A program made the position numbers and the translations under genes. The notes beneath the pieces are model-generated. The model worked only from the letters and a program-made list of their open reading frames with translations, was not told the origin of the DNA and did no database searches. A stretch of DNA of 64,000 bases from Gemmata massiliana (GTDB lineage: Bacteria; Planctomycetota; Planctomycetia; Gemmatales; Gemmataceae), in NCBI RefSeq assembly GCF_901538265.1, contig NZ_LR593886.1, positions 4,609,738-4,673,737 of the forward strand, given 5' to 3'. This document shows, one piece after another, positions 1 through 64,000 of the stretch (its first letter is position 1; each line of letters starts with the position of its first letter).

Positions 1-1665
1 GGGGAAGAACTCGACGCGGAGGGTCTTCGTCACGAGCGGGATCGGTCGAACGATCGTCTCGGAATCGCTACCGTCGCGAATGTTCACGCTCAGTGTGGCG
101 GCGGGAGCCGCACCGGGGGCGACTTTCTCAAAAACCTCAGCCGGGAGCTTGAATCGCACGTCCAGGAAGACTTTCCCAGTCGAGTCAGTGGTGAACAGCG
201 AGTTCGATTGTTGGAAGAAGTCCGAGCTGCCCGTCGAGGCGACGACGTTGGCGGTCGCGTTCTTCATCGGCCCGCCGGCGGTGCGCGAAACGTCGATCCG
301 CGCCTGCACGAACTCGTTGGGGCCGTAAGACTTGCCATCGAACTCGAGTTTCTTCTCGAACGTATCCGGGACGTAACGGTTTACGATGAACTTGCGCGTT
401 TCGAGGAGCACTTCTTTGCCGGTTTCGGCACTCGCCTCGAACAGATCGAGCTTGTATTCACCGCCGGGTGCGTCCGAAGCCAGCGTGTGTTCACCGACCC
501 CGATCCCGCGGAGCGGCTTGTTGTCCGGCCCCAGCACGGGGCGGATTTCCTGGAGCAGCCGACCGTTACCCTCGTCGAGCGTGGTGACGGCGTCGCCCGG
601 GTCGCGCAGCCGGAATTTCAGGTGCAGGTCTGTTCCCGGCGGGCGGAGCGTGGAGCGGTCCAGCGTGAGCGAGCGGAACCGGATCGTTTCGCCCGGCTTG
701 TAGAGCGGCTTGTCCGTGACGAGGTGCGTGACGAACACCGGGCGCGCGAGCGGCAGGCGCTCGGCCAGCACGCTCTTGCGGTCGTCGGTGAACGCGGTCA
801 CTTCGAGGAACAGATCGGACCCGGGCTTCACCTTTTCCCAGAACGCGACCGGGAGTTCGAGCGTCGCCGCGCCGACGGGCTTGTCGTGCGTCTGGCGCAG
901 AAGCTCCTGGTCCTTCCCGTCCTTGACGACCACGTCCATTTTCTGTGGCCGGCCGACCGCACCGTGGCGTAAGGTTTCGATCTGCCACTTGTTCGGCGCG
1001 CCGGGCTGGATGTGAGCTGGGCCGGTCAGCCGGACGACGAATTCCTTGTCTTCGATCGCTTTCCGGGCGCTCTCGTAAGCAGCTTGGTATTCCGCCTGGA
1101 GTGCGTTTTCCGCAGCAAGTGCGGCTTCAATGTGTTTGCGCGATTCGCTTTGTGCTTTTGCTTTTTCGGCTTCAGCGCGGGCAACTTCTTCGAGTTGGAT
1201 CTGGAGCGCGCGTTGCTTCTCGGCGACGTCGTGCGAGCGCGAGTACCAGCCGTAACCTTGTGACCCGACCAGTGCGCCGAGCGTGCCGAAAACGGCCAGC
1301 CAGACCACCGATTTGAGGGAACGCGGGCGGCGCATAACGTTCTCCTGTTGTTTGGGAGAGGGATTCGGTGACACGTGCGCGGGCGGCACTTCAGCCGGCG
1401 CGCGCGGAACGGGCGCCGGCCGGGTGGCGGGCACTGCGACTGATTCGGGCGGCGCCTGGGCGAGCGCCTTGGGTTCGGGAAGCCCGGCCACGTGGCCGAT
1501 GAGGTCGGCGAAGAAGCTCATGAACCGGATGTAGTGCTCCTCGGCCTCCGGGTGCATGAGCACGAGTTCTTCCAGCCGGCGAAGTTGGTCCGGCGAAATG
1601 ACTTCTTCGCAAAGGGCATCGAGCAGAGGCTGAAGTTCCGCAATGACGTTGGATTCGGGGTTCAC
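1..1665 (-). CDS. Membrane protein with FecR-like N-terminus and alpha-2-macroglobulin MG2 domain (partial, C-terminus outside window)
   Basis: The reading frame stays open from a GTG at 1665 to the window edge (555 codons). Residues 1-110 are cytosolic-like and start with a helix-rich stretch (LLDALCEEVISPDQLRRLEE) typical of the N-terminus of planctomycete FecR-type anti-sigma proteins. One membrane helix follows at about 115-130, then an Ala/Glu/Lys coiled stretch, then an extracytoplasmic beta region with DKPLYKPGETI near residue 315, the hallmark of the MG2 domain of alpha-2-macroglobulins. The start overlaps the stop of the sigma factor gene by 4 nt (GTGA), implying translational coupling. 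Inference: a membrane-bound partner of that sigma factor whose outer part is an A2M-like protein. The thioester and bait regions, if present, lie beyond the window. Confidence 0.82.
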   Translation of the reverse strand, partial: MNPESNVIAELQPLLDALCEEVISPDQLRRLEELVLMHPEAEEHYIRFMSFFADLIGHVAGLPEPKALAQAPPESVAVPATRPAPVPRAPAEVPPAHVSPNPSPKQQENVMRRPRSLKSVVWLAVFGTLGALVGSQGYGWYSRSHDVAEKQRALQIQLEEVARAEAEKAKAQSESRKHIEAALAAENALQAEYQAAYESARKAIEDKEFVVRLTGPAHIQPGAPNKWQIETLRHGAVGRPQKMDVVVKDGKDQELLRQTHDKPVGAATLELPVAFWEKVKPGSDLFLEVTAFTDDRKSVLAERLPLARPVFVTHLVTDKPLYKPGETIRFRSLTLDRSTLRPPGTDLHLKFRLRDPGDAVTTLDEGNGRLLQEIRPVLGPDNKPLRGIGVGEHTLASDAPGGEYKLDLFEASAETGKEVLLETRKFIVNRYVPDTFEKKLEFDGKSYGPNEFVQARIDVSRTAGGPMKNATANVVASTGSSDFFQQSNSLFTTDSTGKVFLDVRFKLPAEVFEKVAPGAAPAATLSVNIRDGSDSETIVRPIPLVTKTLRVEFFP

Positions 1666-2252
1666 GCGCGGCCCTCCTGGGTGAGCGTTTTTTGGACGCA
1701 CTGCATGAGCGCTTCGCGGACCTTGGCCAGTGCCTTGTACACGGCGTCCACGGAGCGCCCGAGTTGTTCGGAGGTGGATTGCGTGGTCGCACCGTCGGCG
1801 AACCGGCGCGCGAGCAAATCGCGGTCTGGGTCCGGGAGCTTTTCGATACACGTTGCTAGCGCGTCCCGGCGGTCGTCGAGCTGGAGCGCGTCCGCTTGCC
1901 CGGCCGCGGTTTCGGCGATGCGCTTCAGGAAGATCTGGCTCAACCGGGCCTGGGCGCGGTTCGATTTCTTGTTGAAGTCGAGCACCTTGTGGTAGGCCAC
2001 GCGGCGCGCCCACGCCAGGAACTCCGTGGGGGGCGCATTCGCGTCGAACTTGTCCCACATCGTCAGGCTGGTGTCCTGCAGCACGTCGTCCGCGTCCGCA
2101 CGGTTCGGGAGCAGCGTGAGGACGTAGGCGTACAGCCGGCGCTGGTTCTGGAGGAACAGGCGAAGGAACAGTCGGTTCTTGTCTGTGGCCGGGCGGTCGG
2201 CTTCGTCCGGTTCTACGGGTGAGGCCGGTCCGTAGTCGGCGTCCACTGCCAT
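1662..2252 (-). CDS. ECF RNA polymerase sigma factor (Rhodopirellula/Verrucomicrobium-type)
   Basis: A 196-residue sigma-70 family factor of ECF size. Region 2 is visible at about 35-100 (ADADDVLQDTSLTMWDKF, then FLAWARRVAYHKVLDF) and the region 4 helix-turn-helix at about 135-185 (TTQSTSEQLGRSVDAVYKAL). The long linker and short basic tail fit the planctomycete/verrucomicrobial ECF subfamily. The stop overlaps the GTG start of the next gene, which encodes a FecR-like membrane protein, so the two probably form a sigma/anti-sigma pair. No -35/-10 element could be assigned with confidence. Confidence 0.9.
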   Translation of the reverse strand: MAVDADYGPASPVEPDEADRPATDKNRLFLRLFLQNQRRLYAYVLTLLPNRADADDVLQDTSLTMWDKFDANAPPTEFLAWARRVAYHKVLDFNKKSNRAQARLSQIFLKRIAETAAGQADALQLDDRRDALATCIEKLPDPDRDLLARRFADGATTQSTSEQLGRSVDAVYKALAKVREALMQCVQKTLTQEGRA

Positions 2253-2610
2253 AACTGGAGCCCTCTTGTGGAGAAGAAGGAGGAACGGCGCTGGTTCCCG
2301 GAGCGCGCAGGAGCACCAACCGTTTCTTCAGCAGAAAGCGGACAGTGTGCCCGGACGTTGGGGAAGGGCGGCCGTGCGATCCGTATCCGCTACTTAGTTG
2401 ACACCAGAGTCGCCGATTGGAAGAAAAAATTCCCGGTTCGAGTGCGGGGCGCTCAAGCCATTTCGCGTTCCGTTTGTTCCGGCGACACAGACTGTCCGGG
2501 TGGCGCCAGCGCGCCGTGAAATTGACGTGTGCAGCGCACGGGTCTGCCGCTTGCGGTTCGTGGTCCCGACTGGCACTCTATCGCTCGGGACCGAACCGGG
2601 AGCGCTCACT
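2253..2610. other. Intergenic region, no gene recognised
   Basis: This spacer separates the sigma factor gene (minus) from a small plus-strand gene and presumably carries divergent promoters. Short open frames here lack the G/C-ending codon pattern of the neighbours. A longer in-frame version of the 2611 gene would begin at 2398, but its extra residues look like translated spacer. I see no repeat or hairpin of note. Confidence 0.5.
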
Positions 2611-2853
2611 ATGGTCGGGCAAGTCGGCTTGAACGGGGTAACGGTGTACGCATACGTCCTCGCGGACGCGAACGAGATGCGGGTGCGCGTGTCCGCCGAC
2701 GACTGGGAGCGGCTCGGGTTGTCGCCCGGTCAGCGCGTGCGGGTGGAGCGGGGCGGGCAGGCGGAAGCGCCGTTGCTCCTGGCCGCGGCTGAACAGAACC
2801 CGCCCGTGGTGTGGCTGCGGCTCGTCTCGCTCGCCGCCCGCCGCGCGTCGTGA
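2611..2853 (+). CDS. Small hypothetical protein
   Basis: An 80-residue protein beginning MVGQVGLNGVTVYAYVLA. The centre (RVSADDWERLGLSPGQRVRV) resembles a small beta-barrel of the SpoVT/AbrB or RNA-binding kind, but I cannot place it in a family. The in-frame ORF extends upstream to 2398; I prefer the ATG at 2611 because the upstream residues lack coding bias and the conserved-looking strand pattern begins here. It appears monocistronic. Function unknown. Confidence 0.5.
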   Translation: MVGQVGLNGVTVYAYVLADANEMRVRVSADDWERLGLSPGQRVRVERGGQAEAPLLLAAAEQNPPVVWLRLVSLAARRAS

Positions 2854-3262
2854 TTTTTGGTCACGGTGATTGTTGTGTCGACTCGCGAACTCGGATAGCC
2901 TGCTTTTGTTTCCGTGAACGTTTAGCTCGGTGCTCTGCACCAGGCTGATGTTGCGTCAGCCGAGCTTCTACCACGGCACTCGTCTCGGGGACCGCTGTTC
3001 CAGCACCGCTGTCAAGTTGTTGGCGATCGCGATGGGGCAGGTCTGGAACAAACCCGCGGATCGTGGTTCCTGCTCCATCGCGATCGCCAACAACTTGGCG
3101 GTGCCGCGAGCGTTCCGCGAATTAGGCCGAGAAGTAAACCAAAACGGAAACCGCCCTACGATCCGGAGAGTGATCTCCGGATCGTGGCGTTTTGTGCCGG
3201 AATGCGTTCCTGCCGCAATGGGCGCGAGAGGTGGGTGGATAAACCTGCGCTGAGTTAGCGCC
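2854..3262. other. Intergenic region holding a long inverted repeat
   Basis: About 400 nt between two unknown genes that converge on it. Its main content is the hairpin-forming inverted repeat at 3013-3097 described separately. Short open frames on both strands run through the repeat and are not credible genes. Confidence 0.5.
3013..3097. repeat. 23-bp perfect inverted repeat with 39-nt spacer
   Basis: The left arm 3013-3035 (CAAGTTGTTGGCGATCGCGA, then TGG) is the exact reverse complement of 3075-3097. Outside the arms, CACCGC pairs with GCGGTG after a 3-nt bulge, so the structure extends to roughly 3005-3103. Each arm contains the palindrome GCGATCGC. There is no T-run beside it, so it is not a classical terminator. 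It could be a miniature element or a folded RNA. Confidence 0.8.
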
Positions 3263-3796
3263 CTACCAATGCCGGCACACGTCCTGCAAATCGATTTCTT
3301 CTCCGCACTCGGGGCATTCTCCGATTTGTCGAGACAACCCGAGCAACGTGTTACACAAGGCGCTACACCCCTTGAGCGCAGCAACAGCGGCGAACACCCA
3401 GAGTAAGCCGTCCGCATCCTGAACTTCGCGAAGGGATTCCAGGGCGAGTGCCAGTGCGTCTTTCACCGCTCGGTCGTATGCCAGCCGCACGTCGTCTGGC
3501 GCGGAGAGCCAGTCGGCCTCGGATATCAGCCCCGCGATCGTGCCGATTTGCTCCAGCGTTTCCGCGCGTTGACCCGCCGGGATGCGTTCCAGCGCAACGA
3601 CCAAGTGCGGGAGCGCTGCCAGTGTTGTTTCTTCGACATCGAATTGCGGCCACAGGTGCTGGGCGAGTGAGTCGAAGGCTCGACCGTCCGGCGCCGGGTT
3701 GTTTCGCAGTTCGACGAGGAGTGAGAGGAATTGTTCGGGGCGGCTTGTTCGACTGGTTCGTAACGCGAACCAACGAGGATCGTCGAGTGTCAACAT
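3263..3796 (-). CDS. Hypothetical protein with C-terminal Cys pair
   Basis: About 177 residues, mostly alpha-helical and HEAT-like, starting MLTLDDPRWFALRTS and ending with a small putative zinc site (CPECGEEIDLQDVCRHW). The ATG at 3796 is chosen because GGAGG lies 5 nt upstream; an ATG at 3928 would add 44 residues but has no ribosome binding site. Family not recognised. The MLTLDDPRW opening recalls small proteins of contact-dependent or immunity loci, but that is only an impression. Confidence 0.65.
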   Translation of the reverse strand: MLTLDDPRWFALRTSRTSRPEQFLSLLVELRNNPAPDGRAFDSLAQHLWPQFDVEETTLAALPHLVVALERIPAGQRAETLEQIGTIAGLISEADWLSAPDDVRLAYDRAVKDALALALESLREVQDADGLLWVFAAVAALKGCSALCNTLLGLSRQIGECPECGEEIDLQDVCRHW

Positions 3797-4329
3797 CTCC
3801 GCCTCCGTGTGTCGAACCTGAAATGTACTTGCTTCGTTGAGAACACGTATTGTGAAGTGCCACGTAACGTATTCCCACCAACGATCGGGGTAGGACACCT
3901 GCACGGCAACATGAATGCTTTGCTCCATTAAAGCGTGTTCACTGCGAAGAAAATGCAGAAATTTGCTCGGGAAACGGTTGTGGGTGCCGACTTTCTCTCG
4001 GCTTTCGGGTAAAATGGATTGAGTAACCGAAACTGCAATCGATTGCGTACTGTCGAGATATTTCGTGAGTATTTTGGGGCCGATAATTGAGGGTCCGTCA
4101 CCGTTTCAAGTCGCCGCCGGTTTATGCGAGATGAATTTTTCACAAGTCGCCAAGTGGCATATTGTTACGGCAATTGGGTAGCAAATCCTCACCCCGAAAA
4201 TGTTAGCGAATGTTAGCGTTCGGTTCGCCCGCGTGGTGCGGGTAAAACGGCGTTTGAAGCCGCCGATTTTCAAGAAGTTCATACACTAAGAGATTACGCT
4301 TGTTGGATCTACAACCGGGGAAGGACCAC
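3797..4329. other. Intergenic region, AT-richer, upstream of DEAD-box helicase gene
   Basis: More than 500 nt without a convincing gene, unless the 3263 gene starts at 3928. Base composition from about 3930 to 4320 is clearly lower in GC than the flanks. It contains a tandem GTTAGC motif at 4200-4217 and an AT-rich stretch just before the helicase start. DEAD-box helicase genes often have long regulatory leaders, so a leader RNA is possible but not shown. Confidence 0.45.
4200..4217 (+). promoter_or_regulatory. Tandem GTTAGC motif (possible operator or repeat)
   Basis: ATGTTAGCGAATGTTAGC contains two ATGTTAGC units with centres 10 nt apart, one helical turn. A near-identical copy occurs at 52511-52528, also in an AT-rich spacer. 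This copy ends 112 nt before the helicase ATG. Repeat spacing and position suggest a protein-binding site; direct evidence is lacking. Confidence 0.4.
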
Positions 4330-6018
4330 ATGGTCGAGACGATGGCAGAAACGACGGCGACAATGACGGTGTCGGGGTTCGCGAACTTGGGTTTGGACAA
4401 TCGCCTCGTTGATGCACTATCCGGTCTCGGCTACGAAGAGCCGACCCCCATTCAGCGCGAAGCGATTCCGCCACTGATCGAGGGCCGTGACGTCATCGGC
4501 CAGGCGGCGACGGGTACCGGGAAGACCGCCGCGTTTTCGCTCCCACTGATCCACCGCCTTTCGACCCTCACTGTTCGTACCCGCCCCACCGCTCTGATTC
4601 TGGTTCCCACGCGCGAACTGGCGATGCAGGTCGCGGAATCGGTCGAGCGCTACGGTAAGCCGCTCGGGATTCGCGTTCTGGCGATGTACGGTGGCACCGG
4701 GATGGACACGCAATTCCGCGCGCTGCACCGCGGCGTTGACGTGGTCGTTGCGACGCCGGGGCGGGCACTCGATCACCTGCGCCGCGGGTCGCTCGTGCTC
4801 AGCGAGATCGCGGCCGTGGTGCTGGACGAAGCCGACGAAATGCTCGACATGGGTTTCGCCGAGGACATCGAAGCCCTCATCGCGGCGACTCCGACGACCC
4901 GGCAAACGGTGCTGTTCTCCGCGACGATGGCCCCGCGCATCCGGGCCATTGCGGGCCGGCACCTGACGAACGCGGTCGAGATCGTGATCGCGCGTGCCCC
5001 GGTCGCGGCCGGAGCCGCTCCGCGTGTGCGCCAGACGGCGTACCTCGTTCCGCGTGTACACAAACTGGCCGCGCTCGGTCGCGTGCTCGACGCGGAAGCG
5101 CCGAAGGCCGCGCTGATCTTCTGCAAAACGCGGTCGGAAGTCGACCAACTCACCGAAGCGCTGGCCGCACGCGGGTACCGCCCCGAAGCGCTGCACGGCG
5201 GGATGTCGCAGGACCAGCGCGACCGCGTGATGCGGTTGTTCCGGTCGGGTCAGGCGAACCTGCTCGTGGCGACCGACGTGGCCGCACGCGGGTTGGACGT
5301 CGATCACCTCACGCACGTCGTCAACTACCAGTTGCCGCTCGGGACCGAGGCTTACGTTCACCGGATCGGGCGCGTGGGTCGGGCCGGGCGCGAGGGCGTG
5401 GCTCTTACCGTGGCCGAGCCGCGTGAGCAATCAGCGCTGCGGGCCATTGAGCGCGTGACCGGCCAGCGTGTCGAGTTCGCGCGGGTGCCCACGGCAGCGG
5501 ACCTGAAGGCGCGCCGGGCGGAACGCACGAAAGACGCGATCCGTGCGACGATCGCGGAAGGCGAACTCGATCAGTTCCGCGGAATCGTCGAGTCATTGGG
5601 CAGCGAGTTCGACCCGACGGCCATCGCGCTGGCCGCGTTGAAATTGGCTCACCGCGCGGAAATCGGCGACACCGCGGACGAGCCCGACATCCCCACCACG
5701 GTGCCGGAACAGTCGCGCACGCCGTTCCGGGCACGCGGGCAACAGCACCAGCAGCACCAGACGCGCTCGCCCGGTCCGCGCCTGGCTCGCATCTTCATCA
5801 GCGCGGGCCGCGAGTCCGGGATCGCGCCGCGCGACCTGGTTGGCGCGATCGCCAACGAGTCGGGCCTCCCGGGGCGCGACATCCGCGGGATCGAAATCAC
5901 CGACCGCTTCTCCATCGTGGAAGTGCCCGAAGACGCGGCCGAGCACGTGATCGAATCGCTGAACGGCGCCCGCTTGCGGGGCCGCCGGGTTAGCGCTCGC
6001 CGCGACCGCCGCGAATGA
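4330..6018 (+). CDS. DEAD-box ATP-dependent RNA helicase with DbpA-type RNA-binding domain
   Basis: A 562-residue DEAD-box helicase that remodels RNA duplexes, probably in ribosome assembly or mRNA turnover. Q motif GYEEPTPIQ near 33-41, Walker A ATGTGKT near 59-65, DEAD near 167, SAT near 197 and HRIGRVGRAG near 343 are all present. Residues about 485-562 form a DbpA/CsdA-type RNA-binding domain (RIFISAGRESGIAPRDLVGA), giving the CsdA/DeaD architecture. The ATG at 4330 follows GGGGAAGGA; an upstream in-frame TTG at 4300 is less likely. It is preceded by a long AT-rich leader and followed by two strong hairpins. Confidence 0.95.
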   Translation: MVETMAETTATMTVSGFANLGLDNRLVDALSGLGYEEPTPIQREAIPPLIEGRDVIGQAATGTGKTAAFSLPLIHRLSTLTVRTRPTALILVPTRELAMQVAESVERYGKPLGIRVLAMYGGTGMDTQFRALHRGVDVVVATPGRALDHLRRGSLVLSEIAAVVLDEADEMLDMGFAEDIEALIAATPTTRQTVLFSATMAPRIRAIAGRHLTNAVEIVIARAPVAAGAAPRVRQTAYLVPRVHKLAALGRVLDAEAPKAALIFCKTRSEVDQLTEALAARGYRPEALHGGMSQDQRDRVMRLFRSGQANLLVATDVAARGLDVDHLTHVVNYQLPLGTEAYVHRIGRVGRAGREGVALTVAEPREQSALRAIERVTGQRVEFARVPTAADLKARRAERTKDAIRATIAEGELDQFRGIVESLGSEFDPTAIALAALKLAHRAEIGDTADEPDIPTTVPEQSRTPFRARGQQHQQHQTRSPGPRLARIFISAGRESGIAPRDLVGAIANESGLPGRDIRGIEITDRFSIVEVPEDAAEHVIESLNGARLRGRRVSARRDRRE

Positions 6019-6043
6019 GTGTGATTGGCTCTCGTTTTGCTTG

Positions 6044-6121
6044 CTTTTGTAGCCGGCCTCTGCGAGGCCGGGGAGCCACTGACTGCAGATCTCCCGGCCT
6101 CGCAGAGGCCGGCTACAAAAG
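6044..6121. repeat. REP-like palindrome, 29-bp perfect stem
   Basis: 6044-6072 (starting CTTTTGTAGCCGGCCTCTGC) is the exact reverse complement of 6093-6121, with a 20-nt loop. Each arm itself contains GGCCTCTGCGAGGCC, a smaller palindrome. It sits in the convergent gap after the helicase gene. The nested GC palindrome suggests a REP-type dispersed element that may also terminate transcription. Confidence 0.8.
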
Positions 6122-6158
6122 ATAAATCATCAGCAAGATTCGGTGTGATTGAATCTTA

Positions 6159-6204
6159 AAAAGCAGAAGGGCGTGGCAGTTTACTGCCACGCCCTTCTGC
6201 TTTT
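6159..6204. terminator. Bidirectional intrinsic terminator
   Basis: A 21-bp perfect stem (6159-6179 with 6184-6204) closed by a 4-nt loop. On the minus strand the stem is followed by TTTTTAAG, fitting termination of the DUF1559 gene that ends at 6236. On the plus strand it ends in CTTTT and could back up helicase termination. Confidence 0.85.
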
Positions 6205-6235
6205 GCACCCGACGACTCACATCGGGAACAATCGG

Positions 6236-7159
6236 TTACCAGTCGCTCGGGACCGGCTGGCCGTCGGCCGGGTCGATCGCGAGCGCCCAGGTGGTCGCGG
6301 AAACGCTCGAAGACACCGTGCGGACGCTCCCGTCCAGCAGCCCGACGACCATCCCGCCGGTGTGGGAGGTGCTCGGCCGGGAGTAGTCGGCCATGTTCGG
6401 CTTCACCCCGACTTGCGGAACCCCGTTCGAGTACTTGCCGAACATCGGCGCGGTCGTGTTCGGGTTCGCGTACTGGTGCGACGACGGCCACCACCACAGG
6501 GTGCCATACGCGGTGCCGGCCCCGGCCCCGCCCTCGGTGATCCGCTCGGCCGTCAGCACCACGTTCGAGGTGCCGTCCGGAACGTTGCCGATGTTGTACT
6601 GGGCCTTCCACGGGTACAGGGCGTTGGCGCTTCGGGTCGAGTCGTTGCCGTTCACGGTGCCGAGCAGCAGGTAGTTCAGGATGTAGCTGCCGGAGGTGAA
6701 CCCGGCCGCCGGGGTCGCGGTGACCTTGCCGTTGTTAGTGGTCGAGTCGGACGGGCACAGGTACGCCTGGACGACGCCCTGGTTGTAGATGTACCCGCCG
6801 TTCATCACGCCCCACCACGTATCGGTCGGGTTGCCGGAATCGGGGTTTTGACCCGCACGGAACAGGGCGTCCTGTTCGATGTAGGGCAGCAGCAGGTGGA
6901 ACGCGGACGCCCGGTTACGGCCGCTCGTGTCAACGTCGTACAGATTGGGAAGCCGGTCGTTGTTCGCGCCCGCATAGTTAGCCACGGCCAAGCCGAGTTG
7001 CTTGACGTTATTCTGACACTTGAGCCGCGCCGCGGCCTCACGGACCTTCTGGACCGCGGGCAGGAGCAGCCCAATCAGGATCGCGATGATCGCGATCACC
7101 ACCAATAGTTCGATCAGCGTGAAACCGTGCCGGTTCGTGCGGGTCGTCCCAGTCGCCAT
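6236..7159 (-). CDS. DUF1559 domain protein with prepilin-type N-terminus
   Basis: About 307 residues. The N-terminus carries a prepilin cleavage/methylation signal ([20 protein letters not shown]) followed by the conserved [20 protein letters not shown] of the planctomycete DUF1559 (SBP_bac_10) family, which is greatly expanded in this phylum. It is predicted to be processed by a prepilin peptidase and displayed as a pseudopilin-like protein; the role is unknown. The ATG at 7159 is chosen over 7183 because GGAG lies 7 nt upstream and the residues before the basic-hydrophobic motif are atypical. Followed by a strong terminator. Confidence 0.93.
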
Positions 7160-7226
7160 TCGTCGTCTCCTGGTGAGTAACACTGTTCAAGCAAGTTTGT
7201 TAGAACGGAGAATGCGGTACCGGTGG

Positions 7227-10193
7227 CTACGGAGCGGCCAGCACGGTGTCGAGGTACGTCGTGACTTTGTCGGCCCAGGCGCGCCCGTGAGCGCGGAGGC
7301 CCTTGGGACTGAAGTGAACTCCCTTTCCGTCCTGGTCCCGGTTGTCGCCGGTGAGGGCGTCGGTATCCGGGCCTTCCAGTGCGATCCCGGTGTCCCATAA
7401 GCGCTTCTGGCCGGCTCGAACTCCTTCCGCTTTGGGGCGGTTGGGACCGAGGTACGAGACCTGTGCGACGAACCACGGAACCGGGCGCTCGATGGCCTTG
7501 CGCGAACCGTCGATGACCGCCGTCAGGGAGGTCGCGTACTGGTCCGCGGTGAGTGCGGAATCGGATTCGCCCTGGTGCCAAAGGACGGCGCGGAAGCCGT
7601 CTGACCCGAGCTGCTTCATCCGTTTGGTGGTCCAGTTGAATAACTCGCTTCCCGGGCGCCACTCGGCCGTTGATGACGGCCCGTGACCGGTCACCGCGAG
7701 TCCGATCGGAACCTTGTAGCGCTCGGCCAGTGCGTCCCCGAACGCCGGCCAAAAACTCCCGCTGACGCTGCGATCGTGTGTGCCGGGTTGCGGATCGTTC
7801 GCGAGTTGCCACTTGGTGCCGTCGAACGAAGACACGAGGTCCGATTTCAGGCGGGTTGGTTCGGCTCCGTAGTTGGTCGAATTCGACTGCCCCGCACCGA
7901 CGAATACTTCGCCGACGCCGACTTTGGGAACGGCTTCTTCTGCCAGTACTTGGTTGTTAGAAAGCGCCCGAACGGTCACCTTGTACCACCCGCCCGCGGG
8001 GGCCGAAACGCGCGCGTCGAATGTGCGTTCCTGAGCGTTCATCGGAACCTGGCGCCACTCCGTGGACAGCACGCCTTCGAGCGGTTGCCCTTCGAGTTTG
8101 ACCTCGACGCGGTCGGCTCCAACCGGCGCCCGACCGGTCACGCCCACCCAGCCATTGGTTCGAGACGTCCGCTGAAACACCTGCCAATCGAGCGGGGCCG
8201 TCAACCCCATCGGTCCGCGGCTCGGTTCCAGGCTGGCCGTAGGGTTCGTAGCCACTTTTGCGACCTGGGCAGCTTCGGCCGCCGTGGTTTCGCCGGGTTC
8301 CAGCGTCACGGTGCGGATCGCGCCGGCCGGGAGAGAGAGCTGCCACACCTGGCAGGTATCGTCCAGGTCCGTCCAGGCACCGCGGAGCAGGGTTCCGCCC
8401 GTCACCTTGAGTTTGGCGCGACCAGCAAACCACATCGTGTTCGGCCAGTCCCGTTTGACGAGCGGTCCGGCCCACTCGCCGGCGTCGTTGGACACCGCTT
8501 GGATCGCTTTCCCGTTGAAGATGATGAAGAACATCCCGTCGCCGGCTTGCTTGTTGGTGACGGTCAAGGCCATGCGGTCCGCGAAGAACTCGTATCGCAC
8601 GGAGGCCGCTGGGCTCTCGCCGAGGAACACCGTTGGCGATTGCTGGGTGAACGTCGGGAACTGGAGCGCTGCGTTCCGGCTGCCGTCGTAGTAGTAGGCA
8701 CCGCGGTAGACCGTCAGGTTCCGGACGAACTCCTGTCCGCGAACCTGCAGGGTCTTGATCCCGGCCGCGTCCAGTTCCACCTCGTACTGGCCCACCGCAA
8801 CGCGGTGACTCGAAGTTGGCTCGGCTTGTGGTGCCGGAGCGGGAGCGGGGGTCGGTGCAGGTACGGAGGCAGCGGGAGCTTGAGGTTTGTTCGCTTTCGC
8901 GTTACCCGCTCCGGTTACGGGCGATTCACCGCGACCGCCCGCGAATGCGGCAACCAGTCCGGCGATCAGCAGAACGCCGACGGTGGCCGCCACTGCCAGT
9001 TTCCCTTTGCGACCGAGTGGTCGAGCCCCGCTGCGTTCCGGTGCTAGTCCGATCTGCGGGCGCTTGCTGGCCATGCTCGTCGTGCTGCTCGCCCCTGTAA
9101 CAATCGCCGTCACTGCTTCCATCGCACTTTCGCGGCCATCAGGCCCGGTGCTCGACAGCCCGGCGACCAGTTTGCCGGTGGGGTTCAGCCACGGTGTGAG
9201 TGCGGCAATCAGGTGTGCCGGGGTCTGGTACCGGTCTTCCGGGCGCTTCGCCAGTGTCTTGGCCACGACCTCGGCGAGTCCCGGCGGGAACGTTTTGTCG
9301 ATCCCGCTCAGGCTCGGAGCCGGTTTAACTTGGTGTTGCAGCAGTTTCTGAGCGGTGGTGCCGGTGAATGGGGGCTTCCCGGTGAGGAGCGCGAAGAACG
9401 TCGCCCCCAAACTGTAGATGTCGGCCCGGATATCGACCGCGGCGCTCATCGCCTGTTCGGGAGCGATGAAATCGGCGGTACCGACCACCGCGCCGGAGTC
9501 CAGCATCTCGGTCACCTTGTCGGCGTCCGCCGACGACCGGGCCAGACCCATGTCCAGAATCTTCACCGTCCCGTCCCGGGTGAGCATGAGGTTGTCGGGC
9601 TTGATGTCCCGGTGAACGAACCCCTTCTCGTAAGCGTGTTGCAGCCCGGCCGCGGCCTGTGCGACGTACTCCATCGCGCGGCTGCACGAGAGCGCGCCAC
9701 TAGTTCGGACGATTTGCTCCAGCGTTTGCCCGTCCACGTACTCCATCGCGAGGTAGTACACGTCCCCCTGCTGGCCGACGTCGAAGATCCGGACGATGTT
9801 CGGGTGGTCCAGTGCGGCCGCGGCCCGGGCTTCGCGCTGGAACCGCTCGACCGCGACCCGGCGGTTGGCGTCGCTCGCGCTCAGCACCTTGATGGCTGCC
9901 GGGCGGTTGAGGGTTTCGTGTTCGCCCAGGTACACGGCCCCCATGCCGCCGCGCCCGAGCGGGGAGCGGATCACGTAGGGGCCGAAGCGGAACCCCCGGA
10001 ACTTGCCGGCCAGGAGCAATTTCGCCTGGAATTGAGTGAGAAGTCCGTTCTTGACCAGCATCACCGCGGCCCGGTTCGGGTCGTCGGGCAGGTCGTCCAA
10101 CTCCCTCAGCGCGGCTTCGAGTTTTCCCGGGGCATGAATTCCACTCTTGTGGACGAGGTCCAAAAATTCAGCGGCGGTCGAGTGCGCAGACAT
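7227..10193 (-). CDS. Membrane Ser/Thr protein kinase fused to SASA-type (SGNH) esterase domain
   Basis: About 988 residues. After a ~70-residue helical N-terminus comes a PknB-type kinase: glycine loop GRGGMGAVY near 77, AIKVL lysine near 98, HRDIKPDN near 192 and GTADFIAPEQ. One transmembrane helix lies at about 396-418, then a Pro/Ala linker. The outer part holds a beta-rich region and, from about 760, a SASA/DUF303 carbohydrate-esterase domain with GAGQSN (Ser block), WHQGESD near 871 and a late HFSP histidine. So the intracellular kinase and the external hydrolase-like domain share one polypeptide. A GTG at 10211 is an alternative start. The closest related layout is the kinase-sensor proteins common in Gemmata-like genomes. 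Confidence 0.9.
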   Translation of the reverse strand: MSAHSTAAEFLDLVHKSGIHAPGKLEAALRELDDLPDDPNRAAVMLVKNGLLTQFQAKLLLAGKFRGFRFGPYVIRSPLGRGGMGAVYLGEHETLNRPAAIKVLSASDANRRVAVERFQREARAAAALDHPNIVRIFDVGQQGDVYYLAMEYVDGQTLEQIVRTSGALSCSRAMEYVAQAAAGLQHAYEKGFVHRDIKPDNLMLTRDGTVKILDMGLARSSADADKVTEMLDSGAVVGTADFIAPEQAMSAAVDIRADIYSLGATFFALLTGKPPFTGTTAQKLLQHQVKPAPSLSGIDKTFPPGLAEVVAKTLAKRPEDRYQTPAHLIAALTPWLNPTGKLVAGLSSTGPDGRESAMEAVTAIVTGASSTTSMASKRPQIGLAPERSGARPLGRKGKLAVAATVGVLLIAGLVAAFAGGRGESPVTGAGNAKANKPQAPAASVPAPTPAPAPAPQAEPTSSHRVAVGQYEVELDAAGIKTLQVRGQEFVRNLTVYRGAYYYDGSRNAALQFPTFTQQSPTVFLGESPAASVRYEFFADRMALTVTNKQAGDGMFFIIFNGKAIQAVSNDAGEWAGPLVKRDWPNTMWFAGRAKLKVTGGTLLRGAWTDLDDTCQVWQLSLPAGAIRTVTLEPGETTAAEAAQVAKVATNPTASLEPSRGPMGLTAPLDWQVFQRTSRTNGWVGVTGRAPVGADRVEVKLEGQPLEGVLSTEWRQVPMNAQERTFDARVSAPAGGWYKVTVRALSNNQVLAEEAVPKVGVGEVFVGAGQSNSTNYGAEPTRLKSDLVSSFDGTKWQLANDPQPGTHDRSVSGSFWPAFGDALAERYKVPIGLAVTGHGPSSTAEWRPGSELFNWTTKRMKQLGSDGFRAVLWHQGESDSALTADQYATSLTAVIDGSRKAIERPVPWFVAQVSYLGPNRPKAEGVRAGQKRLWDTGIALEGPDTDALTGDNRDQDGKGVHFSPKGLRAHGRAWADKVTTYLDTVLAAP

Positions 10194-10574
10194 GGTGCGT
10201 CCGCTTGCCACGGCGGCCTCGGTGTCGGAATATTCGGTGACTCTTCGTGAGAGACAGCATGTCTGTAGAACTACTTCTCGTGAAAAGGTGTGAAAGACCG
10301 GGATAAACCGACAGTGGGCAACAGGTGCAGACAGATTTTCTGACAGTTAGTCGATGGGAACTCAGGCGGGAAATGAAGACATCATCGAGAGAATAAGGAT
10401 TGTGATGGAATCGTCAAAATAGTCCGGTCGTCTCACCAATGAAGTCGGGGTCCTCGTGCGGGGCGAGCCTCTGCGAATTGTGTGGTCTGTTGTATCAAAA
10501 TGCCCGGTTCGTGCCCCCCGTTCGTTCGGACCCGCCATTCTGCTAAATTAACGGCTCCCCCAGAGGCCCGGCGA
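10194..10574. other. Divergent intergenic region
   Basis: About 380 nt between the kinase gene (minus) and the Ski2-like helicase gene (plus), presumably with both promoters. The middle (10250-10430) is purine-rich and lower in GC. No gene, hairpin or repeat seen. In-frame GTG and ATG codons at 10482 and 10500 could extend the helicase but lack coding bias. Confidence 0.45.
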
Positions 10575-13109
10575 ATGAGCGCGTCCGACACTCGGTCCGA
10601 TCTCGCGACAAAGTACATCGACCAGCTCCCCTATCCGCCGTACCCGGTGCAGGAGGAGGCGCTGCTCGCGTGGTTCACGGCGGAGCAGGGGGTAATGGTC
10701 TGCGCGCCGACCGGGACCGGTAAAACGCTCATCGCGCACGCGGCGCTGTTCGAGGCACTTCACACGAACACGGTCGCGTACTACACCACGCCGCTCATCG
10801 CGCTCACCGAGCAGAAGTTCGCCGAGGTTCAGGCTGCCGCGGTACGCTGGGGCTTCAAGGCCGAGGACGTGGGGCTGGTGACGGGGAACCGCCGCGTGAA
10901 CCCGAACGCGCGCGTGCTTATCGTCGTGGCCGAAATTCTGCTTAATCGATTGCTGCACGCGGAGGGGTTCGATTTCCAGCACACGTCCGCAGTGGTGATG
11001 GACGAGTTCCACAGTTTCGCGGACCCCGAACGTGGGATCGTGTGGGAACTGTCGCTCAACATGCTCCCGAAGCACATTCGGCTGCTGTTGCTCTCTGCCA
11101 CCGTCGGCAACGCGGTCGAATTCACGAACTGGCTCGACCGGTGCCACGGGCGGCAACTCGAACTCGTCGAGGGCCGCGAGCGGAAGATCCCGCTGACGTA
11201 CCGGTGGGTGCCGGACCAGTTCCTCAACGAACTGCTCGTGGACATCGCGAAGGGCGACGACGCCACGCGCAAAACACCCGCTCTGGTGTTCGCGTTCAAT
11301 CGCGACGAGTGCTGGAACGTGGCCGAGCAGTTGAAGGGGTTGGACCTGATGAACGCGGCGCAGAAGACCGCGCTCAACAAGGAGTGCGATAAGCTCGACT
11401 GGCCCAACGGCGTCGGGCCGAAGCTCAAGCAAATGCTCCGGCGCGGGGTCGGCGTTCACCACGCTGGGCTGCTGCCCAAGTACCGGCGCGTGGTGGAGGA
11501 ACTCTTCGAGAAGAAGCTGCTCAGCGTTGCGCTGTGTACTGAAACGCTCGCGGCCGGCATTAATTTGCCCGCGCGCTCGGTGGTGCTCACGTCACTCGTG
11601 AAGGGACCATTCGGCAAAGAGAAGCTCATCGACCCGAGTACCGCGCACCAGATCTTCGGCCGCGCCGGGAGGCCGCAGTACGACACAGAGGGGTACGTCT
11701 TCGCCTACCCGGAAGAGGACGATGTGCGCATCCTCCGCTGGAAGCAGCAGTACGACCAGATCCCCGAGAACACGAAGAACCCGGGCCTGCTCAAAGCGAA
11801 GAAGGCGCTGCTCAAAAAGAAGCCGACGCGGAACTCGCAAAAGAAATACTGGACCGAGGCGGACTTCGAGCGCCTGAAGAGTGCCCCGGCGGGCCGGCTC
11901 TACAGCAAGGGGCCGCTCCCGTGGCGGTTGCTCGCGTACCTGCTGAAAGTGTCCCCGGACGTCGAAAAGATCCGCAGTGTCGTTCGCAAGCGGTTGCTCG
12001 ATCAACCGCGCATCGAAGCGGGAATGAAGCAGCTCACGCGGATGTTGACCACGCTCCACGAGAACGGGTTCGTGAAACTCGACCCGGAACCGCCGTCAAA
12101 AGAGGAGCCAACCCCTTCGCCTCCCTCCCCTGAAGGGAAGGAGAAGAAAGAGCAACCTAACCCCCTAACCCCCTTCCCTAAGAAGGAAGGGGGAACAAAA
12201 CCCTCGGTGGTTTTAAGCCCCTCTCCCTTTGGGGGAGGGGTTGGGGAGGGGTTGTTTCACCCCCCCTTCCCTTCAGGGAGGGGGGACGGGGGGGTAGGTT
12301 CTTCGCCGCCTCCACCGCCGTACACGCCGTTAACAGCAACGCCCACGCCCGAACTCGACAAATTGCTCGTGTTCCGCGCGTGTCACCCGCTGTACGGGGC
12401 GTTCCTGATTGATCTGCTCGGAGTTGCGAATCGCGAAGAGCGCCTGCAACTGCTCGAAAGCGTTCTCGAACTTCCGCGCCCGTTGTTGAAGTTTGTCCGC
12501 GTGCCGTTCGATCTGTCGCCCGGTCCGCTGCAAACAGAGAAACTCGATCCGGAACTAATCGCGAAGGGGTTAATCGTCGCGAAGGCGCCCAAAGCCGAGG
12601 GTGAGGAGGAAGAGGAAGAAGAGTGGGTGCCGTGGGACGAGCGCCCGCCGGTACTGGCGGACAAGGCGCGGATGCTGTTCGACTCGAAGTACCCCGAAGT
12701 GGGCGACTTCATGACGCAGGGCGTGTGGGCCGCCGCCGAGGTATTGAACTACGGCAACTTCAACACCTACGTCACGACTAAAGACCTGACCAAACAAGAG
12801 GGGCTGATCTTCCGACACATGCTGCGACTCATCCTGTTAACGCAAGAGTTCGAGCAACTCACCCCACCGGGACTCACCCCGGAGGACTGGAAGAAGGAAC
12901 TGGCCGAGATCGCCGACAAGCTCACGGAGATTTGTCGCACGGTGGACCCGACCAGCACGGAAGAGGCCATCAAGCGCGCCCACGGCGCCGATGTGGTGGA
13001 GGGTGAGGAGCACGCGAAGGTCGTGACCGCGAAGGCCCCCGAACCGGCTCCGCCGACCGGTATGACCGTGGAGGAGGAAGAGGACTTCAGTGCGGGCCTC
13101 GCGGATTAA
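10575..13109 (+). CDS. Ski2-like superfamily 2 DEAD/DEAH helicase with repeat-derived insert
   Basis: About 844 residues. Motif I APTGTGKT near 45, motif II DEFH near 142, SAT near 174 and motif VI-region QIFGRAGRPQ near 360 define a Ski2/Hel308-like helicase. Residues about 525-577 are a low-complexity Pro/Gly/Lys insert encoded by a MITE-like palindromic repeat (12154-12300), between the helicase core and a C-terminal helical domain with an acidic EEEEEEEW stretch. The reading frame is unbroken through the repeat. The ATG at 10575 is chosen because the helicase N-terminus begins just after it; longer starts exist at 10482 and 10500. Substrate (RNA or DNA) is not clear. Confidence 0.88.
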   Translation: MSASDTRSDLATKYIDQLPYPPYPVQEEALLAWFTAEQGVMVCAPTGTGKTLIAHAALFEALHTNTVAYYTTPLIALTEQKFAEVQAAAVRWGFKAEDVGLVTGNRRVNPNARVLIVVAEILLNRLLHAEGFDFQHTSAVVMDEFHSFADPERGIVWELSLNMLPKHIRLLLLSATVGNAVEFTNWLDRCHGRQLELVEGRERKIPLTYRWVPDQFLNELLVDIAKGDDATRKTPALVFAFNRDECWNVAEQLKGLDLMNAAQKTALNKECDKLDWPNGVGPKLKQMLRRGVGVHHAGLLPKYRRVVEELFEKKLLSVALCTETLAAGINLPARSVVLTSLVKGPFGKEKLIDPSTAHQIFGRAGRPQYDTEGYVFAYPEEDDVRILRWKQQYDQIPENTKNPGLLKAKKALLKKKPTRNSQKKYWTEADFERLKSAPAGRLYSKGPLPWRLLAYLLKVSPDVEKIRSVVRKRLLDQPRIEAGMKQLTRMLTTLHENGFVKLDPEPPSKEEPTPSPPSPEGKEKKEQPNPLTPFPKKEGGTKPSVVLSPSPFGGGVGEGLFHPPFPSGRGDGGVGSSPPPPPYTPLTATPTPELDKLLVFRACHPLYGAFLIDLLGVANREERLQLLESVLELPRPLLKFVRVPFDLSPGPLQTEKLDPELIAKGLIVAKAPKAEGEEEEEEEWVPWDERPPVLADKARMLFDSKYPEVGDFMTQGVWAAAEVLNYGNFNTYVTTKDLTKQEGLIFRHMLRLILLTQEFEQLTPPGLTPEDWKKELAEIADKLTEICRTVDPTSTEEAIKRAHGADVVEGEEHAKVVTAKAPEPAPPTGMTVEEEEDFSAGLAD
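12154..12300. repeat. MITE-like palindromic element inside helicase gene
   Basis: The element begins AACCTAACCCCCTAACCCCC and ends with an inverted version of the same sequence (GGGGGGGTAGGTT), giving terminal inverted repeats of about 40 bp around a core TTTTAAGCCCCTCTCC. Length is 147 nt, exactly 49 codons, with no stop in the helicase frame. A second, partly degraded left end precedes it at 12110-12150. A related copy lies at 53817-53918. Confidence 0.8.
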
Positions 13110-13227
13110 ACGGGCGCCGGCGCGTTCAATCGGCAGGAATCCGATACGCCCGCGCCGGCCCGCTTTGATAGACTGCTGGCTGAAACTGAAGGCGATTACA
13201 GAAACCCGAACGCTGTTCGCGATTCCC

Positions 13228-14082
13228 ATGAAGAACACTGCCGTTCTGCTGATAACCTGCCCCGACCGCAAGGGGATCGTCGCCGCGGTCGCCGAGTTCC
13301 TCTACAAGTTCGACGCGAACATCCTCCACGCGGACCAGCACCAGGACGCGCAGGGGAAACTGTTCCTGATGCGCGTCGAGTGGGATCTCGCGGGGTTCGC
13401 GCTCGACCTCGCGGAGTTCTCCCGGCGCTTCTCCCCGCTCGCTGATCGCTTCGAGATGCGCTGGCGCCTGGAAGACTCGCGCCAGCCGTTGCGGGTCGCG
13501 CTGTTCGTCTCGAAGTACGACCACTGCTTGATGGATCTGCTCTACCGCCACAAGACGGGCGAACTGCCCTGCGACATTCCGCTCATCGTCGCGAACCACC
13601 CGGACGCGAAGAAGTGGAGCGACTTTTACGGCGTGCCATTTCACCTGATCCCGGTCCCGGCCGGCGCGAAAGACGAAGCCGAAAAGCAACAACTGGACCT
13701 GCTCGCCGCCGAGAAGATCGACCTCGTGGTGATGGCGCGGTACATGCAGGTGCTGTCGAAAAACTTCGTCTCGAAGTACCCGCACCGGGTGATTAACGTT
13801 CACCACTCGTTCCTGCCCGCGTTCGTGGGCGCGAAACCGTACCACCGCGCGTTCGAGCGTGGGGTCAAGCTGATCGGTGCGACGAGCCACTACGCGACAG
13901 AAGACCTGGACGAGGGGCCGATCATCGAACAGGACGTGGTGCGCATCTCGCACCGCGACGGGCTGGAAGACCTGCTGGAGAAGGGGCGCGACTTGGAGAA
14001 GATGGTCCTGTCGCGTGCGGTGCGGTGGCACATCGATCACCGCATCCTGATTTACGACCGCAAAACGGTCATTTTCGACTGA
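13228..14082 (+). CDS. purU: Formyltetrahydrofolate deformylase
   Basis: A 284-residue protein that hydrolyses 10-formyl-THF to THF and formate, balancing the one-carbon pool. Residues 1-80 form the N-terminal ACT domain (LLITCPDRKGIVAAVAEFLY). The C-terminal formyltransferase-fold domain carries NVHHSFLPAF near 190-198 and DLDEGPIIEQ with the catalytic Asp near 227; both are standard for PurU. Length matches the family (280-290). The ATG at 13228 is chosen because the ACT strand begins immediately after it; the ORF runs further upstream without coding character. No clear Shine-Dalgarno. Confidence 0.95.
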   Translation: MKNTAVLLITCPDRKGIVAAVAEFLYKFDANILHADQHQDAQGKLFLMRVEWDLAGFALDLAEFSRRFSPLADRFEMRWRLEDSRQPLRVALFVSKYDHCLMDLLYRHKTGELPCDIPLIVANHPDAKKWSDFYGVPFHLIPVPAGAKDEAEKQQLDLLAAEKIDLVVMARYMQVLSKNFVSKYPHRVINVHHSFLPAFVGAKPYHRAFERGVKLIGATSHYATEDLDEGPIIEQDVVRISHRDGLEDLLEKGRDLEKMVLSRAVRWHIDHRILIYDRKTVIFD

Positions 14083-14168
14083 GGCGTTGGGATATTATCG
14101 CGACAATATGGCTAAACCGCGAGCCGAACTCGTGACGCGGTCTGTCCCTTCGCGTATCATCGTCCGCC

Positions 14169-15671
14169 ATGCAGCACACACAACCGCAGTCTCTGCCGCG
14201 CGTGATCGGCCCGTGGATCGCGACCGCGATCATCGTCGGCACGGTCATCGGGTCCGGCGTGTTCGTGAAGGGCCGTAAGGTCGCGGACAACGTCCCCGAG
14301 TTCGGGCTCGCAATGGGGGTCTGGGTACTCGGTGGGCTGCTCGCCTTACTCGGTGCGCTTGCACTCGCGGAGATCGCGGTCCTGTTCCCGAAGGCCGGTG
14401 GGAACTACGTGTTCTTGCGCGAGGGTTACGGCCGAATGGCCGGGTTCCTGTGGGGGTGGGTCGAGTTCTGGATCATCCGCGCGGCATCGGCTGCGGCGCT
14501 CGCCACCATGTTCACCGAGTCGTTTCACGACGTGCTGCGCCAGACACTTTACCCGGGGCAGACGGTCGAAGTACTGTCATTCTGGCTGCGTCAGCTTCTG
14601 ACCGCGTCCGTCATCATGGGACTCGCGGTCGTGAACGCACGCGGGACGCTGCTCGGCGGGCGCGTTCAGTTCGCGATTACCGTGCTCAAAGTAACTTCGC
14701 TGCTGTTCATCATCGTATTGCCGTTCGCGGTGTACGCGATGGTCGCTGAACCGACGCACCCGCCCAAAGTTTCGCACCTTAGCCCCACATGGCCGTCGGA
14801 CCCGTTCGGTATCAACTGGAGCGGGTTCGGGGTCGCGCTGGTCGGCGTGCTGTGGGCGTACAACGGGTGGATGAATATCGCCCCGGTCGCGGGTGAGGTG
14901 AAGGAACCGCACCGGAACATCCCGATCGCGCTCGTGGCCGGGGTATTCATCCTGATCGCGCTCTACTGTGGGGCGAATTTCGCGTACCACCTCGTGTTGC
15001 CGCGCGACGAGATCATCGCGAAGAACGCGGCCGGCGAACTCTCGAAAACACCGCTCGCCACCGAATTTTGTGCGGTCCTGCTCGGACCGTTCGGGGTGCT
15101 GCTCGCGTCCGCGATCGTGATGACGTCTGTGCTCGGGGCGCTCAACGGGAACCTGCTCGTTGGTCCGCGTCTGCTCTACGCGATGGGCGAAGACCGGCTC
15201 GCGCCCGCGAAACTCGCCGCGATCCATCCGCGGTACAAGACGCCCGCGCTTGCGACGATTGTTGTGGCGAGTTGGTCCGCACTACTTGTGCTCTGTGTGG
15301 GAGCACTGACGCAGTACCGCGTTCCTGTGTTGCCGCTCGGATTTGCCGAACTGGACCTCAACGTCCCGCCCGGGAAATCGCCGTTCGACATCATGACGGA
15401 CTTCGTGATCTTCGGCTCCGTCACGTTCGAGACGCTGGCCGTCGCAACGATCTTCACGTTCCGCCGACGCATCCCGGTTACGGCCGAAAATCGACCGTAT
15501 CGCTGTTGGGGTTACCCGCTTGTTCCGGCGCTGTACGTCGCGATCATGGGGCTGGTGCTCCTCAACTTCTTTGTGAATCCGGAATCACGAACGGAAGCGA
15601 TGGTCGGTATGGGCTTTATCGCGAGTGGGGCCGTGGTGTACGGTTTGTTCTTTCGGGGTCCGAAACAGTGA
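14169..15671 (+). CDS. APC-family amino acid permease
   Basis: A 500-residue polytopic protein with about 12 hydrophobic helices. The first helix contains the APC signature IIVGTVIGSGVFVKG, followed by PKAGGNYVFLREGYG in helix 3 and NGWMNIAPVAGEVKEPHRN in the loop after helix 6, as in LAT/YfnA-type amino acid exchangers or symporters. The substrate cannot be read from the sequence. Its stop overlaps the GTG start of the next gene (PhyH-like), suggesting co-translation. Confidence 0.92.
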   Translation: MQHTQPQSLPRVIGPWIATAIIVGTVIGSGVFVKGRKVADNVPEFGLAMGVWVLGGLLALLGALALAEIAVLFPKAGGNYVFLREGYGRMAGFLWGWVEFWIIRAASAAALATMFTESFHDVLRQTLYPGQTVEVLSFWLRQLLTASVIMGLAVVNARGTLLGGRVQFAITVLKVTSLLFIIVLPFAVYAMVAEPTHPPKVSHLSPTWPSDPFGINWSGFGVALVGVLWAYNGWMNIAPVAGEVKEPHRNIPIALVAGVFILIALYCGANFAYHLVLPRDEIIAKNAAGELSKTPLATEFCAVLLGPFGVLLASAIVMTSVLGALNGNLLVGPRLLYAMGEDRLAPAKLAAIHPRYKTPALATIVVASWSALLVLCVGALTQYRVPVLPLGFAELDLNVPPGKSPFDIMTDFVIFGSVTFETLAVATIFTFRRRIPVTAENRPYRCWGYPLVPALYVAIMGLVLLNFFVNPESRTEAMVGMGFIASGAVVYGLFFRGPKQ

Positions 15672-16405
15672 CGTGGCGCGAGCAACTCGAACGCGACGGC
15701 TTCACGTTTCTTCGCAGTGTATTTGCTCCCGAAACTGTCGCTGTGGCGCTCGCGGAATGGGGAGCCATCACCCGCCAGCACGCGACCGATGATGCCGTTC
15801 TGACGGGCGAATCCGGGCCGGCTTACGGCGCCCGCAACCTGCTCGATTTGTGGCCGGGTGTAGTGGACCTGCTTCGCGTCGAACCGCTTCTCGGTGCGTT
15901 ACTCGATGTGCTCGGTGCGGATGCGGGCGTGGTGCGGGTGCTGTACTTCGACAAGCCGCCCGGTCACTCGTGGGCGCTACCGTGGCACAAGGACTACAGC
16001 ATCGCGGTACGCGCGAACGGCCCCACGACGCTGTTCACCAAGCCGACGACCAAAGCCGGTGTGCCGCACGTCATCGCGCCGCAAATTGTGCTCGACCGGA
16101 TGGTTACGGTTCGTATCCACCTCGACGATATGACACCCGAAAACGGACCGCTCCGGGTGATCCCCGGTTCGCACCGTTTCTACAGCCAAACCAACGACGA
16201 GCCACGCGATTCGGTGACACTCGAATGTCGTGCGGGGGACGTGTTGCTGATGCGCCCGCTCGTCACACACGCAAGCGGGCACAGTAAGGTCGACGCCGGC
16301 TTGCACCGGCGCGTCGTTCACCTCGAATGTGCCGCGGACGCTGTGCTGCCAGACGGGTACGAATGGAAATGGTACTCGCGGCTTTGCCCCTCGAAGCCCG
16401 AGTGA
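15668..16405 (+). CDS. Phytanoyl-CoA dioxygenase (PhyH) family protein
   Basis: About 245 residues from a GTG that overlaps the permease stop (GTGA). The Fe(II) facial triad is suggested by PWHKDYS near 105 (H-x-D) and a later THASGHS histidine; RVIPGSHRFY is the typical PhyH post-motif. These are 2-oxoglutarate-dependent oxygenases acting on lipids or small metabolites. The four-base overlap with an amino-acid permease hints that the substrate may be brought in by that permease, but this is inference. A much longer upstream frame from 15068 is an out-of-frame shadow of the permease. Confidence 0.88.
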   Translation: MTWREQLERDGFTFLRSVFAPETVAVALAEWGAITRQHATDDAVLTGESGPAYGARNLLDLWPGVVDLLRVEPLLGALLDVLGADAGVVRVLYFDKPPGHSWALPWHKDYSIAVRANGPTTLFTKPTTKAGVPHVIAPQIVLDRMVTVRIHLDDMTPENGPLRVIPGSHRFYSQTNDEPRDSVTLECRAGDVLLMRPLVTHASGHSKVDAGLHRRVVHLECAADAVLPDGYEWKWYSRLCPSKPE

Positions 16406-16433
16406 TCGAAGACGGCTTCGGGCTCTGGTGCGA

Positions 16434-16889
16434 TCACTTCTTCTTTTTCTTGGGTGACTTGTCTTCGGGCTTCTCGCTCTTGTTGTCGGGCTTTTCTTTT
16501 GCGATCAGCTTACTCTTCGCCGGAGGAGCCGTCGCGGACGGGGCGACCACGAAACCCGCGTCCTTGAGTGGGGCGATGAGCTTTTCGGCTTCTGCACGGG
16601 CTTCTGGACTATCGACGTGGGCCAGGGCGATCACCGAGTACCAGTAGCGCTCGCGGTCGCGTGGGGAGAGCGTATCCGGATCGGCCCCCGCTTCGCGCCC
16701 GAGTTCGGGGTCGTAGCGGAGCGCTTTGAGGAGCGCGGCGAGGGCGCGCCAGGTGACGCCGGCGGAGACTTTCGTCCCGTCCGGCTTGCTGATCGTGCGC
16801 CCGATGGCGATGTGAAGCAGCCCACGAAACCGGCCGGTCGTAAGGCCGGTCGCACGCGCCGCTTCCAGCAACTCTCGGATGCCGTCCAT
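16434..16889 (-). CDS. Hypothetical protein with Lys-rich C-terminus
   Basis: About 151 residues: a helical N-terminal two thirds (MDGIRELLEAARATGLTTGR) and a strongly basic, Lys/Glu/Pro-rich tail ending in KKKKK. An in-frame ATG at 17000 would add 37 residues, but that part lacks coding character. Family not recognised; basic tails of this type often bind nucleic acid or acidic partners. Converges with the PhyH gene with only 28 nt between. Confidence 0.6.
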   Translation of the reverse strand: MDGIRELLEAARATGLTTGRFRGLLHIAIGRTISKPDGTKVSAGVTWRALAALLKALRYDPELGREAGADPDTLSPRDRERYWYSVIALAHVDSPEARAEAEKLIAPLKDAGFVVAPSATAPPAKSKLIAKEKPDNKSEKPEDKSPKKKKK

Positions 16890-17144
16890 TCCGTGACCCC
16901 GTACCCGGTCGGTGACCCGATCCCGCTCTGACCCGGGTGTGATGATCCGGGCCGCCCCCGGAATTACACTCGGCGGTACAGTCGGATGCAATTCGCCCAT
17001 TTTACCAACTCAGCGAGTTTATACCCAAAGGTGCTATCTCGCCGCATCTTTTCGTCTTGCTGAGGGGGAATGTTGCAGTCCGGCTTGGTGATCCTCCGGC
17101 TTTTTCTCCATCGGCCGCGTTACAACCCGCGGCCCGGTCGTGAG

Positions 17145-18629
17145 TTAGTCCGGAAGTGCGGCCTTCAACAGTCGGGCCGCTTGTTCCGGTTCGTCCGCGG
17201 TCGAGATCGCTGAACTGACCGCGATTCGTTTCGCCCCCACCGCGACCACCTCGGCGATGTTCGTGGAACTGATCCCACCTAGTGCAAACGCGGGTAGCGA
17301 AGACTCCGCGCTCGCCGCGCGAACAAATTCTAAACCCGGGAAGTGATCGAACGTTTTGGTGCGCGACGGGAACGTCGGCCCGATGCCGATGTAGTCCGCG
17401 CCGTCCAGAACCGCTTGCCGGAGTTGTTCGATCGAATGCGTGCTCACGCCGATGAGCGCATCCGGACCAACGATCCGGCGCGCGTCCTTCACGCACAGAT
17501 CGTCTTGCCCCAAGTGAACGCCGTCCGCCTCGCACAGTTTCGCGATGTCGGGGCGGTCATTGATGATGAAGAGCGTGCCGGTTTCGCGCGTCCACTGGCG
17601 AACGTTCCGGGCGCACTCGATCAATTCGCGGTCCGACAGCGTTTTTTCACGGAGCTGGAACACGTTCGCCCCGCCGCGTGCGGCCTCGCGGATCGTCCAG
17701 TCGAGGGCCGAGACGCACTGTGATCGCGTGAGGAGCACGTACAGGTTCGCAGCAGCGAGGCGCTCCCGACTCACAGCGCCGAGCGAAATCGCTCGTTCGA
17801 GCGTGTAGGTGCGGTAGCGGAGCGCTTCGAGATCGCGCCCGAGTTCGGGGCCGAACACTTTTCCGAACTCTTCGAGACTCCGGAGTGATTCCTGGAGACG
17901 CTTCAGGTTCACGAATGCGACGTGTGCTGGCGACGCACGCTCGTACTCGCTCCCCGCGGTTGCGGTGGTGCCCACGTCGCGCAGCGTTTCGCGGGCGGCG
18001 AGCAGTGTTCGTTGCGGCAATTTTTGCGACGCGGATGCGAGGCCGTGACGCAGTTCCTTCACCTGTTGTGTGAGGAACCGGTCATCGAGCACGAACCGGC
18101 AGTAGTCCTCCAGCACGCGGGCCGCTTCGCGTGCGCGGTTGAAGCTCGCGTCCAGCACGCGCCCCGCGTCCATTTCAGCCGTTGAACTGGGCACCTCGAA
18201 GACGGCCAGTTGTACGTCCGGTTCCTGGACTTCGGGCGCGGTTTTGGTCAGGATTCGTTCAAGTCGTTCCGGGCCGAAGCCAGCGGTCGTGACTTCCGCA
18301 CGGAAGGCCGGGTGGGCGTTCAATACAGAGATCAAAAACGCATCGGTCAGAAACTCGGGATCATGTCGAAACGTGATCGACCACGCGCGGGCAGCGTTGA
18401 ACAGTACGGAAGTATCAGGTGCAACAGGACTTTCGGTCCGTTCGAGCCGCTCGCGGATCTGCGGGACGGACAGCCCGATGTGTTCGAGCAGCACCGCCGG
18501 GCGCCCCTCGTCCTCCTCAAGTAGCGCCAACACAAAGTGCGCGAGGCGCACCGGTTCCGAACCGAGCCGATCGGCCCATACACGTGCTCCCGCGACTGCT
18601 CGTTCCACGCCCGGACTGGTATGGTGCAT
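17145..18629 (-). CDS. thiE: Thiamine-phosphate synthase with Clp-N and ThiD2-like N-terminal domains
   Basis: About 494 residues. Residues 1-135 resemble a Clp N-terminal double repeat (RLAHFVLALLEEDEGRPAVL). Residues about 160-280 resemble the ThiD2 domain (DASFNRAREAARVLEDYCRF). The C-terminal ~200 residues are ThiE: YVLLT near 295, QLREK near 326, VHLGQDDL and GIGPTFPS near 418, the pyrophosphate and thiazole-phosphate sites. ThiE joins HMP-PP and THZ-P to thiamine phosphate. The ATG at 18629 is preferred to a GTG at 18656. A ThiD2-ThiE fusion is known; the Clp-N addition is unusual and its role unknown. Confidence 0.87.
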   Translation of the reverse strand: MHHTSPGVERAVAGARVWADRLGSEPVRLAHFVLALLEEDEGRPAVLLEHIGLSVPQIRERLERTESPVAPDTSVLFNAARAWSITFRHDPEFLTDAFLISVLNAHPAFRAEVTTAGFGPERLERILTKTAPEVQEPDVQLAVFEVPSSTAEMDAGRVLDASFNRAREAARVLEDYCRFVLDDRFLTQQVKELRHGLASASQKLPQRTLLAARETLRDVGTTATAGSEYERASPAHVAFVNLKRLQESLRSLEEFGKVFGPELGRDLEALRYRTYTLERAISLGAVSRERLAAANLYVLLTRSQCVSALDWTIREAARGGANVFQLREKTLSDRELIECARNVRQWTRETGTLFIINDRPDIAKLCEADGVHLGQDDLCVKDARRIVGPDALIGVSTHSIEQLRQAVLDGADYIGIGPTFPSRTKTFDHFPGLEFVRAASAESSLPAFALGGISSTNIAEVVAVGAKRIAVSSAISTADEPEQAARLLKAALPD

Positions 18630-18810
18630 AGCTCCGTTCTCTCGTGCGACCAACACATTGTACCACTCCAGGCGTTACAGCCGGAGCGACCCGTCACTCG
18701 CGGGCGGATCGTGTCGGTTCGTGGGCTGTCGCGGTCCAGCCCGATTGGACAAGGGACGATGAAAGTGGGGACGAACGGACTCGTCGCCTTTGAAGTGCCA
18801 GGGGACGGAC

Positions 18811-20154
18811 ATGCAACTGCCAGCACGAACTCCCAAACTTGCCGTCCGGCTGCTGGCCGGTATCGCTCCACTCTCGATCGTGGTCGGGGCGACACTGAAC
18901 GCCCAACCCAAACAGAACCCGCTGCCGGCGCCCGCTCCGCTCCCGGTCCAACCGGAACCGGCGAAGAACGGGGCCGACAAGTTCGTCGAAACCGGACCGG
19001 AACTGACGCTCGGCGAGTGCATCGCGATCGCGCTGGAACGCCAGCCTTCGCTGAAAGCCGTGAAGGACAGCGCCGCGGCGACCGAAGCGGGGTATCGGGC
19101 GCTCACGAACTTCGGCACCGCGAGTACCCTCATCAGCCCGGACGTCGAGATCCGGAAGCAGCAAGCGAAGCGCGGGTTGATGGCCACCTCTGCGGAGTAC
19201 CAGAAGCTCCACAACGAGGTCGTGCAGGACGTCACCCGCCTCTACTACACCTCGGTCTACGCGAAGCAACAGTTGCAACTCGCGGACCGTGTGGTGTTTC
19301 GGCTCAATAACTTGGTCGACATCGCGGAAGTGTTCCTCAAGGAAACCCCTGCGAAAGACCTCGGGGATTTCAACCTCGGTAAGCTCCAGGTGATGAAGAG
19401 CGGGTTGCTCGACGCGAAGAAATTTCAGACCTCGGCGCGGGTCGGACGGCAGAAGGCGCTCGCGGGGTTGCGCGAGGTGATGGCCGTGGACGCTCGCACG
19501 TTCCCGTTCCGCGTGAAGGATCAGGAACTGCCGATCATGAGCCAGCACGAGCCGCTGGAAGGGGCGCGCGTCGTGGAACTCGCGCTGGAACGGCGCCCGG
19601 AACTCGTGCTGGCCGCGGCTGGGGTAGACGCATTCCGGCTCGAAGTGTACGCACAGGGCCGGATTCCCTTCAAGCGCGTGGTCCCGACGCTTGCCTCGGG
19701 CGCGGACATCAAATCGAAGGAAATTCCGCAAGCGAACCGCGGTACGGACTACCGGCCGGGGGGGATCATCCCCGAAATGCCGCCACAACTGGTCGGCAGC
19801 AAGTTCGATCGCGTGTGTCGGGCGATGGCCTTCGCCCAGCGTGCGGAATCGGTTTACGACAAGGCGCGCAACCTCATCGTTCTCGAAGCCGAGAGCGCGT
19901 ACTCCGACTTTGAAGAGGCGTCCGAGCGGCTCGGGTATTCGATCCAGCAGTTCAAGCTTAGCAAAGAGATCCAGGAGAACGCGCGGGCGTCAGCAGAAAT
20001 CATCAAGGCCAAGGATCAGCTCGTTCAGGCCGAGGTGATCGCGGCGCGGGCACAGTCGGATTACGTCGAGGCGGTGTACAAATACCTGCTCGCACTTGCC
20101 GCGCTGGAGCGGGTCACCGCGGGCGGGATCTTCCCGACGTTCCCGGATCGTTAA
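18811..20154 (+). CDS. TolC-like outer membrane efflux protein
   Basis: A 447-residue exported protein with an N-terminal signal (LAVRLLAGIAPLSIVVGATLNA), a Pro-rich stretch and two OEP-type helical repeats beginning LTLGECIAIALERQPSLKAV near 67, the usual TolC opening. Long coiled-coil helices follow. It should form or interact with an outer-membrane channel. No RND or MFP partner is adjacent; the next gene is a periplasmic binding protein. The ATG at 18811 follows GGGGACGG. Length is normal for the family. Confidence 0.85.
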   Translation: MQLPARTPKLAVRLLAGIAPLSIVVGATLNAQPKQNPLPAPAPLPVQPEPAKNGADKFVETGPELTLGECIAIALERQPSLKAVKDSAAATEAGYRALTNFGTASTLISPDVEIRKQQAKRGLMATSAEYQKLHNEVVQDVTRLYYTSVYAKQQLQLADRVVFRLNNLVDIAEVFLKETPAKDLGDFNLGKLQVMKSGLLDAKKFQTSARVGRQKALAGLREVMAVDARTFPFRVKDQELPIMSQHEPLEGARVVELALERRPELVLAAAGVDAFRLEVYAQGRIPFKRVVPTLASGADIKSKEIPQANRGTDYRPGGIIPEMPPQLVGSKFDRVCRAMAFAQRAESVYDKARNLIVLEAESAYSDFEEASERLGYSIQQFKLSKEIQENARASAEIIKAKDQLVQAEVIAARAQSDYVEAVYKYLLALAALERVTAGGIFPTFPDR

Positions 20155-20319
20155 CGCACAAGTCCGAGTTCCGAGTTCCACCCTCAAGCGAAGACACCAC
20201 TGCGGAGCGGGCGCCGGAGAGCCGGCGCGGGCGGACGTGGCGCAAGGTCAAACACACTGAGAGCCTGGGATTGGTCGCTTGGGGCTTGGGACTCGAAACT
20301 TCCGAAAAAGGGGTGTCAC

Positions 20320-21204
20320 GTGGGGCGCGCTTACGGGTCGTTACTCGGGTTTCTGCTACCGGTCGCGGTGGCAGTGGTTTCCGCAGCGCCGGTCGCGCGA
20401 GCGGCCGAACCGCAACCGCTGAAGATCGGCTTGCCGGAGAGCATGTTTAGCGGGCTGCCGCAAGCCATCGTTCAACGGGCCTCCCGGCCGTTCCAGACGA
20501 TGTTCGAGAAGCAATCCGGGCTGAAGGGCGAGATCGCCGTCGGCCGCGATTACGCGGACCTCTCTGACCAACTGCGGGGCGGCAAGATCGACGTCGCCGT
20601 GTTGCACGGGTTCGAGTACGCCTGGGTGAAGCAGCACGCGGACCTCGTGCCGCTCGTGGTCACCGTCCCGGGAAACAAGATCCAGGCGGTGCTCGTGGTG
20701 AACGCGAACTCGAAGATCAAAGCGGCCGCCGACCTCAAGGGCGATTCGGTCGCGATCCCCGTCGGCACGAAGGCACACTGCCGACTCTACCTCGAGCGCC
20801 TCAAGCTGACGCTGCCGGACGGCGCGTGCGGTGTGGCGGCGCTCAAGGGCAAGTCGGTCGAGGACGCGCTCGACGCGGTCTCCGACGACCTGTGCCCGGC
20901 CGCGCTGGTGGACGCGGCGGCCCTCGTCACGTATCAGAAGCTGAAGCCGGGTGCGGGGGCGCTGTTGAAGGTGCTCGCACAATCCGAGGCGTTCCCGTCG
21001 GGCGTCGTGCTGTACCGGAAGGATGCGTTCGACGCCGCGACCGCCAAGAAGATCCGCGACGGGTTGATTAAGGGTGTGGACACGGCCGAGGGGCAGTTGC
21101 TCACGAGCCTCTGGCGGCTCAAGGGGTTCGAGGAAGCGACCCCGCAGTACCAGGCGGAACTGGAGAAGTGCCTGAAGGCGTACCCCGCGCCGAAGCAGAA
21201 GTAG
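20320..21204 (+). CDS. PhnD-like phosphate/phosphonate ABC transporter substrate-binding protein
   Basis: A 294-residue exported protein with signal peptide (about 1-28, ending VARAAEP) and the PhnD-type fold: LKIGLPESMFSGL at the start, GGKIDVAVLHGFEYAWVK near 87 and a typical second lobe. It starts at a GTG behind AAAAGGGG. The family binds phosphonate, phosphite or related oxyanions, but related planctomycete proteins are often orphan. No permease or ATPase gene is nearby, so transport is not established. Confidence 0.82.
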   Translation: MGRAYGSLLGFLLPVAVAVVSAAPVARAAEPQPLKIGLPESMFSGLPQAIVQRASRPFQTMFEKQSGLKGEIAVGRDYADLSDQLRGGKIDVAVLHGFEYAWVKQHADLVPLVVTVPGNKIQAVLVVNANSKIKAAADLKGDSVAIPVGTKAHCRLYLERLKLTLPDGACGVAALKGKSVEDALDAVSDDLCPAALVDAAALVTYQKLKPGAGALLKVLAQSEAFPSGVVLYRKDAFDAATAKKIRDGLIKGVDTAEGQLLTSLWRLKGFEEATPQYQAELEKCLKAYPAPKQK

Positions 21205-21526
21205 CCCTCTCCTTGCACGCAACCGCGCACGCTCCGCCAAGCCCCACGTGCGCTCTAACCGCTACGCCAGGCGCCCCCTCTCAACCCTCGCACCCGCGGG
21301 GGTTGTTCGCGCTTTCGGGGCGCCTTCCAACCTTCCGCTTTTTGCCGATTCGGATATATTACATTAAAGTGGTCGGGTGTTCAGTTTATCCCGAGAGCTT
21401 ATTTATTCCCCCTCCCTCACCATAAAAGGCGGGAGCCGAACCAGAGGGCTTCACCCCAAACGAACCGCTGTTTTTGATTCCTCCCGGAGTTGAAGGAGGG
21501 GTCGGGGAGAGGTCTCGGAGAGCGCT
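21205..21526. other. Intergenic region upstream of topoisomerase A gene, with possible decayed repeat
   Basis: About 320 nt. The part 21412-21520 contains CCCTCCCTCACC and, further on, GGAGGGGTCGGGGAGAGGT, which resembles the right core of the palindromic element at 12154-12300. This suggests an old copy that now contributes the purine-rich leader of the topoisomerase gene. An AT-rich tract lies at 21345-21400 and could hold the promoter. Confidence 0.4.
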
Positions 21527-23881
21527 ATGGCCGAGTCGATCGAAACGGTTTCTATTGCCAGCGAGGTGCGGACCCGGTTCCTCACATACGCGATGTCCGT
21601 GGTGAGCGGGCGCGCGCTGCCGGACGTGCGCGACGGCCTCAAGCCCGTTCAGCGCCGCATCCTCTACGCGATGTCGAACGACCTGAACCTGAGTTTCGAT
21701 CGCAAGGCGCTGAAGTGCGCCAAGATCGTCGGTGAGGTGATGGGTAACTACCACCCGCACGGCGACAGCGCGCTGTACGAGGCGCTCGTGCGAATGTCGC
21801 AAAACTGGGTGCTCCGCGTGCCGCTCGTGTACGGGCAGGGGAACTTTGGCTCGGTCGACGGCGACCCGCCCGCGGCGTACCGGTACACGGAAGCGAAACT
21901 CACGCGCCAGGCCGAGATGCTGCTCGACGAACTCGGACAGCAAACGGTCGATTTCAACCCGAGTTACGACGGCACGCGCCAGGAACCGAGCGTGCTCCCG
22001 GCGCAGTTCCCGAACCTCCTGGTGAACGGGACCGCGGGCATCGCGGTGGGCATGGCGACGCAGATCCCGCCGCACAACCTCGGCGAAGTGCTCCGCGGGT
22101 GCGTGCTCCTGATCGACAACCCGGACGCGAGCGTCGCGAACCTGCTCGACAAGATCAAGGGACCGGACTTCCCGCTCGGCGGGAAGATTCTCGCGGACCG
22201 CGCGACGCTGCGCAAGATCTACGAGGAGGGGACCGGGACGATCAAAGTTCAGGCCGAGTGGAAGGAAGAGGAATACGAACGGGGCAAGTCACAGATCGTC
22301 GTCACGTCCATCCCCTACGGCGTGAACAAGGGCGATCTGGAAAACACCATCGGCGCAATCATCGATCAGCGCAAACTGCCGCAACTGACGGGACAAGCGA
22401 ACGAGTCCAACGAGAAGGACGGGTTGCGGCTCGTACTGGAAGTGAAGGCCGGCACCGATCCCAACTTGGTGATGGCGTACCTGTACAAGCACACCGAGTT
22501 GCAGAAGTCGTTCTCGTACAACGTGACCGCGCTCGTCCCGAACGAGGACGGCACGCGGATGGTCCCGAAGGACGGTCTGAGCCTCAAGGATCTGCTCCGA
22601 CACTTCCTCGACTTCCGTCTCGCGACAGTGCGGCGCCGGTACGAGTACCACCTGCGACAACTCCGCAAGCGGATTCACATCTTGGAAGGCTTCGCGATCA
22701 TCTTCAACGCGCTCGATCGTGCGATCAAGATCATCCGCGAATCGAGCGGCAAATCGGACGCGGCCGAGAAGCTGAAGTCCACCTTCAAGCTCGACGACGA
22801 GCAAGTGGGCGCGATCCTGGACTCGCAGCTCTACAAGATCGCGCAGATGGAGATCAAGAAGATCCTGGACGAACTCGCGGAGAAGAAGAAACAGGCGAAG
22901 GAGTTCGAGGCCATTCTCGCTTCGGAAAAGAAACTTTGGGGCGTTATCAAGGGCGAACTGGAAAAACTGATCGAGAACTTTCCCGAGCGCCGGAAGACGC
23001 GGATGGCGTCCGACGAGGACGTGCTCACGTTCGACGAAGAAGCGTACATCGTGCGCGAAAATACGAACGTGGTGCTCACGCGCAACGGGCGCATCAAGCG
23101 CGTCGGGCGCCTGGCCGCGGTCGAGAGCACGCGCGTCGAAGAGGGCGACGAGGTCGTCGCGGTTATTCCGGGGAGCACGCTCGACCACGTCGCGTTCTTT
23201 GCCGATGACGGCGCCGCGTACACGATGCGGATCAACGAAGTTCCCGCGACCGCGGGGTACGGTGAGCCGATCACCAAGTTCTTCAAACTCGGCGACGGCG
23301 TGAAGGTCGTGGCCGCGGTGACCAGCGACCCGCGCTTCACGCCCGCGGACGCGGCACCCAAGGGCGACACTCCTGGTGGTCCGTTCTTGCTCGTGTGTAC
23401 GCGCAACGGATTCGTGCTGCGGCTCCCGCTTACCGCGTTCCGAACGGAGTCCACGAAGGTCGGTCGGCGCTTCGTGAAACTCGAAACAGGTGATAAGGTG
23501 GTGATGGTGCGGCTCGTGGGGGCCGAAGAGAGCCTGATGCTCGCAACCGCGGGTGGGTACGTCACGCACTTCCCGCTGGATCAGGTTTCGATCCTCTCCG
23601 GCGCGGGTAGGGGGGTGATCGGGATCGAACTGGACCCGAAAGACGACTGCTTGGGCGGTATTCTGGTCGGTGGCCGGTTCGACAAGCTCGTCGTTGAGAC
23701 CGAGAACGGGAAGACCCAGGACTTCGGCCCGGGGGCGATCAAGAGCCGAAAGCGCGGGGCGAAGGGCGAAAAACCCGGGGCGCGGACCAAGTTCACTCGC
23801 GTCGTACCGACGCCAATCGAGTTGGCCGACTGGGACGTGGTTGAAGGCAAGAAGACCAAAGACGATGCAAAATCCGACTGA
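21527..23881 (+). CDS. Type IIA DNA topoisomerase subunit A (gyrase A or topoisomerase IV A)
   Basis: A 784-residue catalytic subunit that cleaves and rejoins both DNA strands. LPDVRDGLKPVQRRILYAM, the HPHGD motif and AYRYTEAKLT with the catalytic Tyr near 120 are intact; the coiled coil and tower follow and six beta-pinwheel blades can be seen in the C-terminus. No GyrA box (QRRGGKG-like) is visible in the C-terminal domain, which favours topoisomerase IV-like decatenation or relaxation over true gyrase. The ATG at 21527 follows CTCGGAG. It is followed 95 nt later by the B subunit gene. Whether another gyrA exists in the genome cannot be seen here. Confidence 0.9.
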   Translation: MAESIETVSIASEVRTRFLTYAMSVVSGRALPDVRDGLKPVQRRILYAMSNDLNLSFDRKALKCAKIVGEVMGNYHPHGDSALYEALVRMSQNWVLRVPLVYGQGNFGSVDGDPPAAYRYTEAKLTRQAEMLLDELGQQTVDFNPSYDGTRQEPSVLPAQFPNLLVNGTAGIAVGMATQIPPHNLGEVLRGCVLLIDNPDASVANLLDKIKGPDFPLGGKILADRATLRKIYEEGTGTIKVQAEWKEEEYERGKSQIVVTSIPYGVNKGDLENTIGAIIDQRKLPQLTGQANESNEKDGLRLVLEVKAGTDPNLVMAYLYKHTELQKSFSYNVTALVPNEDGTRMVPKDGLSLKDLLRHFLDFRLATVRRRYEYHLRQLRKRIHILEGFAIIFNALDRAIKIIRESSGKSDAAEKLKSTFKLDDEQVGAILDSQLYKIAQMEIKKILDELAEKKKQAKEFEAILASEKKLWGVIKGELEKLIENFPERRKTRMASDEDVLTFDEEAYIVRENTNVVLTRNGRIKRVGRLAAVESTRVEEGDEVVAVIPGSTLDHVAFFADDGAAYTMRINEVPATAGYGEPITKFFKLGDGVKVVAAVTSDPRFTPADAAPKGDTPGGPFLLVCTRNGFVLRLPLTAFRTESTKVGRRFVKLETGDKVVMVRLVGAEESLMLATAGGYVTHFPLDQVSILSGAGRGVIGIELDPKDDCLGGILVGGRFDKLVVETENGKTQDFGPGAIKSRKRGAKGEKPGARTKFTRVVPTPIELADWDVVEGKKTKDDAKSD

Positions 23882-23976
23882 GACGAACTGATCGGGCGGC
23901 ACGCGCTGCCCGTTCCACATAACGGTGGGCCACGCCCACTCCATAAGACACGCAACCGAGTGGGGATCGAATCACA

Positions 23977-25920
23977 ATGAGCGCACTTACCGCTGGGCGC
24001 GCGGCGGCGTACCGTACCGAAGACATTCAGGTTCTCGAAGGGCTGGAACCGGTCCGCAAGCGCCCCGCGATGTACATCGGTGGCGTGGACGGGAAGGGGC
24101 TGCACCACCTCACGTGGGAAATCCTCGACAACGCCGTCGACGAGTACATCAACGGGTTCGCGGACCACATCACGATCACGCTGCACAAATCCGGGCACGC
24201 GATTACCGTGACGGACAACGGTCGCGGCATCCCGATCGACATGCACCCGAAGCACAAGAAGACCGGGCTGGAACTCGTGCTGACGGTACTGCACGCGGGC
24301 GGCAAGTTCGGCGAATCTGACAGCGGGTACATCAACTCCGGCGGGTTGCACGGCGTCGGCGCGTCAGTCGTGAACGCGCTCTCGAAAAAGCTCGTCGCCA
24401 CGGTGCGCCGCGACGGGTTCGAGTACCGCCAGGAGTACGCGAACGGCACGCCGCTCGCGAAACTGGAAAAGGTGGGTCCGTTCCGCGGGCACGGCACGAG
24501 CATCTACTTCGAGCCGGACGACACCATCTTCAAGACGGTGCGCTTCGATCCAGACACCATCAAGGCACGGTTGGAAGACACGTCGTTCGTTCACAGCGGC
24601 TTGAAGATCACGTACAAGAACGAGATCAGCGGCGAAACGGTCGAACTCGCGAACCCCGGCGGACTGCCCGCGTTTCTCACGAAACTCGTGCGCGACGGGC
24701 AGAAACCGACCGTGACCGAAGCCGCGTTCGCTGCTGCGCGCGAAACCGGCGACCGGATCGAGGTCGCGCTCCAGTGGACCGAATCGACCGACGAGGTGTA
24801 CCGGTCCTACGCGAACGGCATCCGCACGCCGCAGGGCGGCACGCACGAAAACGGCCTCAAGAGCGCGTTGCGGAAGGCGGTCACCAGTTACATCGACACG
24901 CACGACATCAAGGTAAAGGGGCTGAAGATCACCGCGGACGACATCCGCGAGGGCGTGGTCGCGGTGCTATCGGTGTTCCTCCGCGACCCGATGTTCCAGT
25001 CGCAGACGAAGGACAAGCTGACCAACACCGAGATGGAGAACGCGGTCGATAACTTCGTCCGCCCCGCGCTCGAAGCGTGGTTGAACAACAACAAGACCGC
25101 GGCGGACGCGATCGTCGGGCGCATCGTGATCGCGGCGCGCATGCGCGAGGCGTCGCGTGCGGCGAAGGAAGAGGTGAAGCGCAAGGCGCCGGGCAGCAAG
25201 CGCTTGAGCCTGCCGGGTAAGCTCGCCGATTGCAAATCGACCGACCGCGACGAGACGGAACTGTTCATCGTCGAAGGCGACTCGGCCGGTGGGTCGGCCA
25301 AGCAGGGGCGCAACAACAACACGCAGGCCGTACTGCCGCTGCGCGGGAAGATCCTCAACTGCGAAGGACTGGGCGCCGCGAAGGTGTTGACCAACCAGGA
25401 AATTGCGGACCTCGTTACCGCGATCGGCACCGGGATCGGCGAGAAGTTCAATTACGGCAACCTGCGTTACGGCAAAATCATTCTGTTGATGGACGCCGAC
25501 GCCGACGGGTGCCACATCACCACGTTGATGCTCGACTTCCTGTTCCGCCACATGCGCTCACTCATCGATCAGGGGCACGTTTTTATCGGCCAGCCGCCGC
25601 TGTATCGCGTGAACGTCGGGAAGGACATTCACTGGGTACAAAACGATCAAGCGAAAGAAGAGTTGCTCGAGAAGCTTCAAAAGGCGAACCGTAAGTTCGA
25701 GGTGACGCGATTCAAGGGTCTTGGTGAGATGGACGCAAGAGATCTCGCCGCAACGACCCTCGACCGCCGGACGCGGACACTTTTGAAGGTGAAGGTTGAG
25801 GGGGACTACCTTGAAACGGACCGGACCTTCGTCGACCTGCTCGGCAAGGACGCGGCCGCACGCTACAAGTTTATCATGGAACGCGCCGAACAGACGGTTG
25901 CTGAAGAACTTGACGTGTGA
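23977..25920 (+). CDS. Type IIA DNA topoisomerase subunit B (GyrB/ParE)
   Basis: A 647-residue ATPase subunit. GHKL motifs are complete: EILDNAVDEY near 48, DNGRGIPID near 79 and GLHGVGASVVNALS. QTKDKLTN follows, and the TOPRIM domain shows FIVEGDSAGGSAKQGRN near 433, PLRGKILNCE and MDADADGCH near 507. Length equals ParE and the short GyrB type without the E. coli insertion. Forms the A2B2 enzyme with the preceding gene product. Gap to the A gene is 95 nt, so an operon is likely. Confidence 0.92.
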   Translation: MSALTAGRAAAYRTEDIQVLEGLEPVRKRPAMYIGGVDGKGLHHLTWEILDNAVDEYINGFADHITITLHKSGHAITVTDNGRGIPIDMHPKHKKTGLELVLTVLHAGGKFGESDSGYINSGGLHGVGASVVNALSKKLVATVRRDGFEYRQEYANGTPLAKLEKVGPFRGHGTSIYFEPDDTIFKTVRFDPDTIKARLEDTSFVHSGLKITYKNEISGETVELANPGGLPAFLTKLVRDGQKPTVTEAAFAAARETGDRIEVALQWTESTDEVYRSYANGIRTPQGGTHENGLKSALRKAVTSYIDTHDIKVKGLKITADDIREGVVAVLSVFLRDPMFQSQTKDKLTNTEMENAVDNFVRPALEAWLNNNKTAADAIVGRIVIAARMREASRAAKEEVKRKAPGSKRLSLPGKLADCKSTDRDETELFIVEGDSAGGSAKQGRNNNTQAVLPLRGKILNCEGLGAAKVLTNQEIADLVTAIGTGIGEKFNYGNLRYGKIILLMDADADGCHITTLMLDFLFRHMRSLIDQGHVFIGQPPLYRVNVGKDIHWVQNDQAKEELLEKLQKANRKFEVTRFKGLGEMDARDLAATTLDRRTRTLLKVKVEGDYLETDRTFVDLLGKDAAARYKFIMERAEQTVAEELDV

Positions 25921-25939
25921 TCGGGCATAGCAGAAAGAC

Positions 25940-25972
25940 GAACGGCTCGCGACCGAAGGTCGCGAGCCGTTC
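25940..25972. terminator. Convergent intrinsic terminator overlapping a stop codon
   Basis: GAACGGCTCGCGACC at 25940-25954 pairs perfectly with 25958-25972 around a GAA loop. It lies between the converging topoisomerase B gene and the carotenoid operon and its distal arm overlaps the glycosyltransferase stop codon (25971-25973). No long T-run is present on either side. Confidence 0.7.
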
Positions 25973-27167
25973 AGTTGGCGGAGGTTGGATGCGCGCGGCC
26001 CTTCCACCCGACTGGTTTGCCGAATATCGCTCGGAAGATCGCGTACCACTGCACCGCGAGCAAAAGCAGGATCGCGACGGGGTGCAGTAACAACCCGAGC
26101 CACGATTGCCGGAATCGAATGGTCGCGTGGAGGCGAGGGTGAAGCGATACAAACCATGCCTTGCCGAGCATCGTTAGAAGAAAGGGCCGGATCGCTCGTT
26201 CAATCACGCGGCCGAATGGGTCGGTACTAAGCTCAATGCCGAAAACCGCGGCAGTAGCCACCACGACAAAAAGAGCGGGTGGGAGCACCTGTCCGCAGAT
26301 CAGTGCAACCGTCCAGAAGCCAATCTGCCCGGTCGCAGCCATTCCTTCGCGGGCGTTCTTCGCAAGCCCGAACCACACCCCACTGGCCGAACGGTACATC
26401 CGACACGTCGCGAGGTTCGTCGCGTCACACACGTCCGTCCAGAAGCCCGCTTTGCGGTATGCACGCGGCAACGCGAGCCCATCGTGGAACGAGGTCTTCA
26501 CCACGGCGTGCCCGCCGACCTTTTCGTAAGCGGCGCGGGTGGTCGTGAACCACTGCCCGCACCCGGCGCCGAACGCGGACCACCGGAAGTGCCGCATGCC
26601 CCACAGTGGCAGGAAGCAGAGCAACAGCCAGTTGATGAGCGGGATGAGCAGCTTTTCGAGCAGCGTGCCGGTTTCTTGTTTGGGGAACCCGCTGACCAGA
26701 TCCGCGCCGCTTGCGCGGAGGAACTGGGCCATTCGCGCGAGTGCATCCGGTGTGAGGCGCACGTCGGCATCAAGAAACGTGAACGTGTCGTGGGTTGCCA
26801 GTTTCGAGAGCGCGAAACAGGCTTGTTGTTTGCCCGACCAACCGTCGAGGAGCGACGGCGCCGCTTCGATTCGCACGCGCGCGTCGGTCGTTGCGATCAC
26901 GCGAACAATCTCGGCGGTGCGATCAGCGCTGGCGTCATCGAGCACGATCACTTCGAGTTCGACGTGTTGGGACGCCAGTACGGAGCGCACGCAGGCTTCG
27001 ATCCCGAGTTCTTCGTTTCGGGCCGGGATGAGGACGGAGATTGGTGGCAGTGGCGTTGTGCTGTCGATTACGGGCGGTTCGCGGAAGAGCAAGATGTTCC
27101 ACAAGAAGAGAAGGGCGGGGACCGCGGCACAAATCAGCGCGACCCACGCGAGTGTGAGCAGCGTCAT
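25971..27167 (-). CDS. Family 2 glycosyltransferase of carotenoid type (CrtQ/CruC-like)
   Basis: About 398 residues: an N-terminal membrane helix, a GT-A domain with ISVLIPARNEE near 43, VLDDASADRT near 78 and FLDADVRL near 129 (metal-binding DxD), then several C-terminal membrane helices. This layout is that of glycosyltransferases that sugar-modify carotenoids (staphyloxanthin CrtQ, CruC). It is last in a four-gene minus-strand operon with two carotenoid desaturases and an acyltransferase; its ATG overlaps the previous stop as TGATG. Predicted membrane enzyme. The sugar and acceptor are inferred from context only. Confidence 0.83.
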   Translation of the reverse strand: MTLLTLAWVALICAAVPALLFLWNILLFREPPVIDSTTPLPPISVLIPARNEELGIEACVRSVLASQHVELEVIVLDDASADRTAEIVRVIATTDARVRIEAAPSLLDGWSGKQQACFALSKLATHDTFTFLDADVRLTPDALARMAQFLRASGADLVSGFPKQETGTLLEKLLIPLINWLLLCFLPLWGMRHFRWSAFGAGCGQWFTTTRAAYEKVGGHAVVKTSFHDGLALPRAYRKAGFWTDVCDATNLATCRMYRSASGVWFGLAKNAREGMAATGQIGFWTVALICGQVLPPALFVVVATAAVFGIELSTDPFGRVIERAIRPFLLTMLGKAWFVSLHPRLHATIRFRQSWLGLLLHPVAILLLLAVQWYAIFRAIFGKPVGWKGRAHPTSAN

Positions 27168-27994
27168 CACGACTTTGCTCCCGGTTGTGCTTCGCGTGCG
27201 GACTGGTCGTGCGACGGGTCGAACTTCCGGCCGCGAACCCACGACTTTAATCGGCGCCAGACGTCATAAACGCCCCCGACACCGGTTTTTCCTGCGAGCA
27301 ACTCCGTGAACGCACTCGGGTCGCGCTTCATCGTTTCGGCGTTGAGGACATCGAGATTGTGTGTGAGTGTTGCTTCAATAAGCGCGGTCCACTCTTTGCC
27401 GCTCAAGCCCGGGTGTTCTGCGGCCTTGAGCGGTTCGCCGATGCGCACGAGCGCCTCCGGCGTGCGCTCGGTCCAGAAGGCGTATTCGATCGCGATCGGG
27501 AGCACGGTAGCCGTGTTCAAACGCGCGGCGAGGTGCCCAACCCCCGACTGCAACCCGAGGGGCCGCTCGCGTGCATCGGTGAATCGGCCCTGGGCCGTGA
27601 CCCAGAACACGCGACGCGGTTGCGAGAGAATCGCAGCGCCGGTGCGGAGGAACTCGACGGCGCCGCGGAGCGACTTCGTATCCACTCCCACGAACCCGAG
27701 GCGCTGGAAGAAGCGGTACTGTTGCACCGCGACCGCGTCGATGGCCGCGAACTGGTCGCGGTCGATAAACGCGCGGCTCAGCACGATCCCGATGAGCGGG
27801 TCCCACCACGCGGGGTGATTCAGCACAACGAGCAGCGGGTCGCTGCCGGCTTCCAGCGGGTGCCCGGATTTCGACAGGCGCACCGCGTGGAAGTTCTTGC
27901 GCACGTAGCGGCACGAGTACCGCCGGAACCCTCGGATGAGCCACGGCCAGCGGTGGGGAAGGGCGGTACTGTCCGCTGCGTTACTCTGGCGCAT
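27167..27994 (-). CDS. PlsC-like acyltransferase (probable carotenoid glycoside acyltransferase)
   Basis: About 275 residues with the acyltransferase HX4D motif in NHPAWWDP (His60, Asp65), followed by a typical GRFTDARERP block. Such proteins acylate glycerol phosphate; in this operon a CrtO-like role, adding a fatty acid to a carotenoid glycoside, is plausible. It starts 1 nt after the upstream desaturase stop and its own stop overlaps the glycosyltransferase start. An in-frame start at 28081 would overlap the upstream gene by 86 nt and is unlikely. Confidence 0.82.
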   Translation of the reverse strand: MRQSNAADSTALPHRWPWLIRGFRRYSCRYVRKNFHAVRLSKSGHPLEAGSDPLLVVLNHPAWWDPLIGIVLSRAFIDRDQFAAIDAVAVQQYRFFQRLGFVGVDTKSLRGAVEFLRTGAAILSQPRRVFWVTAQGRFTDARERPLGLQSGVGHLAARLNTATVLPIAIEYAFWTERTPEALVRIGEPLKAAEHPGLSGKEWTALIEATLTHNLDVLNAETMKRDPSAFTELLAGKTGVGGVYDVWRRLKSWVRGRKFDPSHDQSAREAQPGAKS

Positions 27995-27995
27995 T

Positions 27996-29591
27996 TCACA
28001 CCCGCGCCGGCTCGGGCTTCTGCGTCGGGGGGACGGTTTGCGGGCTTCCCTTTGGTGCAACGGCGTCCTGGTCGAGCACATCGGCCGCGATCCAGCCGGA
28101 CATCAGCACCATCGGCATTCCGGGGCCGGGGTGCGCTGCCCCCCCTGCGAGGTACAGCCCCTTTACGTCGGGTGACCGATTCGCGGGCTTGAACGCCCCG
28201 TTCCATTTCCCGTGACTCGCGAGGCCGTAGATCGCGCCGTTCAGCACGCGGTACCGGTCGTGAATGTCTTGCGGCGTGAGCGCGGATTCGTATACGATGC
28301 GGTCTTCGATGTCCGGCATCTGCCCGGTCGTCTTCAGCTTGTTGATGATGACGTTGCGGTACTCCGGGAGCATCCGCTTCCAGTCGTGGTGCGGGCGCAG
28401 GTATGGCGTGTGAACCAGCACGTACAGGGCGTCGCCGCCGGGCGGGGCCGTTTCGGGTTCGGTGCGGGCCGTGGACGCGATGTAGCACGTCGGGTCCGCG
28501 GCCGGTTCACCCCGACGGTAGATGTCGTCGAACTCCTTGTGCGGGTCCGCGGAGAACACGAAGTCGTGGTGCAACAGGTGGTCGTAAGCCTTGTTCAGCC
28601 CCAAATAGAGCACCACACCGGAACACGCCGGCTCGTAGGTCCGACGCTTCTCGAAGCGCTTTGAAGCACGAGGCGCGGTTTCGGGAAGGAGTTCGCGGTG
28701 CGTTCGAGCACTGTCCGCGTTCGAGACGACCGCCGCGAGTTCGATCACCTCGCCGCTCTCGGTTTCCACCCCGCGAACGCGCGTTCCTTTCTCGTCAGTC
28801 AACACGCGCCGGATGCCGGTTTCTGTGCGGAACTCGACCCCCAACTCTTCCCCGAGTTGTACCAGCGCCTCAGGTACCGCGCGCGTTCCACCCTTCGGGT
28901 ACCAGATCCCCTCAGTCGTCTGCATGTGCGCGATGCCGCACAGCACCGCGGGCGACGACTCGGGGCACGACCCGACGTACTGCGTGAAGTGGTCGAACAT
29001 CTGGGCCGCACGCGCATCCGGAACGAACTTCCGCACGGTGCCCGCGACCGACCGGCCCATCCGCATCGCGAGGATGTCGCCCATCAGTTGCGTCGAGAAT
29101 CCGGCGCGCCAGTCGATCATGTCGCGGACGCCGCCAATGGACTTCCAGAAGTAGTGACGGTTAGAAACCTGGTGCAACCGGTCCGAGAGCGCGTGGAACC
29201 GGCGGTAGCCGTCCGCGGAGTTGGTGCCCGGTGCGTAGGCGTCGAGCTTCGCGGCCATCGCGTCCACGTCTTCGACCAGATCGAGCGCGCTACCATCGGC
29301 GAAGAAGCACCGCCACTGCGGGTCGAGGCGGATCAGTTCGAGGTAATCTTCCATCTGCCGGCCGGCTTCGCGGAAGATGCGGCGCAGCACCGACGGGATG
29401 GTAAGGATGGTCGGTCCCATGTCGAAGCGGAACCCGGCTTCGTTCAGGACGGCCGCTTTGCCTCCGAGCCAGGGGCTTTTCTCGAACAGCGTGACCGCGT
29501 ACCCGCGCGCCGCCAGCACGCACGCGGCCGCCAGTCCGCCGAGTCCGCCGCCGATCACGCCCACGCGATTCCGTTCGGTGTTCCGTGTCAT
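27996..29591 (-). CDS. Carotenoid desaturase/oxidase, CrtI/CrtN/CrtP family (second of pair)
   Basis: About 531 residues. FAD-binding GVIGGGLGGLAAACVLA near residue 10 and the family end motif GLYLAGGAAHPGPGMPMVL near 490 place it among phytoene-desaturase-like amine oxidoreductases. The protein differs clearly from the upstream desaturase, so the two probably catalyse successive steps. In planctomycetes such pairs work in the squalene route to C30 carotenoids, either as dehydrosqualene desaturase or as terminal oxidase (CrtP-like). GGAAAG precedes the ATG at 29591. It is second in the operon, 56 nt after the first desaturase. Confidence 0.87.
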   Translation of the reverse strand: MTRNTERNRVGVIGGGLGGLAAACVLAARGYAVTLFEKSPWLGGKAAVLNEAGFRFDMGPTILTIPSVLRRIFREAGRQMEDYLELIRLDPQWRCFFADGSALDLVEDVDAMAAKLDAYAPGTNSADGYRRFHALSDRLHQVSNRHYFWKSIGGVRDMIDWRAGFSTQLMGDILAMRMGRSVAGTVRKFVPDARAAQMFDHFTQYVGSCPESSPAVLCGIAHMQTTEGIWYPKGGTRAVPEALVQLGEELGVEFRTETGIRRVLTDEKGTRVRGVETESGEVIELAAVVSNADSARTHRELLPETAPRASKRFEKRRTYEPACSGVVLYLGLNKAYDHLLHHDFVFSADPHKEFDDIYRRGEPAADPTCYIASTARTEPETAPPGGDALYVLVHTPYLRPHHDWKRMLPEYRNVIINKLKTTGQMPDIEDRIVYESALTPQDIHDRYRVLNGAIYGLASHGKWNGAFKPANRSPDVKGLYLAGGAAHPGPGMPMVLMSGWIAADVLDQDAVAPKGSPQTVPPTQKPEPARV

Positions 29592-29647
29592 AACTTTCCG
29601 TTGGTGTGATTCGCGTGTTCCACTGCCTTCATAACCGGGACGGCGGG

Positions 29648-31249
29648 TCACCAATGTGCGACCGGAGCGGGTAATTCCGCGGCCCCAGGTGCGCCGAGCC
29701 ACTCCGCGTCGTGGGCGAAGTCTTCGAGCAGCAGACGACTGGTGATGCGCGCGGATTCATAGATCACCGGCAGTCCGCTGCCGGGGTGCGTTCCGCCGCC
29801 CACGAGGTACACGCTTTCGAGTTCGTCGAACCGGTTCCGCGGGCGCAGGTGGAGCATTTGCCCCCACGAGTGCGCGAGGCTGAACGTGGCACCGCGGTAC
29901 ACGTTATAGGTCTGTTCCCAGTCCGCCGGGGTAACGACCTTCTCGAAGCGGATGCGCTTCTCCACCCCCCCAAGCCCGATCTTCTCCAATTGCTTCAGTA
30001 GTTTCGCGCGGAATGCGGGCGCTTCTTTCACCCAATCGACGTTCGGGTGCTGGTGTGTGACGGGGGCGAGCACGTACAGCGTGCTCATGCCGGGGGGGGC
30101 GAGGCTCGGGTCGGTGGGCGTCGCGTTCTGCACATAGAACGACGGATCTTCTGAAAGCACGTGCCGCTGTTCGATGTCCGTGAGGTTATTCACGTAGTCC
30201 GCGGCGGTGTGAATCGTGTGGTGCGGGACGTCCTCGAAACGACCCTCAACACCGAGGTACATCATGAACGTGGAGCACGAGTATTTCTTCTTTTCGATCT
30301 TCTCGTCGGTCCACTTCCGGCGCAGGTGGTTCGGCACGAGCTTCGTCATCGCGTGGGCGAAGTCCGCGTTGATGACGAGCGCATCGGCGCGGTGCTCGCC
30401 GCTTTGGGTGCGGATGCCGACGGCCTTCCGGCCCTCGAACAGCACCTCTTTCACGTCTTCGTTCAGAGTGATCCGCACACCCATTTCGCGCGCGACGCGG
30501 GCCATCCCCTCAGACACCGCAGCGCACCCGCCCATCGGGTGCCACACGCCGTACTCGTATTCGAGGAACGAGAGGATCGAGAACAGACTCGGGCAGTTGA
30601 ACGGTGACATGCCCAGGTATTTGGACTGAAACGAGAACGCGAGCCGGATGCGCTCGTCGCTGAAGTACCGGCCCAGTTCCGCGTCGAGCGAGGCCCACGG
30701 GCGCAGCGTCGGGAACAGCTTGATGAGCTGCCACCGGATCAGATCGCGCCAGCCCGAGAAGGGCCGCTCCAGGCACGGCCGGAACTGCTCCATCTTCACA
30801 CGGTTGTCGTCCAGGAACCGGCGGACGTTCTGCGCGTCGGTGGGGCTGAGTCGCGCGACTTCGGTTTCGAGTTGTTCCAGATTCGGCGTGCAATTCAACT
30901 CGCCGCCGCCACCGAACGCGATGCGGTACTGTGGGTCGAGCCGGACCATCGGGATTTCGGTCCGGAGGTCGCGCCCGATCAGCTTGAAGATGCGTTCCAA
31001 AACGCGCGGGTAGAGGAAGAACGTGGGACCGAGGTCGAACCGGAACCCCTGTTCTTCGATCGCGGAACACCGCCCGCCAACGTGCGACTTGCGCTCCACG
31101 ACGTGAACGTCGAGCCCGGCCTTCGCGAGCAGCATCGCGGCCGCCAACCCGCCCGGTCCCGCGCCGACGACCAGAACCGTGTTGGGGCGGGGGGCGCGAT
31201 TCGAGTGGCGCGCGCGGGTCGGGGCCGTATCGGAAACCGTCGAAGTCAT
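29648..31249 (-). CDS. Carotenoid desaturase, CrtI/CrtN family (first of pair)
   Basis: A 533-residue FAD protein with VLVVGAGPGGLAAAMLLAKA near 26, GGRCSAIEEQGFRFDLGPTF and the C-terminal VYLVGGGTHPGSGLPVIYES motif, all characteristic of CrtI/CrtN desaturases. It introduces double bonds into phytoene or dehydrosqualene at the membrane. It is the first gene of the minus-strand carotenoid operon; no phytoene or squalene synthase gene lies in the window, so the substrate length (C30 or C40) is inferred. A divergent promoter region of about 220 nt separates it from the PLP enzyme gene. Confidence 0.9.
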   Translation of the reverse strand: MTSTVSDTAPTRARHSNRAPRPNTVLVVGAGPGGLAAAMLLAKAGLDVHVVERKSHVGGRCSAIEEQGFRFDLGPTFFLYPRVLERIFKLIGRDLRTEIPMVRLDPQYRIAFGGGGELNCTPNLEQLETEVARLSPTDAQNVRRFLDDNRVKMEQFRPCLERPFSGWRDLIRWQLIKLFPTLRPWASLDAELGRYFSDERIRLAFSFQSKYLGMSPFNCPSLFSILSFLEYEYGVWHPMGGCAAVSEGMARVAREMGVRITLNEDVKEVLFEGRKAVGIRTQSGEHRADALVINADFAHAMTKLVPNHLRRKWTDEKIEKKKYSCSTFMMYLGVEGRFEDVPHHTIHTAADYVNNLTDIEQRHVLSEDPSFYVQNATPTDPSLAPPGMSTLYVLAPVTHQHPNVDWVKEAPAFRAKLLKQLEKIGLGGVEKRIRFEKVVTPADWEQTYNVYRGATFSLAHSWGQMLHLRPRNRFDELESVYLVGGGTHPGSGLPVIYESARITSRLLLEDFAHDAEWLGAPGAAELPAPVAHW

Positions 31250-31471
31250 GCGCGAATCCTTGCGGTACGCCGGCCGATCCGGTGGCGCGTCGGTGACAGT
31301 GTACCGGATCGGGCGTGTCCGCCAAACAAATAGCCGAATGGGACGCGGGCGCCTTCTCTGAGCTACGTGTTCGACTGCATTTTGCGTGCGGATTCAACAC
31401 GCGAACCCAATTTTGGGCCAAGGCGGTTCCGCGAACTTACCATGACGGGACACCTTCTCGCGGAGACGTCC

Positions 31472-32506
31472 ATGCCCGTTCCGACACTTACACCGGCAGA
31501 AGTCCGCGCGGCGGCTGCGCAATTGCCCCGCGAGCGGCTCGCCCACCTGCCCACACCGCTCGAAGAGATGCCGCGCTTCGCTGCCAAAATCGGCGGTGGC
31601 GTGCGCATCTTCATCAAGCGTGATGACTGTACCGGGCTCGTGCTCGGCGGGAACAAGGCGCGCCACAACGAGTTCCTGCTCGGCGACGCGGTCGCGAGTG
31701 GGGCGGACATGTTCGTGTGGGGTGCGCTCGTTCAGTCGAACAACTGCCGCCAGACCGCGGCGAGCTGCGCGAAACTCGGATTGGAGTGCCGGCTTTATCT
31801 CTCAAAGGCCCACCAGAAGACCGAACCGCAAGGCAACCTGCTGCTCGACTACCTCGTCGGCGCCCATGTCGAGTTCACGGATGCGAAGATCGGGCCGGAA
31901 CTGAACGCGCTTCTTGCATCGAAGGCCGAAGAGTTCCGGCGCGCGGGGCGGAACCCGTATTTCTGGAACCCGCCCCGTGTGGTGCCGCTCGCGGCCGTTA
32001 GTTACGCGCTGTGCATGGCCGAGATCGCGGAGCAACTGACCGCACTGAACGTGAATCCGGCGGCGTTCTACGTGTCGTCTGCCGGTGCGACCGGTGCCGG
32101 GGTCGCGCTGGGGAAGGCGCTGCTCGGGTTCCAGTGCCCCGCCCGGCTCATCTGCCCGATGCCCTGGCCCTGGCACATCCCGACGCGGATGGCCGAAGAT
32201 GCGAACGCCGCGGCCGAACGGCTGGGGCTCCCGCACCGACTCGCGCCCGAAGACCTGGACGCCGACGAATCGTTTATCGCGCCGGGCTACGGGCTGCCGT
32301 CCCGGGCGGGGCAGGAGGCCATGCACTTACTCGCTACGACGGAAGCAATTCTGACCGATCACGTGTATACCGCAAAAGCACTTGCGGCACTCATTGCCGA
32401 TGTGCGAGCCGGAAAGTACTCACGTGGGTCGTCGGTGGTGTTTATTCACACGGGCGGCGTGCCCGCAATTTTCGCCGAACCGGATAAGGTGTTGCCTGGG
32501 ATGTGA
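31472..32506 (+). CDS. ACC deaminase/D-cysteine desulfhydrase family PLP enzyme
   Basis: A 344-residue fold-type II PLP enzyme. GGNKARHNEF (Schiff-base Lys62 in this numbering) and SSAGATGAGVALGKALLG (phosphate site) are clear, and the C-terminal SSVVFIHTGGVPAIF is the usual family ending. Members deaminate 1-aminocyclopropane-1-carboxylate or desulfhydrate D-cysteine; most bacterial genes without plant association are of the D-cysteine type, but the sequence alone does not decide. The ATG at 31472 has GGAG 6-7 nt upstream; an in-frame ATG at 31442 is the alternative. Confidence 0.88.
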   Translation: MPVPTLTPAEVRAAAAQLPRERLAHLPTPLEEMPRFAAKIGGGVRIFIKRDDCTGLVLGGNKARHNEFLLGDAVASGADMFVWGALVQSNNCRQTAASCAKLGLECRLYLSKAHQKTEPQGNLLLDYLVGAHVEFTDAKIGPELNALLASKAEEFRRAGRNPYFWNPPRVVPLAAVSYALCMAEIAEQLTALNVNPAAFYVSSAGATGAGVALGKALLGFQCPARLICPMPWPWHIPTRMAEDANAAAERLGLPHRLAPEDLDADESFIAPGYGLPSRAGQEAMHLLATTEAILTDHVYTAKALAALIADVRAGKYSRGSSVVFIHTGGVPAIFAEPDKVLPGM

Positions 32507-32552
32507 GCGGTCGCGTACTCTGAAGACCTTCCCGCAACGCGGAGTTGGTCCC

Positions 32553-34910
32553 ATGATTCGCCGAGCCGTGCCGTTCGCCCTTTTATTGCTTTTGCTCACG
32601 CTTTCCGACCGCGTTGCCGCGCAGCACAAGTACGCGGACCCACAACTCAAAGCGAAGGACCGGGCGCACTGGTCCTTCAACCCACCTCAACGCCCGCCCG
32701 TTCCCGAACTGCGGGCGCTCAAAAACGAGTCGCGGAACCCGATCGATGCGTTCGTGCTCGCTCGACTGGAGAAGGAGGGGCTAAAGTCCTCCGCACCGGC
32801 CGACAAGCTCACGCTGCTGCGCCGAGTGACGCTCGATCTCACGGGGCTGCCGCCCACGCCCGCGGAAGTCGATGCGTTTCTCAAGGATGATTCTCCCGAC
32901 GCTTACGAGAAGGTGGTGGATCGGTTGCTCGCGTCGCCTCACTTCGGCGAGCGCTGGGCGACGCACTGGCTCGACGTCGTTCGCTTCGCGGAGAGCAACG
33001 GTTACGAACTCGACGCCGAGCGCCCGCACGCCTGGCGCTATCGCGACTTCGTGGTGAGCAGCTTCAACGCCGACAAACCTTACGACCAGTTCGTGAAGGA
33101 GCAGATCGCGGGCGATCTCATTTGGCAGGACGAACGGCAGCGAAAAGTGGGCCGCGCTTCCGGCTGGTCCAAGCTCTCGGCGCTCGTTGCAAAACCATCC
33201 TCGCCCGACGCACTCATTGCGACCGGCCTGCACCGGTGCGGGCCGGCTCACGTCGTGAGCGGGAACCTCGACGCGGATGTGCTCCGGCAGGAAGCGCTCA
33301 CCGAGATGGTGAACGGCGTGGGCGCGGCGTTCCTGGGACTCACATTCGCCTGCACGCGCTGCCACGATCACAAGTTCGATCCGATCTCGGCCGGGGACTA
33401 TTACCGGTTGCAGGCGTTTTTCGGTAACGCCAAGTACACCGAAGTGCCTTTTGCAACGCCCGCGGAGCGTAACGCCCACGACAAGAAAAAGGACGAGATC
33501 GATACGAAGACGGCGCCACTCAAGAAGCAGATTGCGGAGTTGGACAACCCGGTTCGCGCGAAGGTGAATCAGGAGAAGCGCGACAAATTGGAGCCGAAGT
33601 ACCGCAAGGCCCTCGATACGCCGGCCGACAAGCGGACCGAGGAGCAAAAAACACTTGCGACGCAGGCCGGCACGCTCATCCACGTGAGCTGGGACGAGAT
33701 CCTCGCCGCGATGCCACCCGCGGACCTCGTGAAACGAGGGAAGCTCCGCGAACAGTTGCACGCACTCGAAGCACAACTCCCGCTACCCACAGCGGCGGCC
33801 TGGGCTATTGAGAACCAGGGCGACGAGAAGACGTTCGTGCTGAGTCGCGGGGAGGTGAGTCAGAAGGCACTGGAGGTGCAGCCCGCGTTCCCGCGAATTC
33901 TGGTGCGCGAGGGCGCTCCGGCCCCGACGTCGCGGCGCGAACTCGCCGAGTGGCTCACGAAGCCCGATCACCCGCTCACGGCTCGTGTGATGGTCAATCG
34001 GGTGTGGCAGCACCATTTCGGGCGCGGGATCGTCAACACGCCGAACGACTTCGGCACACGCGGCGACAAGCCCACGCACCCTGAACTGTTGGACTGGCTG
34101 GCGTGCGAATTGGCGAACCCGTCTGTGGGTAGCGGCTCGGGAAGCAAGCTCGCTACCTGGTCGCTGAAACACCTCCACAGACTGATCGTGACGAGTTCCA
34201 CGTACCAACAGTCCACAACGACCGCTCACGGCGCGAAGGCGGACCCCGATAACAAGCTCCTCTGGAAGATGAGTCGCCGGCGCCTCGAAGCCGAAGCGAT
34301 CCGCGATTCGGTTCTGACTGCGTCGGGCACGCTGAACCGGCAAGTCGGCGGACCGTCGGTGAAGGTGCCGCTGGAACCCGAAGTGTACGACCTGATTTTC
34401 ACTGAGGGCGAACCGGACGGCCTCTGGCCAGTCACGCCCGACGCAAAGCAGCACACGCGCCGGTCCGTGTACCTATTCAACAAGCGCAACGTGCGTCAGC
34501 CGATCCTCGAAGCCTTCGACCAGCCCGATACGCTCAACGCCTGTGCCGTGCGCCCGGTGAGCACGTTCGCGCCGCAAGCCCTCATCCTGATGAACAGCCC
34601 GTTCGTTCACGAGCAGGCCAAAGCAATGGCCGTGTCACTGATAACCGAAGCGGGTACCGACGCCGAGAAGCAACTGAACGCGCTGTATCGTCGGACCGTG
34701 GGGCGCATACCGAGCGCGACCGAGCGCAAGCTCGCGACCGAGTTCTTGAAGGAACAAACCGCCACCATCCGCGACCGTGTTCGTGCGAAGCACAACATCG
34801 GTATCGACGCGGCTTCACTCCCCGCTGGCACGGACGCGGCACACGCCCGCGCGCTCGCTGACTTGTGCGTAGTGCTGTTCAACACGCACGAGTTCGTCTA
34901 CATCCCGTGA
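32553..34910 (+). CDS. PSD1/DUF1549-DUF1553 domain protein
   Basis: A 785-residue exported protein with a signal peptide ([18 protein letters not shown]), DUF1549 at about 40-250 ([12 protein letters not shown], then [18 protein letters not shown]) and DUF1553 at about 445-760 ([20 protein letters not shown]). [14 protein letters not shown] is the conserved Cys-x2-Cys-His block of the family, resembling a haem-binding or metal site. These proteins are greatly expanded in planctomycetes, usually beside DUF1501 sulfatase-like genes and linked to polysaccharide use; no DUF1501 partner is seen here. The ATG at 32553 follows GGAG at 8 nt. Its 3' end is partly duplicated downstream. Confidence 0.92.
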
Positions 34911-35462
34911 TGCCGTCGGCGAACAGCCGGTGAGGGCTCCGTCGTGCGAGGGATGAGGAACGAGCGATGGCATTCCAAATGCGCCTGTTGCTTGGTCGTG
35001 CTGATCTCTTTGATCCAACGCTTGAAAACGTTCTCGCCTACCTTGAACAGCAGACGAGCTTTGGATTAGAGGGAGACGATGGGTTACTGACGGCCTCATT
35101 TCACGTCGAAAGGTTTGGTCCCGTCTCGTGCATTCAGGCCGAAGGGATCGGAGACACGGACCAATTCGTTCTGACTGACCCGGAGCGGGGTGACGAGGTA
35201 GTCAAGTCTGTGACCGATAGTGGTGACGTTTACTGCTACGCTGCCTTCTGCCTTGTCGGGCGCGACTTAGTCGAGCGGGCTTTGCGGTATTTCGCCCAAA
35301 CTGGCTCGCGTGACTACACTCTGCGATGGCAGCCGGTTTCGGACTTGCTCCGAAGTGGTAGCGTCGATTTTGCGTGAACTCCACGCTCGCTGACCTGTGT
35401 GGTACTGCTTAACACGAGTTCGTTGACATCTCCTGCTGCCACAGGCGAACGGCCGGTGTGAG
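34851..35462. repeat. Imperfect direct repeat of PSD1 3' end flanking a small gene
   Basis: Copy A (34851-34936) covers the last codons of the PSD1 gene and its 3' flank. Copy B (35383-35462) repeats the same order of blocks with small gaps: CGCTCGCTGAC, then AACAC, GAGTTCGT, ACATC and finally GGCGAAC...CCGGTG. The region between them holds the 34967 gene. Copy B does not retain an open frame. Confidence 0.65.
34967..35377 (+). CDS. Hypothetical protein, atypical codon use, inside duplicated flanks
   Basis: A 136-residue soluble protein (MAFQMRLLLGRADLFDPTL) with mixed alpha/beta character. Codon use is less GC-rich than the neighbours (many GAT, CTT, TTT), suggesting recent acquisition. Its size and acidic middle recall small immunity-type proteins, but no family is recognised. 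It sits between two copies of the PSD1 gene 3' end, so it appears to have been inserted or captured. The ATG has GAGG about 10 nt upstream. Confidence 0.6.
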   Translation: MAFQMRLLLGRADLFDPTLENVLAYLEQQTSFGLEGDDGLLTASFHVERFGPVSCIQAEGIGDTDQFVLTDPERGDEVVKSVTDSGDVYCYAAFCLVGRDLVERALRYFAQTGSRDYTLRWQPVSDLLRSGSVDFA

Positions 35463-35557
35463 CGGCCGGTGAGAATTCCGCGCACCGAGTGGGGCGGAAG
35501 CCCTCACCGGCCGTTCGCCCAAGAACCCCACCGGCCGGCTCGCACCGGCCGTTCGCC
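35444..35557. repeat. GC-rich inverted repeat cluster
   Basis: GGCGAACGGCCGGTG (35444-35458) has two exact inverted copies, at 35505-35519 and 35543-35557, with additional GGCCGG units between. It fills the convergent gap between the captured small gene and the YcjX-like gene. It can form alternative hairpins and resembles a REP cluster; it may terminate transcription from either side. Confidence 0.65.
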
Positions 35558-35566
35558 CAAACGCAG

Positions 35567-36943
35567 CTACTCGATCACGAACGTAGCGAGCTTATCCAGG
35601 TTCACCTGATCGGGCGGGTAATCCTTGCGGGTCGGCATTCGGGGGTAGACTTCTGGGAACGCATAGCGACCCGAAGGCCATTCCAGCGGCCAATCGTCCG
35701 GCAATTCCGACGCGGTGAAGCGCTGCTCGCTGGTCGATGGCACCTTTCGGCCGTCCGCGCCACGAAGTGGCGTACCGACCAACACGCGCCCCCCGCCGGG
35801 TTCGGTGGGCAGTGCCTTCGTGGACACCACCGACGACACGTTAAAGAACTGGTGCTGCAACCCGTCGCGGTCGGTGGCGAAGCGCTCGACCATTCGGCGC
35901 GTGAGCAACTGCATTCGGTCGCGGTCGAGCGGGTGAACGAGGTCCAGTTTCGGCGCCACGAACGCGAGCCGCGTAATCCACCCCGGGCGCCACTGGTGCG
36001 GCAAGAACACCTTGCTCAACCCGCGCGCGACCGGACCGAAGAGTTTGTTTTCGCCGGGCGAGAGCACATCAAAGAGGTCGCGCACGATTTGCCGGTTGTC
36101 GTCGTACATGCCCACTCCGCCCGCGAGCAGCATCGTCACATCGACCAGCACGATGAGGGAGGTACACGAGCGGTACGCCGCGATCGTGGGTACCACCACC
36201 TGCTCGACGTACTGGTTGTAACGCGACGAAAACGACTCGAACAACTCGGTTCCGCCGCTCCGCAGGTCTGCAGGCAACGGGCCGAACTGGCTTTGCGCGT
36301 CGATGCCGCAGTGCCGGGCGGCGGCAAGGTCTTCGGGCGCGGCGGGGCGCGCGGGCTGTCCCTTCAGGTCGAGCAGGAACGTAGAGGGGGAAATGAGCGG
36401 CTTGAAGTTCAGAATGAGGTTCGCGAGTGCGAGGCGGTACGTCGAGAGCAACTCGGCCTCGGTCACACCGGGCTTCTTGATCGCGTCCAAAAACGGGGCC
36501 GTGCAGGTGCGGTAGGTGGAGTCGTTCACGAACAGGTTTAACATCCGCTCGGACCACGCGGCGAAGTCGCGCCCGAGCATCCCGGCATCGGCGATGCGCT
36601 CACCAGGCAGGTCGTACAGTTTCAGGAGGCAGTCACTGAAGGTCCAGTCCGAGCGCTCGAACTGGCAGACGAACTGGGCGCGGTCGGTCGTTTTCGACGG
36701 CCACCGACCGTAGTTCACGAGGGCGTCGCGGTGCCCGGAATAGTTGAACTGCGCCCACCCGCGATCGGGTTCTTTCACCGTGAACTTGCGCAGGTGGGTA
36801 CCGGGCTTTCCGAGTGGGAAGCGGTCCGGGTCGTGGTCTTGGAGGTGGTTAATGAGCGAGGTGAGTAGCACGGTTTTTCCGGCACTGTAAAGCCCGACCA
36901 CGCCGACGCGGGCCTCGGTCGTCTTCACGCGGAAGATGCTCAT
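35567..36943 (-). CDS. YcjX-like (DUF463) GTPase
   Basis: A 458-residue P-loop protein with Walker A GLYSAGKT at 17-24, followed by TVLLTSLINHLQDHDP, and a LYDLPGER block (G3-like DxPG). This is the YcjX/DUF463 family, whose enterobacterial members belong to the phage-shock stress regulon and are membrane-associated nucleotide-binding proteins. The usual YcjF partner is not next to it. The ATG at 36943 (MSIFRVKTTE) is preferred to a longer frame from 36970. Confidence 0.8.
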   Translation of the reverse strand: MSIFRVKTTEARVGVVGLYSAGKTVLLTSLINHLQDHDPDRFPLGKPGTHLRKFTVKEPDRGWAQFNYSGHRDALVNYGRWPSKTTDRAQFVCQFERSDWTFSDCLLKLYDLPGERIADAGMLGRDFAAWSERMLNLFVNDSTYRTCTAPFLDAIKKPGVTEAELLSTYRLALANLILNFKPLISPSTFLLDLKGQPARPAAPEDLAAARHCGIDAQSQFGPLPADLRSGGTELFESFSSRYNQYVEQVVVPTIAAYRSCTSLIVLVDVTMLLAGGVGMYDDNRQIVRDLFDVLSPGENKLFGPVARGLSKVFLPHQWRPGWITRLAFVAPKLDLVHPLDRDRMQLLTRRMVERFATDRDGLQHQFFNVSSVVSTKALPTEPGGGRVLVGTPLRGADGRKVPSTSEQRFTASELPDDWPLEWPSGRYAFPEVYPRMPTRKDYPPDQVNLDKLATFVIE

Positions 36944-37287
36944 GTGATTCGACCTCGTAACGCGCCGCAATTCGGGGGAGCAGCGAAACTCAATACCCCG
37001 GCTTCCTCATTTTTAGGGAAGAGTGCCGGTTCTTCATTGGGACCGCCCACGAAGGCTATTCGCTCGTAGTACACCAAACATTGTGGCGTTTCCGCGAGTG
37101 TCCGGTCCAAAAGTGTGACGGTTGGGTAGCACAATCGCGGTGCGGCGCTCAATCAGGGCCACCATCGAGCCAGTTTCATGACAAAGTGACTGCGATCGTA
37201 TTTTTCGGTCGAGATTGTAATGTTGCAGATTTGTGGGAATAATCGTTTCCCGGGTCGATACACAAAACACGAGTTGTTGAGGGGCGA
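36944..37287. other. Divergent intergenic region
   Basis: About 340 nt between the YcjX-like gene (minus) and a small membrane protein gene (plus). AT-rich stretches at 37190-37280 may hold the plus-strand promoter. Short open frames on both strands have no coding bias. No repeats seen. Confidence 0.4.
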
Positions 37288-37593
37288 ATGCTCGGGATCG
37301 TTATCGGTGCGGCGATTCTGGGGATCATCATTGCGGTTATGGAGCAAGGAGAGTTCCCCGGATGGGGAGCGATGGTCATTTGTGTGCTCGCCGGGGGCAT
37401 ACCCGCGGCTATCGTGAATGTGTTGCTCCCGCCGAAGTTGTTTTTCATCGCTCTGGCGGTCGGAGCCGTGTGCGCGGGATTTGCGATTTCTGCCACTTGC
37501 GGAATGAGCGTGAAGCGTTCCTGCATAGCGGCGGCGATCTATTTCGCGGCTCAGACCGTGATTTCACTACTGTTCAGTGCCATGTTCTCGTGA
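37288..37593 (+). CDS. Small four-helix membrane protein
   Basis: A 101-residue, strongly hydrophobic protein with three to four predicted membrane helices (MLGIVIGAAILGIIIAVM, MVICVLAGGIPAAIVNVLL, FFIALAVGAVCAGFAIS). The ATG at 37288 follows GAGGGGCGA, a good ribosome binding site. Family unknown. It is followed 25 nt later by the VOC gene, so co-transcription is likely. Confidence 0.65.
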   Translation: MLGIVIGAAILGIIIAVMEQGEFPGWGAMVICVLAGGIPAAIVNVLLPPKLFFIALAVGAVCAGFAISATCGMSVKRSCIAAAIYFAAQTVISLLFSAMFS

Positions 37594-37618
37594 TCCGCGG
37601 TGTTGCGAGGTGCGTGCG

Positions 37619-38029
37619 ATGTCGGGCTTGAATGTAACCCAACTCGACCACTGTTCCGTGCTCATCACGGACTTGGCGAAGGCACGGGCGTTCTACGCGG
37701 GCGTGCTGGGGTTGAAGGAGATCCCGAAACCGAAGACGTTCGATTTCGTCGCGTTGTGGTTCCAGCTCGGCGACGGTCAAACGCTGCACCTCTTGCAGAA
37801 GTCGGCCCCCGACACGCGAAGCCCGCGGCACTTCGCGCTTCGCGTGCCGGACATCGGGCAAGCCCGCGAGCACTTCCGTGGACACAAAATTGACATTCAG
37901 GAAACCGGACCGATTCCGCACTGCGACCGGTTCTTCGTGAGCGATCCGGACGGAAACCGGATCGAAATCATTCAATGGATTGAATATTACGATCCGGCAA
38001 TAAGTGGCGCCGGACAATTCGACACATAA
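37619..38029 (+). CDS. VOC (glyoxalase/bleomycin resistance) family protein
   Basis: A 136-residue protein made of one VOC double repeat: QLDHCSVLITDLAKARAFY at the start and FFVSDPDGNRIEIIQWIEYY at the end. His11, His70 (RHFALRV) and the C-terminal Glu are the expected metal ligands. VOC proteins include glyoxalases, dioxygenases and drug-binding proteins; the sequence does not tell which. The ATG at 37619 has GAGG upstream; a longer frame from 37577 is out of keeping with the family N-terminus. Confidence 0.88.
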   Translation: MSGLNVTQLDHCSVLITDLAKARAFYAGVLGLKEIPKPKTFDFVALWFQLGDGQTLHLLQKSAPDTRSPRHFALRVPDIGQAREHFRGHKIDIQETGPIPHCDRFFVSDPDGNRIEIIQWIEYYDPAISGAGQFDT

Positions 38030-38232
38030 GCGATCTCTGTTCGAGTTTCCGCGGATGGCGTGGCGGATCGGATTAATCGTCCCCTTTGTTTTTGTGTCGA
38101 GGGCATTTAGTTTGCTTTTTCCTCACGAGCGCCCCGCTCACATGAGTGAATCCGACCAAAGATTCCGAGCGATAACTGAATTCTTTACCCGGTAATGAAT
38201 CCAGCGATCGCAGTTGGGAAGGGAACTGCGCA

Positions 38233-38439
38233 ATGGTGGCACCATTCGTGCGCGATCGCATGGCTGAAGAGATCAAAATGACGTGTGTTTGCTGTCACTG
38301 CCGGCGCGAGCGAATGACCGCGGACGAATGGCGCGACCGCGTTCCTGTGGCCGGAGAGCGCCTCACTCACGGTATCTGCCCGGCGTGCTTGTACGAACTT
38401 TATCCCGACCTCGCTCCGCTCGTCCGCCCGCGGAGCTGA
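38233..38439 (+). CDS. Small zinc-ribbon protein
   Basis: A 68-residue protein (shorter if it starts at 38260 or 38278) with CVCCHCRRERM and LTHGICPACLYELYPDL, two Cys pairs forming a probable zinc site. The motif resembles the cysteine-rich tail found on some two-component and PAS proteins (C-x-C-K...SHGICPxC). Here it stands alone. Function unknown. Confidence 0.6.
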   Translation: MVAPFVRDRMAEEIKMTCVCCHCRRERMTADEWRDRVPVAGERLTHGICPACLYELYPDLAPLVRPRS

Positions 38440-38460
38440 TCGGCATCAACTTCGTACCGC

Positions 38461-40521
38461 TCACATAAACTCGGCCGTGATTCGGTCGAGATCGAATGGT
38501 GTAAGTCCCTGATCGACCGCGAACACCGTTTGTGCGGAACTTGCGGTCGCCACTTCTTCCCCGCGAGCGCGAACGTGCAATGCGAATAACGTGTGCAGGT
38601 CCGTTTTGCGGAGTTGCGTCACCGCGCGCAGCACGAGCGAAACGCCACTCAGGTTATTGTGAACGTTGTTCGCGAACCGAGGGTGACCCTTCAGTGCGAT
38701 ATCGGCCCAGACGACCTCGCGGTTCGTGATATCGAAAATCGCGGGCAGGCAGATCTGCGTGTCCGACGCGATGTCGACCTTGTCCACCACCGTTTTCGGC
38801 TCAAACACTTCCCCGGAACTCGCCCGGGTGCGAGCCATCCACCCGGCAAAACACTCTGGCAGGTCGCAGTACGGTTGCTGCGTGAAGCTGTTCAGGCTCA
38901 TCACGATGTAGCGCACCCGGTTCTCCGCGCAGCGCGCGAGATCGACGTCAATGAACTCGGCCGCGCCGTTCGGGGCGTCCGTGATGTCGCCGCTGTGGTG
39001 CGCCCCGAAGTTCTTCAGGTTGTAGTACGCGAGCGTGTCAACGTACTGGTACTTCGTGTCGTACATCGCCGCAGAAAGGTCCACGTCCGCGCGCGACTTG
39101 CCGTTCTTCCACCACACGAAGAACCGGAGCGTGGAACATTCCGGGAGCGACAACCGGCTCCCGCGAACGAGCGTGCGCAGGGCCTTCGCCGCCGACCGCT
39201 GTGCAAACGGCACGAGATAGTTCTTCAACCGCGGATCGAGGTAACACGTTCCGAGCGGCGCGAGTTGGGCGAATCGCTCAACGAGTACACGCTCGCAGAT
39301 CGCTACGACCGAGTCCGCGACCTCCTCGGGCAGTTTCGGGAGCGGGGTTTTCGTGGCGAACAGGTTGCCGATCTCGCCCTTCGGAAAGAACGTGCGCAGC
39401 TTGCCCGGTTCGTTCCGGTGGCGAAAGTGCGTCATGACCTGCAACAGTACGGGCGTCGAAACTTTCTCCGCGCGCTCCGAGAATCGCTCCACGATGGTTT
39501 GCGCGCTCGGATCGAGGCGCGCGAGGTGATCCAACCGCCGGGCCAGTTTGCCGGGGCGCGTCGCGAGTAGCGTCAATACGGCGCGGGTGTCGCGCTTGGT
39601 AAGGTTCGTTTCGACCGCGCTGTTAAACGTCTCGAACTTGCGGTCGTTGCGCAGAACATCGAACGCGGCCGCGGTTTTGGGGAAGCGCTCCGCGTACTCG
39701 CCGGGGTGGAGCCGTTCGCCGAGCCGAATCCACCGCGGCTTCCAGCGCAGCATATCTTCGGTGCGGCTCTCAGCGCGTTCGATCCACCCGAGCAACAGGG
39801 CGCGTTCCTTTCGGCGGAGTTTGCCGAACTTGCCTGCGGTCGCAAGTGAAACATCCCCGTCGCTGAGTGCCACCGCGAGACGCAGAACGTCGGTCGCGGT
39901 TTTTACGTGCGCGTCGAGCACCGGCGAGATTTCGGGCGCGTTCCGGATCAGTTCCGCGCCGAGGTATGCGAGGTTCTCCTTGCACGGAATTAGTTCGGGC
40001 AATAGCCGTCGGATGCTATCGCGGTACTGGGCCACGAACCACTTCACATCGTCTTTGTCCTGCGGCGAAAACGGTGACTTCGACTTCGCCAACAGGGTGA
40101 AGATCGACTCGAAGTCGTCTTTGGTACCGAGATCAATGATGCGGTACTTCGGCTGTTCGTTCAGCTCGGGCCGCTCGGCCGACTCGTATTCCGGGCGGAA
40201 GCCGGTCCAGTAGTGCATTATCGCGTTGAAGTAGAGCGCCGCTTCGCTCATCTCCATGACCTGCGCTGGGAAGTTCGGGTAGAACGGTTTGAACTTTCGG
40301 TGGGCGCCGACCAGAACCTGGAGTTCCTTCACTAGTCGCTGGTAGAAGGAATCGACTTTGAGTGGGTCGAGGGCCTTCAGGTGCTCAATGACGCGCTCCG
40401 AGAGCAGAAACCCGAGGCTCTCGATGTTCTTCTGGAGTGCGGCGAGAACATTGACGGGCGTGCTCCCGGTGCCGTCCGGGAGGATCACTTTCGCGCGCCG
40501 ACGGAGGTAGATGGGATTCAT
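38461..40521 (-). CDS. Large protein with C-terminal TerD-like domain
   Basis: About 686 residues. The C-terminal ~200 residues look TerD-like: DVDLSAAMYD near 490, then HHSGDITDAPNGAAEFIDVD and a FAGWMARTRA block, in the order of the TerD calcium-binding stress fold. The N-terminal ~450 residues are helical (MNPIYLRRRAKVILPDGTG) and recall the MXAN_6230/SCO0854-type proteins of ter-like clusters, from memory. No other ter gene (terB, terC, terY) is near. The ATG at 40521 is chosen because the conserved LRRR opening follows it; no Shine-Dalgarno. Confidence 0.7.
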   Translation of the reverse strand: MNPIYLRRRAKVILPDGTGSTPVNVLAALQKNIESLGFLLSERVIEHLKALDPLKVDSFYQRLVKELQVLVGAHRKFKPFYPNFPAQVMEMSEAALYFNAIMHYWTGFRPEYESAERPELNEQPKYRIIDLGTKDDFESIFTLLAKSKSPFSPQDKDDVKWFVAQYRDSIRRLLPELIPCKENLAYLGAELIRNAPEISPVLDAHVKTATDVLRLAVALSDGDVSLATAGKFGKLRRKERALLLGWIERAESRTEDMLRWKPRWIRLGERLHPGEYAERFPKTAAAFDVLRNDRKFETFNSAVETNLTKRDTRAVLTLLATRPGKLARRLDHLARLDPSAQTIVERFSERAEKVSTPVLLQVMTHFRHRNEPGKLRTFFPKGEIGNLFATKTPLPKLPEEVADSVVAICERVLVERFAQLAPLGTCYLDPRLKNYLVPFAQRSAAKALRTLVRGSRLSLPECSTLRFFVWWKNGKSRADVDLSAAMYDTKYQYVDTLAYYNLKNFGAHHSGDITDAPNGAAEFIDVDLARCAENRVRYIVMSLNSFTQQPYCDLPECFAGWMARTRASSGEVFEPKTVVDKVDIASDTQICLPAIFDITNREVVWADIALKGHPRFANNVHNNLSGVSLVLRAVTQLRKTDLHTLFALHVRARGEEVATASSAQTVFAVDQGLTPFDLDRITAEFM

Positions 40522-40780
40522 GGGTATCCATGAAAGTGGCGCGCCGGCGAACAACGAGGTCGCCGGCGCGCCAAGAAGAGGCGGAAAGCGAAGACCCTAA
40601 AGCTGGAATGTGTAGAAGGAAGGATCTTCAGAGCCGCCGAAAGAACATTACCGCTCCTCTCAATGGTCCACAAGAACCCAAATCACGAAACACGCGCCCG
40701 ACACAATTTCGCCGAATTGGTTCACGACTACCGCGCGATTTGCGACCTGCTACAATGAGAACTGAACGCGAGGACACGTC

Positions 40781-42127
40781 ATGATCGAAGACCCGATTCC
40801 GCCCGTCAGCGAGCAAACGCCGGACCCGCGCGACCCGGCCGCGAAGGTCCGCGAGTTCCCCACCACATCAGGCGTGTACCTGATGAAGGACGCGGGCGGG
40901 AACGTGATTTACGTGGGCAAAGCCAAAAACCTGCGCGGCCGTGCCTCGTCGTATTTCAGCAAAGAAGCCCTGAACGATGCCCGCATCCGCGACTGGATGC
41001 CGCTCGTGAAGGACGTGGACTTCATCGAGACGACGGACGCGATTCAGGCCGTATTCACTGAAGCGCGGATGATTAAAGACCTGCGCCCGAAGTTCAACAA
41101 GGATCTCAAGGACGACAAGACGTTTCCGTACTTACAGATCCGCACACGCGAAGAGTTCCCGCGGGTCGAGATCACGCGCAAACCGCGGCGCAAGGGCGTG
41201 AGGCTGTACGGACCGTTCACGAGCACGAAGCCGTTGCGGATCGCAATGGACGTGCTCCAGCGGTTGCTCCAGTTCCGCACGTGCTCGCTCGACATCAAGA
41301 CCGGCGAGGACCGGTGGAAGTGGTTCCGCCCCTGTCTGTTGCACAGCATCCGGCGCTGCACGGCGCCGTGTAACTTGCGCGTGTCGCGCGAGGACTACCG
41401 CGCGCAGATCAAGAAACTCATTTTCATCCTCGAAGGCAAAACCGCGAAGCTCGTGCGCCGCATGGAGCGCGAGATGATCGCCGCGAGCGAGGAGCTGAAC
41501 TTCGAGAAGGCCCGGCGCATTCGCGACGAGATCGCAGCGATTCAGAAACTCGACATGCGCGGCGACGCGAGCAAAGACGTGCAGCCGGAAGTGTTCCCCA
41601 TCGACCCGAAAAAGGGACTAATCGGGCTGAAGAAGGTGCTCGGGTTAGCAAACACCCCGCGCACGATCGAGGGCATGGACATCGCCCACCTCAGCGGACA
41701 GGATACGGTCGCGTCGCTGGTGTCGTTCCTGGACGGGGTGCCGTTCAAACCCGGTTACCGGCGCTTCAAAATCAAGTCGGTGGAGGGCGTGGACGATTTC
41801 GCCAGCATGCGCGAAGTGGTCACGCGGCGCTTCCGGCGGCTACGCGACGAGGACGAGGTGTTCCCCGACATCCTGCTTATTGACGGCGGGAAGGGGCAAC
41901 TCAACGCTGCGATCGATGCGTTCCAGACGCTCGGCATTACGCCGCCGTGCCTCATTTCCCTGGCCAAACAGGAAGAAGAGATCTTCCGCCCCGGCGCCGA
42001 AGAATCGATCAAGCTCAGCAAGCACTCCGCCGCGCTACGGCTACTCCAGTACGTTCGCGACGAATCCCACCGTTTCGCACAGCACTACCACCACATGCTC
42101 CGGCGGAAGCGGTTCACGGAAGATTGA
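40781..42127 (+). CDS. uvrC: Short UvrC-like excinuclease subunit lacking the C-terminal HhH domain
   Basis: A 448-residue protein with the GIY-YIG nuclease (FPTTSGVYLMKDAGGNVIYV near 28-47), a UVR motif (ELNFEKARRIRDEIAAIQKL near 235) and the RNase H-like second nuclease (EGMDIAHLSGQDTVAS near 300; PDILLIDGGKGQL near 365). UvrC makes both incisions in nucleotide excision repair. Usual length is about 600; here the region between the UVR motif and the second nuclease is shortened and the protein stops right after RDESHRFAQHYHHMLRRKRF, where the (HhH)2 domain should begin. The ATG at 40781 follows GAGG. Confidence 0.88.
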   Translation: MIEDPIPPVSEQTPDPRDPAAKVREFPTTSGVYLMKDAGGNVIYVGKAKNLRGRASSYFSKEALNDARIRDWMPLVKDVDFIETTDAIQAVFTEARMIKDLRPKFNKDLKDDKTFPYLQIRTREEFPRVEITRKPRRKGVRLYGPFTSTKPLRIAMDVLQRLLQFRTCSLDIKTGEDRWKWFRPCLLHSIRRCTAPCNLRVSREDYRAQIKKLIFILEGKTAKLVRRMEREMIAASEELNFEKARRIRDEIAAIQKLDMRGDASKDVQPEVFPIDPKKGLIGLKKVLGLANTPRTIEGMDIAHLSGQDTVASLVSFLDGVPFKPGYRRFKIKSVEGVDDFASMREVVTRRFRRLRDEDEVFPDILLIDGGKGQLNAAIDAFQTLGITPPCLISLAKQEEEIFRPGAEESIKLSKHSAALRLLQYVRDESHRFAQHYHHMLRRKRFTED

Positions 42128-42137
42128 TGCCGGTCGG

Positions 42138-42656
42138 TCACGCCCCGGTAGCGCGCTCGAAGCACCACGCGAACAGCAGATCCCATTCGAGATGCTGAAC
42201 GCGCTTCGCGGTTTCCTCGTCCGCGTGACCGGTCCCGCGAACACGCTCGCAGAAGTCCACGAACGCTTCCGCTGTGGTGAACGTGTATCCCACCTTCGGC
42301 GTGTGTTCGCGGAGCTGATCCAGCACGGAGTGTGGTCCGACCCGGCGCCACCAATACTTGCTGTTCCAGGCGTCCGGTTCACGGCGGTGCATGATCGCGT
42401 GCCAGAAGCTTCCCGCAGGCGTGTGGATGTTCTGGCTGATGTCGTGTGACTCGTCCAGGAAGTTGAACGCGATCCACAACCCGGACCGGCACGCGGCGGC
42501 CATGTCCCGGTCTACGACGCGACCGAACACGTCGTCGTTGAGGGCCGCGAGTTGCCCTCGAACGGTTTGGTCGGGGGTGCCGGGGCCGAGGGGCACAACA
42601 GAACGGGCCTCGAGTAAATCGGCAATAACCGCCGGGTACGCTGAAGGGGTGAGCAC
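42138..42656 (-). CDS. Hypothetical protein
   Basis: About 172 residues from a GTG. It contains conserved-looking aromatic/acidic blocks (FLDESHDISQNIHTPAGSFW and WNSKYWWRRVG) that suggest a small enzyme or binding protein, but I do not recognise a family. The His/Asp/Glu content could support metal binding. It converges with uvrC with 10 nt between and lies 59 nt downstream of the sigma-peptidase fusion gene, so it may be co-transcribed with it. Confidence 0.6.
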   Translation of the reverse strand: MLTPSAYPAVIADLLEARSVVPLGPGTPDQTVRGQLAALNDDVFGRVVDRDMAAACRSGLWIAFNFLDESHDISQNIHTPAGSFWHAIMHRREPDAWNSKYWWRRVGPHSVLDQLREHTPKVGYTFTTAEAFVDFCERVRGTGHADEETAKRVQHLEWDLLFAWCFERATGA

Positions 42657-42715
42657 CTGGGTTCCTCTAGTAGTGGCACTGCCACCCTACGAAATTCGCC
42701 TAGGTGTTCCCAGCG

Positions 42716-44485
42716 CTACCAGCCCCTTGGCAGCGGTAACTCCGTTGGCGGAATCTGGTGCAACGAATCCGGCTTCGGGTTTGTTGCGCGGGGGTTCGAG
42801 TCCGGTGGTTGTTGAAGCGCGCTGATCGGCTTCTTCAACCACTCCAACCACGCTTCCTCCAAATCGTCGATCGACTCGAATCCGTAGACCTCTTTGGCGG
42901 CCTTGTCCCACGACTCGACAGTGTTCCCCTGGGTGCCCACATGCAGGAAGGTCAAGAGCCGGCGGCGCCCTTCGTTATCCGCGTTCTTTTTAAACAGATC
43001 GCCGAGCATTGGGACGTCCTTGAGCACTGGCACCCCTTTTGTCTGCCCGGCCAGGAACCGGGTCAGTGAGTGCCCTTGAGCGTAAAGGACGATCATGTCT
43101 TTGGGATACTCGGTCATGCGGACGAGTACGCGGAGCCGAATTCCGCGCCCGGCGTTGAGCAGTTCGCGAACGCGGACGTCGTGGTTGAACTGCTCGGTCG
43201 CGGATTCTGCCAGCAGCGACAACCCCTCGTCCGCCCACCGCGGAAGCGGTTTGCCGAAGAATGACGCCAAAACAGTGTGCGTTACTTCGTGTGGAAGTGC
43301 ATTGGTCATTACGACCAAGAATTCCCCACTTAGGGTCATTTCCATCGATGTGACAGTCGGCACTTCGTTCGCGCCGTTCCCGAATGTGAAGGTGGTTGCT
43401 CCGCCACTGGCTTGTCCCAAAGCGAACCGAATGACACACGGTTTCGACCACGCCGGCAGTTCCTTGCCGAGCCAATGGAGCGCGAGCACGCGCCGCTGGT
43501 GTTCAGCCTCGGCCGCGATCGCCCGGGCTATGACCGGTGTTTGCGCGTGAACCACGAAGTTGGCAGTGTGTACGTCCGCCTGTGGCACGTAGCCCTTACC
43601 GAGCGACGAAGGGACCAGCGCGGGCGGTGGTTCGATCCGCAGAGGGGGTTGTACGGCCGGATCAACGGGTTTGAGCGGGTCTTGGGACCACACAACCCCA
43701 AAACACACGAGAGCGCCCGCGGCGGTCGCCACGAGTGCGGGTAGTTTGAACCGGGCCATATCGTTCACGACTCCTTTCGCGGCGACGGTTGCGACCGTGG
43801 TAGGTGCTCCGCCGGCCAGGAACTGAAACACATTCGACACCGTTCGACGTGCAATCTCGGGTTCAACGGCGGTGATTGCTTCCCCAACGCCCGCGACGAG
43901 TGCGGTCGCGACCGTCGGAATGACCCCGCGTCGTTCGAGCCGGGCGCGGAGGAGTTCCTTCGCCCGGTCCAGTCGGCGCCGCAACGTGCGCACGCTGCCG
44001 CCGAGGTCGGCCGCAGCCTGTGCGTGGGTCCGCCCGCGGATCAGGCACAGCACGACAGGAGCACGCAGACCGTCCGGGAGCTGAGTAAGTTCGTCGTCCA
44101 GGATGGCTGCGAGTTCGCGTGTGTCGGGCAGGGGATTGGCCGCTTCGGGCTGGCCCGCAGCCTGTTCGTGACCCGCTCGGCTGCGCTCCGAGTTGCGCAT
44201 TTGTCGGGCGACACGGCCCGTGACACCCACGAGCCAACTCCCAATCGCGCCGGGCTTGCGGACCCGCTCTGGGCGGCACGCGAGAACGAGGAAAACGGCC
44301 TGAAATGCGTCGTCGGCGTGTGCAGGGACTAACCGGCGGCAAACGCGTTGGACTACGGGACCGTGCCGGCGCACAAGTTCGGCGAAGGCGCCTTCGTCTC
44401 GGTTCGTGGTGAACCGGGTGAGGAGATCGGCGTCCGATGCGATGACTTCCGCAGCCGGGCAGAGCTTGAGTATCGAAACGGGCAT
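42716..44485 (-). CDS. ECF sigma factor fused to membrane helix and HExxH metallopeptidase-like domain
   Basis: A 589-residue fusion. Residues 1-185 are an ECF sigma factor: region 2 (FAELVRRHGPVVQRVCRRL, ADDAFQAVFLVLA) and region 4 (RTHAQAAADLGGSVRTLRRR). A membrane helix (LPALVATAAGALVCFGVVW) lies near 248-266. The outer part contains HEVTH at 399-403 with WADEGLSLLAE downstream, the gluzincin pattern of DUF1570/peptidase-MA-like domains. The stretch VPVLKDVPMLGDLF near 490 resembles a secretin C-terminal signature. So a transcription factor and a periplasmic protease-like sensor are on one chain. ECF factors with long C-terminal extensions are typical of planctomycetes. Confidence 0.88.
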   Translation of the reverse strand: MPVSILKLCPAAEVIASDADLLTRFTTNRDEGAFAELVRRHGPVVQRVCRRLVPAHADDAFQAVFLVLACRPERVRKPGAIGSWLVGVTGRVARQMRNSERSRAGHEQAAGQPEAANPLPDTRELAAILDDELTQLPDGLRAPVVLCLIRGRTHAQAAADLGGSVRTLRRRLDRAKELLRARLERRGVIPTVATALVAGVGEAITAVEPEIARRTVSNVFQFLAGGAPTTVATVAAKGVVNDMARFKLPALVATAAGALVCFGVVWSQDPLKPVDPAVQPPLRIEPPPALVPSSLGKGYVPQADVHTANFVVHAQTPVIARAIAAEAEHQRRVLALHWLGKELPAWSKPCVIRFALGQASGGATTFTFGNGANEVPTVTSMEMTLSGEFLVVMTNALPHEVTHTVLASFFGKPLPRWADEGLSLLAESATEQFNHDVRVRELLNAGRGIRLRVLVRMTEYPKDMIVLYAQGHSLTRFLAGQTKGVPVLKDVPMLGDLFKKNADNEGRRRLLTFLHVGTQGNTVESWDKAAKEVYGFESIDDLEEAWLEWLKKPISALQQPPDSNPRATNPKPDSLHQIPPTELPLPRGW

Positions 44486-44727
44486 CCGTGGCCCTCACGA
44501 GTCGCGAGCTACCTTTCACCCGTTTAGTGTGGTCTCGCGCCGGTGGGTGGCCAACTTTATTCGGAACGAGCGGATTTGGTGGCTCCTATTGCCCATCCAA
44601 ACCAACTTAACGGATCGGAAAAATCACTTAACTCGTGCGGCGCCGGTTGGCGCACTCGGAACGCGCCCGCACAATAGTCGGAAAATAACCACGCCACGGA
44701 CCGGCCCCACCCACGCGGAGGCCCGCC

Positions 44728-45336
44728 GTGTCCACACAGCCCGTTTCTGTTTACACCGCCGTTCGCGAAATCCTGGTCGCCGACGGCACACTCACAACTG
44801 ATGAAATCGTGACCCGCGCCAAGGCTCGAGGCGTGACCAAGCCCGATGCCGTGATCCGCAAGGTCGTCAACAAGACAAAAAGCGAGATGAAGCTGAGGAG
44901 CCAGAAGAACAAGAAAGCGGGCCGCAAACTGATCCAACCCCTGTTTCCCTCACCGCACACGGTGGCGCGGGACGTTCTGGCCGCCGATCCCGATCTTCCG
45001 AGCGCGGTTGCTCTTAGCCTGATCAAGGCGCGGGGCGTGAGCCGGTCGGATTCCGAAATCCTGGAAGCGATCCGGAAGACACGCGGAGTTGTACGTCAGA
45101 AAGCGAAGGCGGTGCCGGCCGCGGCCCGTGAGACGACAGCACCCGCGCCCGAAACCCTGACTGAGCAGGCCGTGTTCACCGGATTGGCTCTGGTGAACAA
45201 GACGGCTCACCTGTGTGGCGGGGTGGCGAAGGCGCGCGAGATCGCCGAAGCGATCCGCTCGTGCGGGGGAATCGACACGTTCCTGAAGCGCCTGGAACTC
45301 ATTGCCGAGATCCTGAATTCCGACACGGATCTGTAA
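44728..45336 (+). CDS. Hypothetical protein with two tandem helical repeats
   Basis: A 202-residue protein starting at GTG behind GGAGG. Residues about 8-55 (AVREILVADGTLTTDEIVTR) and about 76-125 (VARDVLAADPDLPSAVALSL) look like diverged copies of one helical, winged-helix-like unit, each with an ARGVT/S-K/R-DA pattern. The tail (GLALVNKTAHLCGG) is less conserved. The basic helices could bind DNA. No family is recognised. A weak hairpin follows the stop. Confidence 0.65.
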   Translation: MSTQPVSVYTAVREILVADGTLTTDEIVTRAKARGVTKPDAVIRKVVNKTKSEMKLRSQKNKKAGRKLIQPLFPSPHTVARDVLAADPDLPSAVALSLIKARGVSRSDSEILEAIRKTRGVVRQKAKAVPAAARETTAPAPETLTEQAVFTGLALVNKTAHLCGGVAKAREIAEAIRSCGGIDTFLKRLELIAEILNSDTDL

Positions 45337-45344
45337 CGCGACCG

Positions 45345-45368
45345 GCGCGAAGGCACGATGCTTCGCGC
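45345..45368 (+). terminator. Possible terminator hairpin
   Basis: GCGCGAAG (45345-45352) pairs with CTTCGCGC (45361-45368) around an 8-nt loop, 9 nt after the stop of the preceding gene. The stem is GC-rich but has no T-run after it, so termination is only a possibility. Confidence 0.35.
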
Positions 45369-45409
45369 ATGAACAGTCGGGAGTTGTCGCCGAGGCCGAC
45401 CTACCTCGG

Positions 45410-45691
45410 CTACACCATTTCCCACGGCTGGCGCGGGCGCTTGGACCGGCGCGAGGCTTCTGCCATTTCACGCAGAAACTGCCACACGGCGAAACCGACG
45501 AACCCAATTCCACCGGCCGCGAACACCCATTTCAGTTTGTTGTCCAACTCTTCCTTGGCCTTTTTGCGCGCGGCGACCGCCGCGGGATCTTCCGGGACGT
45601 CACACCCGGTCGGCCGTCACCCGGCCTTTGCGCTCGGGGCGTTCCACAGCACGGCGGCGGACACGACACACGCGGCGACGAGCGATTTCAT
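45410..45691 (-). pseudogene. Small exported membrane protein gene interrupted by in-frame TGA
   Basis: From an ATG at 45691 behind GAGG the frame encodes a clean signal peptide (MKSLVAACVVSAAVLWNAPS then AKAG). Codon 25 (45617-45619) is TGA. After it the same frame stays open for 68 codons to a TAG at 45410: a Cys, a charged helix (AARKKAKEELDNKLKWVF), a membrane helix (FAAGGIGFVGFAVWQF) and a basic tail. Good ribosome binding site plus coherent protein on both sides of one stop point to a recently broken gene, a sequencing error or recoding. No selenocysteine-type hairpin was recognised. Confidence 0.65.
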
Positions 45692-45915
45692 AGGGCGACC
45701 TCAAAGTCCTTCAGGTACCGGCGAAACACCGCTCATACGGCGCGAATTCGCTTGATTTTTCAGCAAATTGCGCCGAAGGGAGCACACAAGTATGTCGCAC
45801 GAATGCCGCTCGTATTGGCCGCATTTTGCAGAAATGCCGCCGGCCGCGGCTGATCGAGGAGAAGTGTCGGAGCGTCGTTCACCGAAGGAAAGCCAACTGA
45901 ACTGCGCCTTCGCGA

Positions 45916-46488
45916 TTAGCGGTTCGGGCAACATGCGTCCCGTACTCGCACCAGCGCATCAAGGGCCTGCTGGAACGGTCCGGCGATTTCGGGCGCTGAC
46001 GCCATTCCCTTTGGATCGAGTCGCTTACATTCCGGGGGAACGGCTACCACCGCGTCGGGCGGCAATACGGCCGACATCACTGTCAGTGTTTCGACCAGGG
46101 ACGCCTGCGCGTGCGTCGATCGGGGAAAGGCGTTTACCAAGCCAACCGGTTTACCTACGAGTTCCCCGCTCCCGACGACCCAGTCGAGGGCGTTCTTGAG
46201 CGCCCCTGGTACCCCGTGGGCATACTCCGGCGTCGAGATGAGCACCGCGTCCGCGGTTCGGAGGAGTGCGCGCCACTCCTCGACCGAGGGCAGAGGCTCG
46301 TCCTCGTGGTCCAGGTCCGGGTTGAACAGCGGAAGGCTCCCGAGCCCCGCGAACAACGAGACGGTTATGTAGGGTGGGGCTACGAGGGCTGCGGCCCGAA
46401 GCAGATTTGTGTTGGACGAAGCGGCTCGCAAACTACCGGACACCGCGAGCACGGTTGCAGGGCGCTTCGCGGCGGCTGGCGCTGTCAT
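45916..46488 (-). CDS. NADPH-dependent FMN reductase family protein
   Basis: A 190-residue flavodoxin-fold protein. GSLRAASSNTNLLRAA near 18 binds FMN phosphate and STPEYAHGVPGALKNALDWV near 90-110 is the family signature. Members reduce FMN, quinones, azo dyes or chromate with NAD(P)H. The physiological substrate is unknown. The ATG at 46488 is chosen because the first strand (TVLAVSGSLR) begins about ten residues later; the ORF extends upstream to 46743 without coding character. Confidence 0.9.
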   Translation of the reverse strand: MTAPAAAKRPATVLAVSGSLRAASSNTNLLRAAALVAPPYITVSLFAGLGSLPLFNPDLDHEDEPLPSVEEWRALLRTADAVLISTPEYAHGVPGALKNALDWVVGSGELVGKPVGLVNAFPRSTHAQASLVETLTVMSAVLPPDAVVAVPPECKRLDPKGMASAPEIAGPFQQALDALVRVRDACCPNR

Positions 46489-46627
46489 TCTTGAATACCC
46501 CGGTCGTGAATCCCGGAGAGTATTCCTCTCGTCTCGCCCTCGTCTTTCGCGACCCGTTCGGGTGTCACCGATAAATTGGATCAGGTTGATCCCGTTAATC
46601 CTGTCCGAACTCTTCGCTGACGCTCGA

Positions 46628-47713
46628 TTACCGGGGAGGTTGTGGCGCGCGGCGAATGCCGTTGTCGGCTGCGGGTTCGCGCCGACCGACCACTTCTTGA
46701 GGCCCGGGGCGCCGATCGGTCGGCGTACTGACCGGTGGGGCAACTGGTGGTGGAGTGACGGGCGGGGTAGTCGGTGGTGGGGTCGGTTGTACTTTCGGTG
46801 CTGTAGAGGTTTTGAGTGATCTGATGTACGCGACGATGGCGTTCACGTCTTCGTCGCTGATCTGCTCCGCGTTGTACGCGGGCATGATCGGTACCCACCC
46901 GTCAACGACCTTCACACGCGGTTTGCGGATCGACTCAACGATGTAAGCCTCATCGACGAGCTGTGCCCCGCCGTCTTTGAGCGCGACTTTGGTCCCGAAC
47001 AATCCTTCGAGTGCTGGTGCTTTGGCGTTTGTTGTGGCACTGTGGCAGTTAATGCACTGGTTCTTGAGGAAAAGCTGGCGCCCTTTAAAAGCAAGTGCTC
47101 CGTCCCCTTCAATGGGCGGCTTGGTTCCGCTGTCGTTCTTCGCGAACCGTTCGTACTCAGAGGTTTCGGTTACGAACGCGGTTCCGATGCGCTCGCGCGA
47201 GTTCCACAGAGCGAACGCTCCGGCGCGGATGGTTTTGAGGGCGGTTGTTTTTTCGAGCCCGGCTCGTGCTGAGGCGGTAAGTGGAAACGCGGGGATCTCG
47301 AAACGTTCTCCCGAAGTCGAAGTCGAACCTTCTTTTGCTTGCGAGAACGAGAACTTCACGGCCCGGCTCACGGGGAGGTGAAGTTCGTTGCGCTCGCGCT
47401 TACCGCTGGGGTGCTGGAACGTCCACGCGCCGTTCTCTCCAGCAATCGCGAGCACGTTTAGTGCGTTTGCCGGTTCCGTGTCGACGATTTCCGCGGCTGG
47501 GGGGACGGGGCGCGGTGCGGGGATAGTGTTGTTAGCAGGGATTGTGTTGTCGCCAGACTTAATGTCCGGAAACGTCATCGCACTCGATGACTCGGGAATA
47601 ACAAACGTTGAGGCCGGAGTTGATGTCGATGTGGACGTAGGAGATTGTTTGGCGCAGGCCGGCACGAGGGCAGACAGAGTGAGGAGTAAGTAAGTCGGTC
47701 GGAGCCTGTTCAT
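46628..47713 (-). CDS. COX2-like cytochrome c protein lacking CuA ligands
   Basis: A 361-residue exported protein. The N-terminus is a signal sequence ending near Cys (LSALVPAC), possibly a lipoprotein. Residues about 85-190 follow the pattern of a cytochrome c oxidase subunit II cupredoxin (AWTFQHPSGKRERNELHLPV, then FEIPAFPL), but the CuA ligands (His, Cys-x3-Cys, Met) are absent. A class I cytochrome c domain follows: CINCH at 220-224 and Met ligand in IMPAYN. The C-terminus is Pro-rich. It may be an electron-transfer or sensor protein derived from COX2. GGAG lies 6 nt before the ATG at 47713. Confidence 0.85.
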   Translation of the reverse strand: MNRLRPTYLLLTLSALVPACAKQSPTSTSTSTPASTFVIPESSSAMTFPDIKSGDNTIPANNTIPAPRPVPPAAEIVDTEPANALNVLAIAGENGAWTFQHPSGKRERNELHLPVSRAVKFSFSQAKEGSTSTSGERFEIPAFPLTASARAGLEKTTALKTIRAGAFALWNSRERIGTAFVTETSEYERFAKNDSGTKPPIEGDGALAFKGRQLFLKNQCINCHSATTNAKAPALEGLFGTKVALKDGGAQLVDEAYIVESIRKPRVKVVDGWVPIMPAYNAEQISDEDVNAIVAYIRSLKTSTAPKVQPTPPPTTPPVTPPPVAPPVSTPTDRRPGPQEVVGRREPAADNGIRRAPQPPR

Positions 47714-47747
47714 GTCGCGCTCCTCAAGAACTCCACAAATAAAGATA

Positions 47748-47776
47748 GCCCCGTTACTTATAGCACGCAACGGGGC
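47748..47776 (-). terminator. Intrinsic terminator of the TlpA-like gene
   Basis: Read on the minus strand, GCCCCGTT (47776-47769) pairs with AACGGGGC (47755-47748), followed by TATCTTTATTT. It lies just after the stop of the TlpA-like gene (47794) and before the cytochrome gene start, so the two are probably separate transcripts or partly attenuated. Confidence 0.6.
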
Positions 47777-47793
47777 ATCGTAACCCATTTATC

Positions 47794-48891
47794 CTACTTC
47801 TCTTGCTTCTTTTCTTCCTTTTTCTCGTCCTCGTACCGTTTGACACGGGTTTCAATGTCCGATTTTAACGGTCCGTCGGCGTTAGCCACGGCTTTTGCCC
47901 CGAGTTCTTTGGCTTTAGCCTTGTCTCCGCTCAGGAAGGTGGCTTCGGCCAGGAAGAACAGAGCGACCGGGTCTTTCTCGCCAGCCAACTTCAGCCCGGC
48001 TTCGGCCGACTTCAGCGCGGTCGGGTACAGGTCTTTGTTGGCAACCGCGTCCGGGAACAGGACCAGCGTGCGGGTGACGGTGTTGGCCAACCCGACGTCG
48101 TCGGCCTTGAGCGCCTTGGCGATCAGTGCTTCAGAGACCTTCTTTACCTCGTCGGTCTTCTTCATCTTCACCAGCGAGCCGAGACGCGCGCTGTGGAAGT
48201 ACGGGATCGCGGCGAGTTCCGGGTGCTTCGTTTCGAAGTCGCGCAGCGCTTTGAGGAACACTTCGGGGTCCTTGTCGCCGGTCGCCTTGAAGACCGCGTT
48301 AACTTCTTCTTCGATGGTCTTGATGCCGGCGAGGTCGGCTTCGGTCCACTTCCCGTCGACGACTTTCGGCAGCACCACGTCGAGATACATCGGGTGGCCG
48401 ATGTACGCGATCTTGCCCGCCTTATCGACCACGAAGCAGCACGGGATGCCGCCCTGCCCGGCGGCCTTCATCCAGTCGTCGTAGGTCTCGCGGTTGTCGG
48501 CAAAGGCGAAGGTGTACCCGAGCTTCGGGCCGCGCTTCTCGACGAGCGCCTGGACCTTTTCGAGCGTGTTGTTCGGGTCTTTCGCGCTGAACCCAATGAA
48601 CGTGACGCCCTTGTCCTTGTACTGCGATTGCAGTTCACCCATGTGCGGCATCATGACGATGCACGGGCCGCACCACGTGGCCCAGAACTCCATCACATAG
48701 GTCTTGCCGGCAGCGAATTCTTTGACTTCGGCACCCTGGAGCCACTTGGTGGCCTTCACCGGGGGCGCCTTGTCGCCAAATTTGAGCGTCGCTTCTGGCT
48801 TCTTGGGCGGATCAGCCTTTGGCTTCGTGTCCTGCCCCGAAGCGGGGGCAATCAGCCCCGTGAGCACGGCGAGAGCGAACAGTTTGCGCAC
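47794..48891 (-). CDS. TlpA-like thioredoxin-domain protein with TPR-like C-terminus
   Basis: A 365-residue exported protein starting at GTG behind AAGGAG. Signal peptide at 1-20 (KLFALAVLTGLIAPASG). The thioredoxin domain has FWATWCGPCIVMMPHMGEL, with the CxxC at 74-77, and the cis-Pro in GGIPCCFVVD. The ~170 C-terminal residues form helical repeats (TPR-like) rich in Lys and Ala. Such proteins are periplasmic thiol reductases or substrate-specific oxidoreductases, and in planctomycetes often carry this added helical domain. The Cys pair GGIPCC near the cis-Pro is unusual. Confidence 0.9.
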   Translation of the reverse strand: MRKLFALAVLTGLIAPASGQDTKPKADPPKKPEATLKFGDKAPPVKATKWLQGAEVKEFAAGKTYVMEFWATWCGPCIVMMPHMGELQSQYKDKGVTFIGFSAKDPNNTLEKVQALVEKRGPKLGYTFAFADNRETYDDWMKAAGQGGIPCCFVVDKAGKIAYIGHPMYLDVVLPKVVDGKWTEADLAGIKTIEEEVNAVFKATGDKDPEVFLKALRDFETKHPELAAIPYFHSARLGSLVKMKKTDEVKKVSEALIAKALKADDVGLANTVTRTLVLFPDAVANKDLYPTALKSAEAGLKLAGEKDPVALFFLAEATFLSGDKAKAKELGAKAVANADGPLKSDIETRVKRYEDEKKEEKKQEK

Positions 48892-48940
48892 GATGCACTC
48901 CTTGGACGTAAATCGGGAGAGGGGCAAGAGTAAGTTTACA

Positions 48941-49630
48941 TTAGATGGGCGCGCGGGGAAGGCCGAAAGCCGTGGCCGGACCGGTGCGGGTCCACAAGCG
49001 CGCGGAGAGGAAGCCGCCCAAACGCGACACTTCACTCGCGCGCGCGAAGCTCTCGGCTGCGATCAGCGGCGCCGGGTCGATGAGCGCGCCGGCGGGGAGT
49101 CGCGTGGCGAGCCGGAAGAAGGCGTACATTCCGGCGAGTGCCAGACGCGCGACGGGGCGTGCCCATCCCGCTCGCGGCACGCGGAAGTCCCCGTCCACCC
49201 ACATCGCGTTGGGCGCACACGCGCTCGCCAAACGGTGGACAACAATCGCGAGTTCCGGTCGGCGGAAGCAATCGAGGACGAAATTCGTAACGACGAGGTC
49301 GTACCCGGTCGCGGGAAGCGCGTCCGTTCGGGCGTCTGCCACCACAAACCGCACCCGGGCCGCGGCGCCGGGAATCGTTGCGATTCGCTGTTGTGCGACC
49401 GCGATCATGCCCGGGCTGATGTCGAGGCTGTCGACTTCGACGTTCGGGTTCGCGCGCAAGAGATCCGCGAGGAACCGGCCGTCGCCGTCACCAACGATCA
49501 GCGCCTTTCGGCGCTCGTGGAGGTGGTCCAGGTGTGCCGTTCGGCACCAGTGGAGCAACCCACCAAACGTGAGCCGTTCGAGGGTTCGGTAGACCGGTGC
49601 GAGCCAGTCGAACGACGGGCGCGGGGTCAC
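48941..49630 (-). CDS. SAM-dependent methyltransferase
   Basis: A 229-residue class I methyltransferase. Motif I is ALIVGDGDGRFLADLL near 42, motif II acidic DSLDISPGMIAVAQ near 67, and DLVVTNFVLDCF near 106. Unlike UbiE, the first motif reads GDGDG, still suitable for SAM. It starts at a GTG that overlaps the stop of the membrane protein gene (GTGA), so both probably act together, perhaps on a prenylated quinone-like substrate, which is inference. Confidence 0.85.
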   Translation of the reverse strand: MTPRPSFDWLAPVYRTLERLTFGGLLHWCRTAHLDHLHERRKALIVGDGDGRFLADLLRANPNVEVDSLDISPGMIAVAQQRIATIPGAAARVRFVVADARTDALPATGYDLVVTNFVLDCFRRPELAIVVHRLASACAPNAMWVDGDFRVPRAGWARPVARLALAGMYAFFRLATRLPAGALIDPAPLIAAESFARASEVSRLGGFLSARLWTRTGPATAFGLPRAPI

Positions 49631-50403
49631 AGTCCCACCGCCACGAGAATTGGGGTGAGCAGCACGGCATCGACCAGCACGCGCTTCGCCCGGTCCGATA
49701 GTTGTGCCCGCAAGAGGTGAAGTGCCGCCAGTGCAACGGTGCTGGCAATGATTGCGACGGCCACGGGCGTCGGTGCGCCGGACGCGATACCGACCGCTAG
49801 CCCCCCGACGACGACCGCGAGCCACAACGGGTGCCCGCGGTCCGCGCCGTCTTCCCAACGGCTAATGAGTGCACAGTTCAGCCAACACAGTCCGGCGAAC
49901 GCGATCACGCCGGGCAACCAGTTCGTATACGGCTCCGCGTCCGCGATCAGCGGAATCGCCACTCCTGCGGCGAACACGACACCGACCGAGGCTTCCTTGA
50001 ACCCGCGCCCGAGGATCTTTTTGGCCCCACTGAGGTGAACTGCAGCGAAGTAACTGACAGCGGCCCCAAGAACCACGAACCCCACCACGATTTGTGTTCT
50101 CGGAAGTGCGGTGAACGTTAGTGCGATCGCACCGAGCAGTGCCGCACCCGCGCCCAGCATCCACGCGACCGGGTTCCGGCCCGCGGCGCGGTGGCGGTCG
50201 GAGCCGTCTGCGCCGCGGTGAGCATCGAGCCCGCGATCAATGAGGTACGCGCTCCAAACGACGAGGGCCAACACAATCGACGCGGCGAGCGGAACGGCGA
50301 TCCCTGCAACAGACGCGAGGAACACCTGCCACGTGACCGCGACCGCGGGCGCGTCGAGCGACAGCACGTTCGGCCACAGCCACCACGGACGGGATTCGTT
50401 CAC
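49627..50403 (-). CDS. Polytopic membrane protein, possibly UbiA-like
   Basis: A 258-residue protein of seven to eight membrane helices from a GTG. VVWSAYLIDRGLDAHRG near 48-64 resembles the first Asp-rich motif region of UbiA prenyltransferases but lacks a full NDxxD, and no clear second motif is seen. The overlap with a downstream methyltransferase gene fits a quinone- or lipid-modifying pair. The family assignment is tentative; it could also be an unrelated membrane protein. Confidence 0.65.
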   Translation of the reverse strand: MNESRPWWLWPNVLSLDAPAVAVTWQVFLASVAGIAVPLAASIVLALVVWSAYLIDRGLDAHRGADGSDRHRAAGRNPVAWMLGAGAALLGAIALTFTALPRTQIVVGFVVLGAAVSYFAAVHLSGAKKILGRGFKEASVGVVFAAGVAIPLIADAEPYTNWLPGVIAFAGLCWLNCALISRWEDGADRGHPLWLAVVVGGLAVGIASGAPTPVAVAIIASTVALAALHLLRAQLSDRAKRVLVDAVLLTPILVAVGL

Positions 50404-50504
50404 CGTAGGTCACGCAGGAGGAGGGAACGGGCGTCCGGGTGAATGTACGACGGAGCGCGTTGGGGAGAAGGTGGGCCATTTAGTGGTGATTGGGGTGCGT
50501 CAAA

Positions 50505-50650
50505 GTTCGCCGGGGGGCGCTACCGCTTCACCTCTGGCTACCGTCTGTTGCCCCTAATGTGGTTTAAAACAACGCGCGCTCTGCTCGCCAGGGGTTGCGC
50601 ACGCGCTTCACCCCTGGCTACGCGCTTCCGCCCCTACCGGGGCTTAGAAC
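50505..50650. repeat. Imperfect tandem duplication of about 67 nt
   Basis: 50505-50570 and 50583-50650 share the order CGCC-GGGG, GCGCTTCACC-CTGGCTACG, GCCCCTA and TTAGAAC/TTTAAAAC with many differences. It lies in a non-coding gap between a membrane protein gene and a GspF-like gene. A Gly/Arg-rich translation on the plus strand is not a credible gene. Confidence 0.5.
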
Positions 50651-50730
50651 CTGTGTCGTTCCTGATCGTTATTTTCTGCTTTCTGTCCTTTGGACATCTC
50701 TCTTCTGATCTTTGCCTTGTGTTCTCTTTG

Positions 50731-50763
50731 CATCTGATCCGTGTTATCTGCGTTTATCCGCGG
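50731..50763. repeat. Dispersed-type repeat (GCAGATAACACGGAT family)
   Basis: On the minus strand the sequence reads CCGCGGATAAACGCAGATAA then CACGGATCAGATG, matching the widespread A-rich GCAGATAAACACGGAT type of intergenic repeat found in many environmental bacteria. It directly follows the 3' end of the GspF-like gene. The stretch 50660-50760 before it is pyrimidine-rich and has no gene. Confidence 0.55.
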
Positions 50764-50776
50764 CGCATTCTGGTTT

Positions 50777-51805
50777 TTACATCGCTGCGCCGTTGAGCGC
50801 ACCCAAGTAAACGCTGGCGATGCGGAAGATGAAGAAGATAATCATCAGCGAGACCATCGCGTAAATGGCGTACCCGGTGACTTGGGCCGCGGTTTTCATC
50901 TTGCGCTCCGCGTCCTCGCGGTAGCGGTCCGCGAGGCGCTCCATCACTTCGGACATGTTGCCCGTTTCTTCGCCGGTAACGAGTGTTTCGCGGAACTCGC
51001 GCGGGAACGGCGCCCGGGATTCGTCGAGCGCTTCGACCAACTCGCCCCCGTGTTTGGCCACTTCTACGGCCCGAGCTTCGCCGGACTGGAAACGCGAGTT
51101 ACACGTAGCGCGGAAGCAGTAGTGCAGTGTCGTTTCGGCTCGCAACCCGGCTTCGGCACACATCCGCAGTGCCACCGCGAACCGGAGCACCGCGAACGCG
51201 AGGAGTGCCGGTCCCCAACCGGGTACGTTTAGGAATGTGCCTTCGAGTTTCGCACGGAACCGCACGTTATCGGCGGCCATTTTCATTACGAAGATGACTC
51301 CGCCCGCCAGGGCCGCGCCGCAGAGGAGGAACGTGAGTGCTCCCTGTGTGCCCGTGAGTCCCATCCCGGTCGGGTCCATCTTGATACCGAGTATCCCCAA
51401 AATGAAGATCAGTCCGCTGATGATGAGCACAGCCGCGATGTACTGGATCGCGGGGTACGCGATCTGCGAACGGAAGTTCCGTTGGGTCGTCAGTGTGGCC
51501 GAGTAATACTGCTCCAGTTCCCGAAACGTGTCTTCAAGGCGCCCGGTCTGTTCGCCCACCGCGACCAGTTCCACGAACAGCGGCGGGAACGTGTCGCGGT
51601 GCGGTTCGAGTGCGTCTTCCAGTGATTCCCCGGCCGCGAGCTTCTTCGCGAACTCGCCGGCGAGTGATCGCAGGGGGCGCGGGCCGGACTTCGACTGCTG
51701 CTTGAAGATCTTCACCGGGTCGAGGCCCGCGCTGAGGCTGAACCGGATCGCCCGGCACCACTCTACGAGCGCGGGGAGCGGGCATTTCGAGGAAGAAAAG
51801 AGCAT
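50777..51805 (-). CDS. Type II secretion/type IV pilus GspF-like membrane protein
   Basis: A 342-residue inner-membrane protein with two T2SSF domains, the first at about 15-115 (AAGESLEDALEPHRDTFPPL) and the second at about 190-310 (LVTGEETGNMSEVMERLADR), and three membrane helices. The GE(Q/E)TG motif occurs in both halves (AVGEQTGRLEDTF). GspF/PilC proteins anchor the assembly ATPase and could assemble the DUF1559-type pseudopilins of this organism. It is isolated from other secretion genes. The ATG at 51805 follows an AG-rich stretch; the longer frame to 51925 is unlikely. Confidence 0.88.
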   Translation of the reverse strand: MLFSSSKCPLPALVEWCRAIRFSLSAGLDPVKIFKQQSKSGPRPLRSLAGEFAKKLAAGESLEDALEPHRDTFPPLFVELVAVGEQTGRLEDTFRELEQYYSATLTTQRNFRSQIAYPAIQYIAAVLIISGLIFILGILGIKMDPTGMGLTGTQGALTFLLCGAALAGGVIFVMKMAADNVRFRAKLEGTFLNVPGWGPALLAFAVLRFAVALRMCAEAGLRAETTLHYCFRATCNSRFQSGEARAVEVAKHGGELVEALDESRAPFPREFRETLVTGEETGNMSEVMERLADRYREDAERKMKTAAQVTGYAIYAMVSLMIIFFIFRIASVYLGALNGAAM

Positions 51806-51905
51806 CGGTGTGGACCGGTGTCGGGTGACGGTTTCGGGTATTGTGATGAAGACGGCGCCGGTGAGTGGCGATCTCGCGGCGCGGATGATCCTTTCGGTAT
51901 ACCCG

Positions 51906-52274
51906 ATGTCCGACGCGCCCGACATACCCGACCCGCGGTTCCTGGCGGGAGTTGAGCTGTTTAACCGGCGCGAGTTCTTCGACGCGCACGAGGTATGGGA
52001 AGACTTGTAGCACGAGTGCGCGGGGCCGGACCGTCGGTTCTACCAGGCACTCATTCAGGCGGCGGTCGCCGCGTACCACTGGGAACGCGGCAACGCGACC
52101 GGGGCCGCGCGCCTGTACCGCTCCGGGCGCCGGTACATGGAACCGTTTCGCCCGGTGCATCTGGGGCTGGCGGTCGATACGTTCTGGGATCAGTTGGCCG
52201 CGCACCTTGCCGTTGCGCTCGGCGATACGGCTGCTGCCCCGGTGCCATCACCCATGATTCGGCTCGGTGAGTGA
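51906..52274 (+). pseudogene. DUF309 family gene interrupted by in-frame TAG
   Basis: The frame from 51906 (or 51885) encodes a DUF309-like N-terminus with FNRREFFDAHEVWEDL, then TAG at 52008-52010, then continues in the same frame to TGA at 52272 with HECAGPDRRFYQALIQAAVA and YHWERGNATGAARL, the rest of the family. In the family the interrupted position is normally Trp (EDLW), so a single G to A change (TGG to TAG) explains the stop. The other codons remain intact, pointing to a recent mutation, sequencing error or amber readthrough. DUF309 proteins are small helical proteins of unknown function. Confidence 0.8.
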
Positions 52275-52637
52275 CACTTCGCTCCTCGCGGCTTCGTGTG
52301 TTGTGGAAGGCTTGGGCGCGATTTTGGGGAGAAATTCCATTGTGGCCCTCGATAGCCTATGGTATTATTTGTTTACTTGTATTCATTTGTTCAAATCCTG
52401 GTGCCAGGTAGTTGGTGATGAATGCTAACAGGGCGCGATTGTTGATGTTTGTATAAGTTGTTTGCTTGATAGATTTTGTGGTGAATTAACTGCGTTGGTG
52501 CGGCCCCAGAATGTTAGCAAATGTTAGCCGCCAACACCGGAGCTGAAGTCGTATCGGGGAAGGGTGGCGGGCGATTCGCCGAGTTCGGGCGGGGAGATAC
52601 AACATCCGCTCCCGAACTTCCCGAGACGAAACTACCG
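52275..52637. other. AT-rich intergenic island
   Basis: About 360 nt; the part from 52310 to 52510 is strikingly AT-rich for this genome (for example TATTATTTGTTTACTTG). It carries a GCTAAC (inverted GTTAGC) at 52424 and the tandem GTTAGC motif at 52511. No gene is recognised. It likely contains the promoter of the epimerase gene and may be a decayed foreign insertion. Confidence 0.5.
52511..52528 (+). promoter_or_regulatory. Tandem GTTAGC motif, second copy
   Basis: ATGTTAGCAAATGTTAGC differs at one base from the motif at 4200-4217, and the CCCC-GA context just upstream is also shared. It ends 109 nt before the epimerase ATG, compared with 112 nt for the first copy. Direct-repeat geometry fits a dimeric regulator or a mobile-element end. 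Confidence 0.4.
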
Positions 52638-53810
52638 ATGCGCGTTGTTGAACTTGAGGTCCGGCACGTTCGCGTCGCGTTGCGGCGAAAGGTCACGCAC
52701 GCAAGTCACGTCCGCACCGAGACGGATAACGTCGTTGTGCGGTGTAAGCTCAACGACGGCAGCGTCGGCTACGGTGAGGGCGTCCCACGCGACTACGTGA
52801 CCGGCGAGACGATCGATTTCTCGTTCGACCTGCTCAAGCGATCGGACGTGGCGAAGCAACTCGACACCGACGCCGAGAACTTCGTTCAGGCGGTTCACCT
52901 CGCGGAACGGCTCAAACTCGCGCCGCAAGCGAGCGACGACCGCGGGATTCTCGGCAACGCGGCCCGCTGTGCGCTGGAACTGGCGGTACTCGATGCGTTC
53001 GGGCGAGCTTTCGGCGAACCGCTCACGCGGGTCACGGAACTCGTGGCGCCGGAACTCTACAAGTTCCGCGATCGCGTGCAGTACAGCGGCGTCATCGGGA
53101 ACCCGCGCGGCTGGAAGAAGCGCCTGTACCCGCTCGTGTACCGGCTCGCGGGGTTCAAACAGGTCAAACTGAAGGTCGGGATCGAAGGCCAGGACGATGT
53201 GAAGCGGACGAAGACGATGCGCCGCTGGCTGGGCCGCAAGATTGATCTGCGTATCGACGCGAACGAAGCCTGGGCGCCGACCGAAGTTGCGGATCGTATC
53301 CGCGAACTGGAGCCGTTCGGCATCACGAGCGTCGAACAACCGGTGCGACACGAGGACGTTGCGTGTCTCACGGACGTGCGCAAGCAAGTGAAGACGCCAG
53401 TCATGCTCGACGAATCGCTTTGCGGCATGGTGGACGCCGAGCGCGCGGCACGCGGTGGGTGGTGCGACCTGTTCAATCTGCGGCTCTCGAAATGCGGCGG
53501 GTTCATTCCCAGTTTGCGCCTCGCGCAGTACGCGAAGCAGCACAACCTCGGTTATCAGCTCGGGTGCCAGGTTGGTGAAACGGCGATTCTCAGTGCGGCG
53601 GGTCGGCACTTTGCGGCGAGCGTGGACGACATTCGATACCTGGAAGGCAGCTACGACCGACACCTGGTGTGGGAGTCACTCGCGGTCGATGACCTCACGT
53701 TCCAGCGCACGGGATGGGCGCCCGCGCTGATCAGCAGCGGACTCGGGTTCGCGCTCGACTCGGCCCGGCTCGATTGGGTCACCAAGCGCAAGGAGACGCT
53801 GCTTGGGTGA
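52638..53810 (+). CDS. Enolase-superfamily epimerase/muconate cycloisomerase-like protein
   Basis: A 390-residue protein with an N-terminal capping domain and the barrel: QVKLKVG (KxK, near 177) with a catalytic Lys, then metal ligands in RIDANEAW near 206, VEQPV near 232 and MLDESLC near 257, and NLRLSKCGG with the second Lys. This set defines the MLE subgroup, which includes dipeptide (Ala-Glu) epimerases and o-succinylbenzoate synthase. Substrate is not determined by these motifs. The ORF extends upstream to 52521, but the ATG at 52638 begins the conserved first strand (RVVELEVRHVRVAL). The hydrolase gene follows after 4 nt. Confidence 0.88.
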   Translation: MRVVELEVRHVRVALRRKVTHASHVRTETDNVVVRCKLNDGSVGYGEGVPRDYVTGETIDFSFDLLKRSDVAKQLDTDAENFVQAVHLAERLKLAPQASDDRGILGNAARCALELAVLDAFGRAFGEPLTRVTELVAPELYKFRDRVQYSGVIGNPRGWKKRLYPLVYRLAGFKQVKLKVGIEGQDDVKRTKTMRRWLGRKIDLRIDANEAWAPTEVADRIRELEPFGITSVEQPVRHEDVACLTDVRKQVKTPVMLDESLCGMVDAERAARGGWCDLFNLRLSKCGGFIPSLRLAQYAKQHNLGYQLGCQVGETAILSAAGRHFAASVDDIRYLEGSYDRHLVWESLAVDDLTFQRTGWAPALISSGLGFALDSARLDWVTKRKETLLG

Positions 53811-53814
53811 GCAA

Positions 53815-54765
53815 ATGCAACCTACCCCCCTATCCCCCCTCCCTGAAGGGAAGGGGGGGAAAAAACTGTCGGCGGTTTTAAGCCCCTCTCCGTTTAGGGG
53901 AGGGGTTGGGGAGGGGTTACAGGCGGAGCCTCCTACCCCGGCGCCCAGTCTCTTTCCAGCTTCGGACGGCTATTCGTTCTACTTCCGACACTTCGCACCG
54001 GTGGGCGCGCCGCGTGCGCGGATCGTGGTCGTTCACGGTATTCGTAGTCACGGTGGGTGGTACACGCGGTCGTGTCAGGCGCTTGCGAACGCTGGGTTCG
54101 ATGTCTACTTTTTGGACCGGCGCGGGTCCGGACTGAATACGGCTCATCGCGGGGATTCGCCGAGCTTCCGGCGGTTGATTGACGACGTGGTGGAGTTCGT
54201 GCAGCACCTCCGTGCGTCCCACGGGTGGTTGCCGGTGTTTGTGTGTGGCATTTCGTGGGGCGGGAAACTGGCGGTCGGGCTGCCGTACCGCAAGCCGGGC
54301 CTCGTTGATGGGCTGATTTTGCTGTGTCCCGGATTGGTGCCGAAGGTCGCGCCGGCGATGCCGCAGCGGGCACGGATCGCGGTCGCGCGCGTGTTCCGTC
54401 CGTGGAAGTTCTTCCCCATTCCGCTGAACGAGCCGGACCTGTTTACCGCGTCCTCGGAATGGCGACACTACATCGACACGGAACCGCATGGCCTTCGGCT
54501 CGCGACCGCGCGGTTCCTGTTTAGCAGCTTCTCGCTCGACATCTACCTGAAGCGAGCCGCGAAGTGCGTCACTGTGCCGGCGCTCCTTGCACTCGCGGAA
54601 CACGATCGGATTATCGATAACGCGCAGACTGCGAACTTCGTGGCGCAATTCCCGGGGCCGACCGAAACGGTTACGTACCCCGGTGCGCACCACACACTTG
54701 AGTTTGAGCGCGAGGATCATCCCTGGCTCGCTGACGTGGTGCGTTGGGTGGAGAAGCAGTTGTAG
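53815..54765 (+). CDS. Alpha/beta hydrolase (lysophospholipase-like) with repeat-encoded N-terminus
   Basis: A 316-residue protein. Residues about 45-316 form an alpha/beta hydrolase: VVVHGIRSHGGW near 67 (oxyanion), CGISWGG with the nucleophile Ser near 146, LAEHDRIIDN with the Asp and GAHHTLEF with the His. This is the serine aminopeptidase/monoacylglycerol lipase-like group. Residues 2-35 are encoded by a copy of the palindromic element (53817-53918) and are Pro/Gly/Lys-rich (QPTPLSPLPEGKGGKKLSAV). A true N-terminus near codon 45 cannot be excluded. The start lies 4 nt after the epimerase stop. Confidence 0.85.
   Translation: MQPTPLSPLPEGKGGKKLSAVLSPSPFRGGVGEGLQAEPPTPAPSLFPASDGYSFYFRHFAPVGAPRARIVVVHGIRSHGGWYTRSCQALANAGFDVYFLDRRGSGLNTAHRGDSPSFRRLIDDVVEFVQHLRASHGWLPVFVCGISWGGKLAVGLPYRKPGLVDGLILLCPGLVPKVAPAMPQRARIAVARVFRPWKFFPIPLNEPDLFTASSEWRHYIDTEPHGLRLATARFLFSSFSLDIYLKRAAKCVTVPALLALAEHDRIIDNAQTANFVAQFPGPTETVTYPGAHHTLEFEREDHPWLADVVRWVEKQL
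53817..53918. repeat. Palindromic element copy forming the hydrolase 5' end
   Basis: 102 nt aligning without gaps to 12152-12253 in the helicase gene; by hand I count about 15 differences (roughly 85% identity). The core TTTTAAGCCCCTCTCC and the run GGGGAGGGGTTGGGGAGGGG are shared. Both copies are read in the same frame (LSPSPF-GGVGEGL). The right terminal inverted repeat seen in the helicase copy is not recognisable here. Confidence 0.8.
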
Positions 54766-54786
54766 TGCTCGTTCCAGTGACAGCAT

Positions 54787-54963
54787 TTACATCAGCGAGA
54801 CGACCAGCACTACCACCAACAGGACGATCAGCCCACTCGCGAGGAGCACGATCGGAAGTTTGGACCGGCCGCGCCGGGCCGCTTCGCGTGCGTGTTCCTG
54901 GATCTCGTGCTTGTGCTTCTTACGGGCCTGTTCGTGGTGCTGCTTCTTCGTGCTGTGGCTCAT
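54787..54963 (-). CDS. 58-residue single-helix membrane protein
   Basis: The frame ATG 54963 to TAA 54787 encodes a highly charged, His/Lys/Glu/Arg-rich N-terminal half (MSHSTKKQHHEQARKKHKHE) and one membrane helix at the C-terminus (LLASGLIVLLVVVLVVSLM). GAGG lies about 7 nt upstream. The charged helix and tail-anchored hydrophobic end make it a convincing small protein. Function unknown. Confidence 0.65.
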   Translation of the reverse strand: MSHSTKKQHHEQARKKHKHEIQEHAREAARRGRSKLPIVLLASGLIVLLVVVLVVSLM

Positions 54964-55109
54964 TGGCGAACCTCGCCGTTTTGGAGAGGCCGCGACCGCC
55001 GGAATTGGAATTGGTGCGGTATCGCGGCGTGAAAGGTTTGTGAAGTGTACCGCGCTGAGTTACGGCTTGTCGAGAGGGTAGCCGCACTTGCACGGCAGAA
55101 ACAAAAGCA

Positions 55110-55132
55110 CCCGCCTCAACACTTGAGACGGG
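55110..55132 (-). terminator. Intrinsic terminator of FHA gene
   Basis: Read on the minus strand, CCCGTCTCAA pairs with TTGAGGCGGG (one mismatch) and is followed by TGCTTTTGTTTCTG, a T-rich tail. It begins 27 nt after the stop of the FHA gene. Confidence 0.65.
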
Positions 55133-55158
55133 CGCGAGCACGGTGCGAATGGGAACTG

Positions 55159-55569
55159 TTACTTGCGCTTCTGGGCCGCATCTTTCGGCTTTTCGAGACC
55201 GGCCTTTTCCATGAGGGATTGGCCAAACACGTTGTCTTCTTCCTCGAAGATGTCTTCGAGTTTCACACCGGCGCTGAGTCGGTACTGGATGATGTATTTG
55301 TGCTTGGCGATGTCGATTTCGTCGCCGGGCCGCAGCGGGCGACGGAGGGTGCGCTCACCGTTCACCTTCACGCCGTTGGTACTGTTCAGGTCACGCAGGT
55401 GCCAGATACCGTTGCGCAGGGATAGTTCGCAGTGTGATCCGGAGATGTTCTGGAACCGTAAGCAGATGTCGCAGGATTCGCGCCGGCCGATGGTCATCAC
55501 GTCGTTAACGAGCGGGATCGCGTCGCCGCCACCCACCGGAACGAGTTCCCCGAGTTGGCCCTCTGCCAT
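55159..55569 (-). CDS. FHA domain protein
   Basis: A 136-residue protein consisting mainly of one FHA domain: TIGRRESCDICLRFQNISG near 26, then SGSHCEL and DLNSTNGVKVNG near 59-70, the phosphothreonine-binding motifs. The ~45-residue tail is acidic then basic (EDIFEEEDNVFG). It may bind targets of the Hanks-type kinases found in this organism, for example the kinase encoded at 7227-10193, though no link is shown. GAGG precedes the ATG. A terminator follows. Confidence 0.92.
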   Translation of the reverse strand: MAEGQLGELVPVGGGDAIPLVNDVMTIGRRESCDICLRFQNISGSHCELSLRNGIWHLRDLNSTNGVKVNGERTLRRPLRPGDEIDIAKHKYIIQYRLSAGVKLEDIFEEEDNVFGQSLMEKAGLEKPKDAAQKRK

Positions 55570-55764
55570 AACCGCACCTCGCCGAGATTGGAATAGATTC
55601 TGAAGGTAAATAGAAGGCGAACGCCCTTATGACGTAAATCCATCGTAACTGGTTCCGGCTAAGATGCCAGCGCCAACGTCCTTCCTCGCACTCGGCCAAA
55701 CGAGAACCGCCGCTCGAACCGGACATCCGATGCGAGCGGCGGAAATGTGTGCTATGGCCTGAAC

Positions 55765-56127
55765 TTAGCGGCCGTGCGGGGCCGGCATTTGTTGCGGGAT
55801 CGCGGGGGCTTGATAGCCCGGCCCGCCGCCCGGGAAGTACGGGTTCACGGGGAAGTTACCGGTGACCGGGGGGCCGTAGAACGCGCCGTTCACAGGGGCC
55901 GGCGTCATGAAGTGCCCGTCGTAGGGCCAGTACAGGTACCACGGTGCGGCTTGGAACGCCGGTTGCTTATGGCCGATGCCGCCAAACAGCGTCCGCGGCG
56001 GGCCACCGGCACCGATGCCGCCACAGTTGGAGCACCCCTTGGGGCCGCCGGCGAGCGCGTGCTCCGCGGTGGCGCTCAGCGCCAGACCGACGGCCGCGGC
56101 AATAACGAACGAGCGGAACAGTTTCAT
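55765..56127 (-). CDS. Small secreted Gly/Pro-rich protein with CxxC
   Basis: A 120-residue exported protein with a signal peptide (FVIAAAVGLALSATAEHALA), then GGPKGCSNCGG and a Gly/Pro/Tyr-rich low-complexity body. AAGGA lies about 8 nt upstream of the ATG. It shares the CSxCGG motif and general make-up with the gene at 56262-56858, and the two are probably paralogues. Likely periplasmic or surface-exposed; function unknown. Confidence 0.8.
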   Translation of the reverse strand: MKLFRSFVIAAAVGLALSATAEHALAGGPKGCSNCGGIGAGGPPRTLFGGIGHKQPAFQAAPWYLYWPYDGHFMTPAPVNGAFYGPPVTGNFPVNPYFPGGGPGYQAPAIPQQMPAPHGR

Positions 56128-56261
56128 CTCGGGATCCTTTCCTTGAGTCTTCGTCGCCCTCTGCGAATGAGAGGGCAACGAGCGAGGGTCGAACAGTCCA
56201 GGGCGACCGCGAGGTCGCCTCGTCGGACGACCGGGCGCACGTCCGGTGCGCCCGGGAAGAG

Positions 56262-56858
56262 TCACTTCGTTTGGCCTGCGGTCGGCACGAGGTCCAGAAC
56301 CGGGTTCAGCGTCGGCGTCGCGGAGTAGAAGACCGCGGATTGTGCCGGTGAACCGACGCCCGAGTAGCGGGCGAACACATCGCCGGTCGGTTGAGCGGGC
56401 GTTGCGACTGCGACCCCGCCGCACGACGAGCACGACGGCTTGTGGCTGTGGAACAGCGATCCGCTGTTGTGGGTCCAGGTGTGCCCGCGGAACCAGCCGC
56501 CTTGCAACCAGGAGGCGTGCCAGAACCCGCACGTCGAACACGAGGACTTGTGGAACAGGCCGCGCAGGTGCCCGCCGTGTGCCCAACCGCCGTGCGAGCT
56601 GCCCGCGCCGGGGGTTCCGTAGAAGTACGGATCGTAGCGCAGGTACTCGTCCCAGGGGCCATACGGCTTGAACGGGTAATAGCCGTAGTACGGTCCGTAG
56701 TTGAACAGCGGCCCGTTCTGGTGGATGCCCTTGAACAACCCGAGGCAGAAGTCGCCGCACCCGAACCCGTAGTGCGTTGGGTTCGCCGAGGCTTTGTCCG
56801 GTGAGGCTAGCAACAGGAGGGGCACCGCCAGAAAGGCGGCAATCGAAAGGCGTCTCAT
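56262..56858 (-). CDS. Secreted Gly/Tyr-rich protein with several Cys pairs
   Basis: A 198-residue exported protein. The signal peptide (IAAFLAVPLLLLASPDKASA) is followed by GCGDFCLGLF, then a Tyr/Pro/Gly-rich stretch (YGPYYGYYPFKPYGPWDEYL), KSSCSTCGF, an aromatic region and KPSCSSCGG. The three Cys pairs could bind metal or form cross-links. AAGGA is about 10 nt upstream. It is transcribed in the same direction as the 120-residue relative 134 nt downstream, so an operon of structural, surface proteins is possible. Confidence 0.8.
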   Translation of the reverse strand: MRRLSIAAFLAVPLLLLASPDKASANPTHYGFGCGDFCLGLFKGIHQNGPLFNYGPYYGYYPFKPYGPWDEYLRYDPYFYGTPGAGSSHGGWAHGGHLRGLFHKSSCSTCGFWHASWLQGGWFRGHTWTHNSGSLFHSHKPSCSSCGGVAVATPAQPTGDVFARYSGVGSPAQSAVFYSATPTLNPVLDLVPTAGQTK

Positions 56859-57045
56859 CGGCGCGAATCCTTGCGGTGCTGCCCGCGGCGGGCCGAGGCC
56901 CGTCCCCGTCCGTGCTGCGGGCACCGGTAACGTGCCCCCGAAACGCTCCTCGTGCCAGCGAATGTGGTCCGAAATGATATGCCGGAATCGCCCCGTCGGG
57001 CGCGTGATGCAAAAAACTGGAACCGCACGCAGAACGGGGCGCACT

Positions 57046-57930
57046 TTAACGAACGGCGCATCCCGCGCGGTCGCGGAGCACGGACAATTCCTCAAACGTG
57101 ATCGCGTGCGATCCGATGCGCCGGTGTACCGGGTCCGGACCGTGACAATCGCTTCCACCGCTAACCACGAACCCGAACCGCGCCGCGACCTCGCGTAAGC
57201 GCGATACGGGCGAGTTGCGGCCCCACGGGTACACGACTTCGAGCGCGTCCAGACTGCACTTTTGCAATGTGTCGAAGTGCTCGTCGGTGAGGTGTGGGGG
57301 AGGGTGGGCCAACGACGCGACGCCGCCGGCCATATGAACGAGGGCGATTGCGTCTTCGAGTGGAACGAGCGTTTTGGGCCGAGTTTTCCGAATGAGCGGG
57401 TTCACGAACCGATGAAACGCTTCTGTGCGAGTCTTCGCAGCCCCGCTCGCGACGACCAAACGCGCGGCGTGGCGCCGACCGAGGCTCGCGGTCGATTCCT
57501 CCAGCAATCCCGCGCGGTCCGCCTGAATTTTGACGCCCGACTCGCATAGGAGAGCGACGAGTTCGCGGAACCGCTCGCGCCGCGATTCACACACGGTGGC
57601 GAGTGCCGCGTTGAGTTCGGGGCAATCGGTGCGCACGAAATAACCGAGCAGGTGGAACTCGCGCCCCGCGAACTCGGTGCTGATCTCCACCCCCGGCACG
57701 AAGTCGATCGCGGTACCGGCGGCCGCCTGCGCTTCGGCGACGGACGCGAGGGTGTCGTGGTCGGTGACCGCGACGGCTCGCAGCCCCGCCTGTCGAGCGA
57801 GAGCGATGACCTGTGACGCGGTATATTCCCCGTCGCTCGCGGTCGTGTGAATGTGGAGGTCTGCCCGTGCTGGGGCGCCGAGTTGCGCGAGCCGGCTACA
57901 GACGAGCGTGAAGGACGAGTGCTTGGGCAC
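57046..57930 (-). CDS. PHP-domain phosphatase (RNase AM/YciV-like)
   Basis: A 294-residue protein from a GTG. Metal-binding motifs of the PHP fold are complete: DLHIHTTASDG near 24, TDHDT near 56, PGVEIST near 79, SLAHPPPH near 205 and SGGSDCHGPD near 258. Length and motif order match the YciV/TrpH-type 3',5'-nucleoside bisphosphate phosphatase, which in E. coli also acts as 5'-3' exonuclease RNase AM. The start is placed before the conserved DLHIH; a few N-terminal residues are uncertain. Confidence 0.9.
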   Translation of the reverse strand: MPKHSSFTLVCSRLAQLGAPARADLHIHTTASDGEYTASQVIALARQAGLRAVAVTDHDTLASVAEAQAAAGTAIDFVPGVEISTEFAGREFHLLGYFVRTDCPELNAALATVCESRRERFRELVALLCESGVKIQADRAGLLEESTASLGRRHAARLVVASGAAKTRTEAFHRFVNPLIRKTRPKTLVPLEDAIALVHMAGGVASLAHPPPHLTDEHFDTLQKCSLDALEVVYPWGRNSPVSRLREVAARFGFVVSGGSDCHGPDPVHRRIGSHAITFEELSVLRDRAGCAVR

Positions 57931-57975
57931 GGGAACCGCGTAAACAAAGGGAATGTGTCACCAAAAGGCGCGGCT

Positions 57976-58404
57976 TTACGCCTTCCCTTTTTCCTTTTTC
58001 ATCGCCCCGACGCGGTCCAGCACACCGTTCACGAACGCGGGAGAATCTTCGGAGCCGAACCGGCGCGCGAGTTCGATGGCCTCGTTGATGACTACTTCCA
58101 GCGGTGGTTGGGTGGTGTCAAAGAGGAGTTCGTAGGTGCCCAGCCGGAGCACGTTCCGGTCCACGGGCGTCATGCGCGACAGGCGCCAGTTGGTCGCGGC
58201 GGCTTTCAGGTTCTCGTCGATTTCTTCTTTGCGCGCGACGACGCCGTCGACGAGCTTGAGGGTGTACGCCTCCATCTCGGCGTCGGCGAGCAAGCGGTCG
58301 CGGACGAACGTCTTGATCGCCTTGCGCGGAACGGGGGTCGGGTTCTGGTCCCACTGGAATAGGAGCTGCAGAGCCACTTCGCGGGCGCGGGAGCGTCGGG
58401 CCAT
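57976..58404 (-). CDS. nusB: Transcription antitermination factor NusB
   Basis: A 142-residue all-helical protein. ARRSRAREVALQLLFQWDQN at the start, LSRMTPVDRNVLRLGTYELL in the middle and EAIELARRFGSEDSPAFVNG near the end are the conserved NusB blocks. NusB with NusE (S10) binds boxA RNA to support rRNA antitermination. Length is normal. The ATG at 58404 is chosen over 58434 because the conserved RRxAREVA helix starts just after it. It precedes the PHP gene by 45 nt and may be in the same transcript. Confidence 0.95.
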   Translation of the reverse strand: MARRSRAREVALQLLFQWDQNPTPVPRKAIKTFVRDRLLADAEMEAYTLKLVDGVVARKEEIDENLKAAATNWRLSRMTPVDRNVLRLGTYELLFDTTQPPLEVVINEAIELARRFGSEDSPAFVNGVLDRVGAMKKEKGKA

Positions 58405-58528
58405 ATTGGGATCATCTCGGTAACCGGGGTACACCCATCATGCTAGTAGCTTTCTGCCGCGCGCGGATATAGAACGCACTCATCCGCCGGTCTCACTCCG
58501 AAAAGTCTCCCCGTTTCGAGTACCCCAC

Positions 58529-59521
58529 ATGCCCCGTTTCCGTGTCGTTGTTGCGGATTTTTTGGCCGATGCGCTCGCCCCTGAGCGCGAACTTCTCGGC
58601 GACATCGCCGACGTCGTTGCCCTGAACGCGACCTCCGAGGCCGACATGATCGGCCACATCGAGACCGCCGACGCGGTGATGCTGTACCACAACATCGCTA
58701 TTACGAAGGAAACGATCACGCGGTTGCAGAACTGCAAGCTGATCGTGCGGTGCGGGGTCGGGTTCGATAACGTGGACCACCGGCTGGCCCGCACGAAGGG
58801 CATTCCGGTCGCGAACGTGCCCGACTACGGCACGGAAGAGGTCGCGGACTCAGCCATCGGCATGATGCTCACGCTCACGCGCGGGATCAACTTCTTCAAC
58901 AACCGCCTCCAGCGCAAATCCGGCGACTGGAGCTACATGCAGGGGACGCCGCTGGTGCGCCTCCGCGGGCGCGTCTTCGGAGTGATCGGCCTCGGGCGCA
59001 TCGGGACCGCCGCGGCTCTCCGCGCGAAGGCTCTCGGGATGGACGTCGCGTTCTACGACCCGCACAAGCAGGACGGCTACGATAAGGCCAATGGGATTCG
59101 CCGGGTGGAGAAGCTCGACGACCTGTTCCGCCAGTCGTTCGTGCTCAGCGTTCACTGCCCACTGACCGAAGAGACCCGACACATCGTGGGCGCCCGCGGT
59201 ATTGGGCTCATGCCGGACGGTTCTTACCTGGTGAACACGGCACGCGGCGCCACTGTGGACGCGACCGCGATTCCGGCCGCGATTCGATCCGGGAAGCTCC
59301 AGGGAGCGGCCATCGACGTACTCCCGATCGAGCCGCCGCTCGCGGATCACCCGTTGCTCGTGGCGTGGCGTGACCCGGCCGACCCGTGCTACGACCGCGT
59401 CATTCTCAACCCGCACTCCGCGTTCTACTCGGAGGAGGGGCTGCTCGACATGCGCGTGAAGGGCGCCCAAGCGTGCCGCCGGGCGCTACTCGGGGAACCG
59501 CTGCGGAACATTGTGAACTGA
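58529..59521 (+). CDS. 2-hydroxyacid dehydrogenase (C-terminal binding protein-like)
   Basis: A 330-residue NAD-dependent D-2-hydroxyacid dehydrogenase. The Rossmann motif GVIGLGRIGTAAALRAKALG is near 151, the catalytic Arg lies in NTARGATVD, and the His in NPHSAFYSEEG near 300. The opening VRCGVGFDNVDHRLARTKGI is typical of the CtBP branch. Substrate unknown; paralogues act on phosphoglycerate, glyoxylate or hydroxypyruvate. It is divergent from nusB, 124 nt away. Confidence 0.9.
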   Translation: MPRFRVVVADFLADALAPERELLGDIADVVALNATSEADMIGHIETADAVMLYHNIAITKETITRLQNCKLIVRCGVGFDNVDHRLARTKGIPVANVPDYGTEEVADSAIGMMLTLTRGINFFNNRLQRKSGDWSYMQGTPLVRLRGRVFGVIGLGRIGTAAALRAKALGMDVAFYDPHKQDGYDKANGIRRVEKLDDLFRQSFVLSVHCPLTEETRHIVGARGIGLMPDGSYLVNTARGATVDATAIPAAIRSGKLQGAAIDVLPIEPPLADHPLLVAWRDPADPCYDRVILNPHSAFYSEEGLLDMRVKGAQACRRALLGEPLRNIVN

Positions 59522-59560
59522 GGTTGGGATCGAGTTATCCGAATCCGAGGCGGTACGCTG

Positions 59561-60145
59561 TTACCGTTCCTCGGGTTCGACCCATTTCGTCGTGGGCTCC
59601 GCCGGAACCCACGAGGTCAGTTTCGCGAGCAACTCCGGTACCGTGTCCGCGACGAGGAGAAGGGCGCGGTGCTTCGGTTTGAGTAAACCTTCTGTAACGA
59701 CGTGGTCGAGCCACGCGAGTAGCGGCGTGAAGAACCCGTTCGTGTTCAGAATCGCGACCGGTTTGCGGTGGATGCCGAGTTGTCCCCAGGTGAGGATCTC
59801 GAACAGTTCGTCACAGGTACCGTAACCACCGGGGAGCGCAACGAATGCGTCGGTACGGTCGGCCATGAGTGCCTTCCGCTCGTGCATCGTGTTCACCACA
59901 ACCAGTTCCGTGCAGTCTTCCTGGGCGATTTCTTTTAGTGCTAAAGAGTGAGGAATCACACCCACGACAGCACCCCCAGCCGTCAGTGCCGCACTCGCGA
60001 CTTCACCCATCAGCCCCACGCGCCCGCCGCCGTACACCAAAGTCAGGCCATGAGCAGCGAGGGCGCGCCCGAGTTCGCGGGCTGTGTCCGCGTAGACGGG
60101 TTTGTTGCCCGGGGACGAACCGCAAAACACACAAACACTTTTCAC
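59561..60145 (-). CDS. LOG family protein (TIGR00730, nucleotide 5'-monophosphate phosphoribohydrolase type)
   Basis: A 194-residue Rossmann-fold protein with VCVFCGSSPGNKPVYADTA at the start, LVYGGGRVGLMG near 36 and PGGYGTCDELFEILTWGQ near 104-121; the second and third are the LOG signatures (PGGxGTxxE). Members hydrolyse cytokinin riboside monophosphates or other nucleotides; in bacteria the role is mostly undetermined. Length is standard for TIGR00730. The ATG has no strong Shine-Dalgarno. Confidence 0.93.
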   Translation of the reverse strand: MKSVCVFCGSSPGNKPVYADTARELGRALAAHGLTLVYGGGRVGLMGEVASAALTAGGAVVGVIPHSLALKEIAQEDCTELVVVNTMHERKALMADRTDAFVALPGGYGTCDELFEILTWGQLGIHRKPVAILNTNGFFTPLLAWLDHVVTEGLLKPKHRALLLVADTVPELLAKLTSWVPAEPTTKWVEPEER

Positions 60146-60235
60146 GGGAGAATACCTGATTTTCGTGTTAACGAAATTGCTCCGGTGGCGTTCTTCTTAT
60201 CGCTACCGGGGAGGAGCGTGCCGAAAGGAGGACAC

Positions 60236-60934
60236 ATGACAGCCGTACTCGTGTTCGCCCTCATCGCACCGAATGCGCAGCCAAAGAACCCACCGCCCAA
60301 AACGTCCGACCCCGTCGGGTTCGGTCTCACGGCCGATTCCGTGTTCTATTGGCCGTTTTACGTCACCAAATCATCGGACGTGCAGAAGGAACTGAAACTC
60401 AGCAAAGAGCAACTGGCCGCGTTCGACGGGGCCGAAGCCGATCTCAAGAAGTCTGTCACGGATCTCGGCGCGCTGAAGCCGACACAAGTGAAAACTTACA
60501 CTGCTAAACTCACGAAGTGGGCCGACGAAACGGTGACCGCCGTCCTTAAGGCCGAACAGCAAAAGCGGCACCGTCAAATCGTGTGGCAGGTTCTCGAATT
60601 TACGGGCGGTATGCGTGCCCTCGCCGCGAACCCAGCGTTCGCGAAAGAAATCGGGTTGACGGCCGATCAACTGAAACAGGCCAAGAAGATCGACGCTGAC
60701 TACTTCGCTGGTTGGCAGAAATTGGTCCGGGCGAACCCGCTCGTGGGCAACGGTCCCGTTCCCGGTGAGGAGGCGCTTGCGAAAAAGAGCGAGGAAGCCG
60801 CTCTCAAACTGCTCAGTGCCGAGCAGAAGAAAAAATGGAACGAGGCCCTCGGCGAACCGTTCGTGGGCGAGGTGAAGCAATTCACCATTCCCGGACTGCG
60901 CCCGGTTACGTTCAAGGCACCCGAGAAGAAATAG
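60236..60934 (+). CDS. Hypothetical exported helical protein
   Basis: A 232-residue protein with a short hydrophobic N-terminus (MTAVLVFALIAPNAQP), then long Lys/Ala/Leu helices. LKLSKEQLAAFD near 50 and IGLTADQLKQAKKI near 138 follow the L-S/T-x-x-Q-L pattern common in planctomycete periplasmic helical proteins. The start is preceded by AAAGGAGGACAC, the best ribosome binding site in the window. It resembles CpxP/Spy-like or DUF-type helical proteins only in general shape; no family assigned. Confidence 0.8.
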   Translation: MTAVLVFALIAPNAQPKNPPPKTSDPVGFGLTADSVFYWPFYVTKSSDVQKELKLSKEQLAAFDGAEADLKKSVTDLGALKPTQVKTYTAKLTKWADETVTAVLKAEQQKRHRQIVWQVLEFTGGMRALAANPAFAKEIGLTADQLKQAKKIDADYFAGWQKLVRANPLVGNGPVPGEEALAKKSEEAALKLLSAEQKKKWNEALGEPFVGEVKQFTIPGLRPVTFKAPEKK

Positions 60935-60959
60935 GCGATTCCATTCCGTGAGCGCGGGA

Positions 60960-62387
60960 CTAACTGACCGCGCTCTGCGCCTTCTCCGCGTTCTCGGTGC
61001 TCTCTGCGGTGAAATTCGCGCCCAAGAACCCGCTGCGTGCGATCGGTTCTTCGATTTCCGTACCCTTTCGGAGCCACAACAACAGCGGCGTCGTGAGCAC
61101 GGTTGTCACCAGCGCCATGATGACGAGCACACAGAATAGACTGCGTGGCACTACACCCAGTTCGTAACCGAGGTTGATAGCGATCAGTGCCATCAGCCCG
61201 CGGGCGTTCATCATCGCGCCAATGATCCCGGATTCTTTCCAACTGAACCCGCTCAGCCGGGCCGCTAGCCCGCATCCGGCCAGTTTCCCCGCCATCGCAG
61301 CGACGGTTACTGCGCCGCAAATGATCCACATCGCGGTGCCGTGCAGCGCCGTGACGTCGGTACGCAGTCCGGTGTAAGTGAAGAACACTGGCACGAAGAA
61401 CGACGTGACGATGTCGAGCAGCTTCGCGTGCGCGGCGTGTCGGAGTTCGGCCTGGTCCGACAACACCGCGCCGAGCAGGAACGCGCCAAAGACTGAGAAA
61501 ATGCCAATCAGGTTCGTCGCGACGGATGCGAGCAGCACGCTGACGAGTAACACTGCAAGACCCGTTGCGCTGAGCCGCCCGCGGTTCTCGCGCAACGAGA
61601 ACGCGAAGTATCGCACCAGCACCGGGCGCACGACAAACCACATTACGAGAGCGAAGCCGACCGTCAGTCCGGCCATCCGGAGTGTTTCGAGCGGGTCAAA
61701 ATTGGATTTCACTACAGCCGCGACGCTTGCGAGCAGAATCCAGCCGATTGCATCGTCCACGGCAGCAGCCGTGATGGTGATCGCACCGAGTCGCGTGCGC
61801 GTGATGTGCAGTTCCATCATGATCCGACCGAGCACCGGGATCGCGGTGATGGAAAGCGCGATTCCGAGGAAGAGTGTGAGACCGAGCAGCGACACCGGCC
61901 CGGCTTTGGGGTGCGGTTCCAGGTGCGGGTGAACGAGTTGCGCCAGCCCCGCACCCAACGCGAACGGCGCCGCGATACCGGCAATCGAGATCAGCACAGC
62001 GGCGCGCCCGTGCGAGCGGACGTGCTCGAACTCGAACTCCAGTCCCACCAGAAACAGGAGGAAGATCAGCCCGAACTGTGCGATCACGGTGAAGATCTTG
62101 GGAAGCACCGCGTCTGCGAGAGGTTGTGGTACTTCGCCGAGAGCTGGGCGAAAGAGGCCGGTGAAGAGTTCCGGGTACAGCCACCCGAGTAAGGACGGGC
62201 CGAGCAAAAGGCCGGCAACGATCTCGCCGACCACACTCGGTTGACCGAGTCGCCGTGCCAATGCCCCGAACGTTCGTGCCGCTGCAATAATCACGACTAA
62301 CTGAACGAGTACCGGCAGCAGGAGTTGCTCGACGTCCAGTTTGATGAGCGATTCGACGATCTCGCTTGTTGCGAACGGGGTGCTCAT
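60960..62387 (-). CDS. CPA2-type cation:proton antiporter
   Basis: A 475-residue protein with 12-13 membrane helices. VVGEIVAGLLLGPSLLGWL near 50-70, FGLIFLLFLVGLEFEFEHV near 105 and TAAAVDDAIGWILLA near 200 (Asp-Asp ion site) identify the Na+/H+ or K+/H+ exchanger domain; there is no TrkA-N domain. The last 17 residues (FTAESTENAEKAQSA) are read from a dispersed repeat at 60966-61014. The ATG at 62387 is preferred to a frame extending to 62600. The upstream gene (62467-62811) is probably in the same operon. Confidence 0.9.
   Translation of the reverse strand: MSTPFATSEIVESLIKLDVEQLLLPVLVQLVVIIAAARTFGALARRLGQPSVVGEIVAGLLLGPSLLGWLYPELFTGLFRPALGEVPQPLADAVLPKIFTVIAQFGLIFLLFLVGLEFEFEHVRSHGRAAVLISIAGIAAPFALGAGLAQLVHPHLEPHPKAGPVSLLGLTLFLGIALSITAIPVLGRIMMELHITRTRLGAITITAAAVDDAIGWILLASVAAVVKSNFDPLETLRMAGLTVGFALVMWFVVRPVLVRYFAFSLRENRGRLSATGLAVLLVSVLLASVATNLIGIFSVFGAFLLGAVLSDQAELRHAAHAKLLDIVTSFFVPVFFTYTGLRTDVTALHGTAMWIICGAVTVAAMAGKLAGCGLAARLSGFSWKESGIIGAMMNARGLMALIAINLGYELGVVPRSLFCVLVIMALVTTVLTTPLLLWLRKGTEIEEPIARSGFLGANFTAESTENAEKAQSAVS
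60966..61014. repeat. Dispersed-type GCAGAG repeat inside the antiporter 3' end
   Basis: On the minus strand the sequence TTTCACCGCAGAGAGCACCG, then AGAACGCGGAGAAGGCGCAG, is of the widespread ACCGCAGAGACGCAGAG type. It forms the last codons of the antiporter gene, so the normal end of that protein has been replaced or extended by repeat-encoded residues. Confidence 0.6.
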
Positions 62388-62466
62388 TTCGAGAGGTGTT
62401 CCGTCTGCGGAGTGCTGAGGCGGGTGTTCTGGGGCCTGAACTATCGGTGGGTACTTACGCGGACAG

Positions 62467-62811
62467 TCACTTTTTCCCGGGCTTGCTGGCTTTGCGTAGG
62501 TCGTCGAGGTTCGCCTGGCAGTACGGGCAGCCGATCGTTTTGAGGTGGAAGTCGACGTAATCAATGAGATCCGGGTCACCCGCACCGAGCACGTAGCCAC
62601 CGAGTTGGTCGCGTGTGGGGCAACTCACGCGCTCGCGCCGCCAGATCGCACCGACGGTGTGCTCGCCGCGATCCTCTTGTTCGATTACCTCGTGGTACAT
62701 CGCTCGTAGCTCTGCGGACTCGCGCAGCGCTTTCTCGACCGAGGCGAGTTCCGCGTCGGGGAGCGCGTCGTTCAGGTAGTCGCGGAGCATCTGCCGAGTG
62801 ATCGCGGACAT
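62467..62811 (-). CDS. Small protein with possible zinc-binding anti-sigma-like motif
   Basis: A 114-residue protein: a helical N-terminus (YLNDALPDAELASVEKALRE) and a C-terminal part with CPTRDQLGGYVLGAGD, then DYVDFHLKTIGCPYCQANLD. The HxxxxxCxxC arrangement resembles the zinc-binding anti-sigma (ZAS) motif and the N-terminal part resembles planctomycete anti-sigma-type helices. No sigma gene is adjacent; the antiporter gene follows 79 nt later. It could regulate the antiporter or be a soluble zinc protein. Confidence 0.7.
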   Translation of the reverse strand: MSAITRQMLRDYLNDALPDAELASVEKALRESAELRAMYHEVIEQEDRGEHTVGAIWRRERVSCPTRDQLGGYVLGAGDPDLIDYVDFHLKTIGCPYCQANLDDLRKASKPGKK

Positions 62812-63148
62812 GGAGGGTCTCGCGGAACGTGTTCGCTCATCAGTATATCGGCCGGACTCATACCGGTCGAACCGAACTCATCGCGTGCGGGAGAGCGAAT
62901 CGGCAGCATGTGTTAACTTTGTGCCGGCCGTTGTCAACCAATCACTACAGTTGCCCCATTTGCCCAGGAATCGTTCGCATTTTAAGTCCGTCTGTGCCTA
63001 TTCTGCGGTTTACTCGGGTGGAGCTAGAGGGTAGAAATAAAAAAGGTGCGTCGGATAAATCCTGGCGCCCCGCGGTCCGGAGTTACCATTTAAAGCGGCC
63101 CCTTCGCCGCGAACCGGTCACTCCCGCATTCCCTCCTTCGAGACGCCC
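62812..63148. other. Divergent intergenic region
   Basis: About 340 nt between the small zinc protein gene (minus) and the PEP-CTERM gene (plus). The stretch 62984-63015 (GTCTGTGCCTATTCTGCGG) looks like a decayed dispersed repeat of the type at 50731-50763. AT-rich sequence near 63035-63065 may be the plus-strand promoter. No gene seen. Confidence 0.45.
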
Positions 63149-63898
63149 ATGAAACTCCGCCTACTTGTGGCGGTCGGCGCGGTTGCCGGGTTCCTGTTTC
63201 TGTCGCCCCGCGCGTCCGCTGAACTGATTACCCTCCAACTCGATCACACGGTTCCGAGCACTGTTAGTGTGAATTTGGGTGGGACACCTATTTCCAATGT
63301 GGCCCCGGGACCGTTTTCTTGGTCAGACAAGAACGATCCGCCGAATTCGAGTTTCTCGTCGCCGATCGCGACCTTTTGCATCGAGCTTACCGGCACAATT
63401 ACTGTAGGTGGCACTTACGTTTTCGGGGTTTATGCCCCGGAAGATGCCCCGACCATCGGGAGCGCAGATAAAGCTAACGCGATCCGTGCTCTTTACGGGA
63501 ACTTCTACAACTCTGCTTGGACGAACCCTTCATTTAAGGGTGACAACGAGTCGAAGGCATTTCAACTCGCGCTGTGGGAACTGGTTCACGAGACCGACGC
63601 GACAAAGACGGTCAGTTCCGGTAACTTCCAGACGACCAGCACAGCCGCGACGCGCGCCAATGAGATGCTCAACGGTCTGGCGGGCGGATTGGATAAGTAC
63701 AACAACTCGGATTACGAGCTGGTTGCATTAATCGCTCCGGCTCCGGGTGCGAAAGACCAAACGCCCGGTCAGGACCAACTCGCTGTTCGACCCAAGTCGG
63801 TACCCGCTCCGCCTGCTGCGCTACTCGCGGGTATCGGGGGCATGATCTTTATGGGATGCTCTCGACTCAAACGACGTCTGACTCCGAGCACTACCTGA
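63149..63898 (+). CDS. PEP-CTERM protein with possible thioester-type Cys/Gln motifs
   Basis: A 249-residue exported protein. Signal peptide VAVGAVAGFLFLSPRASA, a beta-rich body, and a C-terminal PEP-CTERM-like tail: VPAPPAALLAGIGGMIFMGC plus basic SRLKRR, which directs exosortase/archaeosortase-type sorting. The body contains ATFCIELTG near 75 and AFQLALWELVHET near 140; a [YF]CI(D/E) Cys and a QxA(I/L)W Gln are the pair that forms an internal thioester in TED adhesins. No exosortase gene is in the window. A strong terminator follows. Confidence 0.85.
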   Translation: MKLRLLVAVGAVAGFLFLSPRASAELITLQLDHTVPSTVSVNLGGTPISNVAPGPFSWSDKNDPPNSSFSSPIATFCIELTGTITVGGTYVFGVYAPEDAPTIGSADKANAIRALYGNFYNSAWTNPSFKGDNESKAFQLALWELVHETDATKTVSSGNFQTTSTAATRANEMLNGLAGGLDKYNNSDYELVALIAPAPGAKDQTPGQDQLAVRPKSVPAPPAALLAGIGGMIFMGCSRLKRRLTPSTT

Positions 63899-63915
63899 TA
63901 TAGGTAGTAGATCCC

Positions 63916-63960
63916 GAATGCGTGAGGCCCGCACGATTTTCGTGCGGGCCTCACGCATTC
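63916..63960 (+). terminator. Intrinsic terminator of the PEP-CTERM gene
   Basis: GAATGCGTGAGGCCCGCACG (63916-63935) pairs perfectly with 63941-63960 around a 5-nt ATTTT loop, 18 nt after the stop. It is followed by TGTCTTCC rather than a long T-run; on the other strand it could also end a transcript entering from beyond the window. Confidence 0.8.
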
Positions 63961-64000
63961 TGTCTTCCGAAGAAAATCTGCGCGGGTGCGGAATAAATAC

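Follow-up and report, generated by a model that had tools for sequence, protein, structure and literature searches.

How does one palindromic DNA repeat come to be read as protein in two unrelated genes? The question is raised by a 64,000-nucleotide stretch of the Gemmata massiliana genome, bases 4609738-4673737 (the window), in which similar repeats are translated inside a DEAD-box helicase and again as the N-terminus of an alpha/beta hydrolase (Table 1). A first-pass annotation of these letters had proposed a single 147-nt, MITE-like element that adds a flexible segment to its host proteins, and had likened it to the palindromic elements of Rickettsia. We followed the repeat through the genome, through its host proteins and through the orthologues of these proteins in other species.

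Table 1 Host genes and repeat units in the window
Feature	Position	Strand	Basis
Host gene 1: DEAD-box helicase, 875-aa ORF	10482..13109	+	Family searches; orthologue similarity
Type I palindromic element, 100-nt core, sense in helicase	12154..12253	+	121.1 bits, best covariance-model match of the genome; BLAST; open frame
Inverted half (unit B) of type II	12260..12300	-	95% identity over 41 nt to inverted 53819-53859; fold
Degenerate additional unit B fragment, upstream in helicase linker	12112..12141	+	87%, E 0.001 (query: second copy)
Host gene 2: alpha/beta hydrolase	53803..54765	+	Start TTG 53803 or ATG 53815
Second copy: unit B-like left arm and type I right half, forming the hydrolase N-terminus	53819..53918	+	105.9 bits

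A composite element in the helicase and a chimeric copy in the hydrolase

Reading 12154-12300 confirmed a segment of 147 nt without a stop codon in the helicase frame. The 147-nt composite is real, but the repeated unit within it is 100 nt long (type I), and the remainder consists of 6 spacer nucleotides followed by one 41-nt half, inverted, of another repeat (type II). This inverted half, unit B, supplies the terminal inverted repeat of the composite. The ends had been described as inverted repeats of about 40 bp; they are inverted, but looser than that description suggests, with 29 of 40 positions matching in an ungapped comparison. A default inverted-repeat search returned a different, overlapping pair rather than the composite's own ends, and arms at 12102-12141 and 12265-12304 take in the degenerate unit B fragment upstream. 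Folded as RNA, the composite forms a single long hairpin (-97.1 kcal/mol, z -4.67), equalled by none of 200 shuffles. The gapless 102-nt match between 12152-12253 and 53817-53918, for which about 15 differences had been counted by hand, has 16 mismatches (BLAST identity 86.7%).

In the type I element, a hairpin-bearing left arm, AACCTAACCCCCTAACCCCC, is followed by a centre of variable length, short in some copies and about 24 nt longer in others, and then by the right hairpin, which terminates in GGGGTTGGGGAGGGGTT. Complete type II elements are palindromes, commonly 132 nt long, whose arms span about 40 nt. Two-sided changes were seen in 1 of the 29 predicted pairs, and given this level of covariation we claim no RNA function for the elements. 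Two Rfam matches fell far below their gathering scores and were taken as chance.

Other inverted repeats occur in the window. A further palindrome family, with GGCGAACGGCCGG... arms, lies at 35444-35557 and is of the kind that replaces type I in the related genome G003 at L062 and L117. A perfect 29-nt inverted repeat with GTAGCCGGCCTC and GAGGCCGG at 6044-6121, outside any long ORF, resembles a GTAG-tagged REP pair, in a genome that nonetheless contains no PF01797 match. Another 29-nt inverted repeat surrounds GCGATCGC at 3013-3097, also outside any long ORF.

NCBIfam places the helicase nearest to Hel308-like proteins, at a score far below the cut-off of that model, and most of its orthologues align from about residue 30 onward. 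The insert peptide is rich in Pro, Gly, Lys and Glu, in keeping with the Pro/Gly/Lys-rich flexible segment proposed at first, and lies in a stretch predicted with low confidence: residues 511-579, which contain it, have a pLDDT of about 28-38, and the flanking blocks 82-90 (model from 23 sequences). Low pLDDT alone proves little here, because the helicase model is also low at 124-217 and 324-380. Both structure models are weak overall (mean pLDDT 50 and 61), and that of ParA is poor. The hydrolase copy is translated in the same frame as the helicase copy, in agreement with the first-pass annotation. Neither the hydrolase element nor the stretch that separates it from the conserved core contains an in-frame ATG, GTG or TTG. 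Thus, an intact hydrolase would have to start upstream of the element, unless a rarer start codon is used.

Repeat families across the genome and the family

Both elements belong to dispersed repeat families. BLAST of the whole 10.1 Mb single-contig genome gave 68 matches at E <= 1e-3. A covariance model built on 27 copies, with a threshold of E <= 1e-3, gave at least 137 matches, which correspond to at least 120 elements at at least 103 loci when merged by start position; this census is a lower bound because 150 candidates were scored. A 20-nt end pattern has 105 exact matches in the genome, versus 0 for the reversed pattern. Some copies (L064, L108, L112 and L116) look intergenic. Six type I copies (L092, L101, L110, L113, L115 and L118) carry a nested second stretch of 42-45 nt that keeps the frame and encodes GPREAPLTGPES or AGPVSGASRGPA.

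Within the genus, 16 of 19 genomes match, that of G. massiliana included, two of them with just 2 weak matches each. Family-wide, under stricter filters (E <= 1e-8), there are matches in 32 of 95 genomes and 12 of 39 genera. A stretch of about 40 nt of the right half is shared with 18 plasmid records, 17 from rhizobial genera and 1 from a cyanobacterium; in L378-L380 the shared part is about 40-46 nt of the right hairpin. Since the right half lies between annotated genes in the three plasmid records that were opened (L378-L380; gene table incomplete), the hairpin may be more widely shared than the habit of residing in genes.

Genic copies are biased towards the reading frame

We examined 66 of the 69 strongest copies in the G. 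massiliana genome and used codon models to judge whether both flanks are coding. The flanks were clearly coding for 43 of the 66 and ambiguous for the other 23. Among the 43 clear copies, 33 are in frame and open, 7 are frame-shifted, 1 is in the same frame with a stop and 2 lie between opposite strands. Three shifted cases (L072, L080 and the hydrolase copy, L093) read by eye as N-terminal inserts right after a possible start codon. The same analysis was applied to the top-scoring copies from 20 regions each, a subset of their matches, in two further genomes of the genus, G003 and G001. Of 22 copies examined in G003, 11 were ambiguous and 10 of the 11 clear ones are in frame. G001 is a draft with gaps inside elements; 21 copies were examined, 9 were ambiguous and 4 of the 12 clear ones are in frame. 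The in-frame habit proposed for genic copies therefore holds in G. massiliana and G003, but not in the gap-ridden G001. Runs of N lie inside the G001 elements L322, L316 and L300, so drafts may mis-assemble these elements, and the G001 frame breaks are likely to be assembly errors. The RNase R insert of G001 (L245) is the G. massiliana insert with a broken frame and stops.

Simulated random insertion of the consensus into the G. massiliana loci left 24% of loci open when the net length was in frame and 0.7% when it was not. Against the 24%, the binomial p value is 8e-13 for G. massiliana and 6e-6 for G003. An ORF that spans the element and extends 150 nt or more to either side is present in 54 of 66 copies in G. 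massiliana, 21 of 22 in G003 and 11 of 21 in G001, compared with 44% for random insertion. The consensus itself is open in just two of six frames, one per strand, and these are open in 59 and 57 of the 66 G. massiliana copies. Two in-frame copies depart from these open frames, L097 and L076, the latter after losing 1 nt; all others use them. When copies of 100 and 124 nt are set aside, a length of 1 mod 3 is found in 17 of 27 copies of G. massiliana (p 0.0015) and in 3 of 7 of G001. We also read 20 stand-alone lower-scoring matches, most of them type II and one, L292, a partial type I; their lengths are a multiple of three in 16 of the 20, and 8 of the 11 clear ones are in frame, a count that has no null.

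Host proteins

Domain searches on selected hosts used Pfam and NCBIfam for 10 proteins and Pfam for 20 more; names that go beyond the family name are putative. Inserts lie within or between the domains of RNase R, ParA, a UvrA-family protein (L097), a NuoL-like antiporter subunit, RecD2, an aldehyde dehydrogenase and UbiD. Further hosts are a ketoacyl synthase, a PP-loop ATPase, FmdB, DcuC, an RND permease and three PSD1 proteins. Among the 20 proteins searched with Pfam, L105 and L110 had no match at 1e-10. A CheA-like kinase carries three copies in one protein, and one loop of the three PSD1 proteins has received inserts in both orientations. Despite the insert, RNase R (635.6 versus 597.85), FmdB (385 versus 327.8) and DcuC (200.5 versus 100) exceed their NCBIfam cut-offs; the RND permease (845 versus 1250) and ModF (310.7 versus 459) fall below theirs, to which we attribute no cause. 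For the 10 host proteins, no NCBIfam family listed aligns best within an insert. The insert-bearing ParA shares 76-96% identity with 17 orthologues of the genus; where its insert lies, two aligned stretches of the solved chain 8ray_B are separated by 3 residues. The RNase R insert falls at the junction of two aligned stretches near residues 383-395 of the solved chain 8cdu_C.

These hosts bear on the view that we are dealing with ordinary intergenic REP or MITE repeats, which appear genic just through the spurious long ORFs of a GC-rich genome. Such repeats would fit the intergenic-looking copies, the intergenic position of the right half in the three plasmid records opened, the 44% of random insertions that yield a through-ORF and the G001 copies, most of the clear ones being out of frame. 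They would hardly be expected in conserved enzymes, where the inserts fall within identified domains or separate them and the two halves of the gene share a frame, nor between orthologous flanks whose lengths change by multiples of three, and we regard this explanation as very improbable.

Turnover of the inserts between species

The inserts are absent from many orthologues. None of the relatives aligned for the helicase contains the type I peptide (judged by eye, leaving out the split L128 and with L138 truncated). The helicase linker of L125, from G051 in another genus, contains a proline/glycine-rich insert of a different kind. Among 14 relatives within the genus, five helicase linkers (L220, L221, L222, L223 and L232) fold strongly, with z of -5 or lower relative to mononucleotide shuffles, and so hold other palindromes. 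Those of G003 (L227) and G001 (L228) have no strong fold, in proteins whose N-terminal part is 96 and 98% identical, and the linkers of G004 and G016 consist of unit B or right-half-like sequence. At the hydrolase N-terminus, 12 loci were read and this repeat family is present in 2, those of G. massiliana and G003, measuring 124 nt in the latter; the proline/glycine-rich segment of G002 is a different one, and the peptides of the other nine loci reveal no such element. Since the type I peptide is missing from the aligned helicases and the family is present in 2 of 12 hydrolase loci, the segment is not, on these alignments, an ancestral and conserved part of either protein. The orthologue comparison thus agrees with the first reading of the segment as an addition. 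What that reading did not foresee are the further palindrome families, the inserts nested within others, the presence of elements in proteins of such high conservation as RNase R and ParA, and the differing palindromes in the loops of sister species.

The ParA insert of G. massiliana is missing from the other 17 sequences of the genus. At this loop, L259 alone has a strongly folding insert; the other 16 of the 17 relatives have a weaker fold or an interval of just 18 nt. The RNase R loop folds strongly in 8 of 16 relatives (L237-L239, L241-L244 and L248). The length changes preserve the frame: interval differences are multiples of three in 17 of 17 relatives for ParA (computed by hand for the eleven with 18-nt intervals), 15 of 16 for RNase R and 11 of 14 for the helicase.

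For a comparison of three species, 16 G. massiliana sites were sought in G001 and G003, and 15 were retained, L067 being left out because its matches were just 74-78% identical and several per genome. Between G. massiliana and G003, 14 of the 15 intervals differ by a multiple of three (p 2e-6) and one, L117, by 2 nt; the comparison with G001 gives multiples of three at 7 of 15, and 3 of the 8 misses contain Ns. Palindromes turn over between these close species. By eye, and with folds scored against mononucleotide shuffles, two G003 sites (L097 and L105) keep the same element and L064 has a related type I composite. A different palindrome stands at 6 of the 15 (L062, L065, L081, L092, L098 and L117), L114 has a degenerate repeat, and at 5 of the 15 (L061, L066, L071, L102 and L106) there is no clear palindrome. 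At the last five, the net gain is 66, 72, 75, 78 or 126 nt, so that the empty sites are not clean. Orientation can also flip at one protein position, from sense in G. massiliana (L087) to antisense in G003 (L185).

One may ask whether the inserts are functional linkers, such as mRNA hairpins or binding peptides, that are kept for a role rather than tolerated. Palindromes do recur in the same loops of several species and fold far more strongly than shuffles. A linker with a role would sit poorly with unrelated host proteins, with the change of family and orientation at a single site, with the five G003 sites that have no clear palindrome and with the 16 of 17 ParA relatives that have no strongly folding insert, and we consider this role improbable. 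A second proposal tries to explain the same turnover: Gemmata loops might be landing pads, in which unrelated palindromes swap by recombination or template switching with the frame kept, rather than by simple insertion. We put this forward tentatively, as a possibility on the doubtful side. If it were true, close species would carry the same enzyme with different repeat-made loops.

Origin and spread of the elements

The reading that we favour, with a probability of roughly 0.8, is that these are mobile or formerly mobile palindromes whose net change in gene length is usually a multiple of three, and which survive in an open phase as an extra protein stretch. Palindromes would enter genes by transposition or recombination, with the help of a putative mobilising enzyme. 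Copies that shift the frame, or that fall in structured parts, would be lost, and the survivors would be those in loops, domain linkers and N-termini that lie in an open phase. The outcome would be an extra, probably disordered stretch of about 33-50 residues rich in Pro, Gly, Lys and Glu, and the insert peptides are presumably translated and tolerated. We infer that the frame bias was made by purifying selection and not by targeting.

The location of the copies could also reflect mechanism, and not selection alone, if insertion were directed to transcribed or looped genic DNA. The preference for genes, which is the opposite of that of most REPs as excerpted from PMC3733652, would fit this, as would the reuse of one loop in both orientations in the three PSD1 proteins. 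Codon phase, however, would hardly be sensed by a DNA-level mechanism and would be explained by selection, and reused loops may just be tolerant ones. We therefore think directed insertion unlikely, and return to mobile palindromes filtered by selection.

As to what moved them, PF01797 (RAYT / Y1_Tnp) had 0 matches in the G. massiliana genome, with the control positive in 5 of 14 genomes; this result rules out a RAYT as the mobiliser of these elements in this genome. No autonomous parent with the same ends was found among the 100 of 105 exact ends listed. Among these ends, convergent ends at transposon spacing (3.2-3.3 kb) just join separate known copies of the element; convergent end pairs 54-309 nt apart were also seen. 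Outside the ParA site, no consistent target-site duplication was found in flanks or orthologue alignments. In G001, the ParA site has a net gain of 105 nt and, by eye, a possible 5-nt duplication matching at 4 of 5 bases. With this site alone hinting at one, target-site duplication was not adopted as a feature of the elements.

Comparison with known systems

Protein-coding palindromes are best known from intracellular Rickettsia, and the Gemmata elements extend them to planctomycetes with large genomes, in high copy number and in highly conserved enzymes. They amount to a replicated natural experiment on which protein loops can accommodate 35-50 additional residues, and raise the testable question of how palindromes enter genes, and replace one another there, without a known transposase. 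For annotation, such inserts resemble novel domains; for assembly, a draft breaks at them. None of the titles listed from the open-licence PMC literature reports in-frame palindromic elements in Gemmata, and the G. massiliana genome paper uses the word 'palindromic' solely for CRISPR.

In the excerpts of the sources cited, the Rickettsia palindromic elements (RPE) of Ogata, Claverie and others are about 105-150 nt long, have an open frame and are fused in frame into unrelated conserved proteins (PMC10969869, PMC2229807), with 44 integrations in R. conorii; a guanylate kinase of Rickettsia that contains an RPE has been assayed (PMC2229807), and the excerpted review considers a comparable process in other prokaryotes conceivable (PMC10969869). 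The Gemmata palindromes are similarly about 100-150 nt and in frame in unrelated proteins, which supports the analogy drawn at first and widens its scale (33 of 43 and 10 of 11 clear copies in frame). Unlike RPE, they occur in another phylum, are GC-rich, number at least 120 in the G. massiliana genome, are read in both orientations and differ from one another at one orthologous loop; the likeness to RPE is one of size, form and frame.

Coding palindromes have also been described in mitochondrial genes of Nematomorpha, where some occupy a site shared by several species (excerpts of PMC6649704). There, both arms code for conserved amino acids, whereas in Gemmata segments are added from dispersed repeat families. 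Among MITEs with open frames are ERIC/RU and the 107-bp Correia element, and in-frame fusions are known (excerpts of PMC2229807, PMC2759123 and PMC10969869). Like the MITEs of these excerpts, the Gemmata elements are small with inverted-repeat ends (type II arms of about 40 nt); unlike them, they have yielded no parent transposon and no firm target duplication, and in-frame genic copies are the rule in G. massiliana and G003.

REPs, as excerpted from PMC3733652, are 20-40 bp long and predominantly extragenic, and the GTAG ones are linked to RAYTs. The GTAG/CGTC-tagged REPs form hairpins, often as inverted pairs, and some are intragenic (Opitutus terrae, uvrA), possibly as linkers or loops. The paper mentions REPs for Planctomycetes, and the word 'Gemmata' occurs nowhere in it. 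The Gemmata repeats likewise form hairpins and have a UvrA-family gene among their hosts. They differ from the REPs so described in their units of about 100-138 nt, in being mainly intragenic in G. massiliana and G003, and in a genome without PF01797. By eye, type I ends in TTAGGTT on the other strand, unlike GTAG REPs, and type II ends in GTAGGTT, but paired in a palindrome. By analogy, the Gemmata elements would thus work like RPE and intragenic REPs, yet depart from REPs with respect to both RAYT and GTAG.
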